Shown here: piece after piece, positions 1 through 64,000 of the stretch
Layout of the letters: every line of letters starts with the position of its first letter
Numbering within the stretch: position 1 is the stretch's first letter
NCBI RefSeq assembly: GCF_030814475.1
Contig: NZ_JAUSVF010000002.1
Location: 620,001-684,000 of the forward strand
From: Pararhizobium capsulatum DSM 1112
GTDB taxonomy: Bacteria > Pseudomonadota > Alphaproteobacteria > Rhizobiales > Rhizobiaceae
Direction of reading: 5' to 3'
DNA: 64,000 nucleotides
Translations under genes and position numbers: made by a program
Notes under the pieces: generated by a model
Databases searched by the model: none
Told to the model about the DNA's origin: nothing
The model's input: the letters and a program-made list of their open reading frames with translations, nothing else

Positions 1-1
1 C

Positions 2-799
2 ATCGGCTCCGAGGGCACGCTCGGCATCATCACCCGCGCTGTCCTGAAGCTGAAACCGCTGCCGAGCAGTCGGTCGACGGCGCTCTGTGCGGCGACAAGC
101 TACGAGAAGGTCGTCTCACTCCTGCGCATGGCAAAGCTGATGCTTGCCAATGTCTCCGCCTTCGAAGTGATGTGGGACAGCTATTTTCGCTTCAATGCTG
201 AGGCTCTCGGGCTCAAGTTCTTCGACGTGGATCATCCCTTCCTCGTGATCGTGGAAGAGGATCTCTTCGGAAATGATCAGGGCGGCGAGCGTTTCGAGGC
301 CTTTCTGGCCGCCGCCTTCGAGGAAGGCCTGATCGACGATGCGTTGATTGCGCAATCTGAGAAGGAAGCGCGCAATTTCTGGTCCGTGCGCGAGGGCTAT
401 ACCATGGACAAGATGCTGCCCTCGCTCGTCAATCTCGATATCAGCATGGCGATTGGCCGGATCGGTGACTATGCCGCCGAATGCGGGAGGGCGATGCTGG
501 CGCGCTTCCCGGGTGCACATGTCTCGTTCTTCGGGCATATCGGTGATAGCAATCTGCATGTCACCATCGCGACGCAGGCCGGCACAGAGGACGATGCGCA
601 TACGATCGACGAGATCGCCTATGATCTGGTACGTCAGTACGGCGGCTCGATTTCGGCCGAGCACGGTATCGGCACGCTGAAACGCGATTATCTCGGCCAT
701 TCCCGCAGCCCTCAAGAACTTGCCGTCATGCGCCACATCAAGGCAGCGCTCGATCCAAACGGCATCCTCAATCCGGGCAAGGTGCTACCGCCGGTCTGA
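2..799 (+). CDS. FAD-binding oxidase (GlcD/D2HGDH-type), C-terminal part
   Basis: Partial gene: the reading frame is open from the first bases of the window, so the N-terminus lies upstream. The visible 265 residues begin in the FAD-binding PCMH domain (GSEGTLGIITRA, the usual end of the FAD site) and continue through the FAD-oxidase C-terminal domain, with the conserved HIGDSNLHV and SAEHGIGTLKRDYL stretches and the terminal NPNGILNPGK-like motif (here DPNGILNPGKVLPP). Members oxidise 2-hydroxy acids such as D-lactate, glycolate or D-2-hydroxyglutarate and pass electrons to a cytochrome or ETF. Substrate cannot be assigned from the visible part. The stop is followed by about 100 bp before ggt on the same strand. 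Confidence 0.9.
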   Translation: MGSEGTLGIITRAVLKLKPLPSSRSTALCAATSYEKVVSLLRMAKLMLANVSAFEVMWDSYFRFNAEALGLKFFDVDHPFLVIVEEDLFGNDQGGERFEAFLAAAFEEGLIDDALIAQSEKEARNFWSVREGYTMDKMLPSLVNLDISMAIGRIGDYAAECGRAMLARFPGAHVSFFGHIGDSNLHVTIATQAGTEDDAHTIDEIAYDLVRQYGGSISAEHGIGTLKRDYLGHSRSPQELAVMRHIKAALDPNGILNPGKVLPPV

Positions 800-898
800 T
801 CTGCTCAGGTCGGACGCCCAAAACAATTCCACTCGCCGCGGTTCTGAGATACCCTTCCGCATCGGCATGAACGTCGAAGCAACTGCGGAGGATTTCGC

Positions 899-2638
899 AT
901 GTCCAGCTCGCCCTCAAAGGCACTTCTGCTCTCCCTTACCATTACGATTGCGCCCGTCGGCTCAGCCTATCCGGCCTCCCCTCATCCCGTCTCTGCCGAA
1001 AACGGGATGGTGGTGACGGCCCAGCATCTCGCGTCCGATATCGGCATCAATATCCTGAAAAAGGGAGGCAATGCCGTCGATGCCGCGGTGGCAGTCGGCT
1101 ATGCGCTCGCCGTGGTCTATCCGACCGCCGGCAATATCGGCGGTGGCGGTTTCATGACCATTCGGCTGAAGGATGGCAAAACGACCTTTCTCGACTTTCG
1201 CGAACGCGCGCCGCTTGCCGCGACGAAGACGATGTATCTCGATGACAAGGGCGAGAGGGTAAAAGGGCTGAGCACGTCAGGCTATCTCGCCGTTGGCGTG
1301 CCGGGCTCTGTCGCGGGGCTGGAAGCCGCCCGTGAGCGTTATGGTACCTTGCCGCGCCAGGAGCTGATGGCCCCGGCCATTCGGCTGGCCTCGGAAGGTT
1401 TTGGGCTCGAACAGGGCGACGTCGCCTCGCTGCAAGCCGGCTTCAAGAAGCTTTCGAAGGACAAAGCATCCGCCGCGATCTTCCTCAAGCCTGACGGCAA
1501 GCCGTTCGAGATCGGTGAAACCTTGAAACAGGCTGATCTCGCCCTCAGCCTGAGCAACATCTCTGAAAATGGGCCGGATGCCTTCTACAAGGGTGGCATC
1601 GCGGAGGAGATCGTCAAGGCAAGCGCGTCAGCCGGCGGCATCCTCGCAAAAGTGGATTTCGAGCAATATCAGGTGCGGGAGCTTGCCCCGGTCACCTGCA
1701 ATTATCGCGGTTACGAGATCGTCTCCTCGCCACCGCCCAGTTCCGGCGGCGTCATCATCTGCGAAATCCTCAACATCCTCGAAGCCTATCCGATTGCTTA
1801 TCTCGGATATGGATCGGCCGAGACCGTCCATGTGATGATCGAGGCGATGCGGCACGCCTATGTCGATCGCAACTCGGCGCTGGGCGATCCAGATTTCGTC
1901 AAGAACCCCGTCTCCAAACTGCTGGACAAGGGCTATGCTGCAGAAATCCGTGAAAGGATCAGCCCTTTCAAGGCCGGCATTTCCGCTGATCTCAAGCCGG
2001 CAGCTTCCGGCGAAAGCACAGAAACGACCCATTATTCGATCATCGACAAGGACGGCAACGCGGTCGCCGTCACCTATACGCTGAACGGCTCCTTCGGCGC
2101 CGGCGTGATGGCGCCGGGCACCGGCATCCTGCTTAACAACGAGATGGATGATTTTACCGCAAAGCCCGGCGTGCCCAATCTCTATGGACTGGTGCAGGGC
2201 GAGGCCAATGCGATCGAGCCGAAAAAATCGCCGCTGTCATCCATGAGCCCGACGATCATCTCAAAGGATGGCAAGCCGTTCATGGTGATCGGCAGCCCCG
2301 GTGGCGCGCGCATCATCACCATCACGCTTGAAGCAATCATCAATGTCATCGATCACGGCATGACGATCCAGGAAGCGATCGACGCGCCCCGCGTCCATCA
2401 CCAGTGGCTACCCGACAAGGTCTATATGGAGCCCTTTGCGCTTTCGGCGGATACGATGAAGCTGCTGTCCGAGATGGGCCACGATGTCTCGATCGACATG
2501 GACTGGCCGATTTGGGGACAGGCAGCCGGCATCCTCGTCGGCGGCGAGGATTTAGCGGAGATCAAGGAAGGTGGCGGAGCGAGATATTATGGGGCAATGG
2601 ATAGCCGCGCCGGAGCTGGTGCGGCGCGCGGGTATTGA
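899..2638 (+). CDS. ggt: gamma-glutamyltransferase (periplasmic)
   Basis: 579-residue precursor of a heterodimeric N-terminal-nucleophile hydrolase that cleaves or transfers the gamma-glutamyl group of glutathione. A hydrophobic N-terminal segment of about 25 residues fits export to the periplasm. The early GGNAVDAAVAVGYAL and GGGGFM motifs mark the large subunit. Autocleavage should fall before Thr376 of TTHYS, the equivalent of the E. coli GGT nucleophile Thr391. Downstream are the substrate-loop signatures LLNNEMDDF, PLSSMSPTI and GSPGGARI. The ATG at 899 has a GGAGG-type ribosome site just upstream. Length matches the family. It stands alone and converges on the MhqD-like gene. Confidence 0.95.
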   Translation: MSSSPSKALLLSLTITIAPVGSAYPASPHPVSAENGMVVTAQHLASDIGINILKKGGNAVDAAVAVGYALAVVYPTAGNIGGGGFMTIRLKDGKTTFLDFRERAPLAATKTMYLDDKGERVKGLSTSGYLAVGVPGSVAGLEAARERYGTLPRQELMAPAIRLASEGFGLEQGDVASLQAGFKKLSKDKASAAIFLKPDGKPFEIGETLKQADLALSLSNISENGPDAFYKGGIAEEIVKASASAGGILAKVDFEQYQVRELAPVTCNYRGYEIVSSPPPSSGGVIICEILNILEAYPIAYLGYGSAETVHVMIEAMRHAYVDRNSALGDPDFVKNPVSKLLDKGYAAEIRERISPFKAGISADLKPAASGESTETTHYSIIDKDGNAVAVTYTLNGSFGAGVMAPGTGILLNNEMDDFTAKPGVPNLYGLVQGEANAIEPKKSPLSSMSPTIISKDGKPFMVIGSPGGARIITITLEAIINVIDHGMTIQEAIDAPRVHHQWLPDKVYMEPFALSADTMKLLSEMGHDVSIDMDWPIWGQAAGILVGGEDLAEIKEGGGARYYGAMDSRAGAGAARGY

Positions 2639-2654
2639 GGCGCTCCAGTTCTTC

Positions 2655-2685
2655 CCCTCTCCCCGCGGACGGGGAGAGGGCTTTT
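2655..2685. terminator. intrinsic terminator between convergent genes
   Basis: Perfect 11-bp inverted repeat (2655-2665 and 2670-2680) with a 4-nt loop, followed by TTTT at 2682-2685 on the plus strand. It lies 16 bp past the ggt stop and just before the end of the convergent MhqD-like gene, so it probably stops ggt transcription. Confidence 0.7.
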
Positions 2686-2690
2686 CACTT

Positions 2691-3293
2691 CTACGTAAAC
2701 AATCGATTGATCGCCTCGATCTCGTTCTGGCGGATATCATGTCCGCCGGAGTGCCACTCGACTGTCACGTCAGCCTTCTGGCGCTCGAAATAATCCGCAA
2801 GCGCCTGCGTCAATGGTGCCGGGCAGATGGGATCGCGCTCACCTGCGGTGATCAGGATTTTCCTGCCGGCAATTTTTCTGTTGTCGCGTGGCTGAAACGG
2901 GATCAAAGGATGCAGCAAGGCCGATCGGTCGAAGAGGTCGCCCTTCTCGATGATCACGTTGGCCAGAATGTTGGCGCCGTTGGAGAAGCCAAGGCCGTAG
3001 ACTTCGGAGGCCTGATGCTGCTCTTTCATCGCCGCGACATAGGCGGCCATCTTGTCCGTTGCGCGGGCAAGATCGGCCATGTCGTACACGCCCTCACCCG
3101 TGCGGCGGAAGAAGCGGGCAGCGCCATATTCCGAGACGTCACCTCGAGGAGAGACGATCGTCGCATCCGGCAGAAGCCGGGCGGCGAAGTCGAAGAACTG
3201 GTTCTCGTCTCCGCCAGTGCCATGGAATGTGAAGAAGATCGGCTTGCCGGGTGCACCGGCCTTCAGCCGGTGCACGTAACCATGTTCGGTCAT
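2691..3293 (-). CDS. alpha/beta hydrolase, phospholipase/carboxylesterase family (MhqD-like)
   Basis: 200-residue serine hydrolase of the small esterase family. The nucleophile is Ser104 in GFSNG (GxSxG), with Asp154 (GERDP) and His185 (GGHD) completing the triad; the oxyanion region is FHGTGGDE at 24-30. No signal peptide. It sits 10 bp downstream of a ring-cleaving dioxygenase on the same strand and is probably co-transcribed with it. The same pair, as mhqD with mhqO, belongs to the quinone/azo-compound response of Bacillus subtilis, so a role in handling ring-cleavage products of quinones is inferred from context. Substrate is unproven. Confidence 0.85.
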   Translation of the reverse strand: MTEHGYVHRLKAGAPGKPIFFTFHGTGGDENQFFDFAARLLPDATIVSPRGDVSEYGAARFFRRTGEGVYDMADLARATDKMAAYVAAMKEQHQASEVYGLGFSNGANILANVIIEKGDLFDRSALLHPLIPFQPRDNRKIAGRKILITAGERDPICPAPLTQALADYFERQKADVTVEWHSGGHDIRQNEIEAINRLFT

Positions 3294-3303
3294 GGATGCC
3301 TCC

Positions 3304-4236
3304 TTAGTTGTCGAGCTTCTGGAGCTGCTGCTCCAGGATCGGGCGCAGGTGCTTATGCTGCTGTGGCAGCTTCAGCGCTTGGCCCAGATGAGCCGTATCC
3401 TCGTCGCGGTCGAAGCCCGGCTCGTTGGTGGCGATTTCGAACAGTACACCACCCGGCGTGCGGAAATAGATCGCCCAGAAATAGTCGCGGTCGATTACCG
3501 GCGTGACGTGATAACCCGTGTCCATCAGCGCCTTGCGCACTTCGAGCTGCTTTTCGCGGTTGTCGACGGCAAAGGCGACGTGATGAACGGAACCTGCGCC
3601 CTGCAGGCCACGCTGGATGTTCGGCATGGTTTCAAGGTCGATCAGGCCGGCGCCATTGCCGCCCGGAACGATCAGGCGGGTTACGCCATCCTTGGTTTCG
3701 AGCGCTTCATAGCCCATGTACTTCAGGAGGTCGGCAGTGGCGCCTTCATCCCGCAGCCGCATCGCAACCGAATGGAAGCCGCGGATCGCATGATCTTCAC
3801 TGACGCCACCATGGGTCCAGGGCGCACGACTGTCATCGCGAACTTCGACCAATGCGAAGCCATCGCCATCGGGGCCGGCAAAGTTCAGGCGTTTTTCACC
3901 GAAGGTCTCTTCTGTCTTCAGGCCCGTTGCGCCCTTCTGCGAAAGGCGATCCTGCCAGAAGCCGATCGAGCCCTGCGGAACCGAAAACACGGTCGTGCCG
4001 ACTTCGCCTGTACCGGGACGGCCACGGCCGATATCCGGGAACGGGAAGTAGGTCATGACGGTGCCGGCCGAGCCGGTCTCGTCGCCGTAGTAAAGATGAT
4101 AGACATCAGGTGAATCGAAGTTCACGGTCTTCTTGACGCGGCGCAGGCCGAGCGTGTCGGTGAAGAAATTGTTGTTGGTGCGGGCATCGGCAGCCATCGA
4201 CGTGACGTGATGCAAACCCTTGATCTGGTCGAGCAT
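3304..4236 (-). CDS. ring-cleaving dioxygenase (MhqO/VOC family)
   Basis: 310-residue protein with two vicinal-oxygen-chelate (glyoxalase-type) domains. Likely metal ligands are His10 (LHHVTS), His219 (VHHVAFAV) and Glu267 (LFEIAT), as in extradiol-type enzymes and the MhqO family. The C-terminal tail (HLGQALKLPQQHKHLRP) is typical of annotated ring-cleaving dioxygenases. Family members open hydroquinone or catechol-like rings. The ATG at 4236 has AAAGGGA upstream. It is the first gene of a two-gene unit with the hydrolase at 2691-3293. No MarR-type regulator (MhqR) is next to it. Confidence 0.88.
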   Translation of the reverse strand: MLDQIKGLHHVTSMAADARTNNNFFTDTLGLRRVKKTVNFDSPDVYHLYYGDETGSAGTVMTYFPFPDIGRGRPGTGEVGTTVFSVPQGSIGFWQDRLSQKGATGLKTEETFGEKRLNFAGPDGDGFALVEVRDDSRAPWTHGGVSEDHAIRGFHSVAMRLRDEGATADLLKYMGYEALETKDGVTRLIVPGGNGAGLIDLETMPNIQRGLQGAGSVHHVAFAVDNREKQLEVRKALMDTGYHVTPVIDRDYFWAIYFRTPGGVLFEIATNEPGFDRDEDTAHLGQALKLPQQHKHLRPILEQQLQKLDN

Positions 4237-4343
4237 GGTTGAGTCCCTTTCTGCCCCTGGGGCCGTTGTATGGCGTATAGATGTGCCTATCCGCCGTTCA
4301 GCGATAGCCCGCGACTGTCAAACGGATTGTCTTCTATTTGTGA

Positions 4344-4353
4344 ACGATATCGT
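4344..4353. promoter_or_regulatory. palindrome between dioxygenase and mazE
   Basis: Perfect 10-bp palindrome ACGATATCGT in the roughly 200-bp divergent region upstream of both the dioxygenase (minus) and mazE (plus). A second, imperfect repeat with a CAATGTTG core lies at about 4388-4401, nearer mazE. Either could be an operator for MazE or for a quinone-responsive regulator; the sequence does not decide. Confidence 0.3.
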
Positions 4354-4442
4354 GAGACTGTTTCGCGATGCGCGCGCCGTCGTAATAACAATGTTGTAAC
4401 GGCATGGCCTGTCGTGATATGCGATGGAATATGGAGGCCGCC

Positions 4443-4697
4443 ATGATCAGCTCAGTCAAAAAGTTCGGAAACTCTGCAGGTGTCATTATTCCCAAGCCCC
4501 TCCTATCTGAGGTCGGAGTAGAAGCTGGCGATAGTGTTGAGATGCACGTGGAGGGAGACCGCATCGTCATAGAGCGGGTGGTGAAATCCATACGCCAGGG
4601 TTGGGCTGAAGATGCGAAACGCATTGCAGCCGAGGGTGATGATCACCTCGTCTGGCCAGAGTTTACCAATGAGGAAGATGGAAAGCTTAAATGGTAA
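4443..4697 (+). CDS. mazE: antitoxin of type II system, MazE/AbrB-fold
   Basis: 84-residue DNA-binding antitoxin. The N-terminal swapped-hairpin AbrB/MazE fold is shown by SSVKKFGNSAGVIIPKPLL, followed by GDSVEMHVEGDRIVIERV. The C-terminal tail is acidic and tryptophan-containing, as expected for the part that wraps the toxin. I chose the ATG at 4443 because TGGAGG sits 5 nt upstream; ATGs at 4404 and 4431 in the same frame would only add a non-conserved extension. It overlaps mazF by 7 bp (ATGGTAA), so the two are translationally coupled, antitoxin first. Confidence 0.9.
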   Translation: MISSVKKFGNSAGVIIPKPLLSEVGVEAGDSVEMHVEGDRIVIERVVKSIRQGWAEDAKRIAAEGDDHLVWPEFTNEEDGKLKW

Positions 4698-5011
4698 CGC
4701 GCGGCGAGGTATGGCTTGCTGCACTCAATCCGACAATTGGCAGCGAAATCCAGAAAACACGCCCTTGTCTGGTCATTTCGCCTGCTGAAATGCACGATCA
4801 TTTACGCACGGTCATCGTTGCCCCCATGACATCCGCGAATCGCCCCGCGGGATTCCGCGTGCCCGTCACTTTCCAGGGCGTCGATGGACTTATCTTGCTG
4901 GACCAGACACGTTCAGTGGATAGAAAACGTTTGATCAGGCTCCTCGGCATGGTGCCGCCGCCTGTCCTAAAACACACCCTGAAAACGCTGCGAGAGATAT
5001 ACGAAGATTGA
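4691..5011 (+). CDS. mazF: toxin of type II system, MazF-type endoribonuclease
   Basis: 106 residues, normal MazF/PemK length. The N-terminal RGEVWLAALNPTIGSEIQKTRPCLVIS motif carries the conserved RGE/W and the KxRP segment. These, together with the VIVAPMTS strand and the LLDQTRSVDRKRL segment, form the RNA-binding and catalytic surface. The family cleaves single-stranded RNA at short motifs; the specificity here is unknown. Its start codon lies inside the end of mazE. It converges on glgA with a 6-bp gap, so no room is left for a terminator of its own. Confidence 0.9.
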   Translation: MVTRGEVWLAALNPTIGSEIQKTRPCLVISPAEMHDHLRTVIVAPMTSANRPAGFRVPVTFQGVDGLILLDQTRSVDRKRLIRLLGMVPPPVLKHTLKTLREIYED

Positions 5012-5017
5012 TCGTCT

Positions 5018-6496
5018 TTATTCCGCAGCGCGGATGATCGGCGATTGCTTCCTGGGTGCAGGTGGCAAAAGGCGCGCGTAAAGCGCTGCATATTGTGTAG
5101 CACTTCGCTCCCAGGAAAAGTCAGCCTTCATCGCCTGACCTTGTAACCGAGCCCATTTTTTCGGGTCGAGATAGGCATGGAATGCCCGGTCAATCGCTGA
5201 GCGAAGGTTTTCGCTGGTCGCCGGATGAAACTGGAAGCCGGTTGCAACGCGCGCGGAAAAGGCGGCGTCATTGGCGTCGATGATGGTTTCGGAAAGACCG
5301 CCCGTGCGTGAAACCAACGGCACCGCGCCGTAGCGCAGCGCGTAAAGCTGGGTCAGCCCACAGGGCTCGAAGCGCGACGGCTGAATGACGACATCGGCGC
5401 CACCGTGCATGAGATGCGCGGTTGCCTCGTCATAGCCGACCTTAACGCCGATCCAGCCGGGATGCCGGCCGGCCGCTGCGAGAAGGGCAGTTTCCACGCC
5501 AGGATCTCCCTTGCCGAGCACGACCAGCTTGCCGCCCTTGTGGCGAATATGTTCGGCTACATCGGCCAGCATGTCGCCACCCTTCTGCCAGGTCAGGCGC
5601 GTAATTGCAGCAAAGATGGGGCCTCGCGTGTCCTCAAGCTGGAAAGCTTCCAGCAGGCGCTGGCGATTACCGGTGCGTTGGCGCGTGCGGGTGCGGTCGT
5701 ATTTGACCGGCAGATAATCGTCCGTTGCCGGGTTCCATATTTCCGTATCGATGCCATTGACGATGCCGATGAAGGCATTCAGCCGCGATTCCAGCACACC
5801 ATCCATGCCCATGCCGAGATCGGTCGAGATGACCTCGCGAGCATAGGTCGGGCTGACCGTGGTGATGGCAGTGGCCGTCCGAATACCACCTTTCAGATAG
5901 CTCATGTCGCCGTAATATTCGAGGCAATCCACCGAAAGGGCCTCAGGCGGTAGTCCGATCTCGTTGATGAGATCCGCTCCGAACTGGCCCTGGAAGGCAA
6001 GATTGTGGATCGTCAGAACGCTCGGCACATGGGACGCATTGCTCGAATAGCGCATGTAGACGGAGGTCAGGGCTGTCTGCCAGTCATGGGTATGGACGAT
6101 GTCGGGTATCCAGTCCTCAAGCAGACCGCCGGCGACTGCTGAGGCGACGTAGGAAAGCACAGCAAAGCGCTTCCAGTTGTCGGGAAAATCGACACCGTCT
6201 TCATCGACATAGGGCCCGCCCGGCCGGTCATAGAGCGTCGGCGCATCGAGAACAAGCAGATCGAGCCCCTGCCCCGTTGCGGCGAGAAGGCGCGCGGGGG
6301 CGCCGAAAAGATCAGGGAAGAAATGGACCCGCGAGATTTCGTCAAGTCGCTCGATGACCCGCGGATAACCGGGAACAAGGCTACGCGTATAGCAGCCATG
6401 CGCCTTGAGGACCTTTGGAAGAGAGCCGGTAACGTCGGCAAGACCGCCGGTCTTGATGAGAGGAAAGATTTCCGACGTCACCGATAAGATGTTCAC
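5018..6496 (-). CDS. glgA: glycogen synthase (ADP-glucose type)
   Basis: 492-residue GT5 glucosyltransferase that extends alpha-1,4-glucan from ADP-glucose. I chose the GTG at 6496, not the in-frame GTG at 6532, because it puts the KTGGL motif at Lys15, the position of the ADP-glucose-binding lysine in E. coli GlgA, and an AAGGG lies upstream. Other signatures are HTHDWQTAL, the KGGDM loop, and the C-terminal QPSRFEPCGLTQLYALRYG with its conserved EPCGL acidic motif. No other glg gene is adjacent, so this may be a second, unlinked synthase outside a glgPBC operon. Codon use resembles that of the neighbours. Confidence 0.93.
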   Translation of the reverse strand: MNILSVTSEIFPLIKTGGLADVTGSLPKVLKAHGCYTRSLVPGYPRVIERLDEISRVHFFPDLFGAPARLLAATGQGLDLLVLDAPTLYDRPGGPYVDEDGVDFPDNWKRFAVLSYVASAVAGGLLEDWIPDIVHTHDWQTALTSVYMRYSSNASHVPSVLTIHNLAFQGQFGADLINEIGLPPEALSVDCLEYYGDMSYLKGGIRTATAITTVSPTYAREVISTDLGMGMDGVLESRLNAFIGIVNGIDTEIWNPATDDYLPVKYDRTRTRQRTGNRQRLLEAFQLEDTRGPIFAAITRLTWQKGGDMLADVAEHIRHKGGKLVVLGKGDPGVETALLAAAGRHPGWIGVKVGYDEATAHLMHGGADVVIQPSRFEPCGLTQLYALRYGAVPLVSRTGGLSETIIDANDAAFSARVATGFQFHPATSENLRSAIDRAFHAYLDPKKWARLQGQAMKADFSWERSATQYAALYARLLPPAPRKQSPIIRAAE

Positions 6497-6585
6497 GAAG
6501 TCTGTGCCCTTGCTGCCTTTTGCAAATCGCACGGGTCAACAACCCCGGGCACAATTTTGCGTGGTCTTCGATGAATGGACGCGGC

Positions 6586-6873
6586 TTATTTCACGGTCCC
6601 GTTGGTCGTCGCGGTCGATGCCTTCTTTCCCCGCCCTTTAATGGCCGCCGGCGCCACGATCGCTTCATCCGCATCGGATTTCTTTGCGGCCGTTTTTACC
6701 GGCTTCTCGGCAGAGGCCTTCCTCACCTTGATTTGAGGTTTCGGGACGGTCGAGCTCCAAAGTTCCTCGCGCGCCTGATGCCAATGGTTCTCGTGGCTAC
6801 CTTCGGGGCGCCCGGCAGCCTCCCAGAGTGCGTAGGCACGCTTCTGGATGTCGTCTTCCTTGATATCGCTCAT
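6586..6873 (-). CDS. DUF2934 domain protein
   Basis: 95-residue basic protein. Residues about 6-42 match DUF2934 (DIQKRAYALWEAAGRPEGSHENHWHQAREEL), a short helical domain of unknown function. The rest is a lysine/alanine-rich, probably disordered tail. I chose the ATG at 6873 because AAGGAG lies 7 nt upstream; the upstream GTG at 6888 would put the ribosome site inside the gene. A GGAAC...GTT element fits a general-stress (EcfG) promoter about 30 bp upstream. Function unknown; a nucleic-acid or stress role is only inference. Confidence 0.8.
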   Translation of the reverse strand: MSDIKEDDIQKRAYALWEAAGRPEGSHENHWHQAREELWSSTVPKPQIKVRKASAEKPVKTAAKKSDADEAIVAPAAIKGRGKKASTATTNGTVK

Positions 6874-6901
6874 GCTGTTCTCCTTCACTATTTTGCGCTG
6901 G

Positions 6902-6926
6902 AACTCGGCTCGAACACCTTTGTTCC
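6902..6926 (-). promoter_or_regulatory. candidate EcfG (general stress) promoter for DUF2934 gene
   Basis: On the minus strand, GGAAC (6926-6922) is followed after 17 nt by GTT (6904-6902), close to the alphaproteobacterial EcfG consensus GGAAC-N16/17-CGTT with A for C. The implied start of transcription leaves a leader of about 20 nt before the ATG at 6873, which contains the Shine-Dalgarno sequence. Confidence 0.5.
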
Positions 6927-7202
6927 GTAAAGTTCAGGTACAACTGCGATTGCGCGCAGACATATTATCGTGAAGTCAACGGCTTCAATGCAATATATTG
7001 ATTCCAAAACGCTTTTTGGATCAGGCCTGCCTCCCTTCAGAACATTTTTCTTGCATCTGCACCGTGCTTGCGGGACTAGGGGAACCCAGCCCGGTTGAGA
7101 GCCAGGCGGGTCCGGGATTCGCTGAATGAAAAAAGACTAACCTGCTTTTGTGCGGAGCCGAAGGGAAAATCTCGCACCTGCGCCATATTCTTGACGAAGC
7201 GA
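6927..7202. other. intergenic stretch, nothing convincing
   Basis: About 276 bp (about 330 bp counting the promoter above) between the DUF2934 gene and the end of the LacI gene. I see only a 10-bp palindrome CAATATATTG at 6991-7000 and no credible ORF, terminator or RNA gene. Short ORFs here have no recognisable protein features. Confidence 0.5.
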
Positions 7203-8213
7203 TCAGGCTCCGCGAATCGAACGGCGCCAGACGAGCTGGGCGTGCAGTTCCACCGGCTCACGTGCCTCATCGTCTGGCATGCCCGCCGCGAGCCACGACA
7301 CGGATTTTCTGGCGATTTCCGCGATCGGTTGGCCGAATGTGGTTAGATCATAAGATGTCCACGACGCCTGCTCGATATCGTCGAAGCCGACCACGCAGAG
7401 ATCTCCTGGAATACTGAGCGAAAATTGATGGCGGGCGGCGTCCATAAAGCCGCAAGCCAGCAGATCCGTGGCGCAGAACACCGCATCCGGGCGCTCCCTG
7501 CGCATCAGCAGCCGCTGGGCCAAAACCCTGCCAGCCTCATAGCCTGTGCGCCCGAAACGCTCGACAACAACCTCAAGACCCTGCTCCCCGGCAGCGAGGA
7601 TGAAACCGTGCTCACGGGCCATCAGGCTTGGCGTGCCGGCTTCGGAATTGGCAAAGGCCAGCTGTCTGCAGCCCGCCCTGAGAAATGCGGTGACAACAGT
7701 GCGGGCCGCCTCGCGGTCGTCGAGATTGATGCGCAGAGGCCCTGGGCGGTTGTCATCACGGTTGATCAGGATCAGCGTCTGGCCGTTCTTCATGCACAGA
7801 TCGGTGATCGACTTGTCCGGCATACCGGACAGCACGATCGAAGCATCCGCCCGATACCGGATCGCCTGGCGCAAGGCTGCATCGACGCTTCCATCCGAGC
7901 GATCGGTGTTGATCAGCATCGCCACCTTGCCCGCCGTCTGTAGTTCGTCCGTCAGCGCCTTGATCAGATTTGCGCGGAACGGCGTGCCGAGATCGGCCAC
8001 GATCAGGCAGACGATGCCGCTTTCGTTGCGCATCAATCCACGGGCGAGATGATTGACGTGATATCCAAGCGCGTCGGCAGCTTCCATCACCTTGCGCCGG
8101 GTTTCAGGTGACACGCTGGCCCCGGGCGTGAAGGTGCGTGAAACTGCGGACCGGGAAACGCCGGCACGCTCGGCAACTTCCTGCGCGCTGACAAAAATCT
8201 TTGGCGACACCAC
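7203..8213 (-). CDS. LacI-family transcriptional regulator
   Basis: 336-residue repressor. The N-terminal helix-turn-helix is SAQEVAERAGVSRSAVSRTF with the hinge motif MEAADALGYHVNHLARGL, followed by a periplasmic-binding-protein-like sensor domain ending in VVGFDDIEQASWTSYDLTTF. I chose the GTG at 8213 because GAGGAG lies 4 nt upstream; the longer frame starts at a TTG (8258) that falls inside an operator-like repeat. It is divergent from an inositol-phosphatase-family gene, and the 264-bp region between them carries two TTGCA-N6-TGCAA repeats, so it probably controls itself and that gene. Ligand unknown. Confidence 0.88.
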   Translation of the reverse strand: MVSPKIFVSAQEVAERAGVSRSAVSRTFTPGASVSPETRRKVMEAADALGYHVNHLARGLMRNESGIVCLIVADLGTPFRANLIKALTDELQTAGKVAMLINTDRSDGSVDAALRQAIRYRADASIVLSGMPDKSITDLCMKNGQTLILINRDDNRPGPLRINLDDREAARTVVTAFLRAGCRQLAFANSEAGTPSLMAREHGFILAAGEQGLEVVVERFGRTGYEAGRVLAQRLLMRRERPDAVFCATDLLACGFMDAARHQFSLSIPGDLCVVGFDDIEQASWTSYDLTTFGQPIAEIARKSVSWLAAGMPDDEAREPVELHAQLVWRRSIRGA

Positions 8214-8252
8214 GAAGCTCCTCACTGGTCTTCCGACAGGTCCTGCGTTTTT

Positions 8253-8268
8253 TTGCAACGATGTGCAA
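8253..8268. promoter_or_regulatory. LacI-type operator candidate 1
   Basis: Inverted repeat TTGCA-N6-TGCAA, 40 bp upstream of the lacI start codon. The same architecture recurs at 8390-8405, 137 bp away, a spacing compatible with DNA looping. Confidence 0.5.
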
Positions 8269-8285
8269 ATCCGCTTTATACAAAC

Positions 8286-8300
8286 GGATTGTCACAATCC
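8286..8300. promoter_or_regulatory. 15-bp perfect palindrome
   Basis: GGATTGT-C-ACAATCC, two 7-bp arms around one base. It lies between the two LacI-type operator candidates and differs from them in sequence, so it may bind a second regulator. Confidence 0.4.
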
Positions 8301-8309
8301 ATTTACGTG

Positions 8310-8329
8310 TTTAGCGAATCTTTAGCGAA
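8310..8329. repeat. phased direct repeat TTTAGCGAA
   Basis: Two identical copies of TTTAGCGAA at 8310-8318 and 8321-8329, 11 bp apart (one helical turn), in the lacI / inositol-phosphatase divergent promoter region. Possibly a direct-repeat activator site. Confidence 0.35.
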
Positions 8330-8389
8330 ATCACGCCGTCCAAAAAGAACGCCTCCGGCGTTGACATCAGCGCCCTGATTGGACCAATG

Positions 8390-8405
8390 TTGCACGCGCT
8401 TGCAA
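8390..8405. promoter_or_regulatory. LacI-type operator candidate 2
   Basis: TTGCA-CGCGCT-TGCAA, pairing at 7 of 8 positions and with a central CGCG as in many LacI-family operators. It lies 73 bp upstream of the inositol-phosphatase-family gene start, near where its promoter should be. Confidence 0.55.
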
Positions 8406-8477
8406 ACATATTGCCGTGTGAGTTGCAGCCTGACGACCGGCATCCTCGCCAAGGTACACAGCTTCCCGAGACCGTAC

Positions 8478-9275
8478 ATGAAATCAGAAAATTTTGGGCT
8501 TGACGCCCGCTTTGCCCTGGCTCTCGCGATCGCCGAGGAAGCCGGCAAGGTCGCGCTTGGCTACTATGAAAACCGCGAGAGCCTGATCATCGAAACCAAG
8601 CGAGATCCGCAGGACGTGGTTTCGATCGCCGACCGCGAAGTGGAGAACCTGATCCGCGCACAGGTAGTCGCGACCAATCCCGATGATGGCTTTCTTGGCG
8701 AGGAATATGGCCTTTTGGCCGGCACTTCCGGCTATACCTGGGTGGTCGATCCGATCGACGGGACCAGCCCCTTCGTCAACGGCATGCCGAACTGGTGCGT
8801 GTCGGTCGCGGTACTGCGAGACGGTCAGCCGGTGATCGGGGTGATCGTGGCGCCTTGCCATGGCGAGATCTATGCCAGCGCACTCGGCAAAGGCGCGACG
8901 CTCAACGGCACGGTATTGTCCCTCGATCCCAAGCGCACAATTCGCAACGCCGTCACCGGCATCGGCGCCAACAGCTATGTGACGCCCGCCTTCGTCGGCA
9001 ACATGGTTGAAAAGCTTCTGGATGCGGGCGGCAACTTCATCCGCAACGGCTCAGGGGCGTTGATGCTTGCCTATGTCGCAGCCGGCAGACTTGTCGGCTA
9101 CTACGAGCCTTACATGCACGCCTGGGACTGCATGGCCGGCTTCTGCCTTGTCCGCGAGGCGGGCGGCTGGTTTCATCCTTTCCCGGTGGAGGGTGATCGG
9201 CTGATAAAAGGGGCGCCCGTCCTTGCAGCCGCGCCGGGCGCCATCGATGATCTTCGCCGGATCGCAAGTCTCTAG
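8478..9275 (+). CDS. inositol monophosphatase family protein
   Basis: 265-residue Mg-dependent phosphatase of the IMPase/HisN/CysQ superfamily. Metal-site motifs are visible in order: GEEYG (about 74-78), DPIDGTSPF (91-99; Asp91, Asp94, Gly95, Thr96) and the C-terminal HAWDCMAGFCLVREAGG. I chose the ATG at 8478 because it matches the family N-terminus; the longer frame from 8379 runs through the operator region. The upstream ribosome site is weak. It could be an inositol-1-phosphatase, a histidinol phosphatase or a phosphatase for another sugar phosphate. The divergent LacI regulator favours a catabolic substrate. Confidence 0.88.
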   Translation: MKSENFGLDARFALALAIAEEAGKVALGYYENRESLIIETKRDPQDVVSIADREVENLIRAQVVATNPDDGFLGEEYGLLAGTSGYTWVVDPIDGTSPFVNGMPNWCVSVAVLRDGQPVIGVIVAPCHGEIYASALGKGATLNGTVLSLDPKRTIRNAVTGIGANSYVTPAFVGNMVEKLLDAGGNFIRNGSGALMLAYVAAGRLVGYYEPYMHAWDCMAGFCLVREAGGWFHPFPVEGDRLIKGAPVLAAAPGAIDDLRRIASL

Positions 9276-9278
9276 AAC

Positions 9279-9303
9279 GGAACCAAAAAGCAGCATTTCC
9301 GTT
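9279..9303 (+). promoter_or_regulatory. EcfG (general stress response) promoter
   Basis: Exact match to the EcfG consensus: GGAAC (9279-9283), 16 nt, CGTT (9300-9303). It lies right after the inositol-phosphatase stop and about 90 bp upstream of the secreted protein at 9395, with no other gene between. Confidence 0.65.
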
Positions 9304-9394
9304 ATCTCCTCGCCCCGCGGAGGCATGGCTGGCATTTCGGCTTTCAAACCTCCGCCCAAGGCCCCGACGCCGGACCCGCGCAGGAGATATATCC

Positions 9395-9763
9395 ATGAAA
9401 AAGCTGATCCTTGTCCTCGCCTTGCTGGCCTCCCCGGCAGCCGCGCAGGAGTTGAAAGTCGAAGATGTCTGCCAGAAGGTTGCCAAGGATCTTCTGATGA
9501 TCGAAACGCTGCATGTCGGCGTCGTGCAATCCTTCCCCGAACTCAAGCCGCCAAGGGCGCGGATGACCTATTCGAGCCGGGATGGCGTCGAGAAAAAGGA
9601 TATGGTGGATACGATCGAATGCGAGTTCGGCGCGACGAAGCCCCCCTTCAAGCTTAGCCGTTTCTGCCTATCCAGCACCTGCTATTCGGCGGACGAGAAG
9701 AACGAGGAAAACAAGGCTCGATTCGAGGAGGTTCGCACACTGCTGGAGCGCGAGGGTTTATAG
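9395..9763 (+). CDS. small secreted protein of unknown function
   Basis: 122-residue precursor with a clear Sec signal peptide (MKKLILVLALLASPAAAQE, cleavage probably after AQ or AA around 18). The mature part of about 100 residues has four cysteines (near 27, 76, 91 and 95), compatible with two disulphides, and no domain I recognise. An AGGAG site lies 8 nt before the ATG. The perfect GGAAC-N16-CGTT promoter upstream suggests general-stress control, so it is probably a periplasmic stress protein. This function is inference only. Confidence 0.75.
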   Translation: MKKLILVLALLASPAAAQELKVEDVCQKVAKDLLMIETLHVGVVQSFPELKPPRARMTYSSRDGVEKKDMVDTIECEFGATKPPFKLSRFCLSSTCYSADEKNEENKARFEEVRTLLEREGL

Positions 9764-9773
9764 CCCGCAGACC

Positions 9774-10454
9774 TCAGTGAGCCGCTTTCGTCGCCATCCA
9801 GATGACGTGACGGGCACCGCTGCCCTTGGTGCTGGCGCGAACCTTCAGTTCCTCAACGGAAAAACCGGCCTCATGGAGCCTTCGGGTAAAGCCTGCATCA
9901 GGCGCGGATGACCAGACGGAGAGCACGCCGTTTGGTCTCAACGCCGCTCGCGCGGCCCGCAGGCCTGCAACGCTGTAGAGGTCATCGTTCTTGCGGCGGG
10001 TCAGGCCTTCGGGACCGTTGTCAACGTCAAGCAGAATGGCGTCATAGGCAACCTTGCCCGATTTGATCAGCAGCCCGACATCACCAGTCCTGATGTTGAC
10101 ACGGCTATCATCGAGGCAGCCTTGGAACACCTCCGCCATTGGTCCGCGCGCCCACTCGACGACGGCCGGCACCAGTTCACCGACGGTGACACGCGCATCA
10201 TCACCCAGGATGGCAAGGGCCGCGCGTAGCGTAAACCCCATGCCCAGCCCGCCAATCAGCATATGCGGCTTCGGATGGCTCCTGATGCGATCGAACGAGA
10301 GCCGCGCCAGCTGTTCTTCAGACCCGCTGAGCCAGCTGTTCATCAGCTCGATTGTGCCGAGCATGATCGAGAATTCGCTGCCGCGCTGCTTCAGTCGCAA
10401 TTCCCCACCGCCATCGGGCATAGTCGCGATATCGAGCTGGATCCAGGGAAGCAC
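9774..10454 (-). CDS. spermidine-synthase-like methyltransferase-fold protein
   Basis: 226 residues with a Rossmann-type class I fold. The glycine-rich nucleotide motif is LIGGLGMGFTLRAAL (about 66-80), then VGELVPAVVEWARG, which has the conserved acidic residue after strand 2, and the DAILLDVDNGPEG motif with the Asp found in spermidine synthases. It starts at GTG 10454 with GAAGAGAGAA upstream; a later ATG at 10421 is possible. Homologues are often annotated as spermidine synthase, but true aminopropyltransferases have a longer N-terminal domain, so a SAM-dependent methyltransferase is equally likely. It lies 80 bp downstream of the GshB-like gene on the same strand. Confidence 0.75.
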   Translation of the reverse strand: MLPWIQLDIATMPDGGGELRLKQRGSEFSIMLGTIELMNSWLSGSEEQLARLSFDRIRSHPKPHMLIGGLGMGFTLRAALAILGDDARVTVGELVPAVVEWARGPMAEVFQGCLDDSRVNIRTGDVGLLIKSGKVAYDAILLDVDNGPEGLTRRKNDDLYSVAGLRAARAALRPNGVLSVWSSAPDAGFTRRLHEAGFSVEELKVRASTKGSGARHVIWMATKAAH

Positions 10455-10534
10455 GGGCGTTCTCTCTTCAGGGGTTTATGCCCGCGCGATAGCACAGATG
10501 AGGGATGTGGCACCACCCCGGTGACAGCCGGTTG

Positions 10535-11581
10535 TCAGAGCGTGGCTATTGCCCGGTTGGAGAGCTGGCCGGCATAGGCCTTGTGAATCGCAACCTTGTT
10601 TTCCAACGCGACGATCACTTCTTGGGAGAAGTCGATATCGTGCAGCGCGGCGATATCCGGCAGGCCGCCTGGGGTAAAGACGTTGATCTCCAGGATCTTG
10701 TCGCCGACGATATCTAGACCCACAAGGAACATGCCGTCTTCCACCAGCTTCGGCCTGACCATCTCGGCGATGGCGAGAATTTGGTCGTTGATAACGGCTT
10801 CGGCTGCTGTGCCGGCTGCGTGCATGTTGGAGCGAACCTCCCCCTTGGCAGGAACGCGGCGAAAGGCAGCATAGACACCGTCGCGCACCAGTGGTTTGCC
10901 GTTCATCATGAAGAACCTGACGTCGCCGGCCTTTGCCTCCGGCAGATAGCTCTGCGCGATGAGGTAACCCTCGCCGCTGACGGCTTCGAAAATCTGATTG
11001 AGATTGGCGTCATCGGGTGAGGCAATCTTGAAGACGTTCTTGCCGCCCGACCCTTGGAGCGGCTTCAGGATGGCGCCTTTCTTGTTGTCAGCTATGAAGG
11101 CGCGGATTTCCTCGATGCTCTTGGAAATCAGCGTTGTCGGACGCACGGATTCCGGAAAACCCTGAAAATAGAGCTTATTCTGGGCGAGAGCCAGACCGGC
11201 AGGGTCGTTCACGACAAGGACGCCGCGTTCACACGCAAGCCGGCCGAACATCGCGCCGATATGAGCAGCCCAAGGGCGATCATCAGCGTCGAGCGAGGGA
11301 TCGTTACGCAGAAAGATCACATCGACTTCGGCCGTATCGAGGGTCTCTATCGTTGCCTCGCTGCTTTTCAGCGCGGCATCGAAAGCGTCAGTCTTGCGGT
11401 ATTTCTTGGAGGGCAGCACGGTGGCGCGCACCATCAGGCTGTCATCCGGCCTGAGCACGAAATCTCCGGGGGTGACGTAACAGACATCGTGACCCCGGGC
11501 CATGGCCGCGACGGCGAGCGCGGCAGTGGTATAATGGGCAGCCTCACCCTCGATGGAATTGACGAAAAACGCGATGCGCAT
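10535..11581 (-). CDS. ATP-grasp ligase, glutathione-synthase-like
   Basis: 348-residue protein with a GshB-like N-terminal domain (MRIAFFVNSIEGEAAHYTT) and an ATP-grasp fold: a Lys strand (GAILKPLQGSGGKNVF), the lid/Arg region (GDVRFFMMNGKPLVRDGVYAAFRR) and the Mg-binding C-terminal motif LVGLDIVGDKILEINVFTPGG. The ending NVFTPGGL resembles the NVTSPTG of authentic GshB but is not identical. It is the third gene of an operon behind an N-formylglutamate-amidohydrolase-like gene and a DUF1704 peptidase (11-bp gap). That context suggests a peptide or amino-acid ligase dedicated to this operon and not housekeeping glutathione synthesis. Confidence 0.85.
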   Translation of the reverse strand: MRIAFFVNSIEGEAAHYTTAALAVAAMARGHDVCYVTPGDFVLRPDDSLMVRATVLPSKKYRKTDAFDAALKSSEATIETLDTAEVDVIFLRNDPSLDADDRPWAAHIGAMFGRLACERGVLVVNDPAGLALAQNKLYFQGFPESVRPTTLISKSIEEIRAFIADNKKGAILKPLQGSGGKNVFKIASPDDANLNQIFEAVSGEGYLIAQSYLPEAKAGDVRFFMMNGKPLVRDGVYAAFRRVPAKGEVRSNMHAAGTAAEAVINDQILAIAEMVRPKLVEDGMFLVGLDIVGDKILEINVFTPGGLPDIAALHDIDFSQEVIVALENKVAIHKAYAGQLSNRAIATL

Positions 11582-11592
11582 GGGACGGGCTC

Positions 11593-13488
11593 CTAGGATG
11601 TGATCATGACGAGGGGAGAGAGGCCGGCGCGGGCGTTGTCGAGGCGCGCCTGTGCCCCATGGGCTTTGAGGAAAGCGGGACGGACGGCGGGAACCTTTAG
11701 CAGGCCGCGAAGGCCGAGCTCCTGCATCACACGGAAATGCGAGGCGGCGATCTTGCCCATCCAGAACGGATCGAGCGCACCACCGGCTTCGAGATGGGCG
11801 AGAAGCTCCAGCAAACCGCGCAGATAAATGGCGTCCTTGGCAAGACCGCCACCGCGATAGATCCGCAACGTCAGGTGGAACGCTCCAGCGGGACGGAAAC
11901 CATGGTCACGAACAAGCAGATTGAACGTCTCGATGAAGTCCGCACCCGACAGCATCGAGGCGCAGGCGACGACACGGGCCGCAATCAATCGCAGGCGCGC
12001 AGGCGTCATGCCGCCAACCATATATTCGGAAAAGACAGCGAGGCCTTCCTGCATGCCTTCATAGCCGGCAAGACCGGAGCGGAACAGGCGCAACCCTTGG
12101 GCGGAACCGTTGACGTAGGTCAGAAGGTGCACGCCGACCTCGTGACTGAGCAGGGCTTCCAACCGGTTTGCGGCAATCAGCGTGCCGCGCGCGACCAGCA
12201 GCTTGCCGCTCGACACGAGTAGGCCGGACGGCAGGTCATCGCGAACCTCCACTGTCGCCTCGAAGCCGGCATAGACCTGGCGATAGGCGGCAATCATCGC
12301 CTCGGCGGCCGCAACGATCTCCTGCCAGTCATAAGGGATGTCGCCGCTGGGATCGTCATCTTCGCCCGCGTGTTTTGCGGTTTGCGCGAGAAGATCGGTT
12401 GCGGCCTTGAGAAGAGGGCGCTCCACAGGTCCGTAAAGGGCGCGACCGTATTCCACGAAGCGCGCGGTCTCCCGGGCTGAAATCATCGAAAGCTGGAGAT
12501 CGAGTTCCTGCTGCTTTTCCCGATAAAGCTGGTGCAGGACCGGGTCTTCAAAACGATCGAAGGCGATAGAGAAGAGCTTCCGTTTCTCCGCTTCCACTTG
12601 CAGCGTCAGAGGGCGATAGAGAAAAAGCGGCGGCTCCCGGAACTTCGCAGCCTGAAAAGCATGCCAGGCGGCTGCGGCGTTGATCGGGGTTACGGCTAGG
12701 AGAAAATCGAAACTGGATGCGACGTCATCCATGCTGCGGTCGGCACGGCTCACCGCGTCCACGAACGCCTTGCGCCCCAGGGCACGGTGGGTTGTCAACT
12801 TCTGGCCACCCGAAGTCTCGACAAAGGCGGCGCAAGCCTTCAGGCATGCATCGAAGATATTGGCGACCAGCCGTTCACGCAGATCGGGAAAGATCGTCTG
12901 CGACATCGGCTGGCGGTAGATGGGCGCAAAGCGAACGGCCACGCTGGCAAAGCCAGCCTTCCGGGCGACCGGAGCGGCGAGGAAATCACCATCCAGCTTA
13001 CCCCGTTCGACCTGCGGCGTGCGAAACTTGACGGACTTGATATCGACGCCGCCAGCCATCGCATCGGCGGCTTTGGTCGCTGCCGCACCACCTTGTTCAG
13101 CAATCCGAATTTCGAAGGGTGGCAGGAAGGGTGCATCGTCACTGACAAGAAAATCCCGCTCCAGTTCGCCGATATCGATCAGCAGAAAGGAACCGAACCG
13201 TTTTTCGAGCAGAGGTCCGAGTGACCCGATGATGGAGCGCGCAGTCTTTTCGTCGTGGGCGATCAAGTAGGAGGCATGGGCTGCTGCAACGTCGCGCGCC
13301 GCAGAACCGCCCGCTCCTTCTGTGATGTGCACAGCCAGAAATGGCAGTGGCCTATCTATGTGAAGCCGCTCATCCGCGCCGAAGTCCTTTCGCACAGCCT
13401 TGTCCTGCAGGAGACATTCGAGCGCCTCATCCAGCCAGTCGGGCGGTGGATTGATGGCAGGGGAGGATTTCTTTCTGGCGAGCGTCAT
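11593..13488 (-). CDS. DUF1704 (QEGLA-motif) putative zinc metallopeptidase
   Basis: 631 residues, typical of the flavohemoglobin-expression-modulating QEGLA family. A zinc-peptidase site is visible: His449-Glu450-x-x-x-His453 (HEVGVH) and, 28 residues on, Glu481 of QEGLA as likely third ligand. The same HExxxH fold-type signature occurs in the eukaryotic DUF1704 member MATCAP, a tubulin detyrosinase that removes a C-terminal residue. No signal peptide. The ATG at 13488 overlaps the stop of the upstream amidohydrolase gene (ATGA), and GshB-like ATP-grasp follows after 11 bp, so the three proteins are probably made together. Substrate unknown; a carboxypeptidase acting on a ligase product is inference. 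Confidence 0.85.
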   Translation of the reverse strand: MTLARKKSSPAINPPPDWLDEALECLLQDKAVRKDFGADERLHIDRPLPFLAVHITEGAGGSAARDVAAAHASYLIAHDEKTARSIIGSLGPLLEKRFGSFLLIDIGELERDFLVSDDAPFLPPFEIRIAEQGGAAATKAADAMAGGVDIKSVKFRTPQVERGKLDGDFLAAPVARKAGFASVAVRFAPIYRQPMSQTIFPDLRERLVANIFDACLKACAAFVETSGGQKLTTHRALGRKAFVDAVSRADRSMDDVASSFDFLLAVTPINAAAAWHAFQAAKFREPPLFLYRPLTLQVEAEKRKLFSIAFDRFEDPVLHQLYREKQQELDLQLSMISARETARFVEYGRALYGPVERPLLKAATDLLAQTAKHAGEDDDPSGDIPYDWQEIVAAAEAMIAAYRQVYAGFEATVEVRDDLPSGLLVSSGKLLVARGTLIAANRLEALLSHEVGVHLLTYVNGSAQGLRLFRSGLAGYEGMQEGLAVFSEYMVGGMTPARLRLIAARVVACASMLSGADFIETFNLLVRDHGFRPAGAFHLTLRIYRGGGLAKDAIYLRGLLELLAHLEAGGALDPFWMGKIAASHFRVMQELGLRGLLKVPAVRPAFLKAHGAQARLDNARAGLSPLVMITS

Positions 13489-14372
13489 TTCATCCCCCGA
13501 AGCGCATCCTCAAGCACGGGGACCATGCCGGCGATCATGGCGCGCATTTCTGTCAGTGCAACGAGATCCGGCTCGGCAGTCCATTCGTCCATGAAAAACT
13601 TCTTGAATTCGATGGCGATCGCACAGCCTTTCTGCGGGAAATGCTCATGCACAAACCGCGTCTGCTCGCCCTTGCCCTGGAAGGCGATGTTTTCGCGCAC
13701 GTCAAGCGGCCGCCCCCGAAACGTGAAGCGCGACGCCTCCTTGATGAAGGCGTCGATCACCGGCGCCCAGCGCTTCCGATCCATTGAGGATGTGCCGATG
13801 TTGATCTGCGGCGCCTTGTCGAAAGGCATCTCCGGCCCGTCGGGGCCTTCGCGACGATGGTTGTAGCTGTGAATGTCGAGGACAATGAACCCGCCGTGCA
13901 TTGCCTCAACGCCGGCCAGATAGGCCTTCAGCATCTCGTAATAGGCGTCATGGACCCCAAGCGACGTCTCGATTGCCTCCGCTTCCAGGCCATCACGCCA
14001 CACGTTCAGGCCCCAGGCCTGCGCAGGCTTCAGGTAGATGGCACCCTCTCGGGCGCGATTGATGTCCACTTCAAATCGCGAACGATGGAAGACAATCCGG
14101 TTGTCGAGATCACGGATGAAAAACTCCGTATAGGGATCTTCCTCGCGCAGCCGATCCTCACGGTCGAGAGCCATGAATGGAACGAGGTCTTCCCGAAGGG
14201 AGTGTCCATTGTGAATTGCCGTTCCCACGATGGGGGAAGGTCCGCCGCGATGGGTTGTCCACCATTCTTGCGGATGCACGGGAATAGCCAGATCATCGTC
14301 GGCCGCGATAAAGCGTTCGGCGGTCTGGTCGAGAGTAAAGGTGTATCCTGGGTGGGCGCGGGTTCGATCCAT
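13485..14372 (-). CDS. N-formylglutamate amidohydrolase family protein
   Basis: 295 residues of the HutG2-like zinc amidohydrolase family (FGase). Conserved pieces are the early GTAIHNGH, the DPYTEFF and NRARE segments, FIVLDIHSYNHRREGP with probable zinc-binding Asp and His, and the late AIAIEFKKFFMDEW with the conserved Glu. I took the ATG at 14372; a GTG directly before it at 14375 is also possible. It is the first gene of a tight operon with the DUF1704 peptidase (4-bp ATGA overlap) and the ATP-grasp ligase. No histidine-degradation genes are nearby, so formylglutamate is unlikely to be its main substrate. Confidence 0.85.
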   Translation of the reverse strand: MDRTRAHPGYTFTLDQTAERFIAADDDLAIPVHPQEWWTTHRGGPSPIVGTAIHNGHSLREDLVPFMALDREDRLREEDPYTEFFIRDLDNRIVFHRSRFEVDINRAREGAIYLKPAQAWGLNVWRDGLEAEAIETSLGVHDAYYEMLKAYLAGVEAMHGGFIVLDIHSYNHRREGPDGPEMPFDKAPQINIGTSSMDRKRWAPVIDAFIKEASRFTFRGRPLDVRENIAFQGKGEQTRFVHEHFPQKGCAIAIEFKKFFMDEWTAEPDLVALTEMRAMIAGMVPVLEDALRGMK

Positions 14373-14458
14373 CACCCGCTAAATGAAATGAAACCTGCTT
14401 TGGTTCCATTTCCATCCATGTGGAAAGCGCATCGACCCGTTACCGGTGGGCGTTGCCA

Positions 14459-15064
14459 TCACGCCTTGCGTGGCCCCGCAAAAGACACAATAGCCGCCTC
14501 ACAGGCCCTAACGAAGCGCATGGACGGGCCTTCGCTGCCGGTCGCCAGCCTGCTGACACGGGCGCCCTCAAGCAGCATGGACAAAGTGTCGGCGAGCACC
14601 TCGGGTTCATCGACAGCGGCGCTGCGACAGAGGTCTGAAAGACGCTGGCGCTGCTGGTTCTTGAAGTTCTCGATCACTGTATGGGCAGGATGTCCCTGTT
14701 CCTTCAGCTCGACAGCGGCATTGGCAAAATCGCAACCGAAGGGCTCTTCACACAGGCAGCGGGCGCGGGCTTCGACCCATCCTTCGAGTTGGGAACGGGC
14801 GTCGCCGGGATTGGCGGCCTCCAGTTCCTCCCACATGGCTGCGGCTTTCTCGGATGTATGCCGCAGCGCTTCACAGATGAGATCATCTTTGGAGCCGAAG
14901 TGACGATAAAGCGTCATTTTATTGGTGTCGGCAGCCTCCGCGATGGCGTCTACGCCAATGCCACGTATGCCGTGCTGGCGAAAAAGTTCGCAAGCCGACG
15001 ATACAATCCGCTCGCGCGGTGCTGGCCGCGAGGGGATGCCGGAATTTTCTTCCGTGGCCCTCAT
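14459..15064 (-). CDS. TetR/AcrR-family transcriptional regulator
   Basis: 201-residue repressor. The N-terminal helix-turn-helix is RERIVSSACELFRQHGIRGIGVDAIAEAADTNKMTLYRHFGSKDDLI; the rest is a variable ligand-binding domain with several cysteines (CLCEEPFGCDF). The frame can also start at ATG 15106, but that codon has no Shine-Dalgarno sequence and is only 4 bp from an operator-like repeat, so I prefer ATG 15064; both remain possible. It is divergent from a small gene at 15222, and two related 16-bp operator-like sequences lie between. Autoregulation is likely. Confidence 0.85.
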   Translation of the reverse strand: MRATEENSGIPSRPAPRERIVSSACELFRQHGIRGIGVDAIAEAADTNKMTLYRHFGSKDDLICEALRHTSEKAAAMWEELEAANPGDARSQLEGWVEARARCLCEEPFGCDFANAAVELKEQGHPAHTVIENFKNQQRQRLSDLCRSAAVDEPEVLADTLSMLLEGARVSRLATGSEGPSMRFVRACEAAIVSFAGPRKA

Positions 15065-15110
15065 AGAGCCACGTTTTGCACTTTTATTCAGACTGGTTAT
15101 TGACATGGGT

Positions 15111-15126
15111 GTGACCGGTCGGTAAC
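15111..15126. promoter_or_regulatory. TetR operator copy A
   Basis: 16-bp element read on the minus strand as GTTACCGACCGGTCAC, containing the palindrome GACCGGTC. It matches copy B (15136-15151) at 13 of 16 positions in the opposite orientation. Confidence 0.55.
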
Positions 15127-15135
15127 TATGCAGAT

Positions 15136-15151
15136 GTTACTTACCGGTAAC
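15136..15151. promoter_or_regulatory. TetR operator copy B
   Basis: GTTACTTACCGGTAAC on the plus strand, containing the perfect palindrome TTACCGGTAA. Together with copy A it forms an inverted pair 25 bp apart centre to centre between tetR and the small gene at 15222. Confidence 0.6.
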
Positions 15152-15221
15152 ACCATTAGAGTGCCGAGTCAAGTTGATGCCACCGGGCCGGCTTGAGGAC
15201 CGAATGATGAAGGAGACCGCC

Positions 15222-15476
15222 ATGAACCAGGCCGATTTAACCATTGATGAGGTCTTGAGCGACCCGATAATCCGCGCGGTCATGCGGGCGGATGGTGTGA
15301 CGTCTTCCGAATTCAAGACGCTGCTCTATTCTGCCGCCAATGCGCTACGCCATGCCGCCCCTTCGAACGGCACCAAGGCGCATGCCGCAAAACTCCTCGC
15401 CGCGCCGAAACGGCGGCTGCTTTCGATGGTGCACCCGCTTGCGGTGCGCTCAAGCGGCCCCTGCATGGCAGCTTGA
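15222..15476 (+). CDS. small protein of unknown function
   Basis: 84-residue protein with no recognised domain. The N-terminal half is acidic and helical (NQADLTIDEVLSDPIIRAVMRADGV), the C-terminal half basic, ending in GPCMAA. I chose the ATG at 15222 because AAGGAG lies 6 nt upstream; longer frames from 15174 lack this. It diverges from the TetR gene across a two-operator region, so it is a likely TetR target, and it is followed by a strong intrinsic terminator. Together this marks it as a real, separately transcribed gene. Confidence 0.65.
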   Translation: MNQADLTIDEVLSDPIIRAVMRADGVTSSEFKTLLYSAANALRHAAPSNGTKAHAAKLLAAPKRRLLSMVHPLAVRSSGPCMAA

Positions 15477-15514
15477 CCTCACCTTTCCCCGCGATCCACC
15501 TCCCGATCGCATGA

Positions 15515-15549
15515 AGCCCAGCCGGTTCCCTGCCCGGCTGGGCTTTTTT
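15515..15549 (+). terminator. strong intrinsic terminator
   Basis: Perfect 11-bp GC-rich stem (15515-15525 and 15534-15544) with an 8-nt loop, followed directly by T6. It ends the small-gene transcript and lies 4 bp before the end of the convergent pncB. Confidence 0.85.
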
Positions 15550-15553
15550 GTTC

Positions 15554-16858
15554 TCACACCTTCACGGCGAGCTCGGTGAAATCCTCGGTACCGAAATAGC
15601 GGATATAGCGCTCGACCTCTGAAGGCTCGCCGGTTGCCTTGCGCGGATTGTCGGAAAGTTTGACGGCCGGCCGGCCATTGGCATCGACCACCTTGCAGAC
15701 GATGGAGATCGGGTTGAGGCCACTGATCTCAATCGGCGCGCAACCGGCGAAGTCATTGGTAAGGTTCGTGCCCCAGCCGAAGCTCATGCGTACCCGCCCT
15801 TCGAAATGGCGGTAGGTCTCGATGATCGTATCGACATCAAGACCATCGGAGAAGATCAGAAGTTTTTCCCTCGGGTCACGGCCCGTCTTCTTCCACCAGG
15901 CAATGATCTTTTCTCCACCTTCTATTGGGGGAGCGCTGTCGGGACGGAAGCCTGTCCAATCGGCGACCCATTCAGGCGCGTTGCGTAGGAAGGCAGCCGT
16001 GCCGAAGGCGTCCGGCAGCACGATCAGCAGGTTGCCGCCATAAAGCCGGTTCCAGTCCTGCAGGACCTTGTACGGCGCCTGACCCAGCTCTTCGTCGGTT
16101 TTCGCGAGAGCTGCCGCCACCATCGGCAGTTCATGGGCGTTGGTGCCAAGCGCTTCGAGATCGGTGTCCATGGCGAGCAGCACGTTGCTGGTGCCGGAGA
16201 AAGATTTGCCGATGCCTTCCTTCAGCGCTTCCACGCACCAGCGCTGCCAGAGGAAACTATGGCGACGTCGGGTGCCGAAATCGGAAATACGCAGGTCCGG
16301 GTATTCCCGCAGCCGCTCTACCTTGTCCCACATCTTCGCCTTGGCGCGGGCATAGAGCACATCAAGTGCGAAAGGCCCCATCTCCTTCATGGCCGTGCGT
16401 GAGCGTAGCTCGTTGATGATCGCGAGGGCCGGAATTTCCCACATGCTCGTGTGGGTCCATTTGCCGGGAAAGGTCAGCTCGTATTGGCCGTGACGGCGGG
16501 AAAGCTCGTAATCCGGCAGCTGAAAATCGGCGAGCCAGGCGAGGAAGTCCGGCGCGAAGATCTGTTTGTTGCCATAGAAGGTGTTGCCGGCGAGCCAGAT
16601 CATCTCCTTCTTGGTGAACTTGAGATTGCGGACGTAATCGAGCTGTTCGCGCAATTCCTGTTCATCGATCTCGTCGGTCAGCAGTACTGTCTTGGAGCGA
16701 TTGATGAGCGAGAAGGTCGCATCGACATCGGGATAGAGCTTCCAGATCATCTGCAGCATCAGAAGCTTGTAGAAATCCGTGTCCAGAAGGCTGCGCACCA
16801 CAGGATCGAGCTTCCAGGCGTTGTCATAGACCCGGCGGGCAATATCGGTCTTCGTCAT
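15554..16858 (-). CDS. pncB: nicotinate phosphoribosyltransferase
   Basis: 434 residues, full family length. It joins nicotinate to PRPP with ATP hydrolysis in the NAD salvage (Preiss-Handler) pathway. Diagnostic segments are [13 protein letters not shown] near the N-terminus, [12 protein letters not shown], and GTNAHELPM, where His242 is the residue that becomes phosphorylated. Further on are [10 protein letters not shown] and [11 protein letters not shown] of the phosphoribosyl-binding region. CGGAGGAA precedes the ATG. It stands alone, divergent from an ECF sigma-factor gene. Confidence 0.96.
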
Positions 16859-17054
16859 GCACTTCCTCCGAGATCCCCTTGCAGTACGTACCGCTTTCGG
16901 GGACAGCAGTCATGACACGGGCGGCCGGATTCCCGCAACAGCAAGACAGACGATTTAACTGCGACAAAAGAGAAAGCCTGTTGTCCTGTCGAAAGTAGGA
17001 AACACGCTTCGTTTTTCACCCGGAATTTTATCGTCGAAAAATTTTCGCTGCGAT

Positions 17055-17082
17055 GGAATGAGCCCTCACCGGCGCGCGTATA
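17055..17082 (+). promoter_or_regulatory. candidate ECF-type promoter of the sigma gene
   Basis: GGAAT (17055-17059), 17 nt, CGTATA (17077-17082), then the ATG at 17090. The spacing fits an ECF promoter and would give a transcript starting at or next to the start codon, i.e. a nearly leaderless mRNA; no Shine-Dalgarno sequence is visible in the 8 nt between. Confidence 0.35.
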
Positions 17083-17089
17083 CTGAGAT

Positions 17090-17629
17090 ATGGACACCCA
17101 AAGCCATCCCTTCAACGTGATTGCGCAGCTGGCGACGCTTCGGCGCTATGCCCGTTCGCTCGTGCGCAATCAAAGCGATGCGGAAGACCTCGTGCATGAC
17201 GCGCTGGTGCGTGCCTACGAGCGCAAGAGCACGTTCCGCACGGGCGCCAACATCCGCAACTGGCTGCTCTCTATAGTTCACAATACCCATATCGACCGTC
17301 TGCGCCATGCCCGTTCGGTCGAGCGCCGCCACGAAGCAGCCGGCGAGTTGGCCGAGCCGTCGCTTGCGGCAAACCAGGAGCATTCCATCCGGTTGCGCCA
17401 GGTTCAGGCGGCCTTCTTCGATCTGCCGGAAGAGCAGCGGGAGGCCCTGCATCTCGTGGCGATCGAGGAGCTCTCCTACCAGGAAGCGGCCGATGCCCTT
17501 GGTATCCCCGTCGGTACGCTGATGTCGCGGATTTCGCGCGCCCGCGCTCGCCTTCGCTCTTTCGAGAGTGAAGTGCGAAGCCCACCCCATCTCAAACTCA
17601 TCGGAGGTACCGGCGATGAAAATCGTTGA
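17090..17629 (+). CDS. ECF RNA polymerase sigma factor
   Basis: 179-residue two-domain sigma factor. Region 2 is LRRYARSLVRNQSDAEDLVHDALVRAYERKSTFRTGANIRNWLLSIVHNTHID and region 4 is FDLPEEQREALHLVAIEELSYQEAADALGIPVGTLMSRISRARARLR. It lacks the extra domains of EcfG partners (no PhyR nearby). The downstream anti-sigma gene overlaps its end by 14 bp, giving translational coupling and pointing to control by partner-switch release at the membrane. The target regulon is unknown; the Bax-inhibitor-1 gene 22 bp after the anti-sigma gene may belong to it. Confidence 0.9.
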   Translation: MDTQSHPFNVIAQLATLRRYARSLVRNQSDAEDLVHDALVRAYERKSTFRTGANIRNWLLSIVHNTHIDRLRHARSVERRHEAAGELAEPSLAANQEHSIRLRQVQAAFFDLPEEQREALHLVAIEELSYQEAADALGIPVGTLMSRISRARARLRSFESEVRSPPHLKLIGGTGDENR

Positions 17630-18395
17630 TCCGATCCTGCCCGGCGATCTCGACGCCTATGTCGACGACCAGCTCGATGTTGCCCGCCGCATCGAAGTCG
17701 AGGCTTATCTGTCCGAACATCCTGAAAGCGCTGCCCAGGTGATGGCGGATCTGCGCATTCGCGGCGAGCTCAGGCTCGCGCTTGCCAATGGCGAAGCTAC
17801 AAGCACCGGCCGTCATGACACCCGCGAGGCCGCTCGCCGACTGTCACAGCGGCTTTCAACTGGGCGCTATATCACGGCCTTCCAGCGCATCGCCGCCATC
17901 GCGGCGCTGGTGACCGCGGGCTGGTTCGGCAATGCCTATCTCGGTCCGTTCAGCGCGACCGAGGTTGTGGCTTCCGTTCCACCGCCTGCTTTTGTTGAGG
18001 AAGCGCTCAGGGCGCACAGCACCACGATGCTGCGCGAGAGCATGCCATCCCAGCATGAAGTCGTGAATTACGACCCGGCCGACATCCGTTCGGCGACGGC
18101 GATCGTCATGCCTGAACTCCCGAAAGACTGGGACGTCTTCGATATCCAGGTCTTTCCGTCCGCCTTCGGCCCGAGTGTCGAGCTCGTTGTAACGCCCGAC
18201 AAGGGCGAACGGCTGTCGCTCTTTGCGGTGCGGCCGGGCAGTTTCAACGTCCAGCATGTCCTTCAGGCAGAAGACGGGGGACTGAGCGCCGCCTACTGGC
18301 AGATCGGCGACGTCGCCTATGCGCTCGTCTCCGACAAGCAGGGCGCCAAGGATCTCACCGAAACAGCGCGGCGGCTTTCCCGCACGCTCTACTGA
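17616..18395 (+). CDS. membrane-anchored anti-sigma factor
   Basis: 259 residues. The N-terminal cytoplasmic part (DLDAYVDDQLDVARRIEVEAYLSEHPESAAQVMADLRIRGELRLAL) matches the anti-sigma fold without the usual HxxxCxxC zinc motif. One membrane segment follows at about 86-108 (FQRIAAIAALVTAGWFGNAYLG), then a periplasmic domain of about 150 residues with strands such as VFPSAFGPSVELVVTPDKG. The ATG at 17616 has CGGAGG 8 nt upstream and lies inside the sigma gene. It should hold the sigma factor inactive until a periplasmic signal arrives; the signal is unknown. Confidence 0.85.
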   Translation: MKIVDPILPGDLDAYVDDQLDVARRIEVEAYLSEHPESAAQVMADLRIRGELRLALANGEATSTGRHDTREAARRLSQRLSTGRYITAFQRIAAIAALVTAGWFGNAYLGPFSATEVVASVPPPAFVEEALRAHSTTMLRESMPSQHEVVNYDPADIRSATAIVMPELPKDWDVFDIQVFPSAFGPSVELVVTPDKGERLSLFAVRPGSFNVQHVLQAEDGGLSAAYWQIGDVAYALVSDKQGAKDLTETARRLSRTLY

Positions 18396-18417
18396 TCGTA
18401 AACCCAAGGAGTAAACG

Positions 18418-19128
18418 ATGAACACCTCCCCTTCCCGTTTCGGCTACGGCGCCCAATCGGCCGCCCAGTTCGACGAGGGCCTGCGCAAGCATATGCTGCG
18501 CGTCTACAACTACATGGGCGCCGGCCTGGTCATCACCGGCCTGATCGCCTTCATCGTCGGCTCGACGCCGGCGCTTTACGTGCCGATCTTCTCCTCGCCG
18601 CTGAAGTGGGTGGTGATGCTGGCACCGCTCGCCTTCGTGTTCTTCTTCTCGTTCAAGATCCAGACGATGTCGGCAAGCACCGCACAGCTGATGTTCTGGG
18701 CCTTCTGCGCCGTCATGGGCCTGTCGCTCGCCTCGGTGTTCCTGGTCTTCACCGGCACCAGCATCGCCCGCACCTTCTTCATCGCCGCGACCATGTTTGG
18801 CGCCACCAGCCTCTACGGCTATGTGACAAAACGTGACCTGTCGAAATTCGGCTCGTTCATGATGATGGGCCTGATCGGCGTCGTCATCGCCTCAATCGTC
18901 AACATCTTCCTGGGCTCTTCCGCCCTGCAGTTCGCAATCTCGGTGATCGGCATCGTCGTCTTCGTCGGCCTGACCGCCTGGGACACGCAGAACATCAAGG
19001 AACAGTATGCCGAGAATTTCGACGAGGAATCCCAGCAGAAGATCGCTGTCTTCGGGGCGCTTTCGCTCTACCTGAACTTCGTCAACATCTTCCAGCTGCT
19101 CTTGAATTTCACAGGCGAGCGCGAATAA
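18418..19128 (+). CDS. Bax inhibitor-1/YccA family membrane protein
   Basis: 236 residues with seven hydrophobic segments and the family ending GLTAWDTQNIKEQYAENFDEESQQKIAVFGALSLYLNFVNIFQLLLNF, which carries the conserved aspartates of the pH-sensitive BI-1 pore. Bacterial members are calcium-leak channels or partners of the FtsH protease. AAGGAG lies 5 nt before the ATG. It follows the anti-sigma gene by 22 bp, so it may be co-transcribed with the sigma/anti-sigma pair. A hairpin follows the stop. Confidence 0.92.
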   Translation: MNTSPSRFGYGAQSAAQFDEGLRKHMLRVYNYMGAGLVITGLIAFIVGSTPALYVPIFSSPLKWVVMLAPLAFVFFFSFKIQTMSASTAQLMFWAFCAVMGLSLASVFLVFTGTSIARTFFIAATMFGATSLYGYVTKRDLSKFGSFMMMGLIGVVIASIVNIFLGSSALQFAISVIGIVVFVGLTAWDTQNIKEQYAENFDEESQQKIAVFGALSLYLNFVNIFQLLLNFTGERE

Positions 19129-19134
19129 CAAACA

Positions 19135-19176
19135 GACAGGGGCTGCATCGCGGCCCCTGTCGTCACTCCATTTTTT
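19135..19176 (+). terminator. probable intrinsic terminator
   Basis: Perfect 9-bp stem (19135-19143 and 19153-19161) followed, after a 9-nt gap, by T6 at 19171-19176. It lies 6 bp past the Bax-inhibitor-1 stop; the offset of the T-run lowers confidence. Confidence 0.5.
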
Positions 19177-19192
19177 CATCACGCGTACCGCG

Positions 19193-20329
19193 CTAAGCCC
19201 GGAAGCTCTCCAGGAACAACCTGTTCAGCTCCCCAACCACCGCTTGCGCATCCATCGTGCCGCGTAGCGCATCGTTGATGCAATCCGAGCCCGCCTGCTG
19301 GAATGCCATGTAGCCATTATGCCGCGGGCGGACATAGGAGGCTTCCAGCGTGCGTCGCGTTCCGCGGTAGAAATCGACTGTTGCCGCGTTGACCGCGCCG
19401 TCCTCCCATGCCGCAGCATGGCCGGGCTGCCCACCCGCTCCCGCGTAAGGCCCGCGTTGGACGTTGCCGCTGGCGATCCAATAGGCAAAATCGATCGCTT
19501 CGTTCTTCGCTTCAGAAAATGCCGAGACGGCGATGCCCGTACCGCCAAGCGCGGAGCCTGCCGGTCCATGGCCACCCACCGCGGGAATATCGGTGAACTG
19601 CACGGTATTCGGCCGGAAGCCGAAGACGGAATAGCTGACATAGCCGTAGATCAACGGCGCACAGGCGATCTTCGAACCAGGTTCGGCCATGCGTTCCAGC
19701 ACCGCGATCGGGTCCATTGCAAAGCATTCCGGATCGACCAGCCCTGCAACTTCGCGCATCAGGCCGATGGCGGCCTCGCCGATTTCTCTATTGACCAACG
19801 CGCCCCTGCCCTCGCTGCGGCAGGCCGATCCGAGATTGCCGCAGAGGGTATAGAAGGTCATCAGCGAATGGGGTGGTCTGAGTGGAATGAGCACCCTTCC
19901 CTGCCGCGCCAGATCGATTATTTCCGACCAATGGGTCGGCACTCCATCGACGAGATCGGGTCGAACCGCCTGCACCTGCGTTGCAGCGTCGATGGGGAAT
20001 GCCCATTGCTTTCCCTGCCATTCATAGCTGCGATAGGAGCCGCCGATACTGGCCGCAAGTAACGCGGCACTTTCGGCCTCGCGACCGGCCACGTCCAGCG
20101 GCGCAAGGCAGCCTTCCGCCGTGATCTGGCCGACATGGGGATGATCGATCACGATCAGGTCGTAGGCTTTGGCCAGTTCCTCGACTGGATAGGTCTCGAA
20201 ATCCTGCAGCGAGCGCTTTTCCCACGTTACCGTCACACCGGTCTTTTCCTGCCAGAGCTTCGAGCACGCGACCATGGGATCGTAGCCCCGGGGATGGCTC
20301 CAGGTCATCCCCTTCAACGCGACGCTCAT
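19193..20329 (-). CDS. extracellular-solute-binding-protein-like protein without signal peptide
   Basis: 378 residues resembling family 1 ABC solute-binding proteins (YDLIVIDHPHVGQITAEGCLAPLD near the N-terminus, GGTGIAVSAFSEAKNEAIDFAYWIASG, VRPRHNGYMAFQQAG near the end). It has no signal peptide: the protein starts MSVALKGMTWSHPRGYDP, and its ATG overlaps the CoA-transferase stop by 4 bp, so no upstream export sequence is possible. No permease or ATPase gene is adjacent. It is therefore either a cytosolic protein that reuses the binding-protein fold or a remnant of a transporter. Tight coupling to CaiB/MaoC genes favours a function in that pathway. Confidence 0.8.
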   Translation of the reverse strand: MSVALKGMTWSHPRGYDPMVACSKLWQEKTGVTVTWEKRSLQDFETYPVEELAKAYDLIVIDHPHVGQITAEGCLAPLDVAGREAESAALLAASIGGSYRSYEWQGKQWAFPIDAATQVQAVRPDLVDGVPTHWSEIIDLARQGRVLIPLRPPHSLMTFYTLCGNLGSACRSEGRGALVNREIGEAAIGLMREVAGLVDPECFAMDPIAVLERMAEPGSKIACAPLIYGYVSYSVFGFRPNTVQFTDIPAVGGHGPAGSALGGTGIAVSAFSEAKNEAIDFAYWIASGNVQRGPYAGAGGQPGHAAAWEDGAVNAATVDFYRGTRRTLEASYVRPRHNGYMAFQQAGSDCINDALRGTMDAQAVVGELNRLFLESFRA

Positions 20330-21486
20330 AGCCCGAACTCCGCGCGGATCGCCTCGCTGTGTTCGCCGATACGGGGTGCTGCGCGATCGACGCGGGGTCG
20401 AAGTCCGTTGACACGAAGCGGCGAGCGGGTCGTGTGGATGGTGACATCATCCTCACGCGTTACGGTCTGCAGCATGTCGAGCACCTGGAAACCTTCGCTG
20501 CCAAGCAGTTCGTTCCAGTCCAGAACCTTGGCGCACCAGATATCGGCGGGCTCCAGGATCGCCAGCCATTCATCGATGGTGCCGGTGGCGATACGGGTCG
20601 CGATCAACGCCTTGATCGCGTCGCGGCCGGTGAACCACGAGGCGGGGGTATCGCGATAAGGTGCAAGCTCCGGCATCTCGAGCAGATCGGCGAGCTTGGG
20701 AATTGGCGTCATGGCGATGGCGAGGTAGCCGTCCTTCGCCGGATAGACACCGTAAGGCGCCGAAAGATAGGCATGGGCACTGCGAAAATCCGAACGCTTC
20801 GGCAGCCGGCGGCCGTCGTTGAGATGGGTAGTCAGCACTTCGAACTGCAGGTCGATCAGTGCTTCCATCAGGCTGGTTTCGACGAGGCTACCTTCTCCGG
20901 TGATGCCGCGGCGAACCAGGCCTGCGAGCACCCCCTGCGCCAGCGCCGCACCCGCGAGCATATCGCCAATCGCCAGACCAAAGGGCACCGGCCCCTGGCT
21001 CTCGTCACCATTCAGCCACATGACACCGGATCGCGACTGGGCCAGCAGATCCTGCCCCGGCCGCTTGACCCATGGCCCCTCCTCGCCATAGCCACTGATC
21101 GAACCATAGACGAGGCGCGGATTGATCGCCTTCACGGATTGATAGTCGAGGCCCAGGCGCTCGATGACACCGGGCCGGAAATTCTGGATCATCACGTCGG
21201 CCTTTGACAGCAGTACCTTCAGCGCCGCCATGTCGGCCTCGTTCTTCATGTCGATCGCAAGGCTTTCCTTGGCCCTGTTAATCGCGTGGAAGATGGTGGA
21301 ATCGCCGCCGATTTCCGTATCGCTGAGATAGAGGCGACGGGAAAGATCGCCGCCATCCGGCCGTTCGATCTTGATCACCCGAGCGCCAAGATCCTGCAGG
21401 CGCAGCGAGCAATAAGGCCCCGAAAGGAACTGACTCATGTCCACGACAATCAGCCCGTCGAGCGGCAAAACATTGTTTTCTGGCAT
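20326..21486 (-). CDS. class III CoA-transferase (CaiB/BaiF family)
   Basis: 386 residues, normal length. The N-terminus (PLDGLIVVDMSQFLSGPYCSLRLQDLGARVIKIERP) and the IQNFRPGVIERLGL motif are typical. The catalytic Asp is Asp175 of AIGDMLAG, equivalent to Asp169 of formyl-CoA transferase. The family moves CoA between carboxylic acids. It is preceded by a MaoC-type hydratase gene (5-bp gap) and followed, with a 4-bp overlap, by the signal-less binding-protein-like gene. With MaoC it could activate and then hydrate or dehydrate a branched or unsaturated dicarboxylate (compare mesaconyl-CoA metabolism); the acid is not known. Confidence 0.9.
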   Translation of the reverse strand: MPENNVLPLDGLIVVDMSQFLSGPYCSLRLQDLGARVIKIERPDGGDLSRRLYLSDTEIGGDSTIFHAINRAKESLAIDMKNEADMAALKVLLSKADVMIQNFRPGVIERLGLDYQSVKAINPRLVYGSISGYGEEGPWVKRPGQDLLAQSRSGVMWLNGDESQGPVPFGLAIGDMLAGAALAQGVLAGLVRRGITGEGSLVETSLMEALIDLQFEVLTTHLNDGRRLPKRSDFRSAHAYLSAPYGVYPAKDGYLAIAMTPIPKLADLLEMPELAPYRDTPASWFTGRDAIKALIATRIATGTIDEWLAILEPADIWCAKVLDWNELLGSEGFQVLDMLQTVTREDDVTIHTTRSPLRVNGLRPRVDRAAPRIGEHSEAIRAEFGL

Positions 21487-21491
21487 GTCGA

Positions 21492-22052
21492 CTACTTCTC
21501 TGTCTTGCCGACGAAATCGGCAGCATTTTTGTATTTGACGGTCTGGATATGCTCGCAGTAGAGCACCAGTTCGCCTTCGTTCTTGAAGACTTCGTAGCTC
21601 GCGCGGATGAGGCCGAGTTCGGCATAGCGCGGGCGTTTGTCGAGGTTGGTGCGGATCGTGTAGATCGTATCACCTATGAAGACAGGCTTTATGAATCGAA
21701 GCTTGTCATAGCCATAGGAAAAGGCATTGACGCAGTTGGTCGCAACAAGCCCCAGTCCCGCGGAAAACACGAAAGCACCGGCGATAAGCCTGCGGCCGAA
21801 AATGCCCTCGGTTTCCGCAAACATCTGGTCCTGCACATAAGGATGAATGTCGGTGACCAGAGTGTTGAACAGATGGCTGTCGCTTTCGCCGATTGTACGG
21901 CGCAAAGACCTGATTTTCTGGCCGACCGGCCAATCTTCATAGAACCAGTTTTCAGCATTCCATACCGGCAAAGCCGCATGATCTTCCGGCATCGTCTTGG
22001 GATGCGTCGAAGACACTCCAACCGTCGGGGGAAACTCACCCACGTCCTGCAT
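21492..22052 (-). CDS. MaoC-like (R)-hydratase / mesaconyl-CoA-hydratase-like protein
   Basis: 186 residues with a single hot-dog fold. [20 protein letters not shown] corresponds to the catalytic Asp/His segment of MaoC hydratases, followed by [20 protein letters not shown] chose the ATG at 22052 because GGAGG lies 8 nt upstream; the frame extends to a TTG at 22085 without support. It is the first gene of the MaoC - CoA-transferase - binding-protein-like operon and has an inverted repeat about 100 bp upstream. Expected reaction: addition or removal of water across an enoyl-CoA double bond. Confidence 0.85.
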
Positions 22053-22149
22053 CGTCAATTCCTCCCAAACCCTGCCTTGTTCCAATCCCCAGCAACCGAA
22101 CCCTCCCGGTCCCGCTTTTGGCGTCCATACAAGTTCAATTCAGTTTTCT

Positions 22150-22172
22150 TATGTGAATACAGTTTTCACATA
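22150..22172. promoter_or_regulatory. operator-like inverted repeat upstream of maoC operon
   Basis: TATGTGAA (22150-22157), 7-nt spacer, TTCACATA (22165-22172): perfect 8-bp arms about 100 bp upstream of the maoC ATG, in AT-rich DNA suited to a promoter. No regulator gene is linked to this operon. Confidence 0.5.
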
Positions 22173-22322
22173 TGGAGTTATTTTGCAAGAGTGAGTGCTG
22201 CGCGTTTGCAGTTTTCGGGGCGCCGGGTCGTCGTGGCAGACGACCTCCCTTATAGGCATAGCCGTGTGCCGTGCCACGGAAGGGCACGCCACCAATCGAC
22301 ATCAGAATTCGAGGAGAAAGCG

Positions 22323-23798
22323 CTACAGCGGTGAGCGGCCGTAGGAGGATAAAGTGACGGCCGCGCCATGCGTCATCAGCGTCGAAAGCGCATTGATCAC
22401 CGCAGCCCGAAAATCACGATCGTCCGCGAGTTCCTGCCCGAACACGTCCGACAATCCGAGGTAGGCATCCACAATCTCTCCCGGAGTGGAAAGCGCCTCG
22501 GTCAACGACGCGATTTTTCCCGCCAGCGGATCGCGGACATCGATGGCCTTGCCGCTCTCGTCGATGCCGCGCGCATAGCGCATCCAGGCAGCAATGCCGA
22601 GCGCCAGCCGATCATACGGCATTTCCGTCGCGATGCGGTCGCGGATCGTGCCGAGCAGCCGCTGTGGCAGCTTTTGCGATCCATCCATCGCGATTTGCCA
22701 AGTACGGTGGCGCAACGCCGGATTTTTAAAACGGGCGACCAGTTCGGCGCGGTATTGCGCGAGATCGATACCGGGAAGCGGCGGCAGTGTCGGAGTCGCC
22801 TCCTCGCGCATCAGCCCTTCGACGAGCTCTTCCATACCCGGCAGTTGCATGGCATCCGACACGGTTTCCGCCCCGGCGAGATAACCAAGATAGGCCAGTG
22901 TGGAGTGGCTACCATTCAGCAACCTGAGCTTCATCATCTCGAAGGCAGAGACGTCGTGGACGAAAACGGCACCGTAGTCCTCCCAGCGCGGTCGTCCCAG
23001 CGGAAAATCATCCTCCAGCACCCATTGCTTGAACGGTTCCGTCACCACCGGCCAGGCATCCTCGGCGCCAAGCGTTGCTGCGACCGAGGCGCGATCCATA
23101 TCGGTCGTTGCCGGCACGATGCGGTCGATCATGGTAGATGGGGACGCGACACCGGCGACATAGGTGGCAAGCTCCGGATCGCGCAACGCTGCAAAGCGCT
23201 CGACAACACGCTTCAGTACATGGCCGTTGGAGGGAAGGTTGTCGCAGGAGAGCAAAGTGAAGGGCGCAAGTCCCGCCGCCTGTCGTCGCGCCAATGCTTC
23301 GACGACGAAACCCACGGCTGATTTCGGTCGCCCGGGATGCGCAATGTCATGACGGATATCGGGATGGTTTTCGTCCAGCATGCCGGTTGCGGGATGGTGG
23401 CAATACCCCTTCTCCGTCACTGTCAGCGAGACGATCCGCGTTTGCGCCGCCGCCATCCGCGCCAACACCAGTTCAGGATCTTCCGGGGCGACGAGCACCT
23501 CCACCACGCTGCCGATAACCCGCAATCGCTCGCCGCCACCGTCCTGTACCTTCAGTGTATAAAGGCCATCCTGCGGCGCGAGCGCATCGCGTGTCTCGGG
23601 ACTGCGCAGTGACACCCCGCAGATGCCCCAGCTTTGGTCGCGGGAAAGGACTGCATCGGTAAAAACAGCCTGATGGGCACGATGGAAGGCGCCGACGCCG
23701 AGATGCACAATGCCGACCGTCACCTGCGCAAGGTCATAGTCCGGCCGCTCGACAGATTCGGGCAAATGGGAAAGCGTTTGTTTGATTAGTATGGTCAT
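22323..23798 (-). CDS. uxuB: D-mannonate oxidoreductase / mannitol dehydrogenase family
   Basis: 491 residues of the long-chain polyol dehydrogenase family. The N-terminus has the Rossmann segment VGIVHLGVGAFHRAHQA, and the catalytic motif is KLRLLNGSHSTLAYLG (Lys-x5-Asn-x2-His). I chose the ATG at 23798 because GGGGAGAGG lies 7 nt upstream. Divergent uxuA (mannonate dehydratase) makes fructuronate reductase (D-fructuronate + NADH to D-mannonate) the best reading, the step of glucuronate breakdown before UxuA. Mannitol or another polyol remains possible on sequence alone. Confidence 0.85.
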   Translation of the reverse strand: MTILIKQTLSHLPESVERPDYDLAQVTVGIVHLGVGAFHRAHQAVFTDAVLSRDQSWGICGVSLRSPETRDALAPQDGLYTLKVQDGGGERLRVIGSVVEVLVAPEDPELVLARMAAAQTRIVSLTVTEKGYCHHPATGMLDENHPDIRHDIAHPGRPKSAVGFVVEALARRQAAGLAPFTLLSCDNLPSNGHVLKRVVERFAALRDPELATYVAGVASPSTMIDRIVPATTDMDRASVAATLGAEDAWPVVTEPFKQWVLEDDFPLGRPRWEDYGAVFVHDVSAFEMMKLRLLNGSHSTLAYLGYLAGAETVSDAMQLPGMEELVEGLMREEATPTLPPLPGIDLAQYRAELVARFKNPALRHRTWQIAMDGSQKLPQRLLGTIRDRIATEMPYDRLALGIAAWMRYARGIDESGKAIDVRDPLAGKIASLTEALSTPGEIVDAYLGLSDVFGQELADDRDFRAAVINALSTLMTHGAAVTLSSYGRSPL

Positions 23799-23881
23799 GG
23801 TGTGGCCTCTCCCCGGCCCGGTCACTTCACAGGTTAACAACGGCGATGGACGCTAACGGCATCGCTCATCTTCCACGCCCC

Positions 23882-23911
23882 TTCTCTATAGCGCTAGTTG
23901 AATATAGAGAA
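23882..23911. promoter_or_regulatory. inverted repeat between uxuB and uxuA
   Basis: TTCTCTATA (23882-23890), 12-nt spacer, TATAGAGAA (23903-23911): perfect 9-bp arms in the middle of the 203-bp region between divergent uxuB and uxuA. Probable operator for a shared hexuronate regulator, which is not encoded next to it unless the LacI gene at 25364 serves. Confidence 0.5.
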
Positions 23912-24001
23912 ATGATCCGTGACGCCATGCGGCCCGTGATCCGGCATCTCTGCCGCATCCGGATTATTTCTGCTGATAAAAACATTTTTGGGAGGCATGA
24001 C

Positions 24002-25189
24002 ATGCGGCAAGGATGGAGATGGTTCGGCCCTTATACACCGGTAACTCTCGAGGACGTTCGCCAGACCGGTGCAACCAATATCGTCTCGTCGCTGCATCGC
24101 ATTCCGATCGGGCAGGCCTGGACCGAACTCGAGGTGCGCGACCATCAGGCCTTGATCGAGACGACACCACCGGGCCGCACGCCGCTCACATGGTCCGTCG
24201 TGGAAAGCATCCCGATCCCGGATGCCGTCAAGCGCAGGGGTGGCGCGGCCAAAGTCGAGATCGAGGCCTGGATCGCCAGCCTCGAAGCCGTTGCCGCCTG
24301 CGGCATCGACATCATCTGCTACAATTTCATGCCGGTCGTCGACTGGACGCGCACCGAGATCGACTTCATCACGCCGACGGGCGCCACCGCCATGCGCTTC
24401 GATCACGATCGCTTCGCCGCCTTTGATCTCTTTGTCCTGAAACGTCCGAGCGCGGAGAAGGACTATTCGGAGAACGAACGCATCCGCGCCCGCGAAAGCT
24501 TCGAAAACACACCGCCGGAGGAAGTGGCAGAGGTCGCCCGGATCATCACATCCGCCCTGCCGGGCTCCACCACGGAACCCCTGACGATTGAAGCCTTTCG
24601 CGAAAAGCTCGCTGCCTATAGCGGCATTGACGCGCCACAGCTTCGCCAGCATCTGATCGAATTTCTGGAAGCCGTGACACCCGCCGCCGAAGCGCGCGGC
24701 GTCAAGCTGACGCTCCACCCCGACGATCCGCCGCGACCGCTCTTCGGCCTGCCGCGTGTCGCCTCGACGCAAGAAGACTACGCCGCCCTGTTCGACGCAG
24801 TCCCCTCGCCCGCCAATGGAATGTGCTATTGCACGGGCAGTCTCGGCGTCCGTGCCGACAATGATCTCCCGGCCATCGCCCGCCGCTTCGCCTCGCGCAT
24901 CCATTTCGCCCATCTGCGCGCGACGACCCGCGAGCGGGATGGCCTGAGCTTCCAAGAGGCCGCCCACCTCGAAGGCGATGTCGATATGGTTTCCGTGCTG
25001 AAAGAACTGGTGGCGGAAGACCGCAAACGAACGTCGAAAAACACCATCGTCTTCCGTTCCGATCATGGTCATCGCATGCTGGATGACCTGAATAAGACTG
25101 TGACGCCCGGGTATCCCGCCATCGGCAGAATGCGCGGCCTTGCAGAACTTCGCGGCATCCTCTTTGCCCTCGGCGCTCCGCCGACCTGA
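24002..25189 (+). CDS. uxuA: mannonate dehydratase
   Basis: 395 residues, the usual UxuA length. It dehydrates D-mannonate to 2-keto-3-deoxy-D-gluconate using Mn or Fe. The N-terminus MRQGWRWFGPYTPVTLEDVRQTGATNIVSSLHRIP is diagnostic, as are YNFMPVVDWTRTEIDF, the LHPDDPP motif and the C-terminal FRSDHGHRMLDD. I chose the ATG at 24002 because TGGGAGG lies 6 nt upstream. It is divergent from uxuB and precedes the LacI-ABC-GH127 operon by 174 bp. Confidence 0.96.
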   Translation: MRQGWRWFGPYTPVTLEDVRQTGATNIVSSLHRIPIGQAWTELEVRDHQALIETTPPGRTPLTWSVVESIPIPDAVKRRGGAAKVEIEAWIASLEAVAACGIDIICYNFMPVVDWTRTEIDFITPTGATAMRFDHDRFAAFDLFVLKRPSAEKDYSENERIRARESFENTPPEEVAEVARIITSALPGSTTEPLTIEAFREKLAAYSGIDAPQLRQHLIEFLEAVTPAAEARGVKLTLHPDDPPRPLFGLPRVASTQEDYAALFDAVPSPANGMCYCTGSLGVRADNDLPAIARRFASRIHFAHLRATTRERDGLSFQEAAHLEGDVDMVSVLKELVAEDRKRTSKNTIVFRSDHGHRMLDDLNKTVTPGYPAIGRMRGLAELRGILFALGAPPT

Positions 25190-25292
25190 TCGGCACATCC
25201 GCCAACTTTGAACCGGCGAAACCGACATCGCGCGACCGAGCTGGCGCGTGTTGTGTTTTCCGTTGCTTTTAAAGCAAACCCAAAAAATGAAA

Positions 25293-25310
25293 TGAGAAAA
25301 CGTTTTTCCA
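25293..25310. promoter_or_regulatory. LacI operator O1
   Basis: TGAGAAAACGTTTTTCCA, pairing at 7 of 9 positions. It lies upstream of a TTGACA -35 candidate (25312-25317). Its reverse complement strongly resembles O2 at 25325-25342. Confidence 0.6.
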
Positions 25311-25324
25311 ATTGACAATGACAT

Positions 25325-25342
25325 TGGTAAAAGGTTTTCTCA
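25325..25342. promoter_or_regulatory. LacI operator O2
   Basis: TGGTAAAAGGTTTTCTCA, whose reverse complement (TGAGAAAACCTTTTACCA) matches O1 at most positions. The centres are 32 bp apart, about three helical turns, and O2 covers the expected -10 region, so binding should repress the lacI-ABC operon. Confidence 0.6.
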
Positions 25343-25363
25343 TCGCAGCTGTGGGAGGCGACA

Positions 25364-26383
25364 CTGGATATCGGAGGAAACAAGAAGCGGATCACGATCC
25401 ATGACGTCGCAGCTGCGGCAGGCGTCAGCATTTCGACCGCTTCGAAGGCACTCAACAACACCGGACGCATGTCGGAAGAGACCCGTGAGCGCGTGAAGCG
25501 TGTTGCCGGCGAAATCGAGTTTCGACCGAATGCGCTGGCGCGGGGGCTGCTCAGCAAGCGCAGTTTCACCATCGGGCTTTTGACGAACGATACCTATGGT
25601 CGCTTCACTTTGCCGGTCATGGCAGGCGTGTCGGAGGCACTTTTGGATCATGGCGTCTCGGTCTTCCTCTGCGCCATCGAGGACGATCCGGCGCTCGGTC
25701 AGATCCATGTCGAAGCCATGCTGGACAAGCAGGTGGATGGGATCATCGCGACTGGAAAGCGGCTCGACAAGCGGCTACCGGTAGACCTTTCCAATCTGCC
25801 GGTGCCGGTGGTCTACGCTTTTACCGAGGGAGCACTGAACAGCGTCACCTTCCGATCAGACGATGCCCATGGCGCGCGTCTCGCCGTGGAATGGCTGCGT
25901 CAGTCCGGCCGCCAGAAAATCGTCCACGTCACCGGACCACAGGAGTTCTTTTCGGTTCGCGAACGGGCCGAAGCCTATCAGCAGGTGGCCGGCACCGCTG
26001 AGGCTGTCATGTACGGCGTCTGGTCCGAAAGCTGGGGCCATGACGCGGTCGAGAAAATCTGGTCGCAGGCTGGAGAGAAACCGGATGCGCTGTTCTGCGG
26101 CAACGACCAGATCGCGCGCGGGGCCGTCGATGCCCTGCGCGAGCGGGGCATCAAGGTGCCGCAGGATGTCTCCGTGGTGGGCTTCGACAATTGGGAGATT
26201 GTCGCAGCCCAGACGCGGCCACCGCTGACGACGGTGGATATGGAACTGAAGGAACTCGGGCGGCAGGCCGGTTTGACTGTCCTGGCGCTCGCGGAGGGAC
26301 GGCCCGTCGAGCCGGGAGTGAGGAAATTGCCATGCCGGCTGGTCGTCCGGCAATCATGCGGGGGTCATACCCCCGAGCGATAA
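25364..26383 (+). CDS. LacI-family regulator of the sugar ABC/GH127 operon
   Basis: About 339 residues. The helix-turn-helix ITIHDVAAAAGVSISTASKALNNTGRMSEETRERVKRVAGEIEFRPNALARGLL lies mostly upstream of the first ATG (25469), so that ATG cannot be the start. The frame is open back to 25331 with no ATG, GTG or TTG; the best start is CTG 25364, with GGGAGG 5 nt upstream. The sensor domain ends in VVGFDNWEIVAAQTRPPLTTVDMELKELG. The transporter gene follows after 41 bp on the same strand, so the regulator is probably autoregulated through the two operators upstream. A non-ATG start or a sequencing error is the open question. Confidence 0.85.
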   Translation: MDIGGNKKRITIHDVAAAAGVSISTASKALNNTGRMSEETRERVKRVAGEIEFRPNALARGLLSKRSFTIGLLTNDTYGRFTLPVMAGVSEALLDHGVSVFLCAIEDDPALGQIHVEAMLDKQVDGIIATGKRLDKRLPVDLSNLPVPVVYAFTEGALNSVTFRSDDAHGARLAVEWLRQSGRQKIVHVTGPQEFFSVRERAEAYQQVAGTAEAVMYGVWSESWGHDAVEKIWSQAGEKPDALFCGNDQIARGAVDALRERGIKVPQDVSVVGFDNWEIVAAQTRPPLTTVDMELKELGRQAGLTVLALAEGRPVEPGVRKLPCRLVVRQSCGGHTPER

Positions 26384-26424
26384 ACGAACGGCGCGAGGAG
26401 ACGCGCCTATTTGGGAGGAATGTC

Positions 26425-27663
26425 ATGATGAAACGTCTGTTGGCAGCGACTGGTATCGCTACCCTTTGCCTGATGTCCGGCGCGCAAGCTGCCGAAACGA
26501 TCCAGATGTGGGTCCGAAGCGGGATCGGCGACAGCTTCAAGAAAGTCGTCGAGAGCTACAATTCGAGCCACGAAAACCAGGTCGCGATGACCGAGGTGCC
26601 GTTCTCGGAACTGGTACAGAAATACGCAACCGCCATTGCCGGCGGTCAGGCACCGGACGCGCTGTCCATGGACCTGATCTACAATCCGGCTTTCGCCGCC
26701 GCGGGCCAGCTCGAAGACCTGACGGACTGGGCGAAGTCGCTGCCTTATTTCAGCTCTCTCTCGCCGTCGCATGTCAAGCTCGGCACTTATCAGGACAAGA
26801 TCTACGGTCTGCCGCTCTCGGTCGAAACCTCCGTCTTCGCGTGGAACAAGGATCTCTACAAGAAGGCCGGCCTCGACCCCGAAAAAGCGCCGACCAGCTG
26901 GGATGAGATCACCGCCAACGCCACCAAGATCCGCGCGCTCGGCGACGACACCTACGGCTTCTACTTCTCCGGCGGCGGTTGCGGCGGCTGCATGATCTTC
27001 ACCTTCACCCCGCTGATCTGGGGTTCGGGTGCCGACATCCTGTCCGCCGACGGCAAGACGGCGACACTCGATACGCCGGAAATGCGCAAGGCCGTCGATA
27101 TCTACCGCACCATGGTGAAGAACGATCTCGTGCCTGCCGGTGCCGCCAGCGACAACGGCGCGAACTTCCTGAGCTTCACCAACGGCAAGATCGGCCAACA
27201 GAGCCTCGGCGCCTTCGCCATCGGCTCGCTGGTGACCGAGCATCCCGACATCCATTTCGGCGTCTCGCTGATCCCGGGTGCGACGGGCGGCACTTCTTCC
27301 TTTGCCGGCGGCGACAACTTCGTCATCACCAAGGGCACGCCCAAAATGGCTTCTGTCAAAAGGTTCCTCGAATACGTCTATTCCGAGGATGGCCAGAAGA
27401 TCATGGCTAAGTACGGCAGCCTGCCGACGCGCGGCGATATTGCCGACAAGGTGCTGGAAGGTCTCGACCCGCGCCTTCAGGTGGGCATCCAAGCCATCGC
27501 CGTTGCCAAGACGCCCTATACGCTGCAGTTCAACGACTTGATCAACAGCGCCAACGGCCCTTGGGCCACCTTCACCAACGCCGCGATCTTCGGCGATGAC
27601 GTCGATGGCGCCTTCTCTGCCGCCCAGGACGAGATGCAGTCGATCATCGACAGCGGCCAGTAA
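26425..27663 (+). CDS. sugar ABC transporter substrate-binding protein (CUT1-type)
   Basis: 412-residue family 1 binding protein. A Sec signal peptide is obvious (MMKRLLAATGIATLCLMSGAQAAE, cleavage after AQA). The mature part has YATAIAGGQAPDALSMD, SVFAWNKDLYKKAGLDPEKAPTSWDEI and FAGGDNFVITKGTPK, typical of oligosaccharide or glycoside binders. TTGGGAGGAA precedes the ATG pair at 26425/26428. It is followed by a hairpin with a T-run and then two permease genes. The GH127 gene in the operon suggests arabinose-containing oligosaccharides as ligand. Confidence 0.93.
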   Translation: MMKRLLAATGIATLCLMSGAQAAETIQMWVRSGIGDSFKKVVESYNSSHENQVAMTEVPFSELVQKYATAIAGGQAPDALSMDLIYNPAFAAAGQLEDLTDWAKSLPYFSSLSPSHVKLGTYQDKIYGLPLSVETSVFAWNKDLYKKAGLDPEKAPTSWDEITANATKIRALGDDTYGFYFSGGGCGGCMIFTFTPLIWGSGADILSADGKTATLDTPEMRKAVDIYRTMVKNDLVPAGAASDNGANFLSFTNGKIGQQSLGAFAIGSLVTEHPDIHFGVSLIPGATGGTSSFAGGDNFVITKGTPKMASVKRFLEYVYSEDGQKIMAKYGSLPTRGDIADKVLEGLDPRLQVGIQAIAVAKTPYTLQFNDLINSANGPWATFTNAAIFGDDVDGAFSAAQDEMQSIIDSGQ

Positions 27664-27678
27664 TCTCCCGGCTGCTGC

Positions 27679-27714
27679 GGCCGGAGGGCAAAGCCCGCCT
27701 TCCGGCCGATTTTT
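27679..27714 (+). terminator. hairpin with T-run after the binding-protein gene
   Basis: 10-bp stem with one G-T pair (27679-27688 and 27698-27707), then TTTTT at 27710-27714. In ABC operons such partial terminators keep binding-protein mRNA more abundant than permease mRNA. Confidence 0.6.
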
Positions 27715-27786
27715 CTCTTTCTATGCATGTCGTTTTCGCAAAACCGCTTCACACTTTTGCGCGACATGCTCATGCGGAGCATGAGA

Positions 27787-28698
27787 ATGACCAGTTCGAT
27801 GACCGAGATGCGTCCGCGCAAGCGACGGCGCAGGACGGGGTGGCGTGGCCTTGCCTATATCGCGCCGGCGATGGCGCTCGTCATCCTCTTCTTCGTCATG
27901 CCCGTCATCTTCACGGGCTGGATGAGCCTGCACAACTGGCCGCTGATGGGCGGAACCCGCTGGATCGGCTTCAAGAACTACGTCCGCATGTTCAATGATG
28001 GCCGCTTCCTGTCGGCGCTGCAGTTCACAGCCTATTACACCGTCATCGTCACCATCGCGATCTTCGCGGTTGCCTTTCCGCTGGCGATCTTCGTCGAGAA
28101 GCAACGCCGCTTCGTCTCCGCCTATCGCACCATCATCTTCCTGCCCGTCGTCGTCGGCTTGGCCACCGCCTCGCTGCTCTGGGTGTGGCTTGCCAATGTC
28201 GACAGCGGCTTCATCGGTCCCGTGCTGCGGGCGCTCGGCCTCGTGGACAAGGCTCCGAACCTGCTCGCCACCTTCGATAGCGCGTTCCTGACGATCATCG
28301 TCATGGTGGTCTGGAAGATCGCCGGTTTCACCATGATCATTCTCCTGACCGGCCTTCAGGCGATCCCCGCTGAACTGACGGAGGCCGCCCGTATCGATGG
28401 CGCCGGCCGATGGCAGCGGTTCCGGCACCTGACCCTGCCGCTGATGCGCAAGACGATCGCGCTGGCGCTGATCATCTCTGTCACCGGCTCGATCCTCGCC
28501 TTCGACCAGTTCTACATCATGACCTCAGGCGGGCCGCAGAACCGGATGATTTCCGTCGTCTACTACATTTTCAACCAGTCCTTCGTGTCCTTCAATCTCG
28601 GCTATGGCGCAGCGCTGTCGATCGTGCTGCTGGCGATCCTTGTCGCGATCAGCATTGTTCAGCTCTGGCTGCTGCGGGTCGGGGAGGAACGGGCATGA
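27787..28698 (+). CDS. sugar ABC transporter permease 1 (MalF-type)
   Basis: 303 residues with six membrane segments, starting after a basic stretch (RPRKRRRRTGWRG). The EAA loop EAARIDGAGRWQRFRHLTLPLM contacts the ATPase. Several in-frame ATGs lie between 27727 and 27802; I chose 27787 because GGAG lies 7 nt upstream. It overlaps permease 2 by 4 bp (ATGA). Confidence 0.9.
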   Translation: MTSSMTEMRPRKRRRRTGWRGLAYIAPAMALVILFFVMPVIFTGWMSLHNWPLMGGTRWIGFKNYVRMFNDGRFLSALQFTAYYTVIVTIAIFAVAFPLAIFVEKQRRFVSAYRTIIFLPVVVGLATASLLWVWLANVDSGFIGPVLRALGLVDKAPNLLATFDSAFLTIIVMVVWKIAGFTMIILLTGLQAIPAELTEAARIDGAGRWQRFRHLTLPLMRKTIALALIISVTGSILAFDQFYIMTSGGPQNRMISVVYYIFNQSFVSFNLGYGAALSIVLLAILVAISIVQLWLLRVGEERA

Positions 28699-29558
28699 GC
28701 ACGTCGAAAGAGTTGCGCGCACGCCGGAATTTCCGCAGCAATGCGGCCTACCACGCGACGGGCATCGCCATCTGCCTGTTTTTCCTGGCGCCGTTCGTCA
28801 TCACCTTGCTCGCCTCCTTCCGCCACGGCACCGAAGCCCGATTGCCGCCGCTGCCGCCATGGCCGACAAGCGGCATCAGCTTCGATTCCTACCGGTCGCT
28901 CGATACCTTCGGCGCCGGCGTCTGGCAGCACACGCTGAACTCGCTGCTGGTGTCGCTGGCAACCGTGGTTTTGACCGTCATTGTCAGCCTGCTCGCGGGC
29001 TACGGTTTCTCGCGCTATCGCTTCCCGTTCAAGAACGCGCTGTTCGTGCTGATCATCGCCACGCTGATGATCCCGTTCCAGTCGATCCTGACACCGCTGT
29101 TCATCATCCTCGCCAAGCTGGGGCTCAATAATTCGCTGCTCGGGCTGACCCTCGTCTATGTGACGCTGCAACTGCCCTTCTCGGTGTTCATGATGCGCAA
29201 CGCCTTCGATGCCGTGCCGAAGGAGATCGAGGAAGCGGCGCGCATCGATGGCGCCCGCGACCTCAAGCTTCTCGTGCGCGTGCTCTTGCCGCTGGTCCTG
29301 CCGGGGGTGGCAACCGTCGCGATCTTCGCCTTCCTCAATGCCTGGAACGAGTTTCTCGCGGCCCTGATCCTGCTCTCGAGCAATGAGAAATACACGCTGC
29401 CCGTGCTCATGATGGCCGTGCGCGCAGGGCGCCTCGGGGCCATCAACTGGGGTGCGGTGCAGGCGGGCGTCGCCGTCATGACCATCCCCTGCCTGATCGT
29501 CTTCCTGCTTTTGCAACGCTACTACATGCGCGGGCTGATGGCCGGCGCCGTGAAATGA
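28695..29558 (+). CDS. sugar ABC transporter permease 2 (MalG-type)
   Basis: 287 residues, six membrane segments, EAA loop EEAARIDGARDLKLLVRVLLPLVLPG, and the MalG-like C-terminus LLQRYYMRGLMAGAVK. GGGGAGG lies 7 nt before the ATG, which overlaps the stop of permease 1. It precedes the GH127 gene by 18 bp, so uptake and hydrolysis are co-expressed. Confidence 0.93.
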   Translation: MSTSKELRARRNFRSNAAYHATGIAICLFFLAPFVITLLASFRHGTEARLPPLPPWPTSGISFDSYRSLDTFGAGVWQHTLNSLLVSLATVVLTVIVSLLAGYGFSRYRFPFKNALFVLIIATLMIPFQSILTPLFIILAKLGLNNSLLGLTLVYVTLQLPFSVFMMRNAFDAVPKEIEEAARIDGARDLKLLVRVLLPLVLPGVATVAIFAFLNAWNEFLAALILLSSNEKYTLPVLMMAVRAGRLGAINWGAVQAGVAVMTIPCLIVFLLLQRYYMRGLMAGAVK

Positions 29559-29576
29559 TCTGAAGAAAGAACGGAT

Positions 29577-31505
29577 ATGAACACGATGAAAAGAGACCGC
29601 CAGTTCCGCCCCCTCCCCGTGCCCAGCGTCGATGTGCAGGGCCTGTTCGGCGATCGCCAGGATGCCATCTGCGATTCCACCGCCGCAACACTGCTCGACC
29701 GCTGCGTCGAGGCCGGTATGGTCAAGGCGATCGACACCAGCATCCCGAGTCCGGGGGTGATCATCCCGATCCAGCCCTGGGGCGGCACGACGCAGATGTT
29801 CTGGGACAGCGATCTCGGCAAGTCGATCGAGACCGTTGCCTACTCGCTTTATCGCCGCGCCAACCCCGAACTCGAAGCCCGTGTCGATGCGATCATCGAT
29901 CTGTATGAGAAGCTGCAGAACGAGGACGGTTATCTCAACGCCTGGTTCCAGCGCGTCCAGCCGGAGCGCCGCTGGACCAACCTGCGCGACCACCACGAGC
30001 TCTATTGCGCCGGCCACCTGATGGAGGGCGCCGTCGCCTATTATCAGGCAACCGGAAAGAAGAAGCTGCTCGACATCATGTGCCGCTATGCGGATTACCT
30101 CATCACGGTCTTTGGCCGGGGTCCGGGCCAGATGCCCGGCTATTGCGGCCATGAGGAAGTCGAGTTGGCGCTGGTCAAGCTCGCCCGCGTCACCGGCGAG
30201 AAAAAGTATCTGGACCTGTCGAAATTCTTCGTCGACGAGCGTGGCACCGAGCCGCATTTCTTCACGGACGAGGCCCTTCGCGATGGCCGCGATGTCGCCG
30301 ACTTCCACCAGAAGACCTACGAATACGGCCAGTCGCATGTTCCGGTGCGCGAGCAGACCAAGGTCGTGGGTCACGCGGTGCGCGCCATGTATCTCTATGC
30401 CGGCATGGCCGACATCGCCACGGAATACAAGGACGACAGCCTGACGGCAGCGCTCGAAACCCTCTGGGACGACCTGACGACCAAGCAGATGTATGTGACC
30501 GGCGGCATCGGCCCGGCAGCGGCGAACGAAGGTTTTACCGACTACTACGACCTGCCGAACGAAACCGCCTACGCGGAAACCTGCGCCTCCGTCGGACTGG
30601 TCTTCTGGGCAAATCGTATGCTCGGCAGAGGACCCAACCGGCGCTATGCCGACATCATGGAGCAGGCGCTCTACAATGGGGCGATGGCAGGCCTCTCGCT
30701 TGACGGTAAGACCTTCTTTTATGAGAACCCGCTTGAAAGCGGCGGCAAGCACCACCGCTGGGTCTGGCATCATTGCCCCTGCTGCCCGCCAAACATCGCT
30801 CGCCTTCTAGCCTCCATCGGTTCCTATATGTATGCCGTCGCCGACAACGAGATCGCCGTGCACCTTTATGGCGAGAGCCAGGCGCGCTTCGAGATCGGCG
30901 GGGCGAAGATCGAGCTTTCCCAGAAGACCAACTACCCCTGGGAAGGGGCTATCCATTTCGGCGTAAAGGCCGACAAGCCGGCACGCTTTGCAATTACACT
31001 GCGCGTCCCCGGCTGGGCTGAAGGAGCCACGCTCAAGGTCAATGGCGAGGCGATCGATATCGCATCGGTGACGATCGATGGCTACGCCCGCATTGAACGC
31101 GACTGGAAATCCGGCGACGCGATCGACCTTGAGATTCCGCTTGCACCGCGCGCGATCTTCGCCAACCCGCTGGTGCGACAGGATGCCGGCCGTACCGCGC
31201 TGATGCGCGGCCCGCTCGTCTATTGCGTCGAGGCGACCGACAATGGCGAAGGCCTCAATCGGCTGACGCTTACCGGAGATCTCGGCAAGGCAAAGACCAG
31301 CACTGTCGATGCACTTCGCGGTGCCGTGGCGCTTGATCTGCCGGCACAACGCGATGCCGCCGATTGGGGAACCGCGCTCTACCGCACATCGCCGCCGAAA
31401 CAGGAGGAGACAACGGCGCGCTTCGTGCCCTATCCTTTCTGGGACAACCGGACGCCGGGCGAAATGCTGGTCTGGGTTCGCACGGGGGCAGCCAGTGGGG
31501 AATGA
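29577..31505 (+). CDS. GH127 family beta-L-arabinofuranosidase, cytoplasmic
   Basis: 642 residues of glycoside hydrolase family 127. The unusual zinc-cysteine active site is present: Glu334 and Cys336 (AETCAS), and Cys402-Cys403 in HHCPCCPPN, matching Glu338, Cys340, Cys417 and Cys418 of HypBA1, where Cys417 is the nucleophile. The (alpha/alpha)6 barrel is followed by beta-sandwich domains ([21 protein letters not shown]). No signal peptide, so it acts on imported oligosaccharides. It lies between the permease and ATPase genes of the same operon. Related activities in this clan (for instance on aceric acid side chains) cannot be excluded. Confidence 0.92.
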
Positions 31506-31506
31506 G

Positions 31507-32583
31507 ATGACCGATACCGGTGTTCTGCTGACGGATATCCGCAAGAGCTTTGGTAACCTCGAGGTCATCCATGGCATTGACCTGAAGATCGCGGAGGGTT
31601 CCTTCGTGGTGTTCGTCGGCCCCTCCGGCTGCGGAAAATCGACGCTGCTTCGGATGATCGCGGGCCTTGAGGAAGTCACGGACGGCGAGATCGAGATCAA
31701 GGGACGCAACGTCACCGATCTCGATCCCTCCAATCGCGGCATTGCCATGGTGTTCCAGTCCTATGCACTCTATCCGCATATGAGTGTGCGCGACAATCTG
31801 GCCTTCGGGCTGAAGATGGCTAACACGCCTGTTTCGGAAATTGAAACCCGCGTGAAGGCAGCCTCCGCCATCCTGAAGATTGATCACCTGCTCGATCGGC
31901 GGCCGGGGCAGCTTTCCGGCGGCCAGCGGCAGCGCGTGGCGATCGGACGGGCGATCGTGCGCAAGCCGGACGTGTTCCTGTTCGACGAGCCGCTCTCTAA
32001 TCTCGATGCGGAACTGCGCGTCTCAATGCGCATCGAGATCGCCCGGCTGCATCGTGAGCTCGGCAACACAATGATCTACGTCACCCACGACCAGACGGAG
32101 GCGATGACGCTTGCCGATATGATCGTGGTCTTGCGCGATGGCCGCATCGAGCAGACCGGCAGCCCACGCGAGGTCTACGAGAACCCGGCAAACGCTTTTG
32201 TCGCCGGTTTCATCGGCTCGCCCCGGATGAACCTGCTGACTGCGGAATGGGCGGGCGACGGCTCGGTACGCGTCGGCGGACGCCAGATCAGCTCGCCGCT
32301 CCACGCCACGGCGATGAAGTCGGGCGAAAAGCTCACCTTCGGCATCCGCCCGGAACACCTGAGCGTATCCCAGGCAGCAACGAGTGAAACATTGCGCGCA
32401 AAAGTCGATTTCTTCGAATATCTCGGCGGCACCCAGTTTCTCTATTGCCAGCTTGAGGACGGACAGGCGGTTGTTGCCGAGCATCGTTCACCGATCGCAG
32501 TCAAGGACGACGAGGTCGTCGAACTGGCCTGTGATCTCGGCAACCGGCGCTTCTTCGATACCGCGGGACTGAGGCTCCGGTGA
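31507..32583 (+). CDS. sugar ABC transporter ATPase (UgpC/MalK-type)
   Basis: 358 residues. Walker A is GPSGCGKST, the Q-loop [13 protein letters not shown], the signature [14 protein letters not shown], and Walker [17 protein letters not shown], followed by the switch His in VTHDQTEAM. The C-terminal TOBE/regulatory domain (FGIRPEHL) is typical of CUT1 importers. The ATG at 31507 lies 1 bp past the GH127 stop. It ends the operon that begins with lacI at 25364. Confidence 0.95.
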
Positions 32584-32735
32584 GTTGCAATGAATGGGTC
32601 GGGAGCTTTGAAAAATCCGGCCTATTCGCGCTAAAGAACGCCCTACATTCGTCAACGCTAACTATCATTGTGTCGTCAGATCGGGTTGCGCCAACGCTGG
32701 TATTGTCTAAAACACAGATCTCCAGTGAGGTTTGC

Positions 32736-33281
32736 GTGGACGATACCGAACAGCCCAAAACCCTGACACCCCGCATGTTGAAATGGGCGCAAAATTCCGC
32801 GCTCTACAGGGTGAGCCGCCAGATGCTGTCCCGCCGGCAGCTTCATGATGCCGTACTGCGCAAGGCGCGCGAGAAATTTGACGACATCAGCGTCGAAGAC
32901 GCACAGACGCTGGCCGCCACGGCCGTTGCTTTTGCCGACTCGATCGGGGCGCTGGATGACGATGCTTTTGCCCAGGCAAAGACGCGATCAGCCGTCCGCG
33001 GCGGCAAGTCGCAGCGCATGATTGCCCGTGCATTGTCGCGAAAGGGTATCGACAAAGAAACAACTCAGGCAGCTCTGGCCGAGGCGGATGATCTGACCGC
33101 TGCAGTGGCACTCTCCCGCCGTCGGGCTTTCGGGCCATTTCGGCGCGCGGAAGTCGATGATGCGCGCAGACAGAAGGAGCTTGCCGCGATGGTGCGGCAA
33201 GGTTTCGTCTTCGAACTGGTCAAGAGGGTTTCGGCGATGTCCCGCGAGGAGGCAGAAGAGATTTTGTCGCAGATGCCATAG
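32736..33281 (+). CDS. recX: regulatory protein RecX
   Basis: 181 residues built of the three-helix repeats of RecX, which caps and inhibits RecA filaments. Typical pieces are VSRQMLSRRQLHDAVLRKA, DDAFAQAKTRSAVRGGKSQRMIARALSRKGID and QKELAAMVRQGFVFELVKRVSAMSREEAEEIL. I chose the GTG at 32736 because GTGAGG lies 5 nt upstream; a longer frame from 32580 has no support. recA is not adjacent, and I see no obvious SOS box (GTTC-N7-GTTC) upstream. Confidence 0.87.
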   Translation: MDDTEQPKTLTPRMLKWAQNSALYRVSRQMLSRRQLHDAVLRKAREKFDDISVEDAQTLAATAVAFADSIGALDDDAFAQAKTRSAVRGGKSQRMIARALSRKGIDKETTQAALAEADDLTAAVALSRRRAFGPFRRAEVDDARRQKELAAMVRQGFVFELVKRVSAMSREEAEEILSQMP

Positions 33282-33371
33282 GCTAATGCTCTTAAAATGA
33301 CCCCACCACATTCCCGCCGGAAACAGCAGCGGTTATAAATATCCGCAGAAACAGAGAATGGATTCAACAGA

Positions 33372-34604
33372 ATGACCCAGACAGTCGTCGATCGCTTCCT
33401 GCGCTATGTCGTTATCGATACGCAGTCGGATGCCGCTTCTCCGACCCAGCCATCGACGGAAAAACAGAAAAATCTCGGCCGCGTTCTCGTGGCGGATCTG
33501 CTGGCGATCGGGGTCAATGACGCCCATCTCGATGAGCACGGCTATGTCTACGGCACCATTCCCTCCAATGTCGACAAGCCTGTTCCGGTCATCTGCTACT
33601 GCTCGCATATGGATACCGCCACGGATTTCACCGGAACGGATGTGAAGCCGCAGATCGTCAAAAACTATGACGGCAATGATATCCGTCTGGTTGGCAACAC
33701 CGATCTCGTTATCCGCCGCAGCGAGCATCCGGCACTCGCTGACCAGATCGGCAACGACATCATCACCACGGACGGAACGACGCTGCTTGGCGCTGACGAC
33801 AAGGCCGGCCTCGCCGAGATCGTAACTGCTGCCGATTACCTGCTTTCGCACCCCGAAATTCCGCACGGCACGATCCGCATCCTCTTCACGACCGACGAAG
33901 AAATCGGCAGGGGCGTCGATAAGGTTGATATCGCCAAGCTTGGCGCCGCCTTCGGCTACACGGTCGATGGCGAAACGGCCGGGCATATCGAGGACGAAAG
34001 CTTTTCGGCAGACGGCGTCGAGATCGTTATTTGGGGCGTCGCCATTCATCCCGGCTTTGCCAAGGGCAGGATGGAGAATGCCATCAAGATCGCCAGCCGG
34101 ATCATCGACCGCCTGCCCCCGCATATGGCGCCCGAGACGACTGAGGGTCGCGAAGGTTTCCTGCATCCGACGAACCTTCAGGGCACGATGGAAAAGGCTA
34201 GCATCAGCCACATTGTCCGCGCCTTCGATGAAGAGGGATTGAAACAGGAGAAGGAAGTGCTGCGCCGGATCGTCGAGGGCGTCATGACTGAATTCCCCGG
34301 TTCGACCTTCTCTTTCACGGTGAAAGAACAGTACCGCAACATGAAGATGGTTCTGGATCGCAACCCGGAAATCATCGAAAACGCGCTGGAAGCCATCCGA
34401 CGCGCCGGCATGACACCGGTGCGCGGCAGTATCCGCGGCGGCACGGATGGCTCGCGTTTATCCTTCATGGGCCTGCCCTGCGCCAACGTCTTCGCCGGCG
34501 GCCATGCCTTCCACTCCCCGCTCGAATGGGTGAGCCGACAGGATATGGAAAAGGCTGTAACGACCCTGGTGGAGCTCGCGAGAGTGTGGGAAGAGCGCAG
34601 CTGA
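33372..34604 (+). CDS. pepT: peptidase T (tripeptidase)
   Basis: 410-residue M20 metallopeptidase that releases the N-terminal residue of tripeptides. Zinc ligands are recognisable: His79 in SHMDTA, bridging Asp142 in GADDKAG, catalytic Glu176 and Glu177 in TTDEEIG, the Asp of YTVDGETAG and a His in GGHAFHSP. The RGGTDGSRLSFMGLP motif is diagnostic of PepT. Cytoplasmic. It lies 90 bp downstream of recX and ends before a GC-rich hairpin. Confidence 0.95.
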   Translation: MTQTVVDRFLRYVVIDTQSDAASPTQPSTEKQKNLGRVLVADLLAIGVNDAHLDEHGYVYGTIPSNVDKPVPVICYCSHMDTATDFTGTDVKPQIVKNYDGNDIRLVGNTDLVIRRSEHPALADQIGNDIITTDGTTLLGADDKAGLAEIVTAADYLLSHPEIPHGTIRILFTTDEEIGRGVDKVDIAKLGAAFGYTVDGETAGHIEDESFSADGVEIVIWGVAIHPGFAKGRMENAIKIASRIIDRLPPHMAPETTEGREGFLHPTNLQGTMEKASISHIVRAFDEEGLKQEKEVLRRIVEGVMTEFPGSTFSFTVKEQYRNMKMVLDRNPEIIENALEAIRRAGMTPVRGSIRGGTDGSRLSFMGLPCANVFAGGHAFHSPLEWVSRQDMEKAVTTLVELARVWEERS

Positions 34605-34673
34605 TGCCTAAAAAGTGAAGTCACTCCGTGGGGCCAATTTAAAATCCCGCTCCTCGGCCATGTCGGATGGCCA

Positions 34674-34718
34674 GGCTCGCCGCGCGTCGAGACGCGGCGA
34701 GCCGTTTGTCTCGTTTTC
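34674..34718 (+). terminator. probable terminator downstream of pepT
   Basis: Perfect 11-bp GC-rich stem (34674-34684 and 34693-34703) with an 8-nt loop, then a T-rich but interrupted tail. The rest of the 265-bp gap to the HipB gene shows nothing else convincing. Confidence 0.55.
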
Positions 34719-34869
34719 GTGGCTCACGGGCTCGACGACAAGAAGTACAAGAATTAAGAAAATCTGAGATTTTTCTAAATGCGGGCGGAGTTCTCTGAAA
34801 ATCGGCAGGCATTGTCACAATGGAGATTGGTGTAACCTGTTCTTCACCGCATAAGATTCATGTGTCCTG

Positions 34870-35157
34870 CTAATTTTTTTTCGTTGTTCTCGGCACAAAC
34901 CCAACCATAAACCCGAACAGTCGACCAATCTTCTCCAACGTTTCCAATGTGGGATTTGCGGTTCCAGCTTCGACTTCCGCAATCTGGCGCCTTGTAAGTG
35001 ACAACGTCTTTGCGAATTCCTCCTGCGTCATGCCAAACCCCCTACGGATCTCCGCAACTGCTTCGGGCAGCCTTAGATCACCGGTTCGAGCGCGCTCCGC
35101 CAGTGTTCGCCGATTTTCGAGAATCTCTTCTTTCGTGGGTTTTTTCCAGCGAGCCAT
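34870..35157 (-). CDS. hipB: HTH antitoxin, HipB-like (XRE family)
   Basis: 95 residues. The helix-turn-helix lies at about 35-90: AVAEIRRGFGMTQEEFAKTLSLTRRQIAEVEAGTANPTLETLEKIGRLFG, preceded by a charged helix. It sits 17 bp downstream of the HipA gene on the same strand, so it is the antitoxin partner but encoded second, the reverse of E. coli hipBA. It probably represses the pair through the palindrome at 36540-36569. Confidence 0.85.
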   Translation of the reverse strand: MARWKKPTKEEILENRRTLAERARTGDLRLPEAVAEIRRGFGMTQEEFAKTLSLTRRQIAEVEAGTANPTLETLEKIGRLFGFMVGFVPRTTKKN

Positions 35158-35174
35158 TTAGCTGTCCTCCGGCA

Positions 35175-36497
35175 TCACTGGCACGCCGCCAGAACGCTAT
35201 CCGCGATCTCAATGGAGCGTCCCATTGCGCGCTCCAGAATCTCCGGGGTCGCACCCATGTCTTTCGCCATGGTCGGAGCTTGGCGCAGAGGTTCGGCAAA
35301 CTCGGAAAGCTTAGCCGCGAGCGCTTTCTGTTCTGCAGGATCAGGCATCAGTTCGGCGCAAATCCGTTTCCAGTCGGGAAGATGATCGCGACCACCGTCA
35401 CGCATCATGGCCCAGCGGGTGGAACGAACGATTCCCTCTTTGGCGAGCCGCATTGGTGCGAAATCAAAGAGCGGAGACAGGCGGATCGTGCCGTCCTGAT
35501 GCTTGCTGAGAGCGGAATTCCGGCCGTGATTGTCGGGATTGCCAAGTGCGAGGTTGGCGATGTCGCGCTTCAGGTATTCGACGATGTCCGCGAAGGGATC
35601 GGCCGAATATTGGCGCAGAACGTCGATATAGGCTTCATGGGTGCCGACATGGCCGAAATCAGCAACGCCGATCGCTGACACCAGGCTTTCCTGGCCCAGC
35701 CGGACGGTTCCGCCGCCTTCTTCCTTCTTCCGGTCGAAACGGGGAATGATCAGGACGCCCTCGGCATAGGTCGAAGGTTCGTTGACATCAAGACCGATCT
35801 CTTGAGCGATCCGCGAATAAAGGGCTTCGCCTTCGAGAATCAGACGGTCTACAGGCTCGTTGCTGCGTACCAGCTTGACGATGGCGTGGCGCAGAGCCTC
35901 ATCATCGGTCACAAAGCTGTCAGGATAATATAGCCCGTCATTCGCCTGGGTCATGGAGACCTTCGGCCATTCTCCTTGCAGGCCACTGGAGCCGGAGGCG
36001 AGCATTCCAAAGCGATCGGCGACTTCCATGAAACGATCCGACCGCTCAAGGATTTCCGCTTCTGTAACCCCTTGGCGCTCAACACCGCGCAGGCGTTCCG
36101 TCTCGGCCTCTGCTGCTTCCTTGATCCGGATATTGCCAATGCCACCTGTCGCCGATCGCAGAAGCAGCGGAAGATCGGAAGCGCGCGAGCCTTCAGCAAG
36201 GCCGAGGTGATCGGCAAGCTTTCGCCTTGCATGGCCTTGGGGCATGAGATCCAAGACGAACGGCGGCCAGCTGCGGCTATATCGATTTTCGAGGTCAACA
36301 GGATAACAGACTGACAAGGCGCGATGGTTGCATACCGTCTTTCCGGCCGCAAATTCCGCCGCTGCCATCGTGACGAAATAATCGAGATCGTAGTCGACGA
36401 TCGACGCGCTCTGAAAGCCGGCCGCATCGTCCGTGAGTTCTAGTGTCGCGGCGTGATGCCACTCACCATTAAAATGGGTTTGAAGCGTTAGGCGCAC
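35175..36497 (-). CDS. hipA: HipA-family serine/threonine kinase toxin
   Basis: 440 residues, the full HipA length. The HipA N-terminal beta domain is followed by the kinase core: glycine-rich SGSSGLQGEWPKV (about 170-182), HAIVKLV with the ATP-binding lysine, the catalytic loop GNPDNHGRNSAL with Asp322, and LSPLFDFAP with the metal-binding Asp345. In known members the toxin phosphorylates a tRNA synthetase such as GltX. The start is a GTG at 36497. All catalytic residues are kept, so the toxin looks active. The gene order toxin-antitoxin is reversed. Confidence 0.9.
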   Translation of the reverse strand: MRLTLQTHFNGEWHHAATLELTDDAAGFQSASIVDYDLDYFVTMAAAEFAAGKTVCNHRALSVCYPVDLENRYSRSWPPFVLDLMPQGHARRKLADHLGLAEGSRASDLPLLLRSATGGIGNIRIKEAAEAETERLRGVERQGVTEAEILERSDRFMEVADRFGMLASGSSGLQGEWPKVSMTQANDGLYYPDSFVTDDEALRHAIVKLVRSNEPVDRLILEGEALYSRIAQEIGLDVNEPSTYAEGVLIIPRFDRKKEEGGGTVRLGQESLVSAIGVADFGHVGTHEAYIDVLRQYSADPFADIVEYLKRDIANLALGNPDNHGRNSALSKHQDGTIRLSPLFDFAPMRLAKEGIVRSTRWAMMRDGGRDHLPDWKRICAELMPDPAEQKALAAKLSEFAEPLRQAPTMAKDMGATPEILERAMGRSIEIADSVLAACQ

Positions 36498-36539
36498 TAA
36501 TTGACCCTTTCAATGGTTCAAATAATGCATTTTTTCAAT

Positions 36540-36569
36540 TTATTCAACCCATCAAAGTGGGTTGAATAA
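36540..36569. promoter_or_regulatory. HipB operator candidate
   Basis: Perfect inverted repeat TTATTCAACCCA - 6 nt - TGGGTTGAATAA with 12-bp arms, 43 bp upstream of the hipA start. On the minus strand one arm contains TTGAAT, which with TATTTG 17 nt further makes a plausible promoter, so a bound repressor would block RNA polymerase. Confidence 0.6.
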
Positions 36570-36691
36570 CTGCCACTTGAACTGCCAGCTACCGAAACGG
36601 GTAGGGAAGCACCTGATCCGGCTGATCATCTTTAGGCCTCTCAGCTCACTACCACACGCAAACAGCATCATTGAAAAGCCAAGCACCGGCG

Positions 36692-36887
36692 TCAACCAAG
36701 CATCGGGCCCGCTCTTGCAGTAAACAGGATGAGCGAGACAGCTCCGATTGCTGCGAAGAAGACCATCCCGAAATCGTATTGCTTTGAAAGGCTCGTGAGC
36801 CGGGCCGAATGCTGGGCATAGCGCAATTGCCTTGCTAACTTTCGCTTTTCGGATGCCAGTTGATCGCGCTTGAATTGCAGTTGTCAT
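36692..36887 (-). pseudogene. small coiled-coil/membrane protein gene, apparently frameshifted
   Basis: The ATG at 36887 overlaps the scpB stop (ATGA), a normal coupled start, but its frame soon reads low-quality sequence. The frame that continues in phase with scpB after its TGA reads as a credible protein: a charged helix (KRDQLASEKRKLARQLRYAQ), then GMVFFAAIGAVSLILFTA as a membrane segment, stopping at 36692. A one-base shift within the first ten codons would join the two. So this is either a recent frameshift pseudogene, a sequencing error, or a frameshift/CTG-initiated gene. No family recognised. Confidence 0.4.
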
Positions 36888-37579
36888 TCTTCCATTTCAT
36901 CCGAAGTCGAATCCTCGACCTCATCCGGCTGCGCCATGTCATGCCTACTGAGCAGGCCGGCATCTTCCAGCATTTCCATGTTCGGCAGGTCCCGCAGCGT
37001 ATCGAAACCGAAGGATGCCAGGAAATGCGGGGTCGTCACGAAGGTGTAGGGCGCTCCCGGCGTGGGGCTGCGGGGGCCGGAGGCAAGAAAACCGGCCTCG
37101 CGAAGGCCTGCCATTGTGTCGCGGCTGACCTCCTTGCCGAAAATCTTCGTGAGCTCCGTTCGGGTTACCGGCTGGAAATAGCCAACCGTCATCAGGACGG
37201 CCGCCTCGTGATCCGACAGGCTCGCGGAAATATGGCGGGTCGGCGCAGCTGATGCGCGGATCGCCTGGCCATAAACCAGACGCGTGCGATGCTGCCAGCC
37301 GCTCGCGACCGAAACAATGTCGTAAGGCCGATTGCGCAGCTCTTCCCGGAGGTCGTCCACGAGAAGGTCGATACTACAATCCTTACCAACTACACGCGCC
37401 AGCACTTCGCGGCTGACCGGCTCCCTGGAGGCAAAGATCACCGCCTCGACCCGCATCATCCATTCGCGCCAGCGCAGATCGGGCGGCAAATCTTCCAGAT
37501 CACGATCGAGAAGAACTTCGCTGTCTGCCCGCTGCTGTCGCTTGCGGTTTTCCATACGCGCTGTGCCGGGTGCAGCCAT
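36884..37579 (-). CDS. scpB: ScpB-family (SMC-associated kleisin partner) protein
   Basis: 231 residues with two winged-helix domains: WMMRVEAVIFASREPVSREVLARVVGK and ASLSDHEAAVLMTVGYFQPVTRTELTKIFGKEVSRDTMAGLREAGFL, then FVTTPHFLASFGFDTLRDLP, the ScpB hallmark. Canonical ScpB binds the kleisin ScpA in the SMC condensin. No scpA or smc is nearby; the partner is a DUF1403 gene ending 2 bp upstream. It is therefore probably a ScpB paralogue with its own role, and not the housekeeping copy. Confidence 0.82.
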   Translation of the reverse strand: MAAPGTARMENRKRQQRADSEVLLDRDLEDLPPDLRWREWMMRVEAVIFASREPVSREVLARVVGKDCSIDLLVDDLREELRNRPYDIVSVASGWQHRTRLVYGQAIRASAAPTRHISASLSDHEAAVLMTVGYFQPVTRTELTKIFGKEVSRDTMAGLREAGFLASGPRSPTPGAPYTFVTTPHFLASFGFDTLRDLPNMEMLEDAGLLSRHDMAQPDEVEDSTSDEMEE

Positions 37580-37581
37580 CG

Positions 37582-38535
37582 TTACAGCCCAAAAATACGA
37601 AAGCTTTGACGGCCGGAGAGCTCACGCACGCCACCCAGGCTTTCCAGCCGCTCGAAAAGCCGCCTGCTCGCCCATCGCGACAGATTGGTACCCGGTGCCG
37701 AAACCACCACCGCATCGTCATCGAGAAGCTGGCGGATCACGGCGGAGGCGCCCTTGGTCCGCACCTTTCCAGACACTTTGAGCATATGATCGGCGCGTCG
37801 CTCAATTTCGCCGGCCATGCGCAGGGCCTCGCTTGTCCCTTGGGCCAAGGCGATGCAGACGGCGCGGTGAAAGCCGTCATCCCCCGGGAGCATGCGCCCG
37901 CGCCCACCAATCGTGCGGAAGGCCGGCCCATAGCGTTCCGCCATCAACAACGGCACGGGGCGCGGCCATCGCAGTTTCTGCGCCAGCACCCAGTCCGCAA
38001 GCCACCACGCCAAAACCTCTGCGTCGGGGCGGAGAGTGACAATCCGGGTAGCAAGATCAGCAACGATGAATGGAGCCGCCCTGTTGGCCTGCAGCAGATC
38101 GTCGACAAGGCTTGGAATATCCGCGAGCAGTTCATCCCAACCCACAGACAGAAGCGTGCAGAGTTCGCGCAGGGTTTTCGTATCGATTACCCGCGTTCCG
38201 CCGGCAAGTCGTCGATACGCCACTAGCACACTGCCCGCGGGTCCTGGACTGTCTCCCGGTGACGTCAGAAGCACCGCATCCCGCAGGGCGGCCTCTTCCT
38301 CGTTCCAGCCGAGCAGCTTGACGGCCGATACGGCACATTTCAGGGTAAGACGCTGGCGCCAGCACCCGGCCCAGATAGGGTCGGAGCGAACAAGACCATC
38401 CAGCAGACCCAGCGCACAGCCGGCGGCAAAGGCCGCGTCGGCCTCGGTGGTCACTCCACCACGCGGCAAGGCCCATCCAGGGATGAGCAAGGACGGCGGC
38501 ACGGCGGATGAATTTGAGGAAACAAGCGATTCCAT
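37582..38535 (-). CDS. DUF1403 family protein
   Basis: 317 residues from the ATG at 38535; the frame stays open to 38622 and I see no ribosome site at either point, so the start is uncertain. Conserved stretches include PGWALPRGG, EADAAFAAGCALGLLDGLVRS, EEEAALRDAVLLTSPGDSPGPAG and the late KGASAVIRQLLDDDAVV. Composition suggests an all-helical soluble protein. Function unknown. It is followed by scpB after 2 bp, a pairing I know from other rhizobial genomes, so the two probably act together. Confidence 0.75.
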   Translation of the reverse strand: MESLVSSNSSAVPPSLLIPGWALPRGGVTTEADAAFAAGCALGLLDGLVRSDPIWAGCWRQRLTLKCAVSAVKLLGWNEEEAALRDAVLLTSPGDSPGPAGSVLVAYRRLAGGTRVIDTKTLRELCTLLSVGWDELLADIPSLVDDLLQANRAAPFIVADLATRIVTLRPDAEVLAWWLADWVLAQKLRWPRPVPLLMAERYGPAFRTIGGRGRMLPGDDGFHRAVCIALAQGTSEALRMAGEIERRADHMLKVSGKVRTKGASAVIRQLLDDDAVVVSAPGTNLSRWASRRLFERLESLGGVRELSGRQSFRIFGL

Positions 38536-38670
38536 CGGCGCAGCATAGATGACCGGGGCGCTATCGCCTACAATCTCTAGTAAAACCGCACAGAATATTG
38601 ATGACTGCGGGACATGCTTCAAACGCCCCCGCCGCTTCGCTCAAATCGACAGGGAAGCCTCCAGAAACGA

Positions 38671-38706
38671 AAAAGCCCGCCGCGGGAGGAGGTGCGGCAG
38701 GCTTTT
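38671..38706 (-). ncRNA. cuckoo/CcsR-type sRNA hairpin 4 with terminator
   Basis: Last hairpin of the minus-strand array: a 13-bp stem (38706-38694 with 38683-38671, one G-U pair) whose loop exposes CCTCCTCCC (38692-38684), followed by a U5 tail at 38674-38670. It is both a CCUCCUCCC hairpin and the Rho-independent end of the array. Confidence 0.75.
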
Positions 38707-38717
38707 CCAAAAGAACC

Positions 38718-38750
38718 GAGCAGCGACTGGGAGGAGGAGTGCCGCCGCTC
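38718..38750 (-). ncRNA. cuckoo/CcsR-type sRNA hairpin 3
   Basis: 8-bp stem (38750-38743 with 38725-38718, one G-U pair) with CCTCCTCCC (38737-38729) in the loop. Third of four tandem copies on the minus strand. Confidence 0.7.
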
Positions 38751-38753
38751 CTA

Positions 38754-38786
38754 CAGACACCCCTGGGAGGAGGAGCGGGGCGTCTG
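38754..38786 (-). ncRNA. cuckoo/CcsR-type sRNA hairpin 2
   Basis: Stem CAGAC plus CCCC against GGGG plus GTCTG (38786-38778 region with 38762-38754), loop carrying CCTCCTCCC (38773-38765). The stem sequences differ from the other copies while the loop is identical, as expected for a structural RNA family. Confidence 0.72.
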
Positions 38787-38792
38787 AAACAC

Positions 38793-38822
38793 GAAGCTCT
38801 GCGGGAGGAGGTGCATTGCTTC
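38793..38822 (-). ncRNA. cuckoo/CcsR-type sRNA hairpin 1
   Basis: First hairpin of the array: GAAGC (38822-38818) pairs with GCTTC (38797-38793), an inner TGC/GCA adds to the stem, and CCTCCTCCC (38811-38803) is in the loop. The CCUCCUCCC loop is complementary to Shine-Dalgarno-like sequences. The DUF1127 gene lies upstream on the same strand. Confidence 0.72.
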
Positions 38823-38955
38823 GATAAAAATCATCATACACTGACGGCGCTTATTTGATAGGCATTATGTTGCAGTGCAGCTATGCACAAAACGCAGATC
38901 TTGTAGGCAGGCTTTGGTTTCCCGTGCGGCACCGGGGTTTCAGCCCCCAGAACGC

Positions 38956-38980
38956 AAAAACGCCCGCGAAACAGCGGGCG
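38956..38980 (-). terminator. terminator between DUF1127 gene and sRNA array
   Basis: On the minus strand a perfect 7-bp stem CGCCCGC/GCGGGCG (38980-38974 and 38967-38961) is followed by T5 (38960-38956). It ends the DUF1127 message 29 bp past the stop; the array below needs read-through or its own promoter. A weak candidate (TTTTGT, 17 nt, CATAAT on the minus strand) lies at about 38851-38892. Confidence 0.7.
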
Positions 38981-39008
38981 TCTGCAACAGCATTGAGAGG
39001 TGCTGGTA

Positions 39009-39155
39009 TTAACGAGCGATCGAGGCGCGAGCCACGCTGCGGATGTCTGCCCGGTCGATACCGAGGTCCTGCAGTTCGCGGTTGGTCATCCGGCCGAGTT
39101 CGCTAATCGTCTGACGATACTTGCGCCAGTTGTTCAGTGCACGTGTTACGTTCAT
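39009..39155 (-). CDS. DUF1127 small basic protein (CcaF1-like)
   Basis: 48-residue arginine-rich protein: WRKYRQTISELGRMTNRELQDLGIDRADIRSVARASIAR is a complete DUF1127 domain. I chose the ATG at 39155 with AAAGGGGA upstream; the frame beyond it is not conserved. In Rhodobacter the DUF1127 protein CcaF1 is encoded directly upstream of the CcsR sRNAs and acts as an RNA-binding protein in sRNA maturation and turnover. The same order is seen here, so an RNA chaperone role linked to the hairpin array is a reasonable inference. Confidence 0.88.
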   Translation of the reverse strand: MNVTRALNNWRKYRQTISELGRMTNRELQDLGIDRADIRSVARASIAR

Positions 39156-39310
39156 GATAAATCCCCTTTCCTGAGGCAGTCCCGACGTCAGCACCCTGTG
39201 CGCTCCCGTCGTTTTCATGAGGGGAATATAATCGGTTGAACGTCGAACAAACAGCGCCAAAGCGTCAGGTCACCCATGCACGCAATGCAAGGGTCGCGTA
39301 AAAGAATCAC

Positions 39311-39565
39311 CTAAAGGAAGGCCAATTCCTTCAGCAGGGCATCGATTCGCTCCGGCAAGGCATGGTCATTCATGAACATATGCCGCAGCTGCGTGCGATC
39401 GCTGACGCCCGACTGGTACCAAGAGATCAGGCCAACGGCGACCTGATTTGCTTCTTCGCTGCGGATATCCGCACCGTTTTCGGCGCACCACGCTTCGAGG
39501 AACCTCTGTAGAAGATGGAGATCGTCAGCTTCGAGCGGAAGATCGGACTGAAAGGAAGCGTGCAT
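39311..39565 (-). CDS. small conserved-looking protein of unknown function
   Basis: 84-residue acidic helical protein (LEADDLHLLQRFLEAWCAENGADIRSEEANQVAVGLISWYQSGVSDRTQL, then LPERIDALLKELAFL). I chose the ATG at 39565 with AAGAGGG 6 nt upstream; earlier in-frame ATGs are unsupported. No recognised domain. An inverted repeat TTGCGC-N5-GCGCAA (39579-39595) lies just upstream and may be an operator or a leader hairpin covering the ribosome site. Confidence 0.65.
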   Translation of the reverse strand: MHASFQSDLPLEADDLHLLQRFLEAWCAENGADIRSEEANQVAVGLISWYQSGVSDRTQLRHMFMNDHALPERIDALLKELAFL

Positions 39566-39908
39566 TTGAACCCTCTTGTTGCGCATAACGCGCAATAAAC
39601 GGCGATTGCTCCAGGATGGGTTCGGTCACCAGAGCGAAATACCGGCACTACACACCTTGCGGTGCAGTAAGCTGATCATAAGGGGCGAATCTTGCCCCAG
39701 ACCTTCCTAATCCTGCACCCTTCGACGACAAATGCAGCGAGAAGGCGCTGCAGTTCTCATACCTCGCCAACCCGGTGATTTTAGGGCCGGCACAACACGG
39801 AAGGCATTTTGTCCAAAAGTGCCTCCTTTGTGACAAGACCTGCCCCCCTGCTCTGCGCAATCTTCCCTCGTGATCAATAGCGCCGCACCATCATCGCAGA
39901 GAGAACTC
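39566..39908. other. 343-bp intergenic region
   Basis: Divergent promoter region between the 84-residue protein and the YcaC-like gene. Visible structure: TTGCGC-N5-GCGCAA (39579-39595) near the minus-strand gene and an imperfect stem-loop with AGGCA/TGCCT arms near 39803-39825. No credible ORF or known RNA. Confidence 0.5.
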
Positions 39909-40562
39909 ATGTCTATCAAAGCAACGCCCACGCCAGGCCCGAAGCTTCTTACGCCGAAGGACCATACCCTGATCATGATCGACTTCCAGTCGCAGATGTC
40001 CTTTGCGACCAAATCGATCGATGCAGTCAACCTGCGCAACAACGCGGCTCTGGTCTCGCACGCCGCAGCCGGCTTCGGGGTCTCGACCATCCTGACCACG
40101 GTTGCTGAAAAGAGCTTTTCCGGCCCGATGTTCGAGGAAATTACCCTGGCATTTCCCGGCCAGAAACTGCTCGACCGCACGTCGATGAACACGTGGGAAG
40201 ATGCCGCGGTCATCGATGAAGTGAACCGCATCGGTAAAACGCGCATCGTGCTCGCGGGCCTTTGGACCGGTGTCTGCATCGTTGGTCCGGCGCTTTCGGC
40301 GATCTATCAGGGTTTTGAGGTCTATGTCATCGCCGATGCCTGTGGCGACGTTTCCGACGAGGCACACAACCGCGCCATGGACCGCATGGTTCAGGCCGGC
40401 GCCCAGCCGATGACGTCGCTGCAATACATCCTGGAACTGCAGCGCGACTGGGCCCGCACGGAGACCTACGACATGACCACCGGGATCGCCAAGAAGTTCG
40501 GCGGCGCGTATGGTCTCGGCATCATCTACGCCAAGACCATGTTCGGTGCTCACGAAGGCTGA
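39909..40562 (+). CDS. isochorismatase-like cysteine hydrolase (YcaC-like)
   Basis: 217 residues. The nucleophile is the Cys of AGLWTGVCIVGPALS; the catalytic Asp is in LIMIDFQSQM and the Lys in AEKSF, the triad of the family. The length and C-terminal region (YDMTTGIAKKFGGAYGLGI) fit the YcaC subgroup. I chose the ATG at 39909 as the family N-terminus; an earlier ATG at 39870 is unsupported. The substrate is unknown. It precedes the XapX-amidohydrolase-DoxX-hydrolase group but a hairpin separates them. Confidence 0.85.
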   Translation: MSIKATPTPGPKLLTPKDHTLIMIDFQSQMSFATKSIDAVNLRNNAALVSHAAAGFGVSTILTTVAEKSFSGPMFEEITLAFPGQKLLDRTSMNTWEDAAVIDEVNRIGKTRIVLAGLWTGVCIVGPALSAIYQGFEVYVIADACGDVSDEAHNRAMDRMVQAGAQPMTSLQYILELQRDWARTETYDMTTGIAKKFGGAYGLGIIYAKTMFGAHEG

Positions 40563-40573
40563 GCGTCCCCACG

Positions 40574-40609
40574 ACAGCGGCGGAGGTTTCCGCCGCTGTT
40601 TCCGTTTTT
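40574..40609 (+). terminator. intrinsic terminator after YcaC-like gene
   Basis: Perfect 11-bp stem (40574-40584 and 40589-40599) with a 4-nt loop, then TTCCG and T5 at 40605-40609. It may end or attenuate transcription before the XapX gene 20 bp further on. Confidence 0.6.
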
Positions 40610-40628
40610 GTTGCAGGTGAGGTTTCCG

Positions 40629-40904
40629 ATGAAGATCTACATTCTTTCGCTGACCGTCGGCCTCTTGGTCGGGGTGATCTATGGCCTCCTCAACGTCCGC
40701 TCTCCGGCGCCGCCGATTGTCGCGCTTATCGGGCTCCTGGGCATTCTCGTCGGCGAGCAGATCCCGCCCCTGATCAAGCACTTCTGGAACAAGGAACCCG
40801 TGGCAGTCTCCTGGCTGCAGCAGGTGAAGCCGCATATGTTCGGCCACCTGCCAAAGGCCTCCAAGCCACAGGACGATACGTCCTCCGAGCGGAGTAAGGG
40901 GTGA
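40629..40904 (+). CDS. XapX/DUF1427 small membrane protein
   Basis: 91 residues. The XapX domain is MKIYILSLTVGLLVGVIYGLLNVRSPAPPIVALIGLLGILVGEQ, two membrane helices joined by the conserved RSPAPPxxALxGLLG turn, followed by a cytoplasmic tail longer than in XapX itself. GTGAGG lies 7 nt before the ATG. Its stop overlaps the next gene's start by one base (GTGATG). Function unknown; usually found with small-molecule hydrolases. Confidence 0.85.
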   Translation: MKIYILSLTVGLLVGVIYGLLNVRSPAPPIVALIGLLGILVGEQIPPLIKHFWNKEPVAVSWLQQVKPHMFGHLPKASKPQDDTSSERSKG

Positions 40905-42886
40905 TGCCGACCCGCCGCAGTTTCCTTGGAGCCGCCGCCTCCAGTCTCGCTCTACCCGGCCTGTTTTCGCCGGCCCTTGCCAATGATCCGATTACCGGAG
41001 CCAGCACGATGACCCCTGATCTCATTCTCCACAATGGCCGTTTCACGACCCTCGATCGCACCAATCCGACCGCAACAGCCGTTGCCATCAAGGATGGGAC
41101 GTTCCTTGCCGTCGGGCGCGATGAAGAGGTTGTCCCGCTGAAATCGGACACGACAAAGGTAGTCGATCTCAAGGGCCGTCGCGCCCTGCCTGGCCTCATC
41201 GACAACCATCTGCACATCATCCGGGGTGGCCTGAACTTCAACATGGAATTGCGCTGGGACGGCATCCGTTCGTTGGCCGACGCCATGGACATGCTGAAGC
41301 GACAGGTGGCGATTACCCCGCCGCCGCAATGGGTGCGCGTGGTCGGCGGCTTCACTGAACACCAGTTTGTCGAAAAGCGCCTGCCGACCATTGATGAAAT
41401 CAATGCCATTGCCCCCGATACACCGGTCTTCCTGCTACATCTCTACGACCGCGCCCTGCTCAATGGTGCAGCTCTTCGCGCCGTCGGCTACGACCGGAAC
41501 ACGCCTGAGCCGCATGGCGGCGAGATTACCCGCGATGCCAATGGCAACCCGACCGGCATGCTGCTTGCCAAGCCGAATGCTGCCATTCTCTACGCGACGC
41601 TTGCAAAGGGTCCGAAGCTGCCCTTCGACTATCAGGTCAACTCCACCCGCCATTTCATGCGCGAGCTCAACCGCCTCGGCGTGACCGGCGCGATCGATGC
41701 CGGGGGCGGCTTCCAGAACTATCCCGAGGATTATGCGGTCATCCAGAAGCTTTCCGACGAAGGCCAGATGACCATCCGCCTCGCCTACAACCTTTTCACC
41801 CAGAAGCCGAAAGAAGAGAAGAGCGACTTCCTCAACTGGACGGCAACCTCGAAATACAAGCAGGGCGACGATTATTTCCGCCACAACGGAGCCGGTGAAA
41901 TGCTGGTGTTTTCGGCTGCCGATTTCGAGGATTTCCGCCAGCCGCGGCCGGATATGCCCGCCGAGATGGAGGACGATCTGGAGGGCGTGGTACGGGTGCT
42001 TGCGGAAAACCGCTGGCCCTGGCGCATGCACGCCACCTATGACGAAACCATCTCCCGCGCCCTCGATGTGTTCGAGAAGGTCGACAAGGATACCTCGCTC
42101 TCCGGCCTCAACTGGTTCTTCGACCACGCCGAAACCATTTCCGACAAGTCGATCGACCGGATCGCGGCGCTCGGCGGCGGTGTCGCGGTACAGCACCGCA
42201 TGGCGTTTCAGGGCGAATATTTCGTCGAGCGCTACGGCGCAGGTGCTGCTGAAGCCACCCCGCCCATCGCCCGGATGCTCAACAAGGGCGCCAAGGTCTC
42301 GGCTGGCACGGATGCCACCCGCGTCGCCTCCTATAACCCGTGGGTTTCGCTGTCCTGGATGATCACGGGTCGCACGCTCGGCGGCATGCGTCTCTATCCC
42401 GAGCGCAACTGCCTCGACCGGGAAACGGCGCTGAGGATGTGGACCGAGAACGTCACATGGTTTTCCAACGAGGAAGGCAAGAAGGGCAGGATCGAGAAGG
42501 GCCAGCTGGCCGACCTGGTCATTCCCGATCGCGACTTTTTCTCCTGCCCCGAGGACGAAATCAGCCATGTAAGCTCCGAGCTGACGATGGTGGGCGGCAA
42601 GATCGTCTGGGGGGCCGGTGACTTTGCCGATCTCGATGACAATCCCGTTCCGCCAGCCATGCCGGACTGGTCGCCGGTACGTACCTTCGGTGGGTACGCA
42701 GGCTGGGGCGAGCCACAGGGCGCTGGCAAGAACTCGCTGCGCATGAAAGCGGCGTCGCTCTGCGGCTGCGCCAACAGCTGCAATGTCCACAACCATGATC
42801 ACGCCACCGCCTGGTCGAGCAAGTTGCCGATCTCCGATCTCAAGGGCTTCTGGGGTGCGCTTGGCTGCGCCTGCTGGGCCGTGTGA
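40904..42886 (+). CDS. YtcJ-type amidohydrolase with Tat signal and Cys-rich tail
   Basis: 660 residues. A twin-arginine signal opens the protein (TRRSFLGAAASSLALPGLFSPALA), so it is exported folded. The amidohydrolase-3 core has LPGLIDNHLHIIRGG with the metal-binding HxH, RMHATYDETISR, FFDHAE and SAGTDATRVASYNP. After the core it carries an unusual C-terminal extension with five cysteines and several histidines (CGCANSCNVHNHDH and GCACWAV at the very end). I chose ATG 40904 over GTG 40901. It is coupled to the XapX gene and followed 11 bp later by DoxX. Substrate unknown. Confidence 0.85.
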   Translation: MPTRRSFLGAAASSLALPGLFSPALANDPITGASTMTPDLILHNGRFTTLDRTNPTATAVAIKDGTFLAVGRDEEVVPLKSDTTKVVDLKGRRALPGLIDNHLHIIRGGLNFNMELRWDGIRSLADAMDMLKRQVAITPPPQWVRVVGGFTEHQFVEKRLPTIDEINAIAPDTPVFLLHLYDRALLNGAALRAVGYDRNTPEPHGGEITRDANGNPTGMLLAKPNAAILYATLAKGPKLPFDYQVNSTRHFMRELNRLGVTGAIDAGGGFQNYPEDYAVIQKLSDEGQMTIRLAYNLFTQKPKEEKSDFLNWTATSKYKQGDDYFRHNGAGEMLVFSAADFEDFRQPRPDMPAEMEDDLEGVVRVLAENRWPWRMHATYDETISRALDVFEKVDKDTSLSGLNWFFDHAETISDKSIDRIAALGGGVAVQHRMAFQGEYFVERYGAGAAEATPPIARMLNKGAKVSAGTDATRVASYNPWVSLSWMITGRTLGGMRLYPERNCLDRETALRMWTENVTWFSNEEGKKGRIEKGQLADLVIPDRDFFSCPEDEISHVSSELTMVGGKIVWGAGDFADLDDNPVPPAMPDWSPVRTFGGYAGWGEPQGAGKNSLRMKAASLCGCANSCNVHNHDHATAWSSKLPISDLKGFWGALGCACWAV

Positions 42887-42897
42887 GGAGAGTTGTC

Positions 42898-43332
42898 ATG
42901 ACCGAGTTTGAACGGAAATTTGCTGATACCGCCCGACCGATCGTCCGCCCGGCCGTCCTTTACTGGCTGGCCTTGCTCGGGCTTTGCGCTGCCTATCTCC
43001 AGGGCAGCCTGATGAAACTGTTCGATTTTCAGTCCGCGATCGGCGAGATGAACCATTTCGGGCTCTCGCCCGCCCCGGTCTTCGCAGTTCTGGTCATCGC
43101 CTTCGAACTCGCCGCTTCGGCAATGATCCTGACTGGCTTCTTCCGCTGGCTTGGCGCTTTGGGACTGGCGGGCTTCACCGTCATGGCGACCTTCGTTGCC
43201 CTGCGGTTCTGGGAGATGGCGCCGGGACAGGAACGCTTCATGGCAACGAATGCCTTTTTTGAGCACCTCGGCCTCGTCGGCGGATTTTTCATCGTCGCCT
43301 GGGTCGATCTCACTTCCCCCGACCAACGATAG
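42898..43332 (+). CDS. DoxX-family membrane protein
   Basis: 144 residues with four membrane helices; LYWLALLGLCAAYLQGSLMKLFDF and HFGLSPAPVFAVLVIAFELAASAMILTGF are typical of DoxX/SURF4-like proteins, which often accompany redox or small-molecule enzymes. I chose ATG 42898 because GAGGAG lies 7 nt upstream. It lies 8 bp before the chloroperoxidase-like hydrolase gene, in the same transcription unit. Confidence 0.85.
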   Translation: MTEFERKFADTARPIVRPAVLYWLALLGLCAAYLQGSLMKLFDFQSAIGEMNHFGLSPAPVFAVLVIAFELAASAMILTGFFRWLGALGLAGFTVMATFVALRFWEMAPGQERFMATNAFFEHLGLVGGFFIVAWVDLTSPDQR

Positions 43333-43340
43333 GAGCAATC

Positions 43341-44321
43341 ATGTCATCTGCCCGTCCCTTAGATCTCGCCTTGACGCGCCGCGACGTGCTTCTTGCCGGT
43401 GCAGCGCTTGCCGCCGTTGTTGCAATTCCCGTTTCCACCGTAGAGGCTCAGGTCTCTGCAACCCCACAAAAAGGAGAACCCCGCATGAGCTTCGTAACCA
43501 CCAAGGACGGCGTTGATATTTTCTACAAGGACTGGGGTCCGAAAGACGCGCAGCCAATCATGTTCCATCACGGCTGGCCGCTGAGCGCCGACGATTGGGA
43601 TGGCCAGATGCTGTTCTTCCTCTCGAAGGGCTACCGAGTTATTGCCGCCGACCGTCGCGGCCATGGTCGTTCGTCTCAGGTCTCCGAAGGCCATGATATG
43701 GATCACTATGCGGCCGACGCCTTCGCTGTGGCCGAAGCGCTTGATCTCAAGAATGCCGTCCACATCGGCCACTCCACCGGTGGCGGCGAAGTCGCTCGTT
43801 ATGTCGCCAAGCACGGCGAACCTTCCGGCCGCGTTGGAAAGGCCGTTCTGGTCTCCGCCGTCCCGCCATTGATGCTCAAGACCGACGCCAATCCGGAAGG
43901 TCTTCCGATCGAAGTGTTCGATGGCTTCCGCTCTGCGCTCGCAGCAAACCGCGCGCAGTTCTTCCGCGACGTGCCGAGCGGTCCGTTTTACGGCTTCAAC
44001 CGCGAGGGTGCCACGATACAGGAGGGTGTGATCCAGAATTGGTGGCGTCAGGGCATGATGGGTAGCGCCAAGGCCCACTACGACGGGATCAAGGCCTTCT
44101 CGGAAACCGATCAGACGGAAGACCTGAAGGCAATTTCCGTTCCAACGCTCGTTCTGCATGGTGAAGACGATCAGATCGTGCCGATCGCCGACGCGGCTCT
44201 CAAATCGATCAAGCTTCTGAAGAACGGCACGCTGAAAACCTATCCGAAGTTCGGGCATGGCATGCTGACCATCAATGCCGATGTCTTGAACGCCGATCTT
44301 CTGGCCTTCATCAAGGCCTGA
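43341..44321 (+). CDS. alpha/beta hydrolase, non-haem chloroperoxidase type, with Tat leader and internal start
   Basis: 326 residues from ATG 43341, with AGGAG upstream. The first 48 residues are a twin-arginine leader (TRRDVLLAGAALAAVVAIPVSTVEA). The rest is a complete chloroperoxidase/esterase: MFHHGWPLSADDWD, GHSTGGGEVARY with the nucleophile Ser, the catalytic Asp in LHGEDDQIVP and His in KFGHGM. A second, excellent site (AAGGAG at 43471-43476, 8 nt before ATG 43485) precedes MSFVTTKDGVDIFYKDW, the normal start of cytosolic family members. So both an exported and a cytosolic form may be made. It ends a group with XapX, amidohydrolase and DoxX genes. Confidence 0.88.
   Translation: MSSARPLDLALTRRDVLLAGAALAAVVAIPVSTVEAQVSATPQKGEPRMSFVTTKDGVDIFYKDWGPKDAQPIMFHHGWPLSADDWDGQMLFFLSKGYRVIAADRRGHGRSSQVSEGHDMDHYAADAFAVAEALDLKNAVHIGHSTGGGEVARYVAKHGEPSGRVGKAVLVSAVPPLMLKTDANPEGLPIEVFDGFRSALAANRAQFFRDVPSGPFYGFNREGATIQEGVIQNWWRQGMMGSAKAHYDGIKAFSETDQTEDLKAISVPTLVLHGEDDQIVPIADAALKSIKLLKNGTLKTYPKFGHGMLTINADVLNADLLAFIKA
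43471..43487 (+). promoter_or_regulatory. internal ribosome-binding site and second start codon
   Basis: AAGGAG (43471-43476), 8 nt, ATG (43485-43487), inside and in frame with the Tat-leader form of the hydrolase. It is stronger than most start sites in this window. Confidence 0.65.
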
Positions 44322-44329
44322 TTTTCAAC

Positions 44330-44368
44330 GCCGCCGCGGAAGCACACTCGCCCGCGGCGGCGCCTCTT
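44330..44368 (+). terminator. probable intrinsic terminator
   Basis: Perfect 10-bp GC-only stem (44330-44339 and 44352-44361) followed by a short T-rich tail, 9 bp after the hydrolase stop. It separates that unit from the MFS gene. Confidence 0.6.
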
Positions 44369-44406
44369 TAAGACATGGGACGGCAGGCAGCCGTCGGAGA
44401 CCTGTA

Positions 44407-46056
44407 TTGACCCATCAACACGCCGATCCTGAGCCTACGCTGACACCGCCAACGAAAACGTCGTCAAGCGGATTTGCGCCACTTCGCCAGACCGTCTTCG
44501 CCGTGCTGTGGGCAGCAACCGTGCTTGGCAATACCGGTAGCTTCATGCGCGATGTCGCAAGCTCCTGGCTGGTCACCGATCTTTCAGCCTCGCCAGCGGC
44601 GGTCTCGCTAATCCAGGCGGCGGGCACGCTGCCGATCTTCCTACTCGCCATTCCGGCCGGCGTGCTCTCGGACATTCTCGACCGCCGCAAATTCCTGATC
44701 GCGATCCAGCTGCTTCTCGCCAGCGTCAGCATCTCCCTGATGATCCTGTCCTATAGCGGGATGCTGACGATCAGCCTGCTCGTCGGCCTGACCTTCGTTG
44801 GCGGTATCGGGGCGGCGCTGATGGGGCCGACCTGGCAGGCCATCGTGCCGGAACTCGTGCCTAAGAAAGATATCAAGAGTGCCGTCGCCCTCAATTCTCT
44901 CGGCATCAACATCGCCCGTTCGATCGGCCCGGCGGCCGGCGGCTTGCTGCTCGCCGCATTCGGCGCGGCGTTGACCTATGGTGTTGATGTCATCAGCTAT
45001 GTCTTCGTTGTCTCTGCCCTGCTTTGGTGGCCGCGCGCCAAGGATGCTGACGATGCGCTGTCGGAGCGCTTTATGGGGGCCTTCCGGGCTGGCCTGCGCT
45101 ACACCAGGGCAAGCCGCCCGCTTCATATCGTGCTGATGCGCGCCGCGGTTTTCTTCATCTTCTCCAGCGCCGTCTGGGCGATGCTGCCGCTCGTTGCCCG
45201 CAATCTGCTGGGTGGCGATGCCGGCTTCTACGGCATCCTTCTGGGCGCTGTTGGCGCCGGGGCCATTCTCGGCGCAATCGTCATGCCGCAGCTTCGGGAG
45301 CGCTTCGATTCGGATGCGCTGCTTCTGGGCTCGGCGATCATCACCGCGATCGTCATGGCATCACTTGCTTTGGCCCCGCCACAATGGCTGGCGATCCTCG
45401 TCCTATTGCTGCTCGGCGGCGCCTGGATCACCGCTTTGACGACCTTCAATGGTGCAGCGCAGTCCATTCTGCCAAATTGGGTGCGGGGGCGCGCACTCGC
45501 CGTCTATCTCACCGTCTTCAACGGTGCCATGACGGCCGGTAGTCTCGGCTGGGGCGCGATCGCACAGGAGATCGGTGTGCCGATCGCGCTCCTGGTCAGC
45601 GGCGCTGGGCTTCTAATTGTCGCGCTCGTCCTTCACCGTATCAAGCTTCCGAGCGGCGATGCAGACCTCGTGCCGTCAAACCATTGGCCCGAGCCGCTCG
45701 TAGCCGAACCGGTCGAACATGACCGCGGCCCGGTCCTGATCCTGATCGAATATCGTATCGCCCGCGAAAGCAGGGGCGCCTTCCTCGACGCTCTTACCCG
45801 CCTTTCGGAAGAGCGTCGCCGCGACGGCGCGTATGGCTGGGGCATGACGGAGGATTCCGCCGATCCTGAAAAGATCGTCGAATGGTTCATGGTCGAATCC
45901 TGGGCGGAGCACCTGCGCCAGCACAGGCGTGTGTCAAAGGCCGATGCCGATCTGCAGCAGGAGGTCGTTCGTTACCATATCGGCCCGGACAAGCCTGTCG
46001 TCCGGCATTTCTTGACCATCGAACATCGTCACAGGCATCGGAGCGGAACCCGCTAG
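44407..46056 (+). CDS. MFS transporter (EntS/MFS_3 type) with C-terminal soluble domain
   Basis: 549 residues starting at TTG 44407 with GGAG 7 nt upstream. About 12 membrane segments span residues 25-410; VLGNTGSFMRDVASSWLVTDL and the DRRKFL loop are typical of MFS_3 drug or siderophore exporters. The last 130 residues form a cytoplasmic domain (PVLILIEYRIARESRGAFLDALTRLSEERRRDGAYGW...VESWAEHLRQHRRVS) resembling an antibiotic-biosynthesis-monooxygenase (ABM) fold, a fusion seen in this subfamily. The substrate is unknown. It converges on an AraC gene with a 1-bp gap. Confidence 0.88.
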   Translation: MTHQHADPEPTLTPPTKTSSSGFAPLRQTVFAVLWAATVLGNTGSFMRDVASSWLVTDLSASPAAVSLIQAAGTLPIFLLAIPAGVLSDILDRRKFLIAIQLLLASVSISLMILSYSGMLTISLLVGLTFVGGIGAALMGPTWQAIVPELVPKKDIKSAVALNSLGINIARSIGPAAGGLLLAAFGAALTYGVDVISYVFVVSALLWWPRAKDADDALSERFMGAFRAGLRYTRASRPLHIVLMRAAVFFIFSSAVWAMLPLVARNLLGGDAGFYGILLGAVGAGAILGAIVMPQLRERFDSDALLLGSAIITAIVMASLALAPPQWLAILVLLLLGGAWITALTTFNGAAQSILPNWVRGRALAVYLTVFNGAMTAGSLGWGAIAQEIGVPIALLVSGAGLLIVALVLHRIKLPSGDADLVPSNHWPEPLVAEPVEHDRGPVLILIEYRIARESRGAFLDALTRLSEERRRDGAYGWGMTEDSADPEKIVEWFMVESWAEHLRQHRRVSKADADLQQEVVRYHIGPDKPVVRHFLTIEHRHRHRSGTR

Positions 46057-46057
46057 C

Positions 46058-46969
46058 TCAATGCCGATCGCGCAAGCGCCAGGCTGACGCGGTGATGTTG
46101 ATCTCGCGGGAGAAGATCTCCGACATGTGATGCTCGTCGATGAAGCCGCATTTTCTGGCGATATAATCGGGGTGCAGGCCTGTACCGCTTAGGAGATCCT
46201 TTGCCCGGTCGATGCGGTAGGCAAGCAGCCAGGACATCGGGTCGTGCCCGGTGCTCGCCTCGAAACCATCGACAAAATCCTCCTCGGCAAGCCCGCTCGC
46301 AAGGGCGACCTCGGCCAACGATAGGTCCCGTTGGAAATTGGCGATCATGAAGTCCTTGGCGCGCTTTTCCTGGACGAATGAGAGCGTTTTTCCGTTTATC
46401 CTGTTGCGCCCGGGAAGACATCCGTAGCGATGGGCGATATGGGCGTTAAAGGCCAGACTGACCTGCGCCACCAGAGGCGTGGCGAAGGCATCGGCTGCAT
46501 CGAACATCGGCAGAAGCGCTGCGCCCAGATTGCTGATGACAGGATCGTCCACACCGCGACAGGTGAGCAGGCCTTCGAGAAGCGGCTCGCCTGCTTCATC
46601 GGTTACCTCGTCGAGCAGGCTGCTAGGAATATGAAAAGCCAGAGCGTCGAAATCGCTGCGGATGCAGATCGCGGCGCCGTGCTTGAGGCTGATAAGGCAG
46701 ATCGAGCCCTTCGGATATGTCTTGATCAGGGTCGTCGAAGCATCGGGGAGAATATCGCAGTGACGAACATCGACCAGATAAAGCATCACCAGAAAGGCGT
46801 CGTCCGCAGGAAGCGTAACGCTCCGACCGCCCTCCTGGACCTTTCCCGCAAGGTGGGTGATAGAAAGTTTTGCCGTGTGAAGCGGAGTCGTTGTCAATGT
46901 CCTCGCCTGCTTGACGCCGAAACATGCCGCGATGCGATCGCCGGGGCCGCTCATTTCATTCATCTGCAT
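46058..46969 (-). CDS. AraC-family transcriptional regulator
   Basis: 303 residues. The C-terminal AraC DNA-binding domain is FMIANFQRDLSLAEVALASGLAEEDFVDGFEASTGHDPMSWLLAYRIDRAKDLLSGTGLHPDYIARKCGFIDEHHMSEIFSREINITASAW. The second helix-turn-helix (CGFIDEHHMSEIFSREI) departs somewhat from the usual CGFxdqSHFxRxFrrxxG. The N-terminal 190 residues are an uncharacterised sensor. The ATG at 46969 has GGAGG about 15 nt upstream; an ATG at 46963 is also possible. It may control the convergent MFS gene or the hydrolase group. Confidence 0.87.
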   Translation of the reverse strand: MQMNEMSGPGDRIAACFGVKQARTLTTTPLHTAKLSITHLAGKVQEGGRSVTLPADDAFLVMLYLVDVRHCDILPDASTTLIKTYPKGSICLISLKHGAAICIRSDFDALAFHIPSSLLDEVTDEAGEPLLEGLLTCRGVDDPVISNLGAALLPMFDAADAFATPLVAQVSLAFNAHIAHRYGCLPGRNRINGKTLSFVQEKRAKDFMIANFQRDLSLAEVALASGLAEEDFVDGFEASTGHDPMSWLLAYRIDRAKDLLSGTGLHPDYIARKCGFIDEHHMSEIFSREINITASAWRLRDRH

Positions 46970-47434
46970 CTGCTCTGCCTGTTCCTCCCGTTGCCCTCGG
47001 ACCGGAGAGCAACGTTAATCCGAATATGCCCGCACGCGCGCGCTACCACGTGCCGCCGCATCCACAATCGCAGAGACCTGGGCGACGGTTCGACCTTCAG
47101 GAACGACGATCTGGGGCGGAAATATTCAATCGCGCCCTGTTCTCCGACTCCCGTGACAAATGTCGGCATACTGCCCCTCTGCGATCGTAAAATTCAACTT
47201 TATGACGCGCTGGTGCGAAACGATTGAAGATAAAGCCTGTGATTGTCGAAAACCGGGCGTTTTTTCGAGATGTAAGCCACCTGAAATCCATCACCACCCG
47301 CCTATTCCCGAGCCGTTGCTCAAGGTCCCACGACGCTACCATTCAAAATTCGGTGCGGCGCCGCGCTATTGATAAAAAACGTACTTCCACTAGGATCGCC
47401 CTGCTCGGTTTTCCGATACAGAAAGGCTGCATTC
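46970..47434. other. 465-bp region between two divergent AraC genes
   Basis: No ORF here has protein-like features. Besides the two promoters that must be present, I see only a 10-bp palindrome GCGGCGCCGC at 47355-47364. The DNA is less GC-rich toward 47190-47430. Confidence 0.5.
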
Positions 47435-48361
47435 ATGGTGACGGTATCGACTAAAGGGCCAGCATCGTCTCGCGACAGTTTTGGCTGCCCTTTCAGCAAG
47501 TTATACAAGGATCAGACGCTTAGCGGCGGTAATCTGAAGCTGTTTCGGAAGGGTACGCTCGACCTGCGTCTCGAACAGGTCGAAACATCCGCCAGCGACC
47601 GCGGCTTTCTGGTCGGAATTTCCACCCAAGGCGGCCATTCGCGGCGCATTTTCCACGAACATCACGCGGTCGATCACCAGTTCGAGGAAAACTCGATCTA
47701 CATCCGTAATCTTGCCGAGGATTACCGGGCTGATCTTAGCGGCCCATTCGATTTCCTGCTGCTGGAAATATCACCGAAGGCGCTGACCAGGATCGCGGAA
47801 GAAGCCGATCTCGGCAGCGTCAACGGCTTTTCCGGTGAGATCAACGGCCTTTCGGGAATGACCGGCAGCAAGGATCCGGTCCTTGCCAATCTTGCCCGCG
47901 CCCTGATCCCGGCCTTCGAGCGGCCGGAAGAGGCAAGTGCGCTTTTCATCGACCAGATGGCAACGGCCATCGGCACCTATCTGGTACATCAGTATGGTGG
48001 CAAGCACCCCGCGCTCGGTGCCCGGAGCCGAAAGCTTTCCCGTTCCCACGAAAGCTTGGCGAAAAACATTCTGCTAGAAAATCTCGACGGGAATATTTCA
48101 ATCTCGGAGGTCGCAGGTGCCTGCAGGCTATCACGCGGCTATTTCATCAAGGCTTTTCGCGAGACCACGGGCCAGACACCCTATCAATGGCTGCTGAACG
48201 AGCGCATCCGCCGCGCCTGCGAAATGTTGCAGCAGCCTGAAATGCCATTGGCTGAGGTGGCGATTGCCTGCGGCTTTGCCGACCAAAGCCACTTCACCCG
48301 CGTTTTCGCCAATATCATCGGCGCCACGCCGGGGAATTGGCGTCGCGGCGCCCTCCTCTGA
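47435..48361 (+). CDS. AraC-family transcriptional regulator
   Basis: 308 residues from ATG 47435, with AAAGG upstream; the frame extends to 47369 without support. The C-terminal domain is canonical: ISISEVAGACRLSRGYFIKAFRETTGQTPYQWLLNERIRRACEMLQQPEMPLAEVAIACGFADQSHFTRVFANIIGATPGNWRR. The N-terminal sensor domain is uncharacterised. It is divergent from the other AraC gene and converges on udh; its own targets are not obvious. Confidence 0.9.
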   Translation: MVTVSTKGPASSRDSFGCPFSKLYKDQTLSGGNLKLFRKGTLDLRLEQVETSASDRGFLVGISTQGGHSRRIFHEHHAVDHQFEENSIYIRNLAEDYRADLSGPFDFLLLEISPKALTRIAEEADLGSVNGFSGEINGLSGMTGSKDPVLANLARALIPAFERPEEASALFIDQMATAIGTYLVHQYGGKHPALGARSRKLSRSHESLAKNILLENLDGNISISEVAGACRLSRGYFIKAFRETTGQTPYQWLLNERIRRACEMLQQPEMPLAEVAIACGFADQSHFTRVFANIIGATPGNWRRGALL

Positions 48362-48407
48362 GTGCGATGACCGGTGCCATGGCATCGCTCAGCCAGCTGC
48401 GAATTGA

Positions 48408-49205
48408 TCACCCGTCCTCAAAGATCGGGTCCCTTACGAACATCCCACCCTGGTAGACGGAAAGCGGAGAATCTGCCGCCTGTCGTCCTAGTGATACATC
48501 GAGCTCGGCACGGAAGCGCTCGGCATTGTCCTTGGGTCTCCACCCCAAAAAGGCGGCGGCGGAATTGTCCCACCATCGGCTGTCATTGTCGGAGATGCCC
48601 CAGATGATCGGGCATCCGAGCATTGGCACTCGGAAGACGCAATCGATCATGGATTCGAAATCGTCATAGGACATCCAGGTCGACAGCATGCGGTGATTGC
48701 TTGGCCGCTCCATGCAGCTACCGATCCGCACCAGTGCCGTCTCCTGGCCGAACTTCTCGAAATACATGCGCGCCAAGGCCTCGCCGAAACATTTGGAGAC
48801 GCCATACAGACCATCCGGCCGCATCGGCGCGGTCGTATCGATATGCTGGTCCTGGCGATAGAAACCGACTGTATGATTGGAGCTTGCAAACAGGATGCGC
48901 GGCTGGCCATGGGCGCGCGCGGCCTCATAGAGATTGTAGAGCCCGAGCAAATTGGCGTTCAGGATCTTCGAGAACTTGTCCTCGACCGAGATGCCGCCGA
49001 GATGCAGGATCGCGTCGCACCCTTCCACCAGACGGTCGACGGCATTGGCATCTCCGAGATCGCATTGCACCACTTCCTCATGGGCGGCGGCCGCGCCGAG
49101 ATCGGCAATATCGGATACCCGCACGATTTCTGCCAGCTTACCCAGGCGTGGTCGCATGGCACGGCCGAGGCCGCCTGCGGCCCCTGTGATCAGCAAACGT
49201 TTCAA
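48408..49205 (-). CDS. udh: uronate dehydrogenase
   Basis: 265-residue short-chain dehydrogenase that oxidises D-galacturonate or D-glucuronate with NAD to the aldaro-lactone. The NAD motif is TGAAGGLG at the N-terminus, the catalytic Tyr134 lies in YGVSK (Tyr136 in the Agrobacterium enzyme), and FASSNHT plus RIGSC match that enzyme closely. I chose TTG 49205 because GGAGG lies 8 nt upstream and it gives the family N-terminus KRLLITGAAG. It diverges from a FadR-type regulator; a CTCATCATACA half-site lies about 50 bp upstream. Confidence 0.93.
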   Translation of the reverse strand: MKRLLITGAAGGLGRAMRPRLGKLAEIVRVSDIADLGAAAAHEEVVQCDLGDANAVDRLVEGCDAILHLGGISVEDKFSKILNANLLGLYNLYEAARAHGQPRILFASSNHTVGFYRQDQHIDTTAPMRPDGLYGVSKCFGEALARMYFEKFGQETALVRIGSCMERPSNHRMLSTWMSYDDFESMIDCVFRVPMLGCPIIWGISDNDSRWWDNSAAAFLGWRPKDNAERFRAELDVSLGRQAADSPLSVYQGGMFVRDPIFEDG

Positions 49206-49256
49206 AGTCAATTCCTCCACTCTTCGCAGGGCACAACGCGAATGCCCCATGCTCAA

Positions 49257-49268
49257 ACTCATCATACA
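49257..49268. promoter_or_regulatory. FadR-type regulator half-site upstream of udh
   Basis: ACTCATCATACA, identical over CTCATCATACA to the site at 50133-50148 upstream of kdgD. It lies between the divergent udh and regulator genes. Confidence 0.5.
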
Positions 49269-49374
49269 GGTTGACAAACCACCGTCAATAAGTGGCATAT
49301 AGCTTGAAAACAGGTCCGGCACGGACGTGGCGCATAGTCACGCAACACACGCGCGGATGCCGAGAGGGAGGCCC

Positions 49375-50118
49375 ATGAGCGTTCAAGCCAAGCAGGAAGC
49401 GCCATCCGGTACGTTGACGATGCGGCTCGGCGATACGTTGCGCCGCGCGATCGCTGCTGGCCAGTTTCCGCCCGGCACGAAATTGCCGAGTGAATCCCGC
49501 CTCTCGCAAGCCCATGGTGTGAGCCGCACCGTCGTGCGCGAAGCAATCGCAGCACTCCGCGCCGATCGGCTCGTAGAGGCGCGCCAGGGTGCCGGCGTCT
49601 TTGTACTGGAACCGACGGCCGCCCCTGCACCTTCCCTTTCCCTGCAGGATATCGATCCGGCCCGGGTTTCCTCGATGATCGAGCTTCTGGAGCTTAGAAC
49701 CGCTGTAGAAGTCGAGGCTGCCGGCCTTGCAGCGCTTCGCCGCTCCCCCGCCCAGGAAGAGGTCATCATTGAACGCCACTATGCGGTGCGCGCCTGTCTT
49801 AACGCCGGCGTTTCGAGCGCGGAAGCGGATTTTGCGCTGCATCTGGCGATTGCTGAAGCCACCAACAATCCGCGCTTCCGCGAGTTCCTGGCGATGATCG
49901 GCCAGAATGTCATTCCCCGCGCAGCACTCCGCAACGATGACAAGGAAGCCGATCAGCAGGCCTATATCCGCATGCTGGACGACGAGCACGCGGATATCGT
50001 TTCCGCCATTTCCGCAGGCGATGAAGACGGTGCGCGGGACGCCATGCGACGGCATCTGCGCGGCAGCCAGGCACGGTATCGCGCGCTTTTACGCGAACAG
50101 CGTCAACATGTACGATGA
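49375..50118 (+). CDS. FadR/GntR-family regulator of uronate catabolism
   Basis: 247 residues. The winged helix-turn-helix is LGDTLRRAIAAGQFPPGTKLPSESRLSQAHGVSRTVVREAIAALRADRLVEARQGAGVFV, followed by a helical FadR C-terminal domain with probable metal ligands (Asp/His in ADFALHLAIAEATNN and the late DDEHADIVSAI, MRRHL). I chose ATG 49375 because GGGAGG lies upstream. It sits between udh and kdgD, and similar CTCATCATACA sites precede both, so it probably represses the whole uronate locus until an aldarate or lactone is bound. Confidence 0.9.
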   Translation: MSVQAKQEAPSGTLTMRLGDTLRRAIAAGQFPPGTKLPSESRLSQAHGVSRTVVREAIAALRADRLVEARQGAGVFVLEPTAAPAPSLSLQDIDPARVSSMIELLELRTAVEVEAAGLAALRRSPAQEEVIIERHYAVRACLNAGVSSAEADFALHLAIAEATNNPRFREFLAMIGQNVIPRAALRNDDKEADQQAYIRMLDDEHADIVSAISAGDEDGARDAMRRHLRGSQARYRALLREQRQHVR

Positions 50119-50148
50119 GTGCTTGACTCAATCTCATCATACATGTAC
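50108..50148. promoter_or_regulatory. operator region upstream of kdgD
   Basis: ATGTACGATGAG (50108-50119) and CTCATCATACAT (50133-50144) form an inverted pair, and the second copy continues as TCATACATGTACGA, itself a near-perfect 14-bp palindrome. The region overlaps the end of the regulator gene and lies 40 bp before kdgD. Probable binding site of the FadR-type regulator. Confidence 0.6.
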
Positions 50149-50188
50149 GACAAGTTTGCCTGAGGAGGCAGACGGAGGAAAATCATAA

Positions 50189-51094
<906 letters not shown>

Positions 51095-51095
51095 C

Positions 51096-52232
51096 ATGAA
51101 GATCGCGGCCGTCCATACACATCTGCTCGAATACCGGCTGGCCGTGCCGTTTGAAAGCGCATCCATGCGCTTCGATCGCCGCGCTCATGTGCTGGTGGAG
51201 ATCGTCTGCGACGACGGCACGACCGGCTGGGGCGAATGCCTCGGCCCGGCCCGGCCGAATGCTGCCGTCGTCGCGGCCTACAGGCCTTGGCTGATCGGGG
51301 CCGATCCGCTTGAAACGGAAAAGATCTGGGCGCGGCTCTACAACGCCCTTCGCGACCAGGGACAGCGTGGCCTCCCCGTCACCGCCCTTTCCGGCATCGA
51401 CATCGCGCTTTGGGACATCAAGGGCAAGCACTTTGGCGTGCCCGTCTCCACCCTGCTCGGTGGCCGGTTCCGCGAGGAAATCAAGGCCTATGCGACCGGC
51501 AGCTTCAAGCGCGACGGCGTCAATCGTGTCGAGGATAATGCGGCGGAAGCCGCGCGCTACCGGGCCGAAGGATTCCATGCCAGCAAGATGAAGATCGGCT
51601 TCGGCATCAAGGAAGACTTGGCCGTGATCAAGGCCGTGCGTGACGCAGTAGGCCCCGAGATGCGGCTGATGATCGATGCCAATCATGGTTACGATCCGCT
51701 GGAGGCCGTCCAACTCGGCCGCAAAGCTGCGGAATTCGATATTGACTGGTTCGAGGAACCGGTCATTCCCGAGCAGCTCGCGTCCTATCGCCATGTGCGC
51801 GCTAACCAGCCGATCCCGGTGGCCGGTGGCGAGACCTGGCACAGCCGCTTTGGCATGCGCGAGCCGATCGAGACCGGCTGCGTCGATATCATCCAGCCGG
51901 ATCTTGCCGGCGTCGGCGGCTTCACCGAGGCCAAGCGCGTGGCCGACATGGCGGCGCTGCATGGCGCGCGCGTCGTGCCGCATGTCTGGGGAACCGCAGT
52001 CCATATCGCCGCGGCCCTGCAGTTCATGGCCGCGATGATCCCGAGCCCGGTGCGCGTCAATCCGATCGAGCCGATCCTCGAATTCGACCGGACCGAAAAT
52101 CCCTTCCGTCAAGCGATCGTCAAGACGCCCATCGAACACATCCAGGGGGTGGTCAAAATCCCCGATGGACCCGGCCTCGGCATCGAGATCGATCGCGATG
52201 CGCTTGCCGAGTTCCGGATGAAGGATGAGTGA
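51096..52232 (+). CDS. gci: D-galactaro-1,4-lactone cycloisomerase
   Basis: 378-residue enolase-superfamily enzyme, the same length as Gci of Agrobacterium. Active-site residues fall at the same numbers: Lys166 (KMKIGF), Asp194 (MIDANHG), Glu220 (WFEEPV), Glu246 (GGETWH) and His296 (PHVWG). The N-terminal FESASMRFDRRAHVLVEI also matches. It opens the galactaro-lactone to a 2-keto-3-deoxy-hexarate, the KdgD substrate. It overlaps gli by 8 bp. Confidence 0.93.
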   Translation: MKIAAVHTHLLEYRLAVPFESASMRFDRRAHVLVEIVCDDGTTGWGECLGPARPNAAVVAAYRPWLIGADPLETEKIWARLYNALRDQGQRGLPVTALSGIDIALWDIKGKHFGVPVSTLLGGRFREEIKAYATGSFKRDGVNRVEDNAAEAARYRAEGFHASKMKIGFGIKEDLAVIKAVRDAVGPEMRLMIDANHGYDPLEAVQLGRKAAEFDIDWFEEPVIPEQLASYRHVRANQPIPVAGGETWHSRFGMREPIETGCVDIIQPDLAGVGGFTEAKRVADMAALHGARVVPHVWGTAVHIAAALQFMAAMIPSPVRVNPIEPILEFDRTENPFRQAIVKTPIEHIQGVVKIPDGPGLGIEIDRDALAEFRMKDE

Positions 52233-53115
52233 CATGCTGGTTCGTCCGCTCGAAGGCCGCCCGTTGAAATATCCGCTGCCGGAAGGCGCGGTCGACAGCC
52301 AGATGCATATGTACCTGCCGGGCTACCCATCCCTGCCGGGCGGCCCGGATTTACCGGCCGGCGCATTGCCGGATGCTGCACAATACCGCCGCTTCATGAA
52401 ATGGTTCGGCATCGACCGCGTGATCATCACGCAAGGCAATGCCCATCAGCGCAATAACGACAATCTCGTCGCCTGCCTCAAGGAAATGGGTGACACCGCC
52501 CGCGGCGTGGCAGCCTTTTCGCCTGATATCGGCGATGACGAACTCGACGCCTTTGCCGAAGCCGGGATTATCGGCGCACGCATCATGGACCTGCCCGGCG
52601 GCGCTGTTGGCCTTGATGCGCTGGAAGCAACCGACGATCGTGCCAATGCTCGCGGCTGGATGATCGCGGTACAATTCGACGGCAACCGGATCGTCGAGCT
52701 CGAACCCCGTCTCGCCCGGCTGAAATCGCGTTGGGTTTTCGATCATCACGGCAAGTTCTTTGCCGGCGCCGCCATCGACGGCCCGGAAATCGCCGCAGTC
52801 AAACGACTGATCGACGGCGGCAAGTGCTGGTTCAAGTTTGCGGGCGTCTACGAATCCTCAAAATCCGGGGCGCCCGGCTACGAGGATGTCGCCAACTTTT
52901 CCCGTCACATCGCCAAATACGCACCGGAGCGCATCGTCTGGGGCAGCAACTGGCCGCACAACCTTGCAAAGACGACCGAGGCTTATCCCGATGATGCAGG
53001 TCTCGCTGACACGGTGCTCGGCTGGTTTGCCGACGATGCCGCCCGCAGGCGCGCGCTGCTCGATAACCCGCAGGAGCTCTACCGCCTTCCCCGCTTCAAG
53101 AGCGGAGACGACTGA
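52225..53115 (+). CDS. gli: D-galactarolactone isomerase (amidohydrolase_2 family)
   Basis: 296 residues of the COG3618 amidohydrolase group. Metal-site pieces are VDSQMHMY (HxH-like), FDHHGKF and GSNWPHN with a conserved Asn/Trp. In Agrobacterium the homologous gene next to gci encodes the isomerase that turns galactaro-1,5-lactone (the Udh product) into the 1,4-lactone used by Gci. The position here, overlapping gci by 8 bp, is the same. A simple lactonase is the alternative. Confidence 0.88.
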   Translation: MSDMLVRPLEGRPLKYPLPEGAVDSQMHMYLPGYPSLPGGPDLPAGALPDAAQYRRFMKWFGIDRVIITQGNAHQRNNDNLVACLKEMGDTARGVAAFSPDIGDDELDAFAEAGIIGARIMDLPGGAVGLDALEATDDRANARGWMIAVQFDGNRIVELEPRLARLKSRWVFDHHGKFFAGAAIDGPEIAAVKRLIDGGKCWFKFAGVYESSKSGAPGYEDVANFSRHIAKYAPERIVWGSNWPHNLAKTTEAYPDDAGLADTVLGWFADDAARRRALLDNPQELYRLPRFKSGDD

Positions 53116-53176
53116 CTGACGCATGCGCCCATGACGAGGAGGTCACGGGTGAAATTTTAAAAAGGAGGAGGAACCA

Positions 53177-54148
53177 ATGAAAATTGCCAAAATGCTGTGC
53201 CTGGCTGTGGGCGTTGCGCTCAGCGCCGTATCCGTGCATGCCCAGGAGATCACACTCCGCTCAGCCGACATCCACCCGGACGGTTATCCGACAGTCGATG
53301 CCGTCAAGTATATGGGTGAACTCGTCTCCCAGCGCACCAATGGCCGCATCAAGATCGAGGTCCAGAACAACGGTACACTCGGCAACGAGAAGGATACGAT
53401 CGAGCAGACCCGCTTCGGCGTCATCGACATGAACCGCGTCAATGCGGCGCCGTTCAACAACCTGATCCCGGAGACTGTCGTTCTCGGTCTGCCCTTCCTG
53501 TTCCGTTCGACCGAACACATGCACAACACGGTCGACGGCCCGATCGGCGACGAAATCCTTGCGGCTTTCGAGCCGCACGGCCTGATCGGCCTCGCATACT
53601 ACGATTCCGGCGCCCGCTCCTTCTATTCCAAGAAGCCTATCGAGAAGCTGGCAGATCTCAAGGGCATGAAGGTGCGCGTGCAGCAGTCCGATCTCTGGAT
53701 CGCCATGATGGAAGCCTTCGGCGCCAATCCGACACCGATGCCGATGGGTGAAGTCTATTCGTCGCTCGAAACCGGCGTCGTCGATGCGGCCGAAAACAAC
53801 TGGCCGTCCTACGAATCCGCCCGCCACTTCGAAATCGCTAAGAATTACACGCTGACCCAACACTCGATGAACCCGGAAATTCTGGTCATTTCCAAGATCA
53901 GCTGGGACAAGCTGAGCCCTGATGATCAGAAGGTCCTGAAGGAAGCGGCCAAGGAATCGGTCGTCAAGATGCGTGAACTCTGGAGCGCCCGTGAAAAAAG
54001 CTCCGAGGAGAAGGTTCGCGCCGCTGGCGTCAATGTCATCACTGTCGACAAGGCCGAATTTTCGGACGCGATGAAGCCGGTCTATGACAAATTCATCACC
54101 GATCCGAAGATGAAAGACCTGCTCGAGCGCATCCGCGCTACCAAATAA
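53177..54148 (+). CDS. TRAP transporter substrate-binding protein DctP
   Basis: 323 residues with a Sec signal peptide ([24 protein letters not shown], cleavage after HA). The DctP fold is shown by [83 protein letters not shown], with the conserved Arg that binds a carboxylate. AAAGGAGGAGG precedes the ATG. In this locus the ligand is probably D-galacturonate or D-glucuronate. A strong hairpin follows. Confidence 0.93.
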
Positions 54149-54154
54149 GCCCGG

Positions 54155-54184
54155 GGCCGGCCGGGTCATGCCCGGCCGGCCTTT
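54155..54184 (+). terminator. GC-rich hairpin between dctP and dctQ
   Basis: Perfect 11-bp all-GC stem (54155-54165 and 54171-54181) with a 5-nt loop and only three T after it. It probably stabilises or attenuates the message so that the binding protein is made in excess. Confidence 0.6.
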
Positions 54185-54231
54185 GCATTCCCGGTGTATC
54201 GAACGCACCGGAGCCTATGGAGGAAAAGGCA

Positions 54232-54753
54232 ATGTGGCGTTTCATGCAGGCCGTCCGGCCTGTCCTGGCCGGGCTTAGCCGGGCTTCACTTTATCTCTCG
54301 GGTGTCGGCCTTCTCGTCATGACCGCCGCCGTCGGGTGGCAGGTCTTCGCCCGGTACGTTCTCAACGACACGCCCAGTTGGTCGGAGCCGCTCTCGCTGC
54401 ATCTGATGTCCTGGTTCATCATTCTCGGCGCCGCCGTCGGCGTGCGCGAAAGCGTGCATCTCGGGCTGGACTTCGTCCGGCACGGCGCACCACCCGCCAT
54501 GCAGCGCGCCATGGATCTCGTCAGCCTCGGCCTCATCGTGCTCTTCGGAATTGCCATGACCTATTATTCGATCCTGCTTGCCGCCGGCACCTGGAGCGCC
54601 AGAATTCCCGTGCTCGGCTGGCCGGGCGGCGTGGACTTCATTCCAATGATCGTCGGTGGCCTGCTGATCTCGCTTTTCGCCGCCGAGCGCTTCATCGACA
54701 CCTGCCTCGGAGCCGAAATCGCCGCCGATGTGGTGCTGCAGGAGGCTGCATAA
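54232..54753 (+). CDS. TRAP transporter small permease DctQ
   Basis: 173 residues with four membrane helices; FARYVLNDTPSWSEPLSLHLMSWFIILGAAVGVRESVHLGLDFV is the DctQ core motif. I chose ATG 54232 because GGAGGAAAAGG lies upstream; an earlier ATG at 54217 overlaps that site. It overlaps the large permease gene by one base (TAATG). Confidence 0.9.
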   Translation: MWRFMQAVRPVLAGLSRASLYLSGVGLLVMTAAVGWQVFARYVLNDTPSWSEPLSLHLMSWFIILGAAVGVRESVHLGLDFVRHGAPPAMQRAMDLVSLGLIVLFGIAMTYYSILLAAGTWSARIPVLGWPGGVDFIPMIVGGLLISLFAAERFIDTCLGAEIAADVVLQEAA

Positions 54754-56033
54754 TGGCCTATACTATCCTCTTCGGCGTTTTCACGGCCCTGATGCTGATC
54801 GGCATGCCGATCGCCTTCTGCCTCGGCATCGCATCAGTCGCAACCGTGATGTATCTCGGCATTCCCGCGATCGTGGTCTTCCAGCAGATGAATTCCGGCA
54901 TGAATGTCTTCGCCATGATGGCGATCCCGTTCTTCATCTTCGCTGGCGACCTGATGGTGCGCGGCGGCATCGCCGACCGATTGATACGCTTCGCAGCCGG
55001 CATCGTCGGCCATCTGCGCGGTGGCCTCGGTCAGGTCAACATCGTCGCCTCGACATTGTTCGGAGGCATTTCCGGCTCGGCGGTCGCCGACGCTTCGGCG
55101 GTCGGCGGCCTGATGATCCCTCAGATGGCCGCACGCGGCTATGACCGCGGCTATGCCGTCAACGTCACCGTCAACGCGGCAATCATCGCATTGATGATCC
55201 CGCCATCTCACAACATGATCCTCTATTCGATCGCAGCCGGTGGCAATGTCTCCGTGGCCGATCTGTTCACCGCTGGCATCCTGCCGGGTCTCCTGCTCGC
55301 TGCGGCGCTCATGGTCACCGCCTATATCGTGGCGCGCCGGCGTGGCTATCCGTCAGAACCCTTCCCCGGCTTTCGCAAGCTCGGCTATTTCCTGCTCGCA
55401 TCGCTCCCAGGGCTCCTTCTGATTGGTATCATCTTCGGCGGCGTGCGTTCCGGCGTTTTTACAGCTACCGAAAGCTCCTGCATCGCCGTCTTTTACGCAC
55501 TGCTCGTGGCGGTCCTCGTCTACAGGGAGCTCGATTGGAACGGTTTCATCGAAGCCGTCCTGCAGGCTGTGCGCACGACAGCGATGGTGCTGCTGGTCAT
55601 CGGGACCGCGGCATCCTTCGGCTGGCTGATGTCCTTCCTACAGGTGCAGCAGGTACTGGTCGGCATCATCAGTGCGATCTCTGACAATCCGATCGTCGTT
55701 CTCCTGATGATCAATGTCATCCTACTGGTGCTGGGGACTTTCATGGACATGGCGCCGATGGTCATCATCTGCACGCCGATCCTGCTGCCGGTGGTCAAGG
55801 CCTTTGGCATCGATCCCGTGCACTTCGGCGTGGTGATGATCCTCAATGCCGGCATCGGCCTCAACACACCACCGGTCGGCACCGTGCTCTTCGTAGGCTG
55901 CGCCGTCGGCGGCATCTCGATCCGGGAAGCGATGCGCACGATCTGGCCGTTCTTCGGCGCCAGCATCTTCGTGCTGATGCTGGTGACCTACATACCGGGT
56001 CTGTCGCTCTGGCTGCCGGCGCTGTTCAGGTAG
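54753..56033 (+). CDS. TRAP transporter large permease DctM
   Basis: 426 residues, about 12 membrane helices. Signatures are FFIFAGDLMVRGGIADRL, ASTLFGGISGSAVADASAVGG and MIPPSHNMILYSIAAGG near one substrate site, with FMDMAPMVIICTPILLPV and GLNTPPVGTVLFVGCAV in the second half. GGAGG lies 7 nt before the ATG. It ends the udh-kdgD-associated transport operon and is followed by a strong terminator. Confidence 0.93.
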   Translation: MAYTILFGVFTALMLIGMPIAFCLGIASVATVMYLGIPAIVVFQQMNSGMNVFAMMAIPFFIFAGDLMVRGGIADRLIRFAAGIVGHLRGGLGQVNIVASTLFGGISGSAVADASAVGGLMIPQMAARGYDRGYAVNVTVNAAIIALMIPPSHNMILYSIAAGGNVSVADLFTAGILPGLLLAAALMVTAYIVARRRGYPSEPFPGFRKLGYFLLASLPGLLLIGIIFGGVRSGVFTATESSCIAVFYALLVAVLVYRELDWNGFIEAVLQAVRTTAMVLLVIGTAASFGWLMSFLQVQQVLVGIISAISDNPIVVLLMINVILLVLGTFMDMAPMVIICTPILLPVVKAFGIDPVHFGVVMILNAGIGLNTPPVGTVLFVGCAVGGISIREAMRTIWPFFGASIFVLMLVTYIPGLSLWLPALFR

Positions 56034-56049
56034 TTTTCCGATAGACAAC

Positions 56050-56085
56050 AAAGCCCCGGCTCAATCCAATGGAGCCGGGGTTTTT
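56050..56085 (+). terminator. strong intrinsic terminator
   Basis: Perfect 9-bp stem (56054-56062 and 56072-56080) extended by A-U pairs, 9-nt loop, then T5 at 56081-56085. It ends the TRAP operon and lies before the end of the convergent otnC. Confidence 0.85.
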
Positions 56086-56112
56086 CCATGTCCGGAGGAA
56101 CTTGTTTCGTGT

Positions 56113-56751
56113 CTACGACTTGAGCACCGCACGTTGTTCTGGCGTCAAAGGCCGGAGGGCGTGCCCGCGCAACAGCAGAAACAGTTTTGCCGTCTCCTCC
56201 AGTTCTTCCGTCGCATACTGCGCATCAAGCAAGGTCTTGCCGGCGACGACAGGACCATGGTTGGCGAGGAGCACTGCATGGCTCGACTTCGCCTTCTCCG
56301 CGACCGCCTTGGCCAATGCTTTGTCTCCTGGTGGGAAATACGGCACCAGCGGCAGCGAGCCGACCCGCATGACGTAGTAGGCGGTCAATGGCGGCAGGAC
56401 GTCTTCGGGATCGACATCTGCAAGAATGCTGGCAGCCACGGCATAGGTTGAATGCAGATGCACGACGGCGCCGCTCATTTTCTGTTGGCAGTACATGCAT
56501 TGATGGAGGAAAGCTTCCTTGGTCGGCTTGTCGCCTCCGCTGTGAACACCCTCCGCTGAAAAGCGCGAGAGCCGCTCCGGTTCAAGGCTTCCAAGCGAGG
56601 CGTTGGTCGGCGTCATCAGGAGTTCGCCGGTCGAAAGACGCGCGCTGATATTGCCCGTCGAGCCGAAGGTCAGGCCGCGATCGAAGATGGATTTGCCGAC
56701 GGCAGCAATCTGGTCGCGCAGCTTTGTTTCCTCGGAAAGAACCGCCGTCAT
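56113..56751 (-). CDS. otnC: 3-oxo-tetronate 4-phosphate decarboxylase (class II aldolase family)
   Basis: 212 residues of the class II aldolase/adducin fold. Metal-binding residues are His98 and His100 (VHLHSTYA), His165 (NHGPV) and the acidic Glu79 of TKEAFLH; GLTFGSTGNISAR binds phosphate. It follows otnK with an ATGA overlap, and together they make the 3-oxo-tetronate kinase/decarboxylase pair that yields dihydroxyacetone phosphate or a related triose. I chose ATG 56751 because of this coupling. Confidence 0.9.
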   Translation of the reverse strand: MTAVLSEETKLRDQIAAVGKSIFDRGLTFGSTGNISARLSTGELLMTPTNASLGSLEPERLSRFSAEGVHSGGDKPTKEAFLHQCMYCQQKMSGAVVHLHSTYAVAASILADVDPEDVLPPLTAYYVMRVGSLPLVPYFPPGDKALAKAVAEKAKSSHAVLLANHGPVVAGKTLLDAQYATEELEETAKLFLLLRGHALRPLTPEQRAVLKS

Positions 56752-58010
56752 GCCAGCATACCCCATGCCTTGAGAAAGAAATCATCGGCGCCGAAATTGC
56801 CGGATTTCAGCGCCAGCGCCACCGGCCTTTCATCGCCGATGCTGTGCGTCCACGGCACGCCCGGATCGATTTCCGGGCCGATACGCATGGCCTGTACGCC
56901 CAGCGCGTTGACCACGGCCCCGGAGGTTTCGCCGCCGGCAACGAGAAAGCGGTTGTAGCCGCCACGTTTCAGATTCACAGCAACGCTCGCCAGCAGATGT
57001 TCCACCACCTCACCGGCGCGATCACGGCCCAATACGTCCTGTGCCTTTTTCACCTCCGCGGGATCGTCGCTCGAATAGACCAGAGGCACCGTCGTGCCGG
57101 ATGCACGCACCCAGGCGGCGACGTCATCCGCCTTGGTCCTGCCCTCGGCGATATCCAGAGGATCGACTTTCAACACCGGAACACCTGCAGCCGTCGCCGC
57201 CGCAATCTGGCGTCGCGTCGCCGCAGAGCACGAACCGGCCAGCATGACCGCTGGCCCCTGAGGTGGCGAAAACCCTTCCGTGACGGAGCCGGAAAGTTTG
57301 CCAGCCCGCCTGAAATTTTCTGGCAGCCCAAGCGCGATGCCCGAACCGCCGGTGATCAACCTGAAGCCGGCCGCGGCCCGGCCGATGGCCCGCAGATGTT
57401 CGTCGGTCACGGCATCGACGATGACGATACGCTCCCCCGCGTCTGCGGCCCTTTCAAAGGCCTCGGCAACAGCGTTGCTTCCGACATCGACAGCATTGTA
57501 AGCAACCAACCCCACCTTGTTGCGGCTCTGCCGCTGCAGCACCCGCACCAGGTTGGCGTCGCGCATTGGCGTGAGCGGATGATCCTTCATCGGACTATCC
57601 GATAGGAGCTGATCGCCGACGAAGAGATGGCCGCGATAGAGCGTGCGACCATTGGCGGGAAAGGCCGGGCAGGCAAGCGTCAACGGCACGCCCAGAAGAT
57701 CGAGCAGCGCATCCGTCACCGGGCCGATATTGCCGTCATCAGTGGAATCGAAGGTGGAGCAATATTTGAACAGCAGCTGTTCTGCCCCGTTTGCCAGAAG
57801 GCAACGCGCGGCCGCAAGCGATAGGTCGATCGCCGCATCAGCCGGGATCGTCCGGGATTTCAGCGCGATGACGACGGCCTCGGCATCCCCGAAATCGAAA
57901 CCTTTCTCCGGCACGCCGACAACCTGAACCGTTTTCATTCCCTCGCGCGCCAGCGTCAGGGCAAGATCGGCGGCCCCCGTCAGATCATCCGCGATTGCTC
58001 CCAAAAGCAT
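56748..58010 (-). CDS. otnK: 3-oxo-tetronate kinase (DUF1537 four-carbon acid sugar kinase)
   Basis: 420 residues. The N-terminal sugar-acid-binding domain opens with LLGAIADDLTGAADLALTLAREG and has FKYCSTFDSTDDGNIGPVTDAL; the C-terminal ATP-binding domain has AGGETSGAVVNALGV and the PGVPW motif. All are hallmarks of DUF1537 kinases of the OtnK type. I chose ATG 58010 as the family N-terminus. lacI lies 25 bp upstream on the same strand and otnC overlaps its end, so the three form one operon. It phosphorylates the 3-oxo acid made by OtnD. Confidence 0.93.
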   Translation of the reverse strand: MLLGAIADDLTGAADLALTLAREGMKTVQVVGVPEKGFDFGDAEAVVIALKSRTIPADAAIDLSLAAARCLLANGAEQLLFKYCSTFDSTDDGNIGPVTDALLDLLGVPLTLACPAFPANGRTLYRGHLFVGDQLLSDSPMKDHPLTPMRDANLVRVLQRQSRNKVGLVAYNAVDVGSNAVAEAFERAADAGERIVIVDAVTDEHLRAIGRAAAGFRLITGGSGIALGLPENFRRAGKLSGSVTEGFSPPQGPAVMLAGSCSAATRRQIAAATAAGVPVLKVDPLDIAEGRTKADDVAAWVRASGTTVPLVYSSDDPAEVKKAQDVLGRDRAGEVVEHLLASVAVNLKRGGYNRFLVAGGETSGAVVNALGVQAMRIGPEIDPGVPWTHSIGDERPVALALKSGNFGADDFFLKAWGMLA

Positions 58011-58035
58011 TGTCCACTCACTCCCCAAATAGAAC

Positions 58036-59037
58036 TCAGGCGGTCGCGCCCGTGATGATTTCGTAACCCGTGTCCACGATCAGCTTTTCTGCCGGGCGCT
58101 CTCCGCCCTCCAGCAGTTTTTCCACGGCAATCTTGCCGATCAGAAAACGGTTGGAACGCACGGTGGAGAGCGGCTGCGGCAGGGACTGGCCGATATCGAG
58201 ACCGTTGAAGCCGAACAGCGCCAGCTTCTCCTTCACGGCGATACCCGCCGTCAGGCAATGGAAGAAGCCGCCGACTGCCATGTCGTCGTTCGAAAAGACG
58301 GCCACATCGACATCCGGCTTCGCCGCAACCAATGCCGCCAACGTATCGCGCCCGGCAATCGTCGAACTCGGCCCGGCAAATCTTTTTTCCGCATGAAGGC
58401 TTAACCCCGCCTCCGCGAGTGCTGTGCAAAGCCCCATGTAACGCAGCCGCGCGCGCCGGTCGGCATCCCAGTCGTGGCCGACATAGCCGAAGCGCCTGTA
58501 GCCACGTTCGATCAGATGACGCCCCGCATCATATCCCGCCTTGCGATGGGAAAGACCGACGGCGATATCGATCGGATCGGCATCGATATCCATCAGTTCG
58601 GCCACCCGCACACGGCTGTTGGCCAGCATGCGCCGCGTTGCATCGGTGTGGTCGAAGCCGGTCATGATGATCGCTGCCGGCTGCCAGGAAAGCAGCGACG
58701 ACAGGATGCTCTGCTCGGCCAGCGGATCGTAGTCGGTGACGCCGATTAGCGGCTGGTAGCCTGTGGCGGCAAGCGCGGTATGAATACCGCGCAGCACTTC
58801 GGGAAACACGATGTTGGAAAGCGACGGAAGGAGAACGCCCATCAGCTGCGATCCGGAAGAAGCGAGCGAACCCGCTGCCCGGTTCGGCACGTAGCCGAGT
58901 GTCTCGATCGCAGACAGCACGCGGCTCCGCGTCGCCTCTGCAATCGGCCCCTTGTTGCGCACGACACGCGAGACCGTGATTTCGCTGACGCCGGCCAGGC
59001 GCGCAACATCCGTCAACGTCGGCATGTCCTGCAACAT
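58036..59037 (-). CDS. LacI-family regulator (GntR-like) of four-carbon acid-sugar catabolism
   Basis: 333 residues. The helix-turn-helix is LTDVARLAGVSEITVSRVVRNKGPIAEATRSRVLSAIETLGYVPNRAAGSLASS, of the gluconate-repressor subtype, with sensor domain pieces LLPSLSNIVFPEVLRGIHTAL and FSNDDMAVGG. I chose ATG 59037 because GGGAGG lies 8 nt upstream. It leads the otnK-otnC operon and diverges from the ABC transporter operon. Two perfect inverted copies of a 17-bp operator in between suggest that it controls both. Confidence 0.92.
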   Translation of the reverse strand: MLQDMPTLTDVARLAGVSEITVSRVVRNKGPIAEATRSRVLSAIETLGYVPNRAAGSLASSGSQLMGVLLPSLSNIVFPEVLRGIHTALAATGYQPLIGVTDYDPLAEQSILSSLLSWQPAAIIMTGFDHTDATRRMLANSRVRVAELMDIDADPIDIAVGLSHRKAGYDAGRHLIERGYRRFGYVGHDWDADRRARLRYMGLCTALAEAGLSLHAEKRFAGPSSTIAGRDTLAALVAAKPDVDVAVFSNDDMAVGGFFHCLTAGIAVKEKLALFGFNGLDIGQSLPQPLSTVRSNRFLIGKIAVEKLLEGGERPAEKLIVDTGYEIITGATA

Positions 59038-59079
59038 CTGCGTCCCTCCCATACGGATCTTCCTGCCCGAAAACGTCTT

Positions 59080-59096
59080 ATGACAGCGCTAACATA
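59080..59096. promoter_or_regulatory. LacI operator copy 1
   Basis: ATGACAGCGCTAACATA, the exact reverse complement of the element at 59136-59152. It carries the AGCGCT core common to LacI-family operators and lies 43 bp upstream of the regulator start. Confidence 0.75.
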
Positions 59097-59135
59097 TTTT
59101 GCTTGCGCGCAGCCAGAGCCTGTGCTTATTATTTT

Positions 59136-59152
59136 TATGTTAGCGCTGTCAT
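59136..59152. promoter_or_regulatory. LacI operator copy 2
   Basis: TATGTTAGCGCTGTCAT, perfect inverted copy of the element at 59080-59096, 56 bp away centre to centre and 47 bp upstream of the transporter binding-protein gene. Confidence 0.75.
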
Positions 59153-59198
59153 TGGCGCTTTGGGAAGAGATTTTACGCTTTTTTGGGAGGAAATCACC

Positions 59199-60320
59199 GT
59201 GAAATACCACAGAAAGGCTGTCGCTGCGGCAGCCCTGAGCCTTTGCACGTTCACAGCCTTGTCGGGCAGCATGGCCTATGCCGAAGACACCTATCGCCCT
59301 GAATGCTTTTCGTCGGCGCCGGACAATGCCAAGGTCATCAAGTACGAAAAGCGCGACGGCCCCTACAAGATCGCCTTCGTCAACGGCTTTGCCGGCAACG
59401 ACTGGCGTGTGACCGCAATCCAGGGGGCCAAGGCCTGGGCCGCGCGGCCTGATAACAAGGCCAAGCTTTCCGAATTCACCGTCGTTTCCGTCGGTAACGA
59501 TAGCGCGGCCCAGATCGCTGCCATCGATAATTTTATCGCGGCCGGCTATGACGGCATCAGCTTCATCGCCGTGAACCCGACGGCCTTCAAGGCCGTGATC
59601 AAACGCGCCGAACAGGCCGGAACCGTGCTCGTTCCCTTCGACAACGTGCTGGACACGGACCAGATCGTGCAGGTCAACGAAAACCAGTTCGAACTCGGCA
59701 AGATGAAGGCACAGGCAGTCATTGACGGCATCAAGAAGGCCAAGGGCAAGGTCGAAGGCACTGTGCTTGAAGTCTCCGGCCTGCCGGGCAACGCGACCGA
59801 CCGTGACAACCACGAAGGCATGCGCTCGGTTCTCGATGCCGAAGCCGGCCTGAAGGTCGTCCAGGTCGTCGGCAACTGGGATGCCGGCACGGTGCAGAAG
59901 GTGACGGCGGATGCGATCGCCACCAACGGCCAGTTCGATGGCGTGATGGTTCAGGAAGGCTCGATCGGCGCGCTCAACGCCATGAAGAATGCCGGCCACC
60001 CGGTCGTGCCCTTCGGCGGCGATGCGGGCAACGGCACCCGCAGGCTGCTCGCAGAAGGCAAGTATCCGGGCGTAACCGCTGCCCAGGCACCGGTCATGTC
60101 TTCGATCTCGCTCGAAGCGATCGTCTCGCTGCTGGAGGGCAACGCCCTGCCGCAAAAGATCTTCCTGCCGATCCCGAGCAAGGACAATGCGGAACTCAAG
60201 GAAGGCACCGACTTCTTCCCGAAGCTGCCTGACACCTTCTACACGGCCACGGGCTATCCGAATTGCTTCCCGGTCTTCTCGCCGGATGAGCTGCTTGGCC
60301 AGACCCCGGACAATACGTAA
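59199..60320 (+). CDS. ABC transporter substrate-binding protein (ribose/RbsB type)
   Basis: 373 residues of the periplasmic-binding-protein type I fold. The Sec signal runs to about AYA (KYHRKAVAAAALSLCTFTALSGSMAYAED). The mature part has YKIAFVNGFAGNDWRVTAIQGAKAW, DNFIAAGYDGISFIAVNPTAF and NHEGMRSVLDAEAGLKVVQVVGNW. The start is GTG 59199 with GGGAGG 8 nt upstream. In this locus the likely ligand is a tetronate (erythronate, threonate) or the matching tetritol. Confidence 0.92.
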   Translation: MKYHRKAVAAAALSLCTFTALSGSMAYAEDTYRPECFSSAPDNAKVIKYEKRDGPYKIAFVNGFAGNDWRVTAIQGAKAWAARPDNKAKLSEFTVVSVGNDSAAQIAAIDNFIAAGYDGISFIAVNPTAFKAVIKRAEQAGTVLVPFDNVLDTDQIVQVNENQFELGKMKAQAVIDGIKKAKGKVEGTVLEVSGLPGNATDRDNHEGMRSVLDAEAGLKVVQVVGNWDAGTVQKVTADAIATNGQFDGVMVQEGSIGALNAMKNAGHPVVPFGGDAGNGTRRLLAEGKYPGVTAAQAPVMSSISLEAIVSLLEGNALPQKIFLPIPSKDNAELKEGTDFFPKLPDTFYTATGYPNCFPVFSPDELLGQTPDNT

Positions 60321-60368
60321 GGTGAAGCGACCGGAGCGGCACACGCCGCTCCGGTCCCAGGACATGCC

Positions 60369-61907
60369 ATGACCCAATCTCCCCTCGTCCAGCTGACCGG
60401 CATAACCAAGACCTATGGCGCGGTAACAGCGCTGCGCGATGTCGATTTTTCCTGCAGTGCCGGCACCATCCACGCCATTCTCGGTGAAAATGGCGCCGGT
60501 AAATCGACGCTGATGAAGCTGCTCTCGGGCGTCATTTCGCCAAGTGCCGGCAGCATGTCGCTTGACGGCAGCCCCGTCGCCTTCTCCGGCACACGCCAGG
60601 CATCGCAAGCCGGCATCGTCTGCATGTTCCAGGAACTGTCGCTGATGCCGAGCCTGACGGTTGGCGATAATATCGTGCTGTCACGCCCCCACACCATCGC
60701 CGGTTTTCTCAGCCGCAAAGCTTATCTGGAGGCCACGGCCTGCCTTGCCCGCATTGGCGCCGGCCATATCGCGCCTGATAGGCCCGTCAGCGAACTGACC
60801 CTTGCCGAACGCCAGTTGGTCGAAATCGCCAAGGCGCTCTATCAGAAGCCGCGCCTGCTTATTCTCGACGAAGCCACCTCGGCGCTGGGCGCCGAAGCCG
60901 TCGAGAAGGTTTTTTTCGTCGTCCGCCAGCTGCGCGACGAGGGTGTCTGCATCCTCTTCATCTCGCATCGTTTCCACGAGGTCCACGCGCTCGCAGACCG
61001 AATCTCGGTCTTCCGCAATGGCGGCCACGTCAGGACATTTTCAGCTGGAACCATCGATCATGAAGGCATCGTCTCCCTGATGATCGGTCAGTCGCTGCAA
61101 CAGCTCTTTCCACCGCCGCGTCCTGCCGTGCCCTCGACCGTCGAACCGCTTCTGTCGGTACGCGACATGGCGTGGGACAGCGAACTTGACGGTATCAGCT
61201 TCGATGTCCGTCCCGGCGAAATCTATGGGCTGGGCGGGCTGGAAGGCCAAGGCCAGCAGCGTGTTCTCGAAGCCATCTTCGGTGTCCTGAAGGGTGTCGA
61301 GGGCACGGTTGAGATCGCCGGCAAACCCTTCCGCAACCGCACGCCCTTCCGCGCCAAGGCGGAAGAAAGCGGCATTGCCTTCATTCCCGAGGATCGCAAG
61401 ACGGAAGGCATGATACCGAGCCTTTCCATCGCCAACAACATGCGCCTTGCCGGCCTCGGCCGCGACAGGCTGTTTTCCGGCCGCGACCCCGACCGGGAGG
61501 AACATTACAAGGCCCTGCTCCACCGGCTAGACCTTGTCTATGGCAGCATCGACGATCCCGTCTCCTCGCTCTCCGGCGGCAACCAGCAGAAAGTTCTGCT
61601 GGCCAAATGGCTGGCGCTGAAGCCGCGCTGCATTCTGCTGCTCGATCCGACACGCGGCATCGACGTCAAGACCAAGGCGCAGATCTATCAGCTTCTCAGC
61701 GATCTCGCCGATGCCGGCATGGCGATCGTGCTGCAGTCGACAGATTACGAAGAGCTAATCCACCTCTGCAATCGCGTCGCGGTCTTCTACCATGGCCGCA
61801 TCGCACGGGAGCTTGCCGGCGCATCGCTTACGCCTGAAAACCTCATTTCCGCTGCGATGGGCCTGTCCTCGTCGCCGGATCATCATCCAATGGAGGCACG
61901 GGCATGA
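60369..61907 (+). CDS. ABC transporter ATPase, two-domain RbsA type
   Basis: 512 residues with two ATPase halves. Half 1 has Walker A GENGAGKST and Walker B LLILDEATSALG, with a degenerate signature (VSELTLAERQLVEIAKAL). Half 2 has a degenerate Walker A (GLEGQGQQRVLEAIFG), an intact signature (LSGGNQQKVLLAKWL) and LLLDPTRGIDV in place of the usual DEPTRGID. That mix is typical of CUT2 importers, though the missing Glu in half 2 is worth noting. It overlaps the first permease gene by 4 bp. Confidence 0.93.
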   Translation: MTQSPLVQLTGITKTYGAVTALRDVDFSCSAGTIHAILGENGAGKSTLMKLLSGVISPSAGSMSLDGSPVAFSGTRQASQAGIVCMFQELSLMPSLTVGDNIVLSRPHTIAGFLSRKAYLEATACLARIGAGHIAPDRPVSELTLAERQLVEIAKALYQKPRLLILDEATSALGAEAVEKVFFVVRQLRDEGVCILFISHRFHEVHALADRISVFRNGGHVRTFSAGTIDHEGIVSLMIGQSLQQLFPPPRPAVPSTVEPLLSVRDMAWDSELDGISFDVRPGEIYGLGGLEGQGQQRVLEAIFGVLKGVEGTVEIAGKPFRNRTPFRAKAEESGIAFIPEDRKTEGMIPSLSIANNMRLAGLGRDRLFSGRDPDREEHYKALLHRLDLVYGSIDDPVSSLSGGNQQKVLLAKWLALKPRCILLLDPTRGIDVKTKAQIYQLLSDLADAGMAIVLQSTDYEELIHLCNRVAVFYHGRIARELAGASLTPENLISAAMGLSSSPDHHPMEARA

Positions 61908-62872
61908 CAGCCAATTTCCTGCGCCGCAATCTACGCACGCTCTTTCCGGCCGCCGCCTTCGTGCTGCTCTTCGCGCTCTATATCGGCACGCATCCGCGCG
62001 GTCTTTCCACCTATGTCGTGACCATCTGGGCAAACCAAAGCGCGTTGCTTGTCTTTGCCGCCTTCGCCCAGTTCTTCGTCGTGCTGGTGCGCGGCATCGA
62101 TCTTTCCGTCGGCCCGATGGTCGCGCTGAGCAACGTGGTCGCGTCCTATCTCCTGGCCGGTGATGGGTTTTCCCTCTGGCTTGGCGTCATCGCCGTGCTG
62201 GCCACGGGTGTTGCCTGCGGTTTCGTCAATGGCGTGGTCGTCGCGGTCGGCCGCATCCCGCCCATCATCGCGACACTGGCAACGGGCGCGATCTATTCCG
62301 GCATTGCGCTGTTTCTCCGACCAACACCGGGCGGCGACGTCAATTCCGATCTCTCGGATGCCATGACCTATGCCGTCGGCCCCATCCCGACGTCGCTGAT
62401 CCTGATCGCAATCCTTCTGATCGCCATCGCCATCCTCCTGAAACGAACGGCCTTCGGCCTTTCGCTCTACGGCGTCGGCTCCTCGGAGCATGCGGCGGAG
62501 CTGACCGGCATTTCGCTTACCAGGACACGCATTGCCGCCCATAGTCTCGGCGGCCTTTGTGCGGGGATCGCCGGCTTCTATGTCGCCATGGTCACGCTGA
62601 CCGGCGATGCGGGCATCGGCCCCTCCTACACGCTGAACTCGATTGCCGCGATCGTGCTCGGCGGCGTGTCGCTGGCGGGCGGCATCGGCAGCCCGATCGG
62701 CGCCGTTATCGGTGCGCTGCTCTTGAAAACGGTCGCCGCCCTGATGTTCTTCTCCGGCCTGCCGCCCTTGGCGCAGCCCTTCTTTGAGGGGTTGATCCTG
62801 GCGCTTGCCATCATGCTGGGCTCGCTGGCTCTGCTGCGTGTCCGCAACCGCTTGAAGTTGTTTGCCCAATGA
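61904..62872 (+). CDS. ABC transporter permease 1 (RbsC type)
   Basis: 322 residues, about nine to ten membrane helices. RGIDLSVGPMVALSNVVASYLL and LGGVSLAGGIGSPIGAVIGALLLKTV are RbsC signatures, with GSSEHAAELTGISLTRTR as the cytoplasmic coupling loop. It has 4-bp ATGA overlaps with the ATPase gene before it and the second permease gene after it, so the two permeases probably form a heterodimer. Confidence 0.93.
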   Translation: MTANFLRRNLRTLFPAAAFVLLFALYIGTHPRGLSTYVVTIWANQSALLVFAAFAQFFVVLVRGIDLSVGPMVALSNVVASYLLAGDGFSLWLGVIAVLATGVACGFVNGVVVAVGRIPPIIATLATGAIYSGIALFLRPTPGGDVNSDLSDAMTYAVGPIPTSLILIAILLIAIAILLKRTAFGLSLYGVGSSEHAAELTGISLTRTRIAAHSLGGLCAGIAGFYVAMVTLTGDAGIGPSYTLNSIAAIVLGGVSLAGGIGSPIGAVIGALLLKTVAALMFFSGLPPLAQPFFEGLILALAIMLGSLALLRVRNRLKLFAQ

Positions 62873-63849
62873 CACCCATCGAAACCACACTCCCGAGACC
62901 TGCCCGTGTGCGCCTGCGCATCGATCCGGCCATCATGGTCGTCTCGGTCGGCTGCATTCTGCTGCTCGCCATCGGCGGCTTCATCTTTCCGCCGTTCCTC
63001 TCTGCCGGCTATCTGCTGCAGCAACTCCAGATCGCCTCCTTCCTCGGCATCATCGCCGCGGGTGCTACGCTGGTCATACTGCTGGGACATATCGACCTCT
63101 CCGTCCCCTCCGCGATCACCGCGGTTGCGGTGCTGACAACAACGGTTGCCGGTTCGGCTTCGCCCGAGGTCGCGGCTTTCGCCATCCCCATCGGCCTTAC
63201 AGGCGGTGCCTTGATCGGCCTTGTCAACGGGCTGGGGGTCGCGATCTTCCGCCTGCCCTCCATGGTCTGGACGCTTGCGGTCAATTCCATGCTGATGGGT
63301 GTGCTCGTCTTCGTCACCGGCGGCTTCAAGCCGAGGGGCGTGATCCCGCCGGTTTCCGCGACCATTGCGCTGGAGCGGTCACTCGGCATTCCGAATGTCT
63401 TCCTCTTCTGGCTCGCCATCATGATCTTCGTCGGCCTGCTCCTGCGCCGAACAATCTACGGTCAGTATCTCTTTGCCACCGGCTGCTCTGAAAAGGCCGT
63501 CTTTCTCTCCGGCGTGCGCGTGCGTCTCGTGACCGTCCTGACTTTCGTCGCAGCTGGCCTCTTCACCGCCGTCGGTGCGATCCTACTCGCCGGCTATGCA
63601 AACCAGGCTTATCAGGGCATGGGCGATTCCTATCTCATGCCGGTCATCACCGCCGTTGTCATCGGCGGAACTTCCATCCTCGGCGGGCGCGGCAGCTATG
63701 CCGGTACGGTCGTCGGCGCGCTGTTCATAACCCTTCTGTCGTCCATCCTTTCCGTGCTGCAGATGCCGGAAGCGCTGCGGCAAATCGTTTTTGGCGTTAT
63801 TATTCTTACTATGCTGCGCATCCGCAGATTCGACAGGAGAAGCCTCTGA
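62869..63849 (+). CDS. ABC transporter permease 2 (RbsC type)
   Basis: 326 residues, similar layout to permease 1: GHIDLSVPSAITAVAVLTTTVAG, CSEKAVFLSGVRVRLVTVLTF as coupling loop and VIGGTSILGGRGSYAGTVVGALFITLLSSILSVLQMPEALRQIVFG. Its stop overlaps the start of the next gene by one base (TGATG). A pair of distinct RbsC-type permeases is common in rhizobial sugar-acid and polyol importers. Confidence 0.92.
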   Translation: MTPIETTLPRPARVRLRIDPAIMVVSVGCILLLAIGGFIFPPFLSAGYLLQQLQIASFLGIIAAGATLVILLGHIDLSVPSAITAVAVLTTTVAGSASPEVAAFAIPIGLTGGALIGLVNGLGVAIFRLPSMVWTLAVNSMLMGVLVFVTGGFKPRGVIPPVSATIALERSLGIPNVFLFWLAIMIFVGLLLRRTIYGQYLFATGCSEKAVFLSGVRVRLVTVLTFVAAGLFTAVGAILLAGYANQAYQGMGDSYLMPVITAVVIGGTSILGGRGSYAGTVVGALFITLLSSILSVLQMPEALRQIVFGVIILTMLRIRRFDRRSL

Positions 63850-64000
63850 TGGCCGGACCCCAAAATGTAGCAATCATCGGCCTTGGCTCCATGGGCCTCG
63901 GGATGGCCCGCTCGTTGATCCGCGCCGGGCATATCGTTTCCGGCTGCGATATCAATGAAGCCGCGCGCGAAAGCCTCGCATCCGCCGGCGGCGAGGTCGC
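63849..64000 (+). CDS. NAD-dependent dehydrogenase, OtnD/LtnD-like (N-terminal part)
   Basis: Partial: runs off the window end after 50 residues. The start MAGPQNVAIIGLGSMGLGMARSLIRAGHIVSGCDINEAARE is the NAD-binding motif (GLGSMGxGMA) of the beta-hydroxyacid dehydrogenase family. With otnK and otnC nearby, the likely role is oxidation of a tetronate (L-threonate or D-erythronate) at C2 to the 2-oxo acid, before isomerisation by OtnI, which would be expected just outside the window. The specific stereochemistry cannot be read from this fragment. Confidence 0.85.
   Translation, partial: MAGPQNVAIIGLGSMGLGMARSLIRAGHIVSGCDINEAARESLASAGGEV

Follow-up and report, generated by a model that had tools for sequence, protein, structure and literature searches.

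Cuckoo RNAs are reportedly defined as a family by a thermodynamic matcher. In Rhodobacter, ccaF1 and CcsR1-4 are transcribed from one RpoHI/RpoHII promoter into one precursor that is matured by RNase E (PMC10253847, PMC8307010), and the association of a DUF1127 gene with CcsR-like RNAs is called CIN1, for which the cuckoo RNA paper is cited (PMC10253847). RS0680a, an RNA of R. sphaeroides, has two stem-loops, and the broken-up gene order of these families is already known (PMC3927594). In S. meliloti, the ar14 RNA NfeR1 has three hairpins, whose loops act redundantly on the ribosome-binding sites of transporter mRNAs, and it represses ntrB (PMC10746234, PMC7143759, PMC8844928). NfeR1 is reportedly activated by LsrB (PMC10746234). 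A further family model of S. meliloti, SmelA099, is described with four hairpins and 160 nt.

The box of the regulator VtlR/LsrB, GCAT-N3-TG-N3-T, was published for Brucella abortus and Agrobacterium (PMC7486931), and it lies at −61 to −49 in the abcR1 promoter of S. meliloti (PMC8844928). The gene order in A. tumefaciens is vtlR/lsrB followed by abcR1-abcR2, and a consensus scan reported for that species gave only one further LsrB/VtlR site (PMC7486931). In Brucella, VtlR is described as the activator of three DUF1127 genes and AbcR2 (PMC12595884). Among the DUF1127 proteins, Rhodobacter CcaF1 is described as binding RNA, no evidence for RNA binding is reported for Salmonella YjiS, and small Agrobacterium members act on the kinase PhoR (PMC12501420).

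We analyzed a 64-kb stretch of DNA (the window), which is part of a 1.05-Mb contig in the 6.48-Mb genome of Pararhizobium capsulatum DSM 1112. The motif CCTCCTCCC occurs there four times, at 38803-38811, 38765-38773, 38729-38737 and 38684-38692, all on the minus strand and none elsewhere in the window. Shuffled windows contained 0.69 copies on average, and four or more anywhere in 1 of 100. The minus-strand sequence 38668-38826 folds into four hairpins with every motif unpaired in a loop, at −74.8 kcal/mol (z −7.0; none of 200 shuffles was equally stable). Hairpin 1 spans 38792..38823, hairpin 2 38754..38786, hairpin 3 38718..38750 and hairpin 4 38671..38706, the last continuing into TTTTT, so that it can serve as a terminator too. 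An earlier note, made from the sequence alone, had described four motif copies 36-45 nt apart on the minus strand, each in the loop of a separate stem, with the last stem ending in a U-run. This description was borne out, with start-to-start spacings of 38, 36 and 45 nt and stem coordinates correct within 1-2 bases. The ar14 match described below and the fold together predict a four-loop anti-Shine-Dalgarno sRNA of about 157 nt (38669..38826, minus), whose ends we infer. Downstream on the same strand follow a DUF1403 gene and a ScpB gene (36884-38529, minus).

To assign the array to a family, the window was searched with the covariance models of Rfam release 15, as the earlier note had suggested. 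The single match at the gathering threshold was ar14 (RF02344), at 38792-38668 on the minus strand, with 104.7 bits against a cut-off of 58.8; no match to ar15 (AbcR, RF02345) reached the gathering cut-off anywhere in the window. As in ar14/NfeR1, CCUCCUCCC stands unpaired in the loops of consecutive hairpins whose stems vary yet still pair, ending in a terminal hairpin. Because the ar14 model has three hairpins, hairpin 1 of the four is extra, and the array is therefore probably of the type with four hairpins that is known from S. meliloti as SmelA099, which by description it resembles in its four consecutive anti-Shine-Dalgarno hairpins and its predicted length. The four-hairpin array on S. 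meliloti psymA (L145) is probably SmelA099 itself. We conclude that the array is a real, conserved and well-formed member of a known sRNA family.

A 48-aa DUF1127 gene (39009..39155, minus; PF06568, E 5e-15) stands upstream of the array in the open reading frame list, in agreement with the earlier note. The locus thus shares with CIN1 and with Rhodobacter sphaeroides ccaF1-CcsR1-4 a short DUF1127 gene adjoining CcsR-like RNAs with anti-Shine-Dalgarno loops. It differs from the latter in that a terminator separates the genes and a second promoter element is present, so that, judged from the sequence, the single transcript without a separate RNA promoter that marks the ccaF1-CcsR operon is not predicted here. 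The label of a cuckoo/CcsR array given in the earlier note was right as to the kind of RNA, an ar14 family member, and its DUF1127 neighbour; its nearest relatives, however, are ar14/NfeR1 and SmelA099, not CcsR1-4, which are cut from the ccaF1 co-transcript.

The genome holds five ar14 loci. Two arrays on the window's contig share the plan of DUF1127 gene, terminator and four hairpins; two tandem three-hairpin arrays on the largest contig directly precede DUF1127 genes; and the fifth locus, a solitary array of three hairpins, is NfeR1-like. DUF1127 genes were located by HMM, since a regular expression had missed most of them, and four of the six matches (five above the cut-off) adjoin arrays by position. 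Across 61 genomes, this one included, ar14 was found at E 0.001 in 45 and above the cut-off in 37. Among the matches listed, we examined 117 loci (L001-L037, L057-L136), only four of them from outside the genus; they resolved into 135 distinct arrays, of which 56 have four motifs, 73 three and 6 two. A DUF1127 stop codon lies 177-207 nt upstream on the same strand of 22 of the 56 four-motif arrays (linked modules), 4 precede a DUF1127 gene, and 30 have no DUF1127 gene within the stretch searched, about 870 nt or more on each side (solitary arrays). Array and DUF1127 gene are therefore often together yet separable. In a plasmid collection, the module region matched 585 records, 223 of them covering at least 80% of the query, and the gene neighbours differ among the three DUF1127-bearing annotated plasmid records that were opened.

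Whether the stems carry compensatory changes, whose lack in related genomes the earlier note had named as evidence against the array, was determined with the 22 linked and 30 solitary four-hairpin arrays, 52 in all; the four preceding DUF1127 were omitted. Twenty pairs changed on both sides, against a mean of 7.7 after shuffling and 3-10 in slid controls, and 89 cells carried both-sided changes, against 22 and 12-40; because of common ancestry the 52 arrays are not independent cases, and the shuffles ignore kinship. Paired cells under the window structure made up 92.2% (89.5% after shuffling), a percentage that leans towards that structure because it derives from one of these sequences. Hairpin 3 accounted for seven covarying pairs out of ten. 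Hairpin 2 also showed both-sided changes, in a region that MAFFT misaligns between the linked and solitary groups (70.8% paired), and the nearly invariant hairpins 1 and 4 say little because they hardly vary. RNAalifold recovered hairpins 1, 3 and 4 from the 52-row alignment and lost the misaligned hairpin 2; the hairpins were therefore also folded singly. In 290 of 292 such folds, taken from linked-upstream and solitary arrays with three or four motifs, the loop enclosed the entire motif and was closed by a stem of five or more pairs, compared with 19% for shuffled arms. The stem of the last hairpin (GCCTGCCGC...GCGGCAGGC, window 38671-38706; L002) is nearly invariant among four-hairpin arrays and identical in the NfeR1-like three-hairpin array of the same genome, while the other stems vary freely; gene conversion and an additional constraint are alternative explanations.

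To find signals that might drive the array, we scrutinized the upstream regions of the 52 arrays. By eye, they share an element that resembles TGCATRGCTGC..TGCA and, close to the first hairpin, a TAT-rich hexamer; the sequence upstream of the element looks dissimilar. In the window, the element contains a putative LsrB/VtlR-type box, GCATAGCTGCACT (38874..38886, minus), a consensus match at about −60 to −48 from the predicted start (~38826). A −10-like TATGAT (38833..38838, minus) was read from the sequence and from the upstream regions of relatives. No −35 consensus is visible at this promoter, and a simple consensus scan of 38600-39400 listed no sigma-70 promoter. Among the four-hairpin arrays, 21 of the 22 linked and 28 of the 30 solitary ones (49/52) carry the box at a distance of 75-77 nt upstream of the first motif. 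It was present within the tested interval of 40-110 nt in 50 of the 56 four-motif arrays, among them one of the four that precede DUF1127, at 80 nt. The box turned up in 2-3% of shuffled regions, and none of the 52 arrays had it 150-220 nt upstream. Taken by itself, the pattern carries little weight, since the whole window has 13 exact boxes where 10 are expected by chance; the evidence lies in its fixed place in relatives. Its strict form, GCATNGCTGCNNTGC, has five matches in the genome, of which two belong to four-hairpin arrays, two lie inside long reading frames and the fifth seems intergenic.

The box also separates the window type from NfeR1-like arrays, as none of 26 solitary three-hairpin arrays had an exact box in the 40-110 nt interval; four of these 26 had one at 167-169 nt, inside the control interval. 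Three-hairpin arrays before DUF1127 had it in the tested interval in 6 of 45 cases, at 81-83 nt; the box test was confined to these, the solitary arrays and the four-motif arrays, leaving aside two three-hairpin arrays downstream of DUF1127 and six with two motifs. At least 127 of 247 genomes of the family have a box 60-66 nt before CTCCTCCC, counting pattern-only matches of which several look like chance. The same combined pattern occurred in 19 of 249 drawn from the order (9 of 10 family members and 10 of 239 others), and read backwards it was absent among the matches listed. At loci on named plasmids, the box lies at 75-76 nt in 8 of 12: R. leguminosarum, P. qamdonense (L065), S. meliloti psymA and pSmeRU11c, S. 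medicae, A. tumefaciens pAt, Neorhizobium and Ensifer. Sinorhizobium C101 has it 149 nt before the first counted motif, which is there the third repeat, and R. etli Mim1 has a one-letter variant; within these 12 loci it is absent at the Shinella array and at a three-hairpin S. meliloti array. We found no report of an LsrB box before four-hairpin arrays in the open-licence literature, and an earlier report may exist.

The DUF1127 gene carries signals of the same kind. A second putative LsrB/VtlR-type box, GCATGGGTGACCT (39267..39279, minus), matches GCAT-N3-TG-N3-T exactly 124 nt before the DUF1127 ATG, and a −10-like TATATT was read at 39225..39230 (minus). The linked modules show, by eye, a similar hexamer at an equal position. 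Eleven of the 22 modules have an exact box 124-127 nt before the DUF1127 start; ten have a one-letter variant at about the same position by eye, which alone is weak evidence, and in one the start codon was not found. Upstream regions were readable for four of the six DUF1127 matches in the genome, with two exact boxes, one with a single mismatch and one without a box. Behind the gene lies an intrinsic terminator, CGCCCGC-TGTTTC-GCGGGCG-TTTTT (38956..38980, minus), which the earlier note had already read as a separate terminator. In 18 of the 22 linked modules, the spacer from DUF1127 to the array box contains a perfect GC stem of seven pairs with TTT behind it, compared with 0 of 1,100 shuffled spacers. 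A looser detector was dropped, being positive for all 22 linked spacers yet for 372 of 440 shuffles as well. The simple scan of 38600-39400 did not list the terminator at 38956-38980; we suspect that the stem it builds absorbs the T-run. The proposal in the earlier note that the array may have its own promoter is well supported by this separate terminator and by an upstream element that is conserved with or without DUF1127, which makes such a promoter probable. The element points to LsrB/VtlR, unlike the RpoHI/RpoHII promoter known in Rhodobacter.

A candidate for the regulator is encoded in the same genome. It has three matches to the AbcR family (ar15), and directly upstream of the first two, the abcR pair, lies a LysR-family gene (PF00126, PF03466). 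We presume this gene to be lsrB-like from the gene order. The first ar15 copy has, by eye, a one-letter variant of the box. The third ar15 RNA (L144; C3:54767-54876, minus, on a smaller contig) has an exact box, GCATAGCTGAGAT, upstream. AbcR1/AbcR2 belong to a separate RNA family from the window array; as described, they are similar to it in an LsrB-type box equally far from the start, in anti-Shine-Dalgarno seeds and in transporter targets.

On the basis of these results, we propose, with a probability of roughly 70%, that the DUF1127-cuckoo pair is two separately transcribed genes, each activated by LsrB/VtlR, that yield a four-loop anti-Shine-Dalgarno sRNA of about 157 nt and a DUF1127 protein. 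The sRNA would start at its own promoter (~38826) and end at the fourth hairpin (38669), with the LysR-type LsrB/VtlR activating it from the box at about −60 to −48. The DUF1127 gene would use its own box and terminator, so that both genes should rise together when LsrB is active. By analogy with NfeR1, we propose that the loops serve as interchangeable seeds that would pair with purine-rich ribosome-binding sites, above all those of transporter genes, and block translation of the target mRNAs; the DUF1127 protein may itself act on the RNA. Read from sequence, the arrangement is most likely one of parallel genes, unlike the co-transcribed and processed ccaF1-CcsR operon. Several observations weigh against this model: a −35 consensus was not seen, NfeR1-like solitary arrays have no exact box at 40-110 nt, the exact DUF1127 box is confined to 11 of 22 modules, and before one DUF1127 gene of this genome there is no box even when one mismatch is allowed.

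In a CcsR-type operon, transcription starting at the DUF1127 promoter would have to continue past the terminator, and RNase E, with help from the DUF1127 protein, would have to excise the hairpins. In its favour are the Rhodobacter precedent (PMC10253847, PMC8307010) and the same order of DUF1127 gene and anti-Shine-Dalgarno hairpins, within 198 nt on one strand. Such an operon is nevertheless improbable in view of the terminator found in 18 of 22 modules and of the upstream element that linked and solitary arrays share at the same distance. That the array stretch is coding sequence is hardly credible: open frames do overlap it on both strands in the mechanical listing, but pairing is conserved across the 52 arrays, and their spacings (34-40, 36-38 and 41-47 nt) vary by single bases, which breaks frames.

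Two further alternatives were weighed. Another LysR-type activator may act at the box of the array's own promoter, or a second factor may set the conditions, with LsrB binding only elsewhere. LysR-type boxes are short and alike, LsrB binding at the window box is a prediction, and AbcR levels are reported as unchanged in an lsrB deletion of S. meliloti despite the box (PMC7486931, PMC8844928). We consider this reading unlikely, although not negligible, because the box fits the LsrB/VtlR consensus and is spaced as in the abcR1 promoter, and because the genome has an lsrB-like gene beside abcR. The array may instead be a weakly or never expressed paralogue retained through recent duplication, as five ar14 loci are present in the genome and northern blots are reported to detect only 1 of 6 NfeR1-type copies in S. 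meliloti (PMC7143759). This too is improbable, as stems, box and −10-like hexamer are conserved in relatives and the sequence further upstream is not. From the unchanged AbcR levels and the single detected copy it follows that a box need not mean control and that a copy may be silent.

To look for possible targets, the loop complement was compared with the candidate starts of 133 mechanically listed frames, each 150 aa or longer. The longest match near a start, nine letters at the ribosome-binding site, was at 53177 (DctP binding protein), and matches of at least seven letters were found there and at 22052 (MaoC-like), 59199 (sugar-binding protein), 28695 (permease) and 26425 (binding protein). 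Transport genes account for four of these five and are numerous among the few proteins scanned. Such matches are no evidence of regulation, because any strong Shine-Dalgarno site scores well. Among the targets named in the earlier note, the binding protein at 59199 is one of the longest matches, whereas uxuA at 24002 has only six letters complementary to the loop; GGGAGG stands at 25353, beside its lacI.

As an RNA, the array adds one more copy to a family already described. The promoter finding is the added part; as a reading of sequence, it would extend to four-hairpin arrays and the adjoining DUF1127 genes the control by LsrB that is reported for NfeR1. It predicts that the many four-loop arrays of the Rhizobiaceae, with or without DUF1127, are direct LsrB/VtlR targets. 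If true, this would join the activation of NfeR1 by LsrB with that of DUF1127 genes and AbcR2 by Brucella VtlR, which were reported separately, and would explain why DUF1127 genes and cuckoo RNAs co-occur without needing a shared transcript. The wider idea, that the Rhizobiaceae pair is a portable two-gene LsrB/VtlR module through which a redox regulator switches both genes in parallel, besides AbcR, seems to us about evenly balanced. If it holds, the role of LsrB would largely be that of the master switch for anti-Shine-Dalgarno control, with the Rhodobacter operon as a different wiring of the same pair.

Box-like elements were also seen at arrays of other types. At L003/L006-L028, tandem pairs of three-hairpin arrays precede DUF1127 genes, and ATAGGTGCCATTC elements, mostly inexact relative to the consensus, recur upstream of the second array. 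Another class, present in many genera, has GCATRGGTGC..TGCA and later CATCTC..GGGCGCGTTC before CTCCTCCC (for example G147:C6:90551-90636), and is perhaps a further box-controlled array type.
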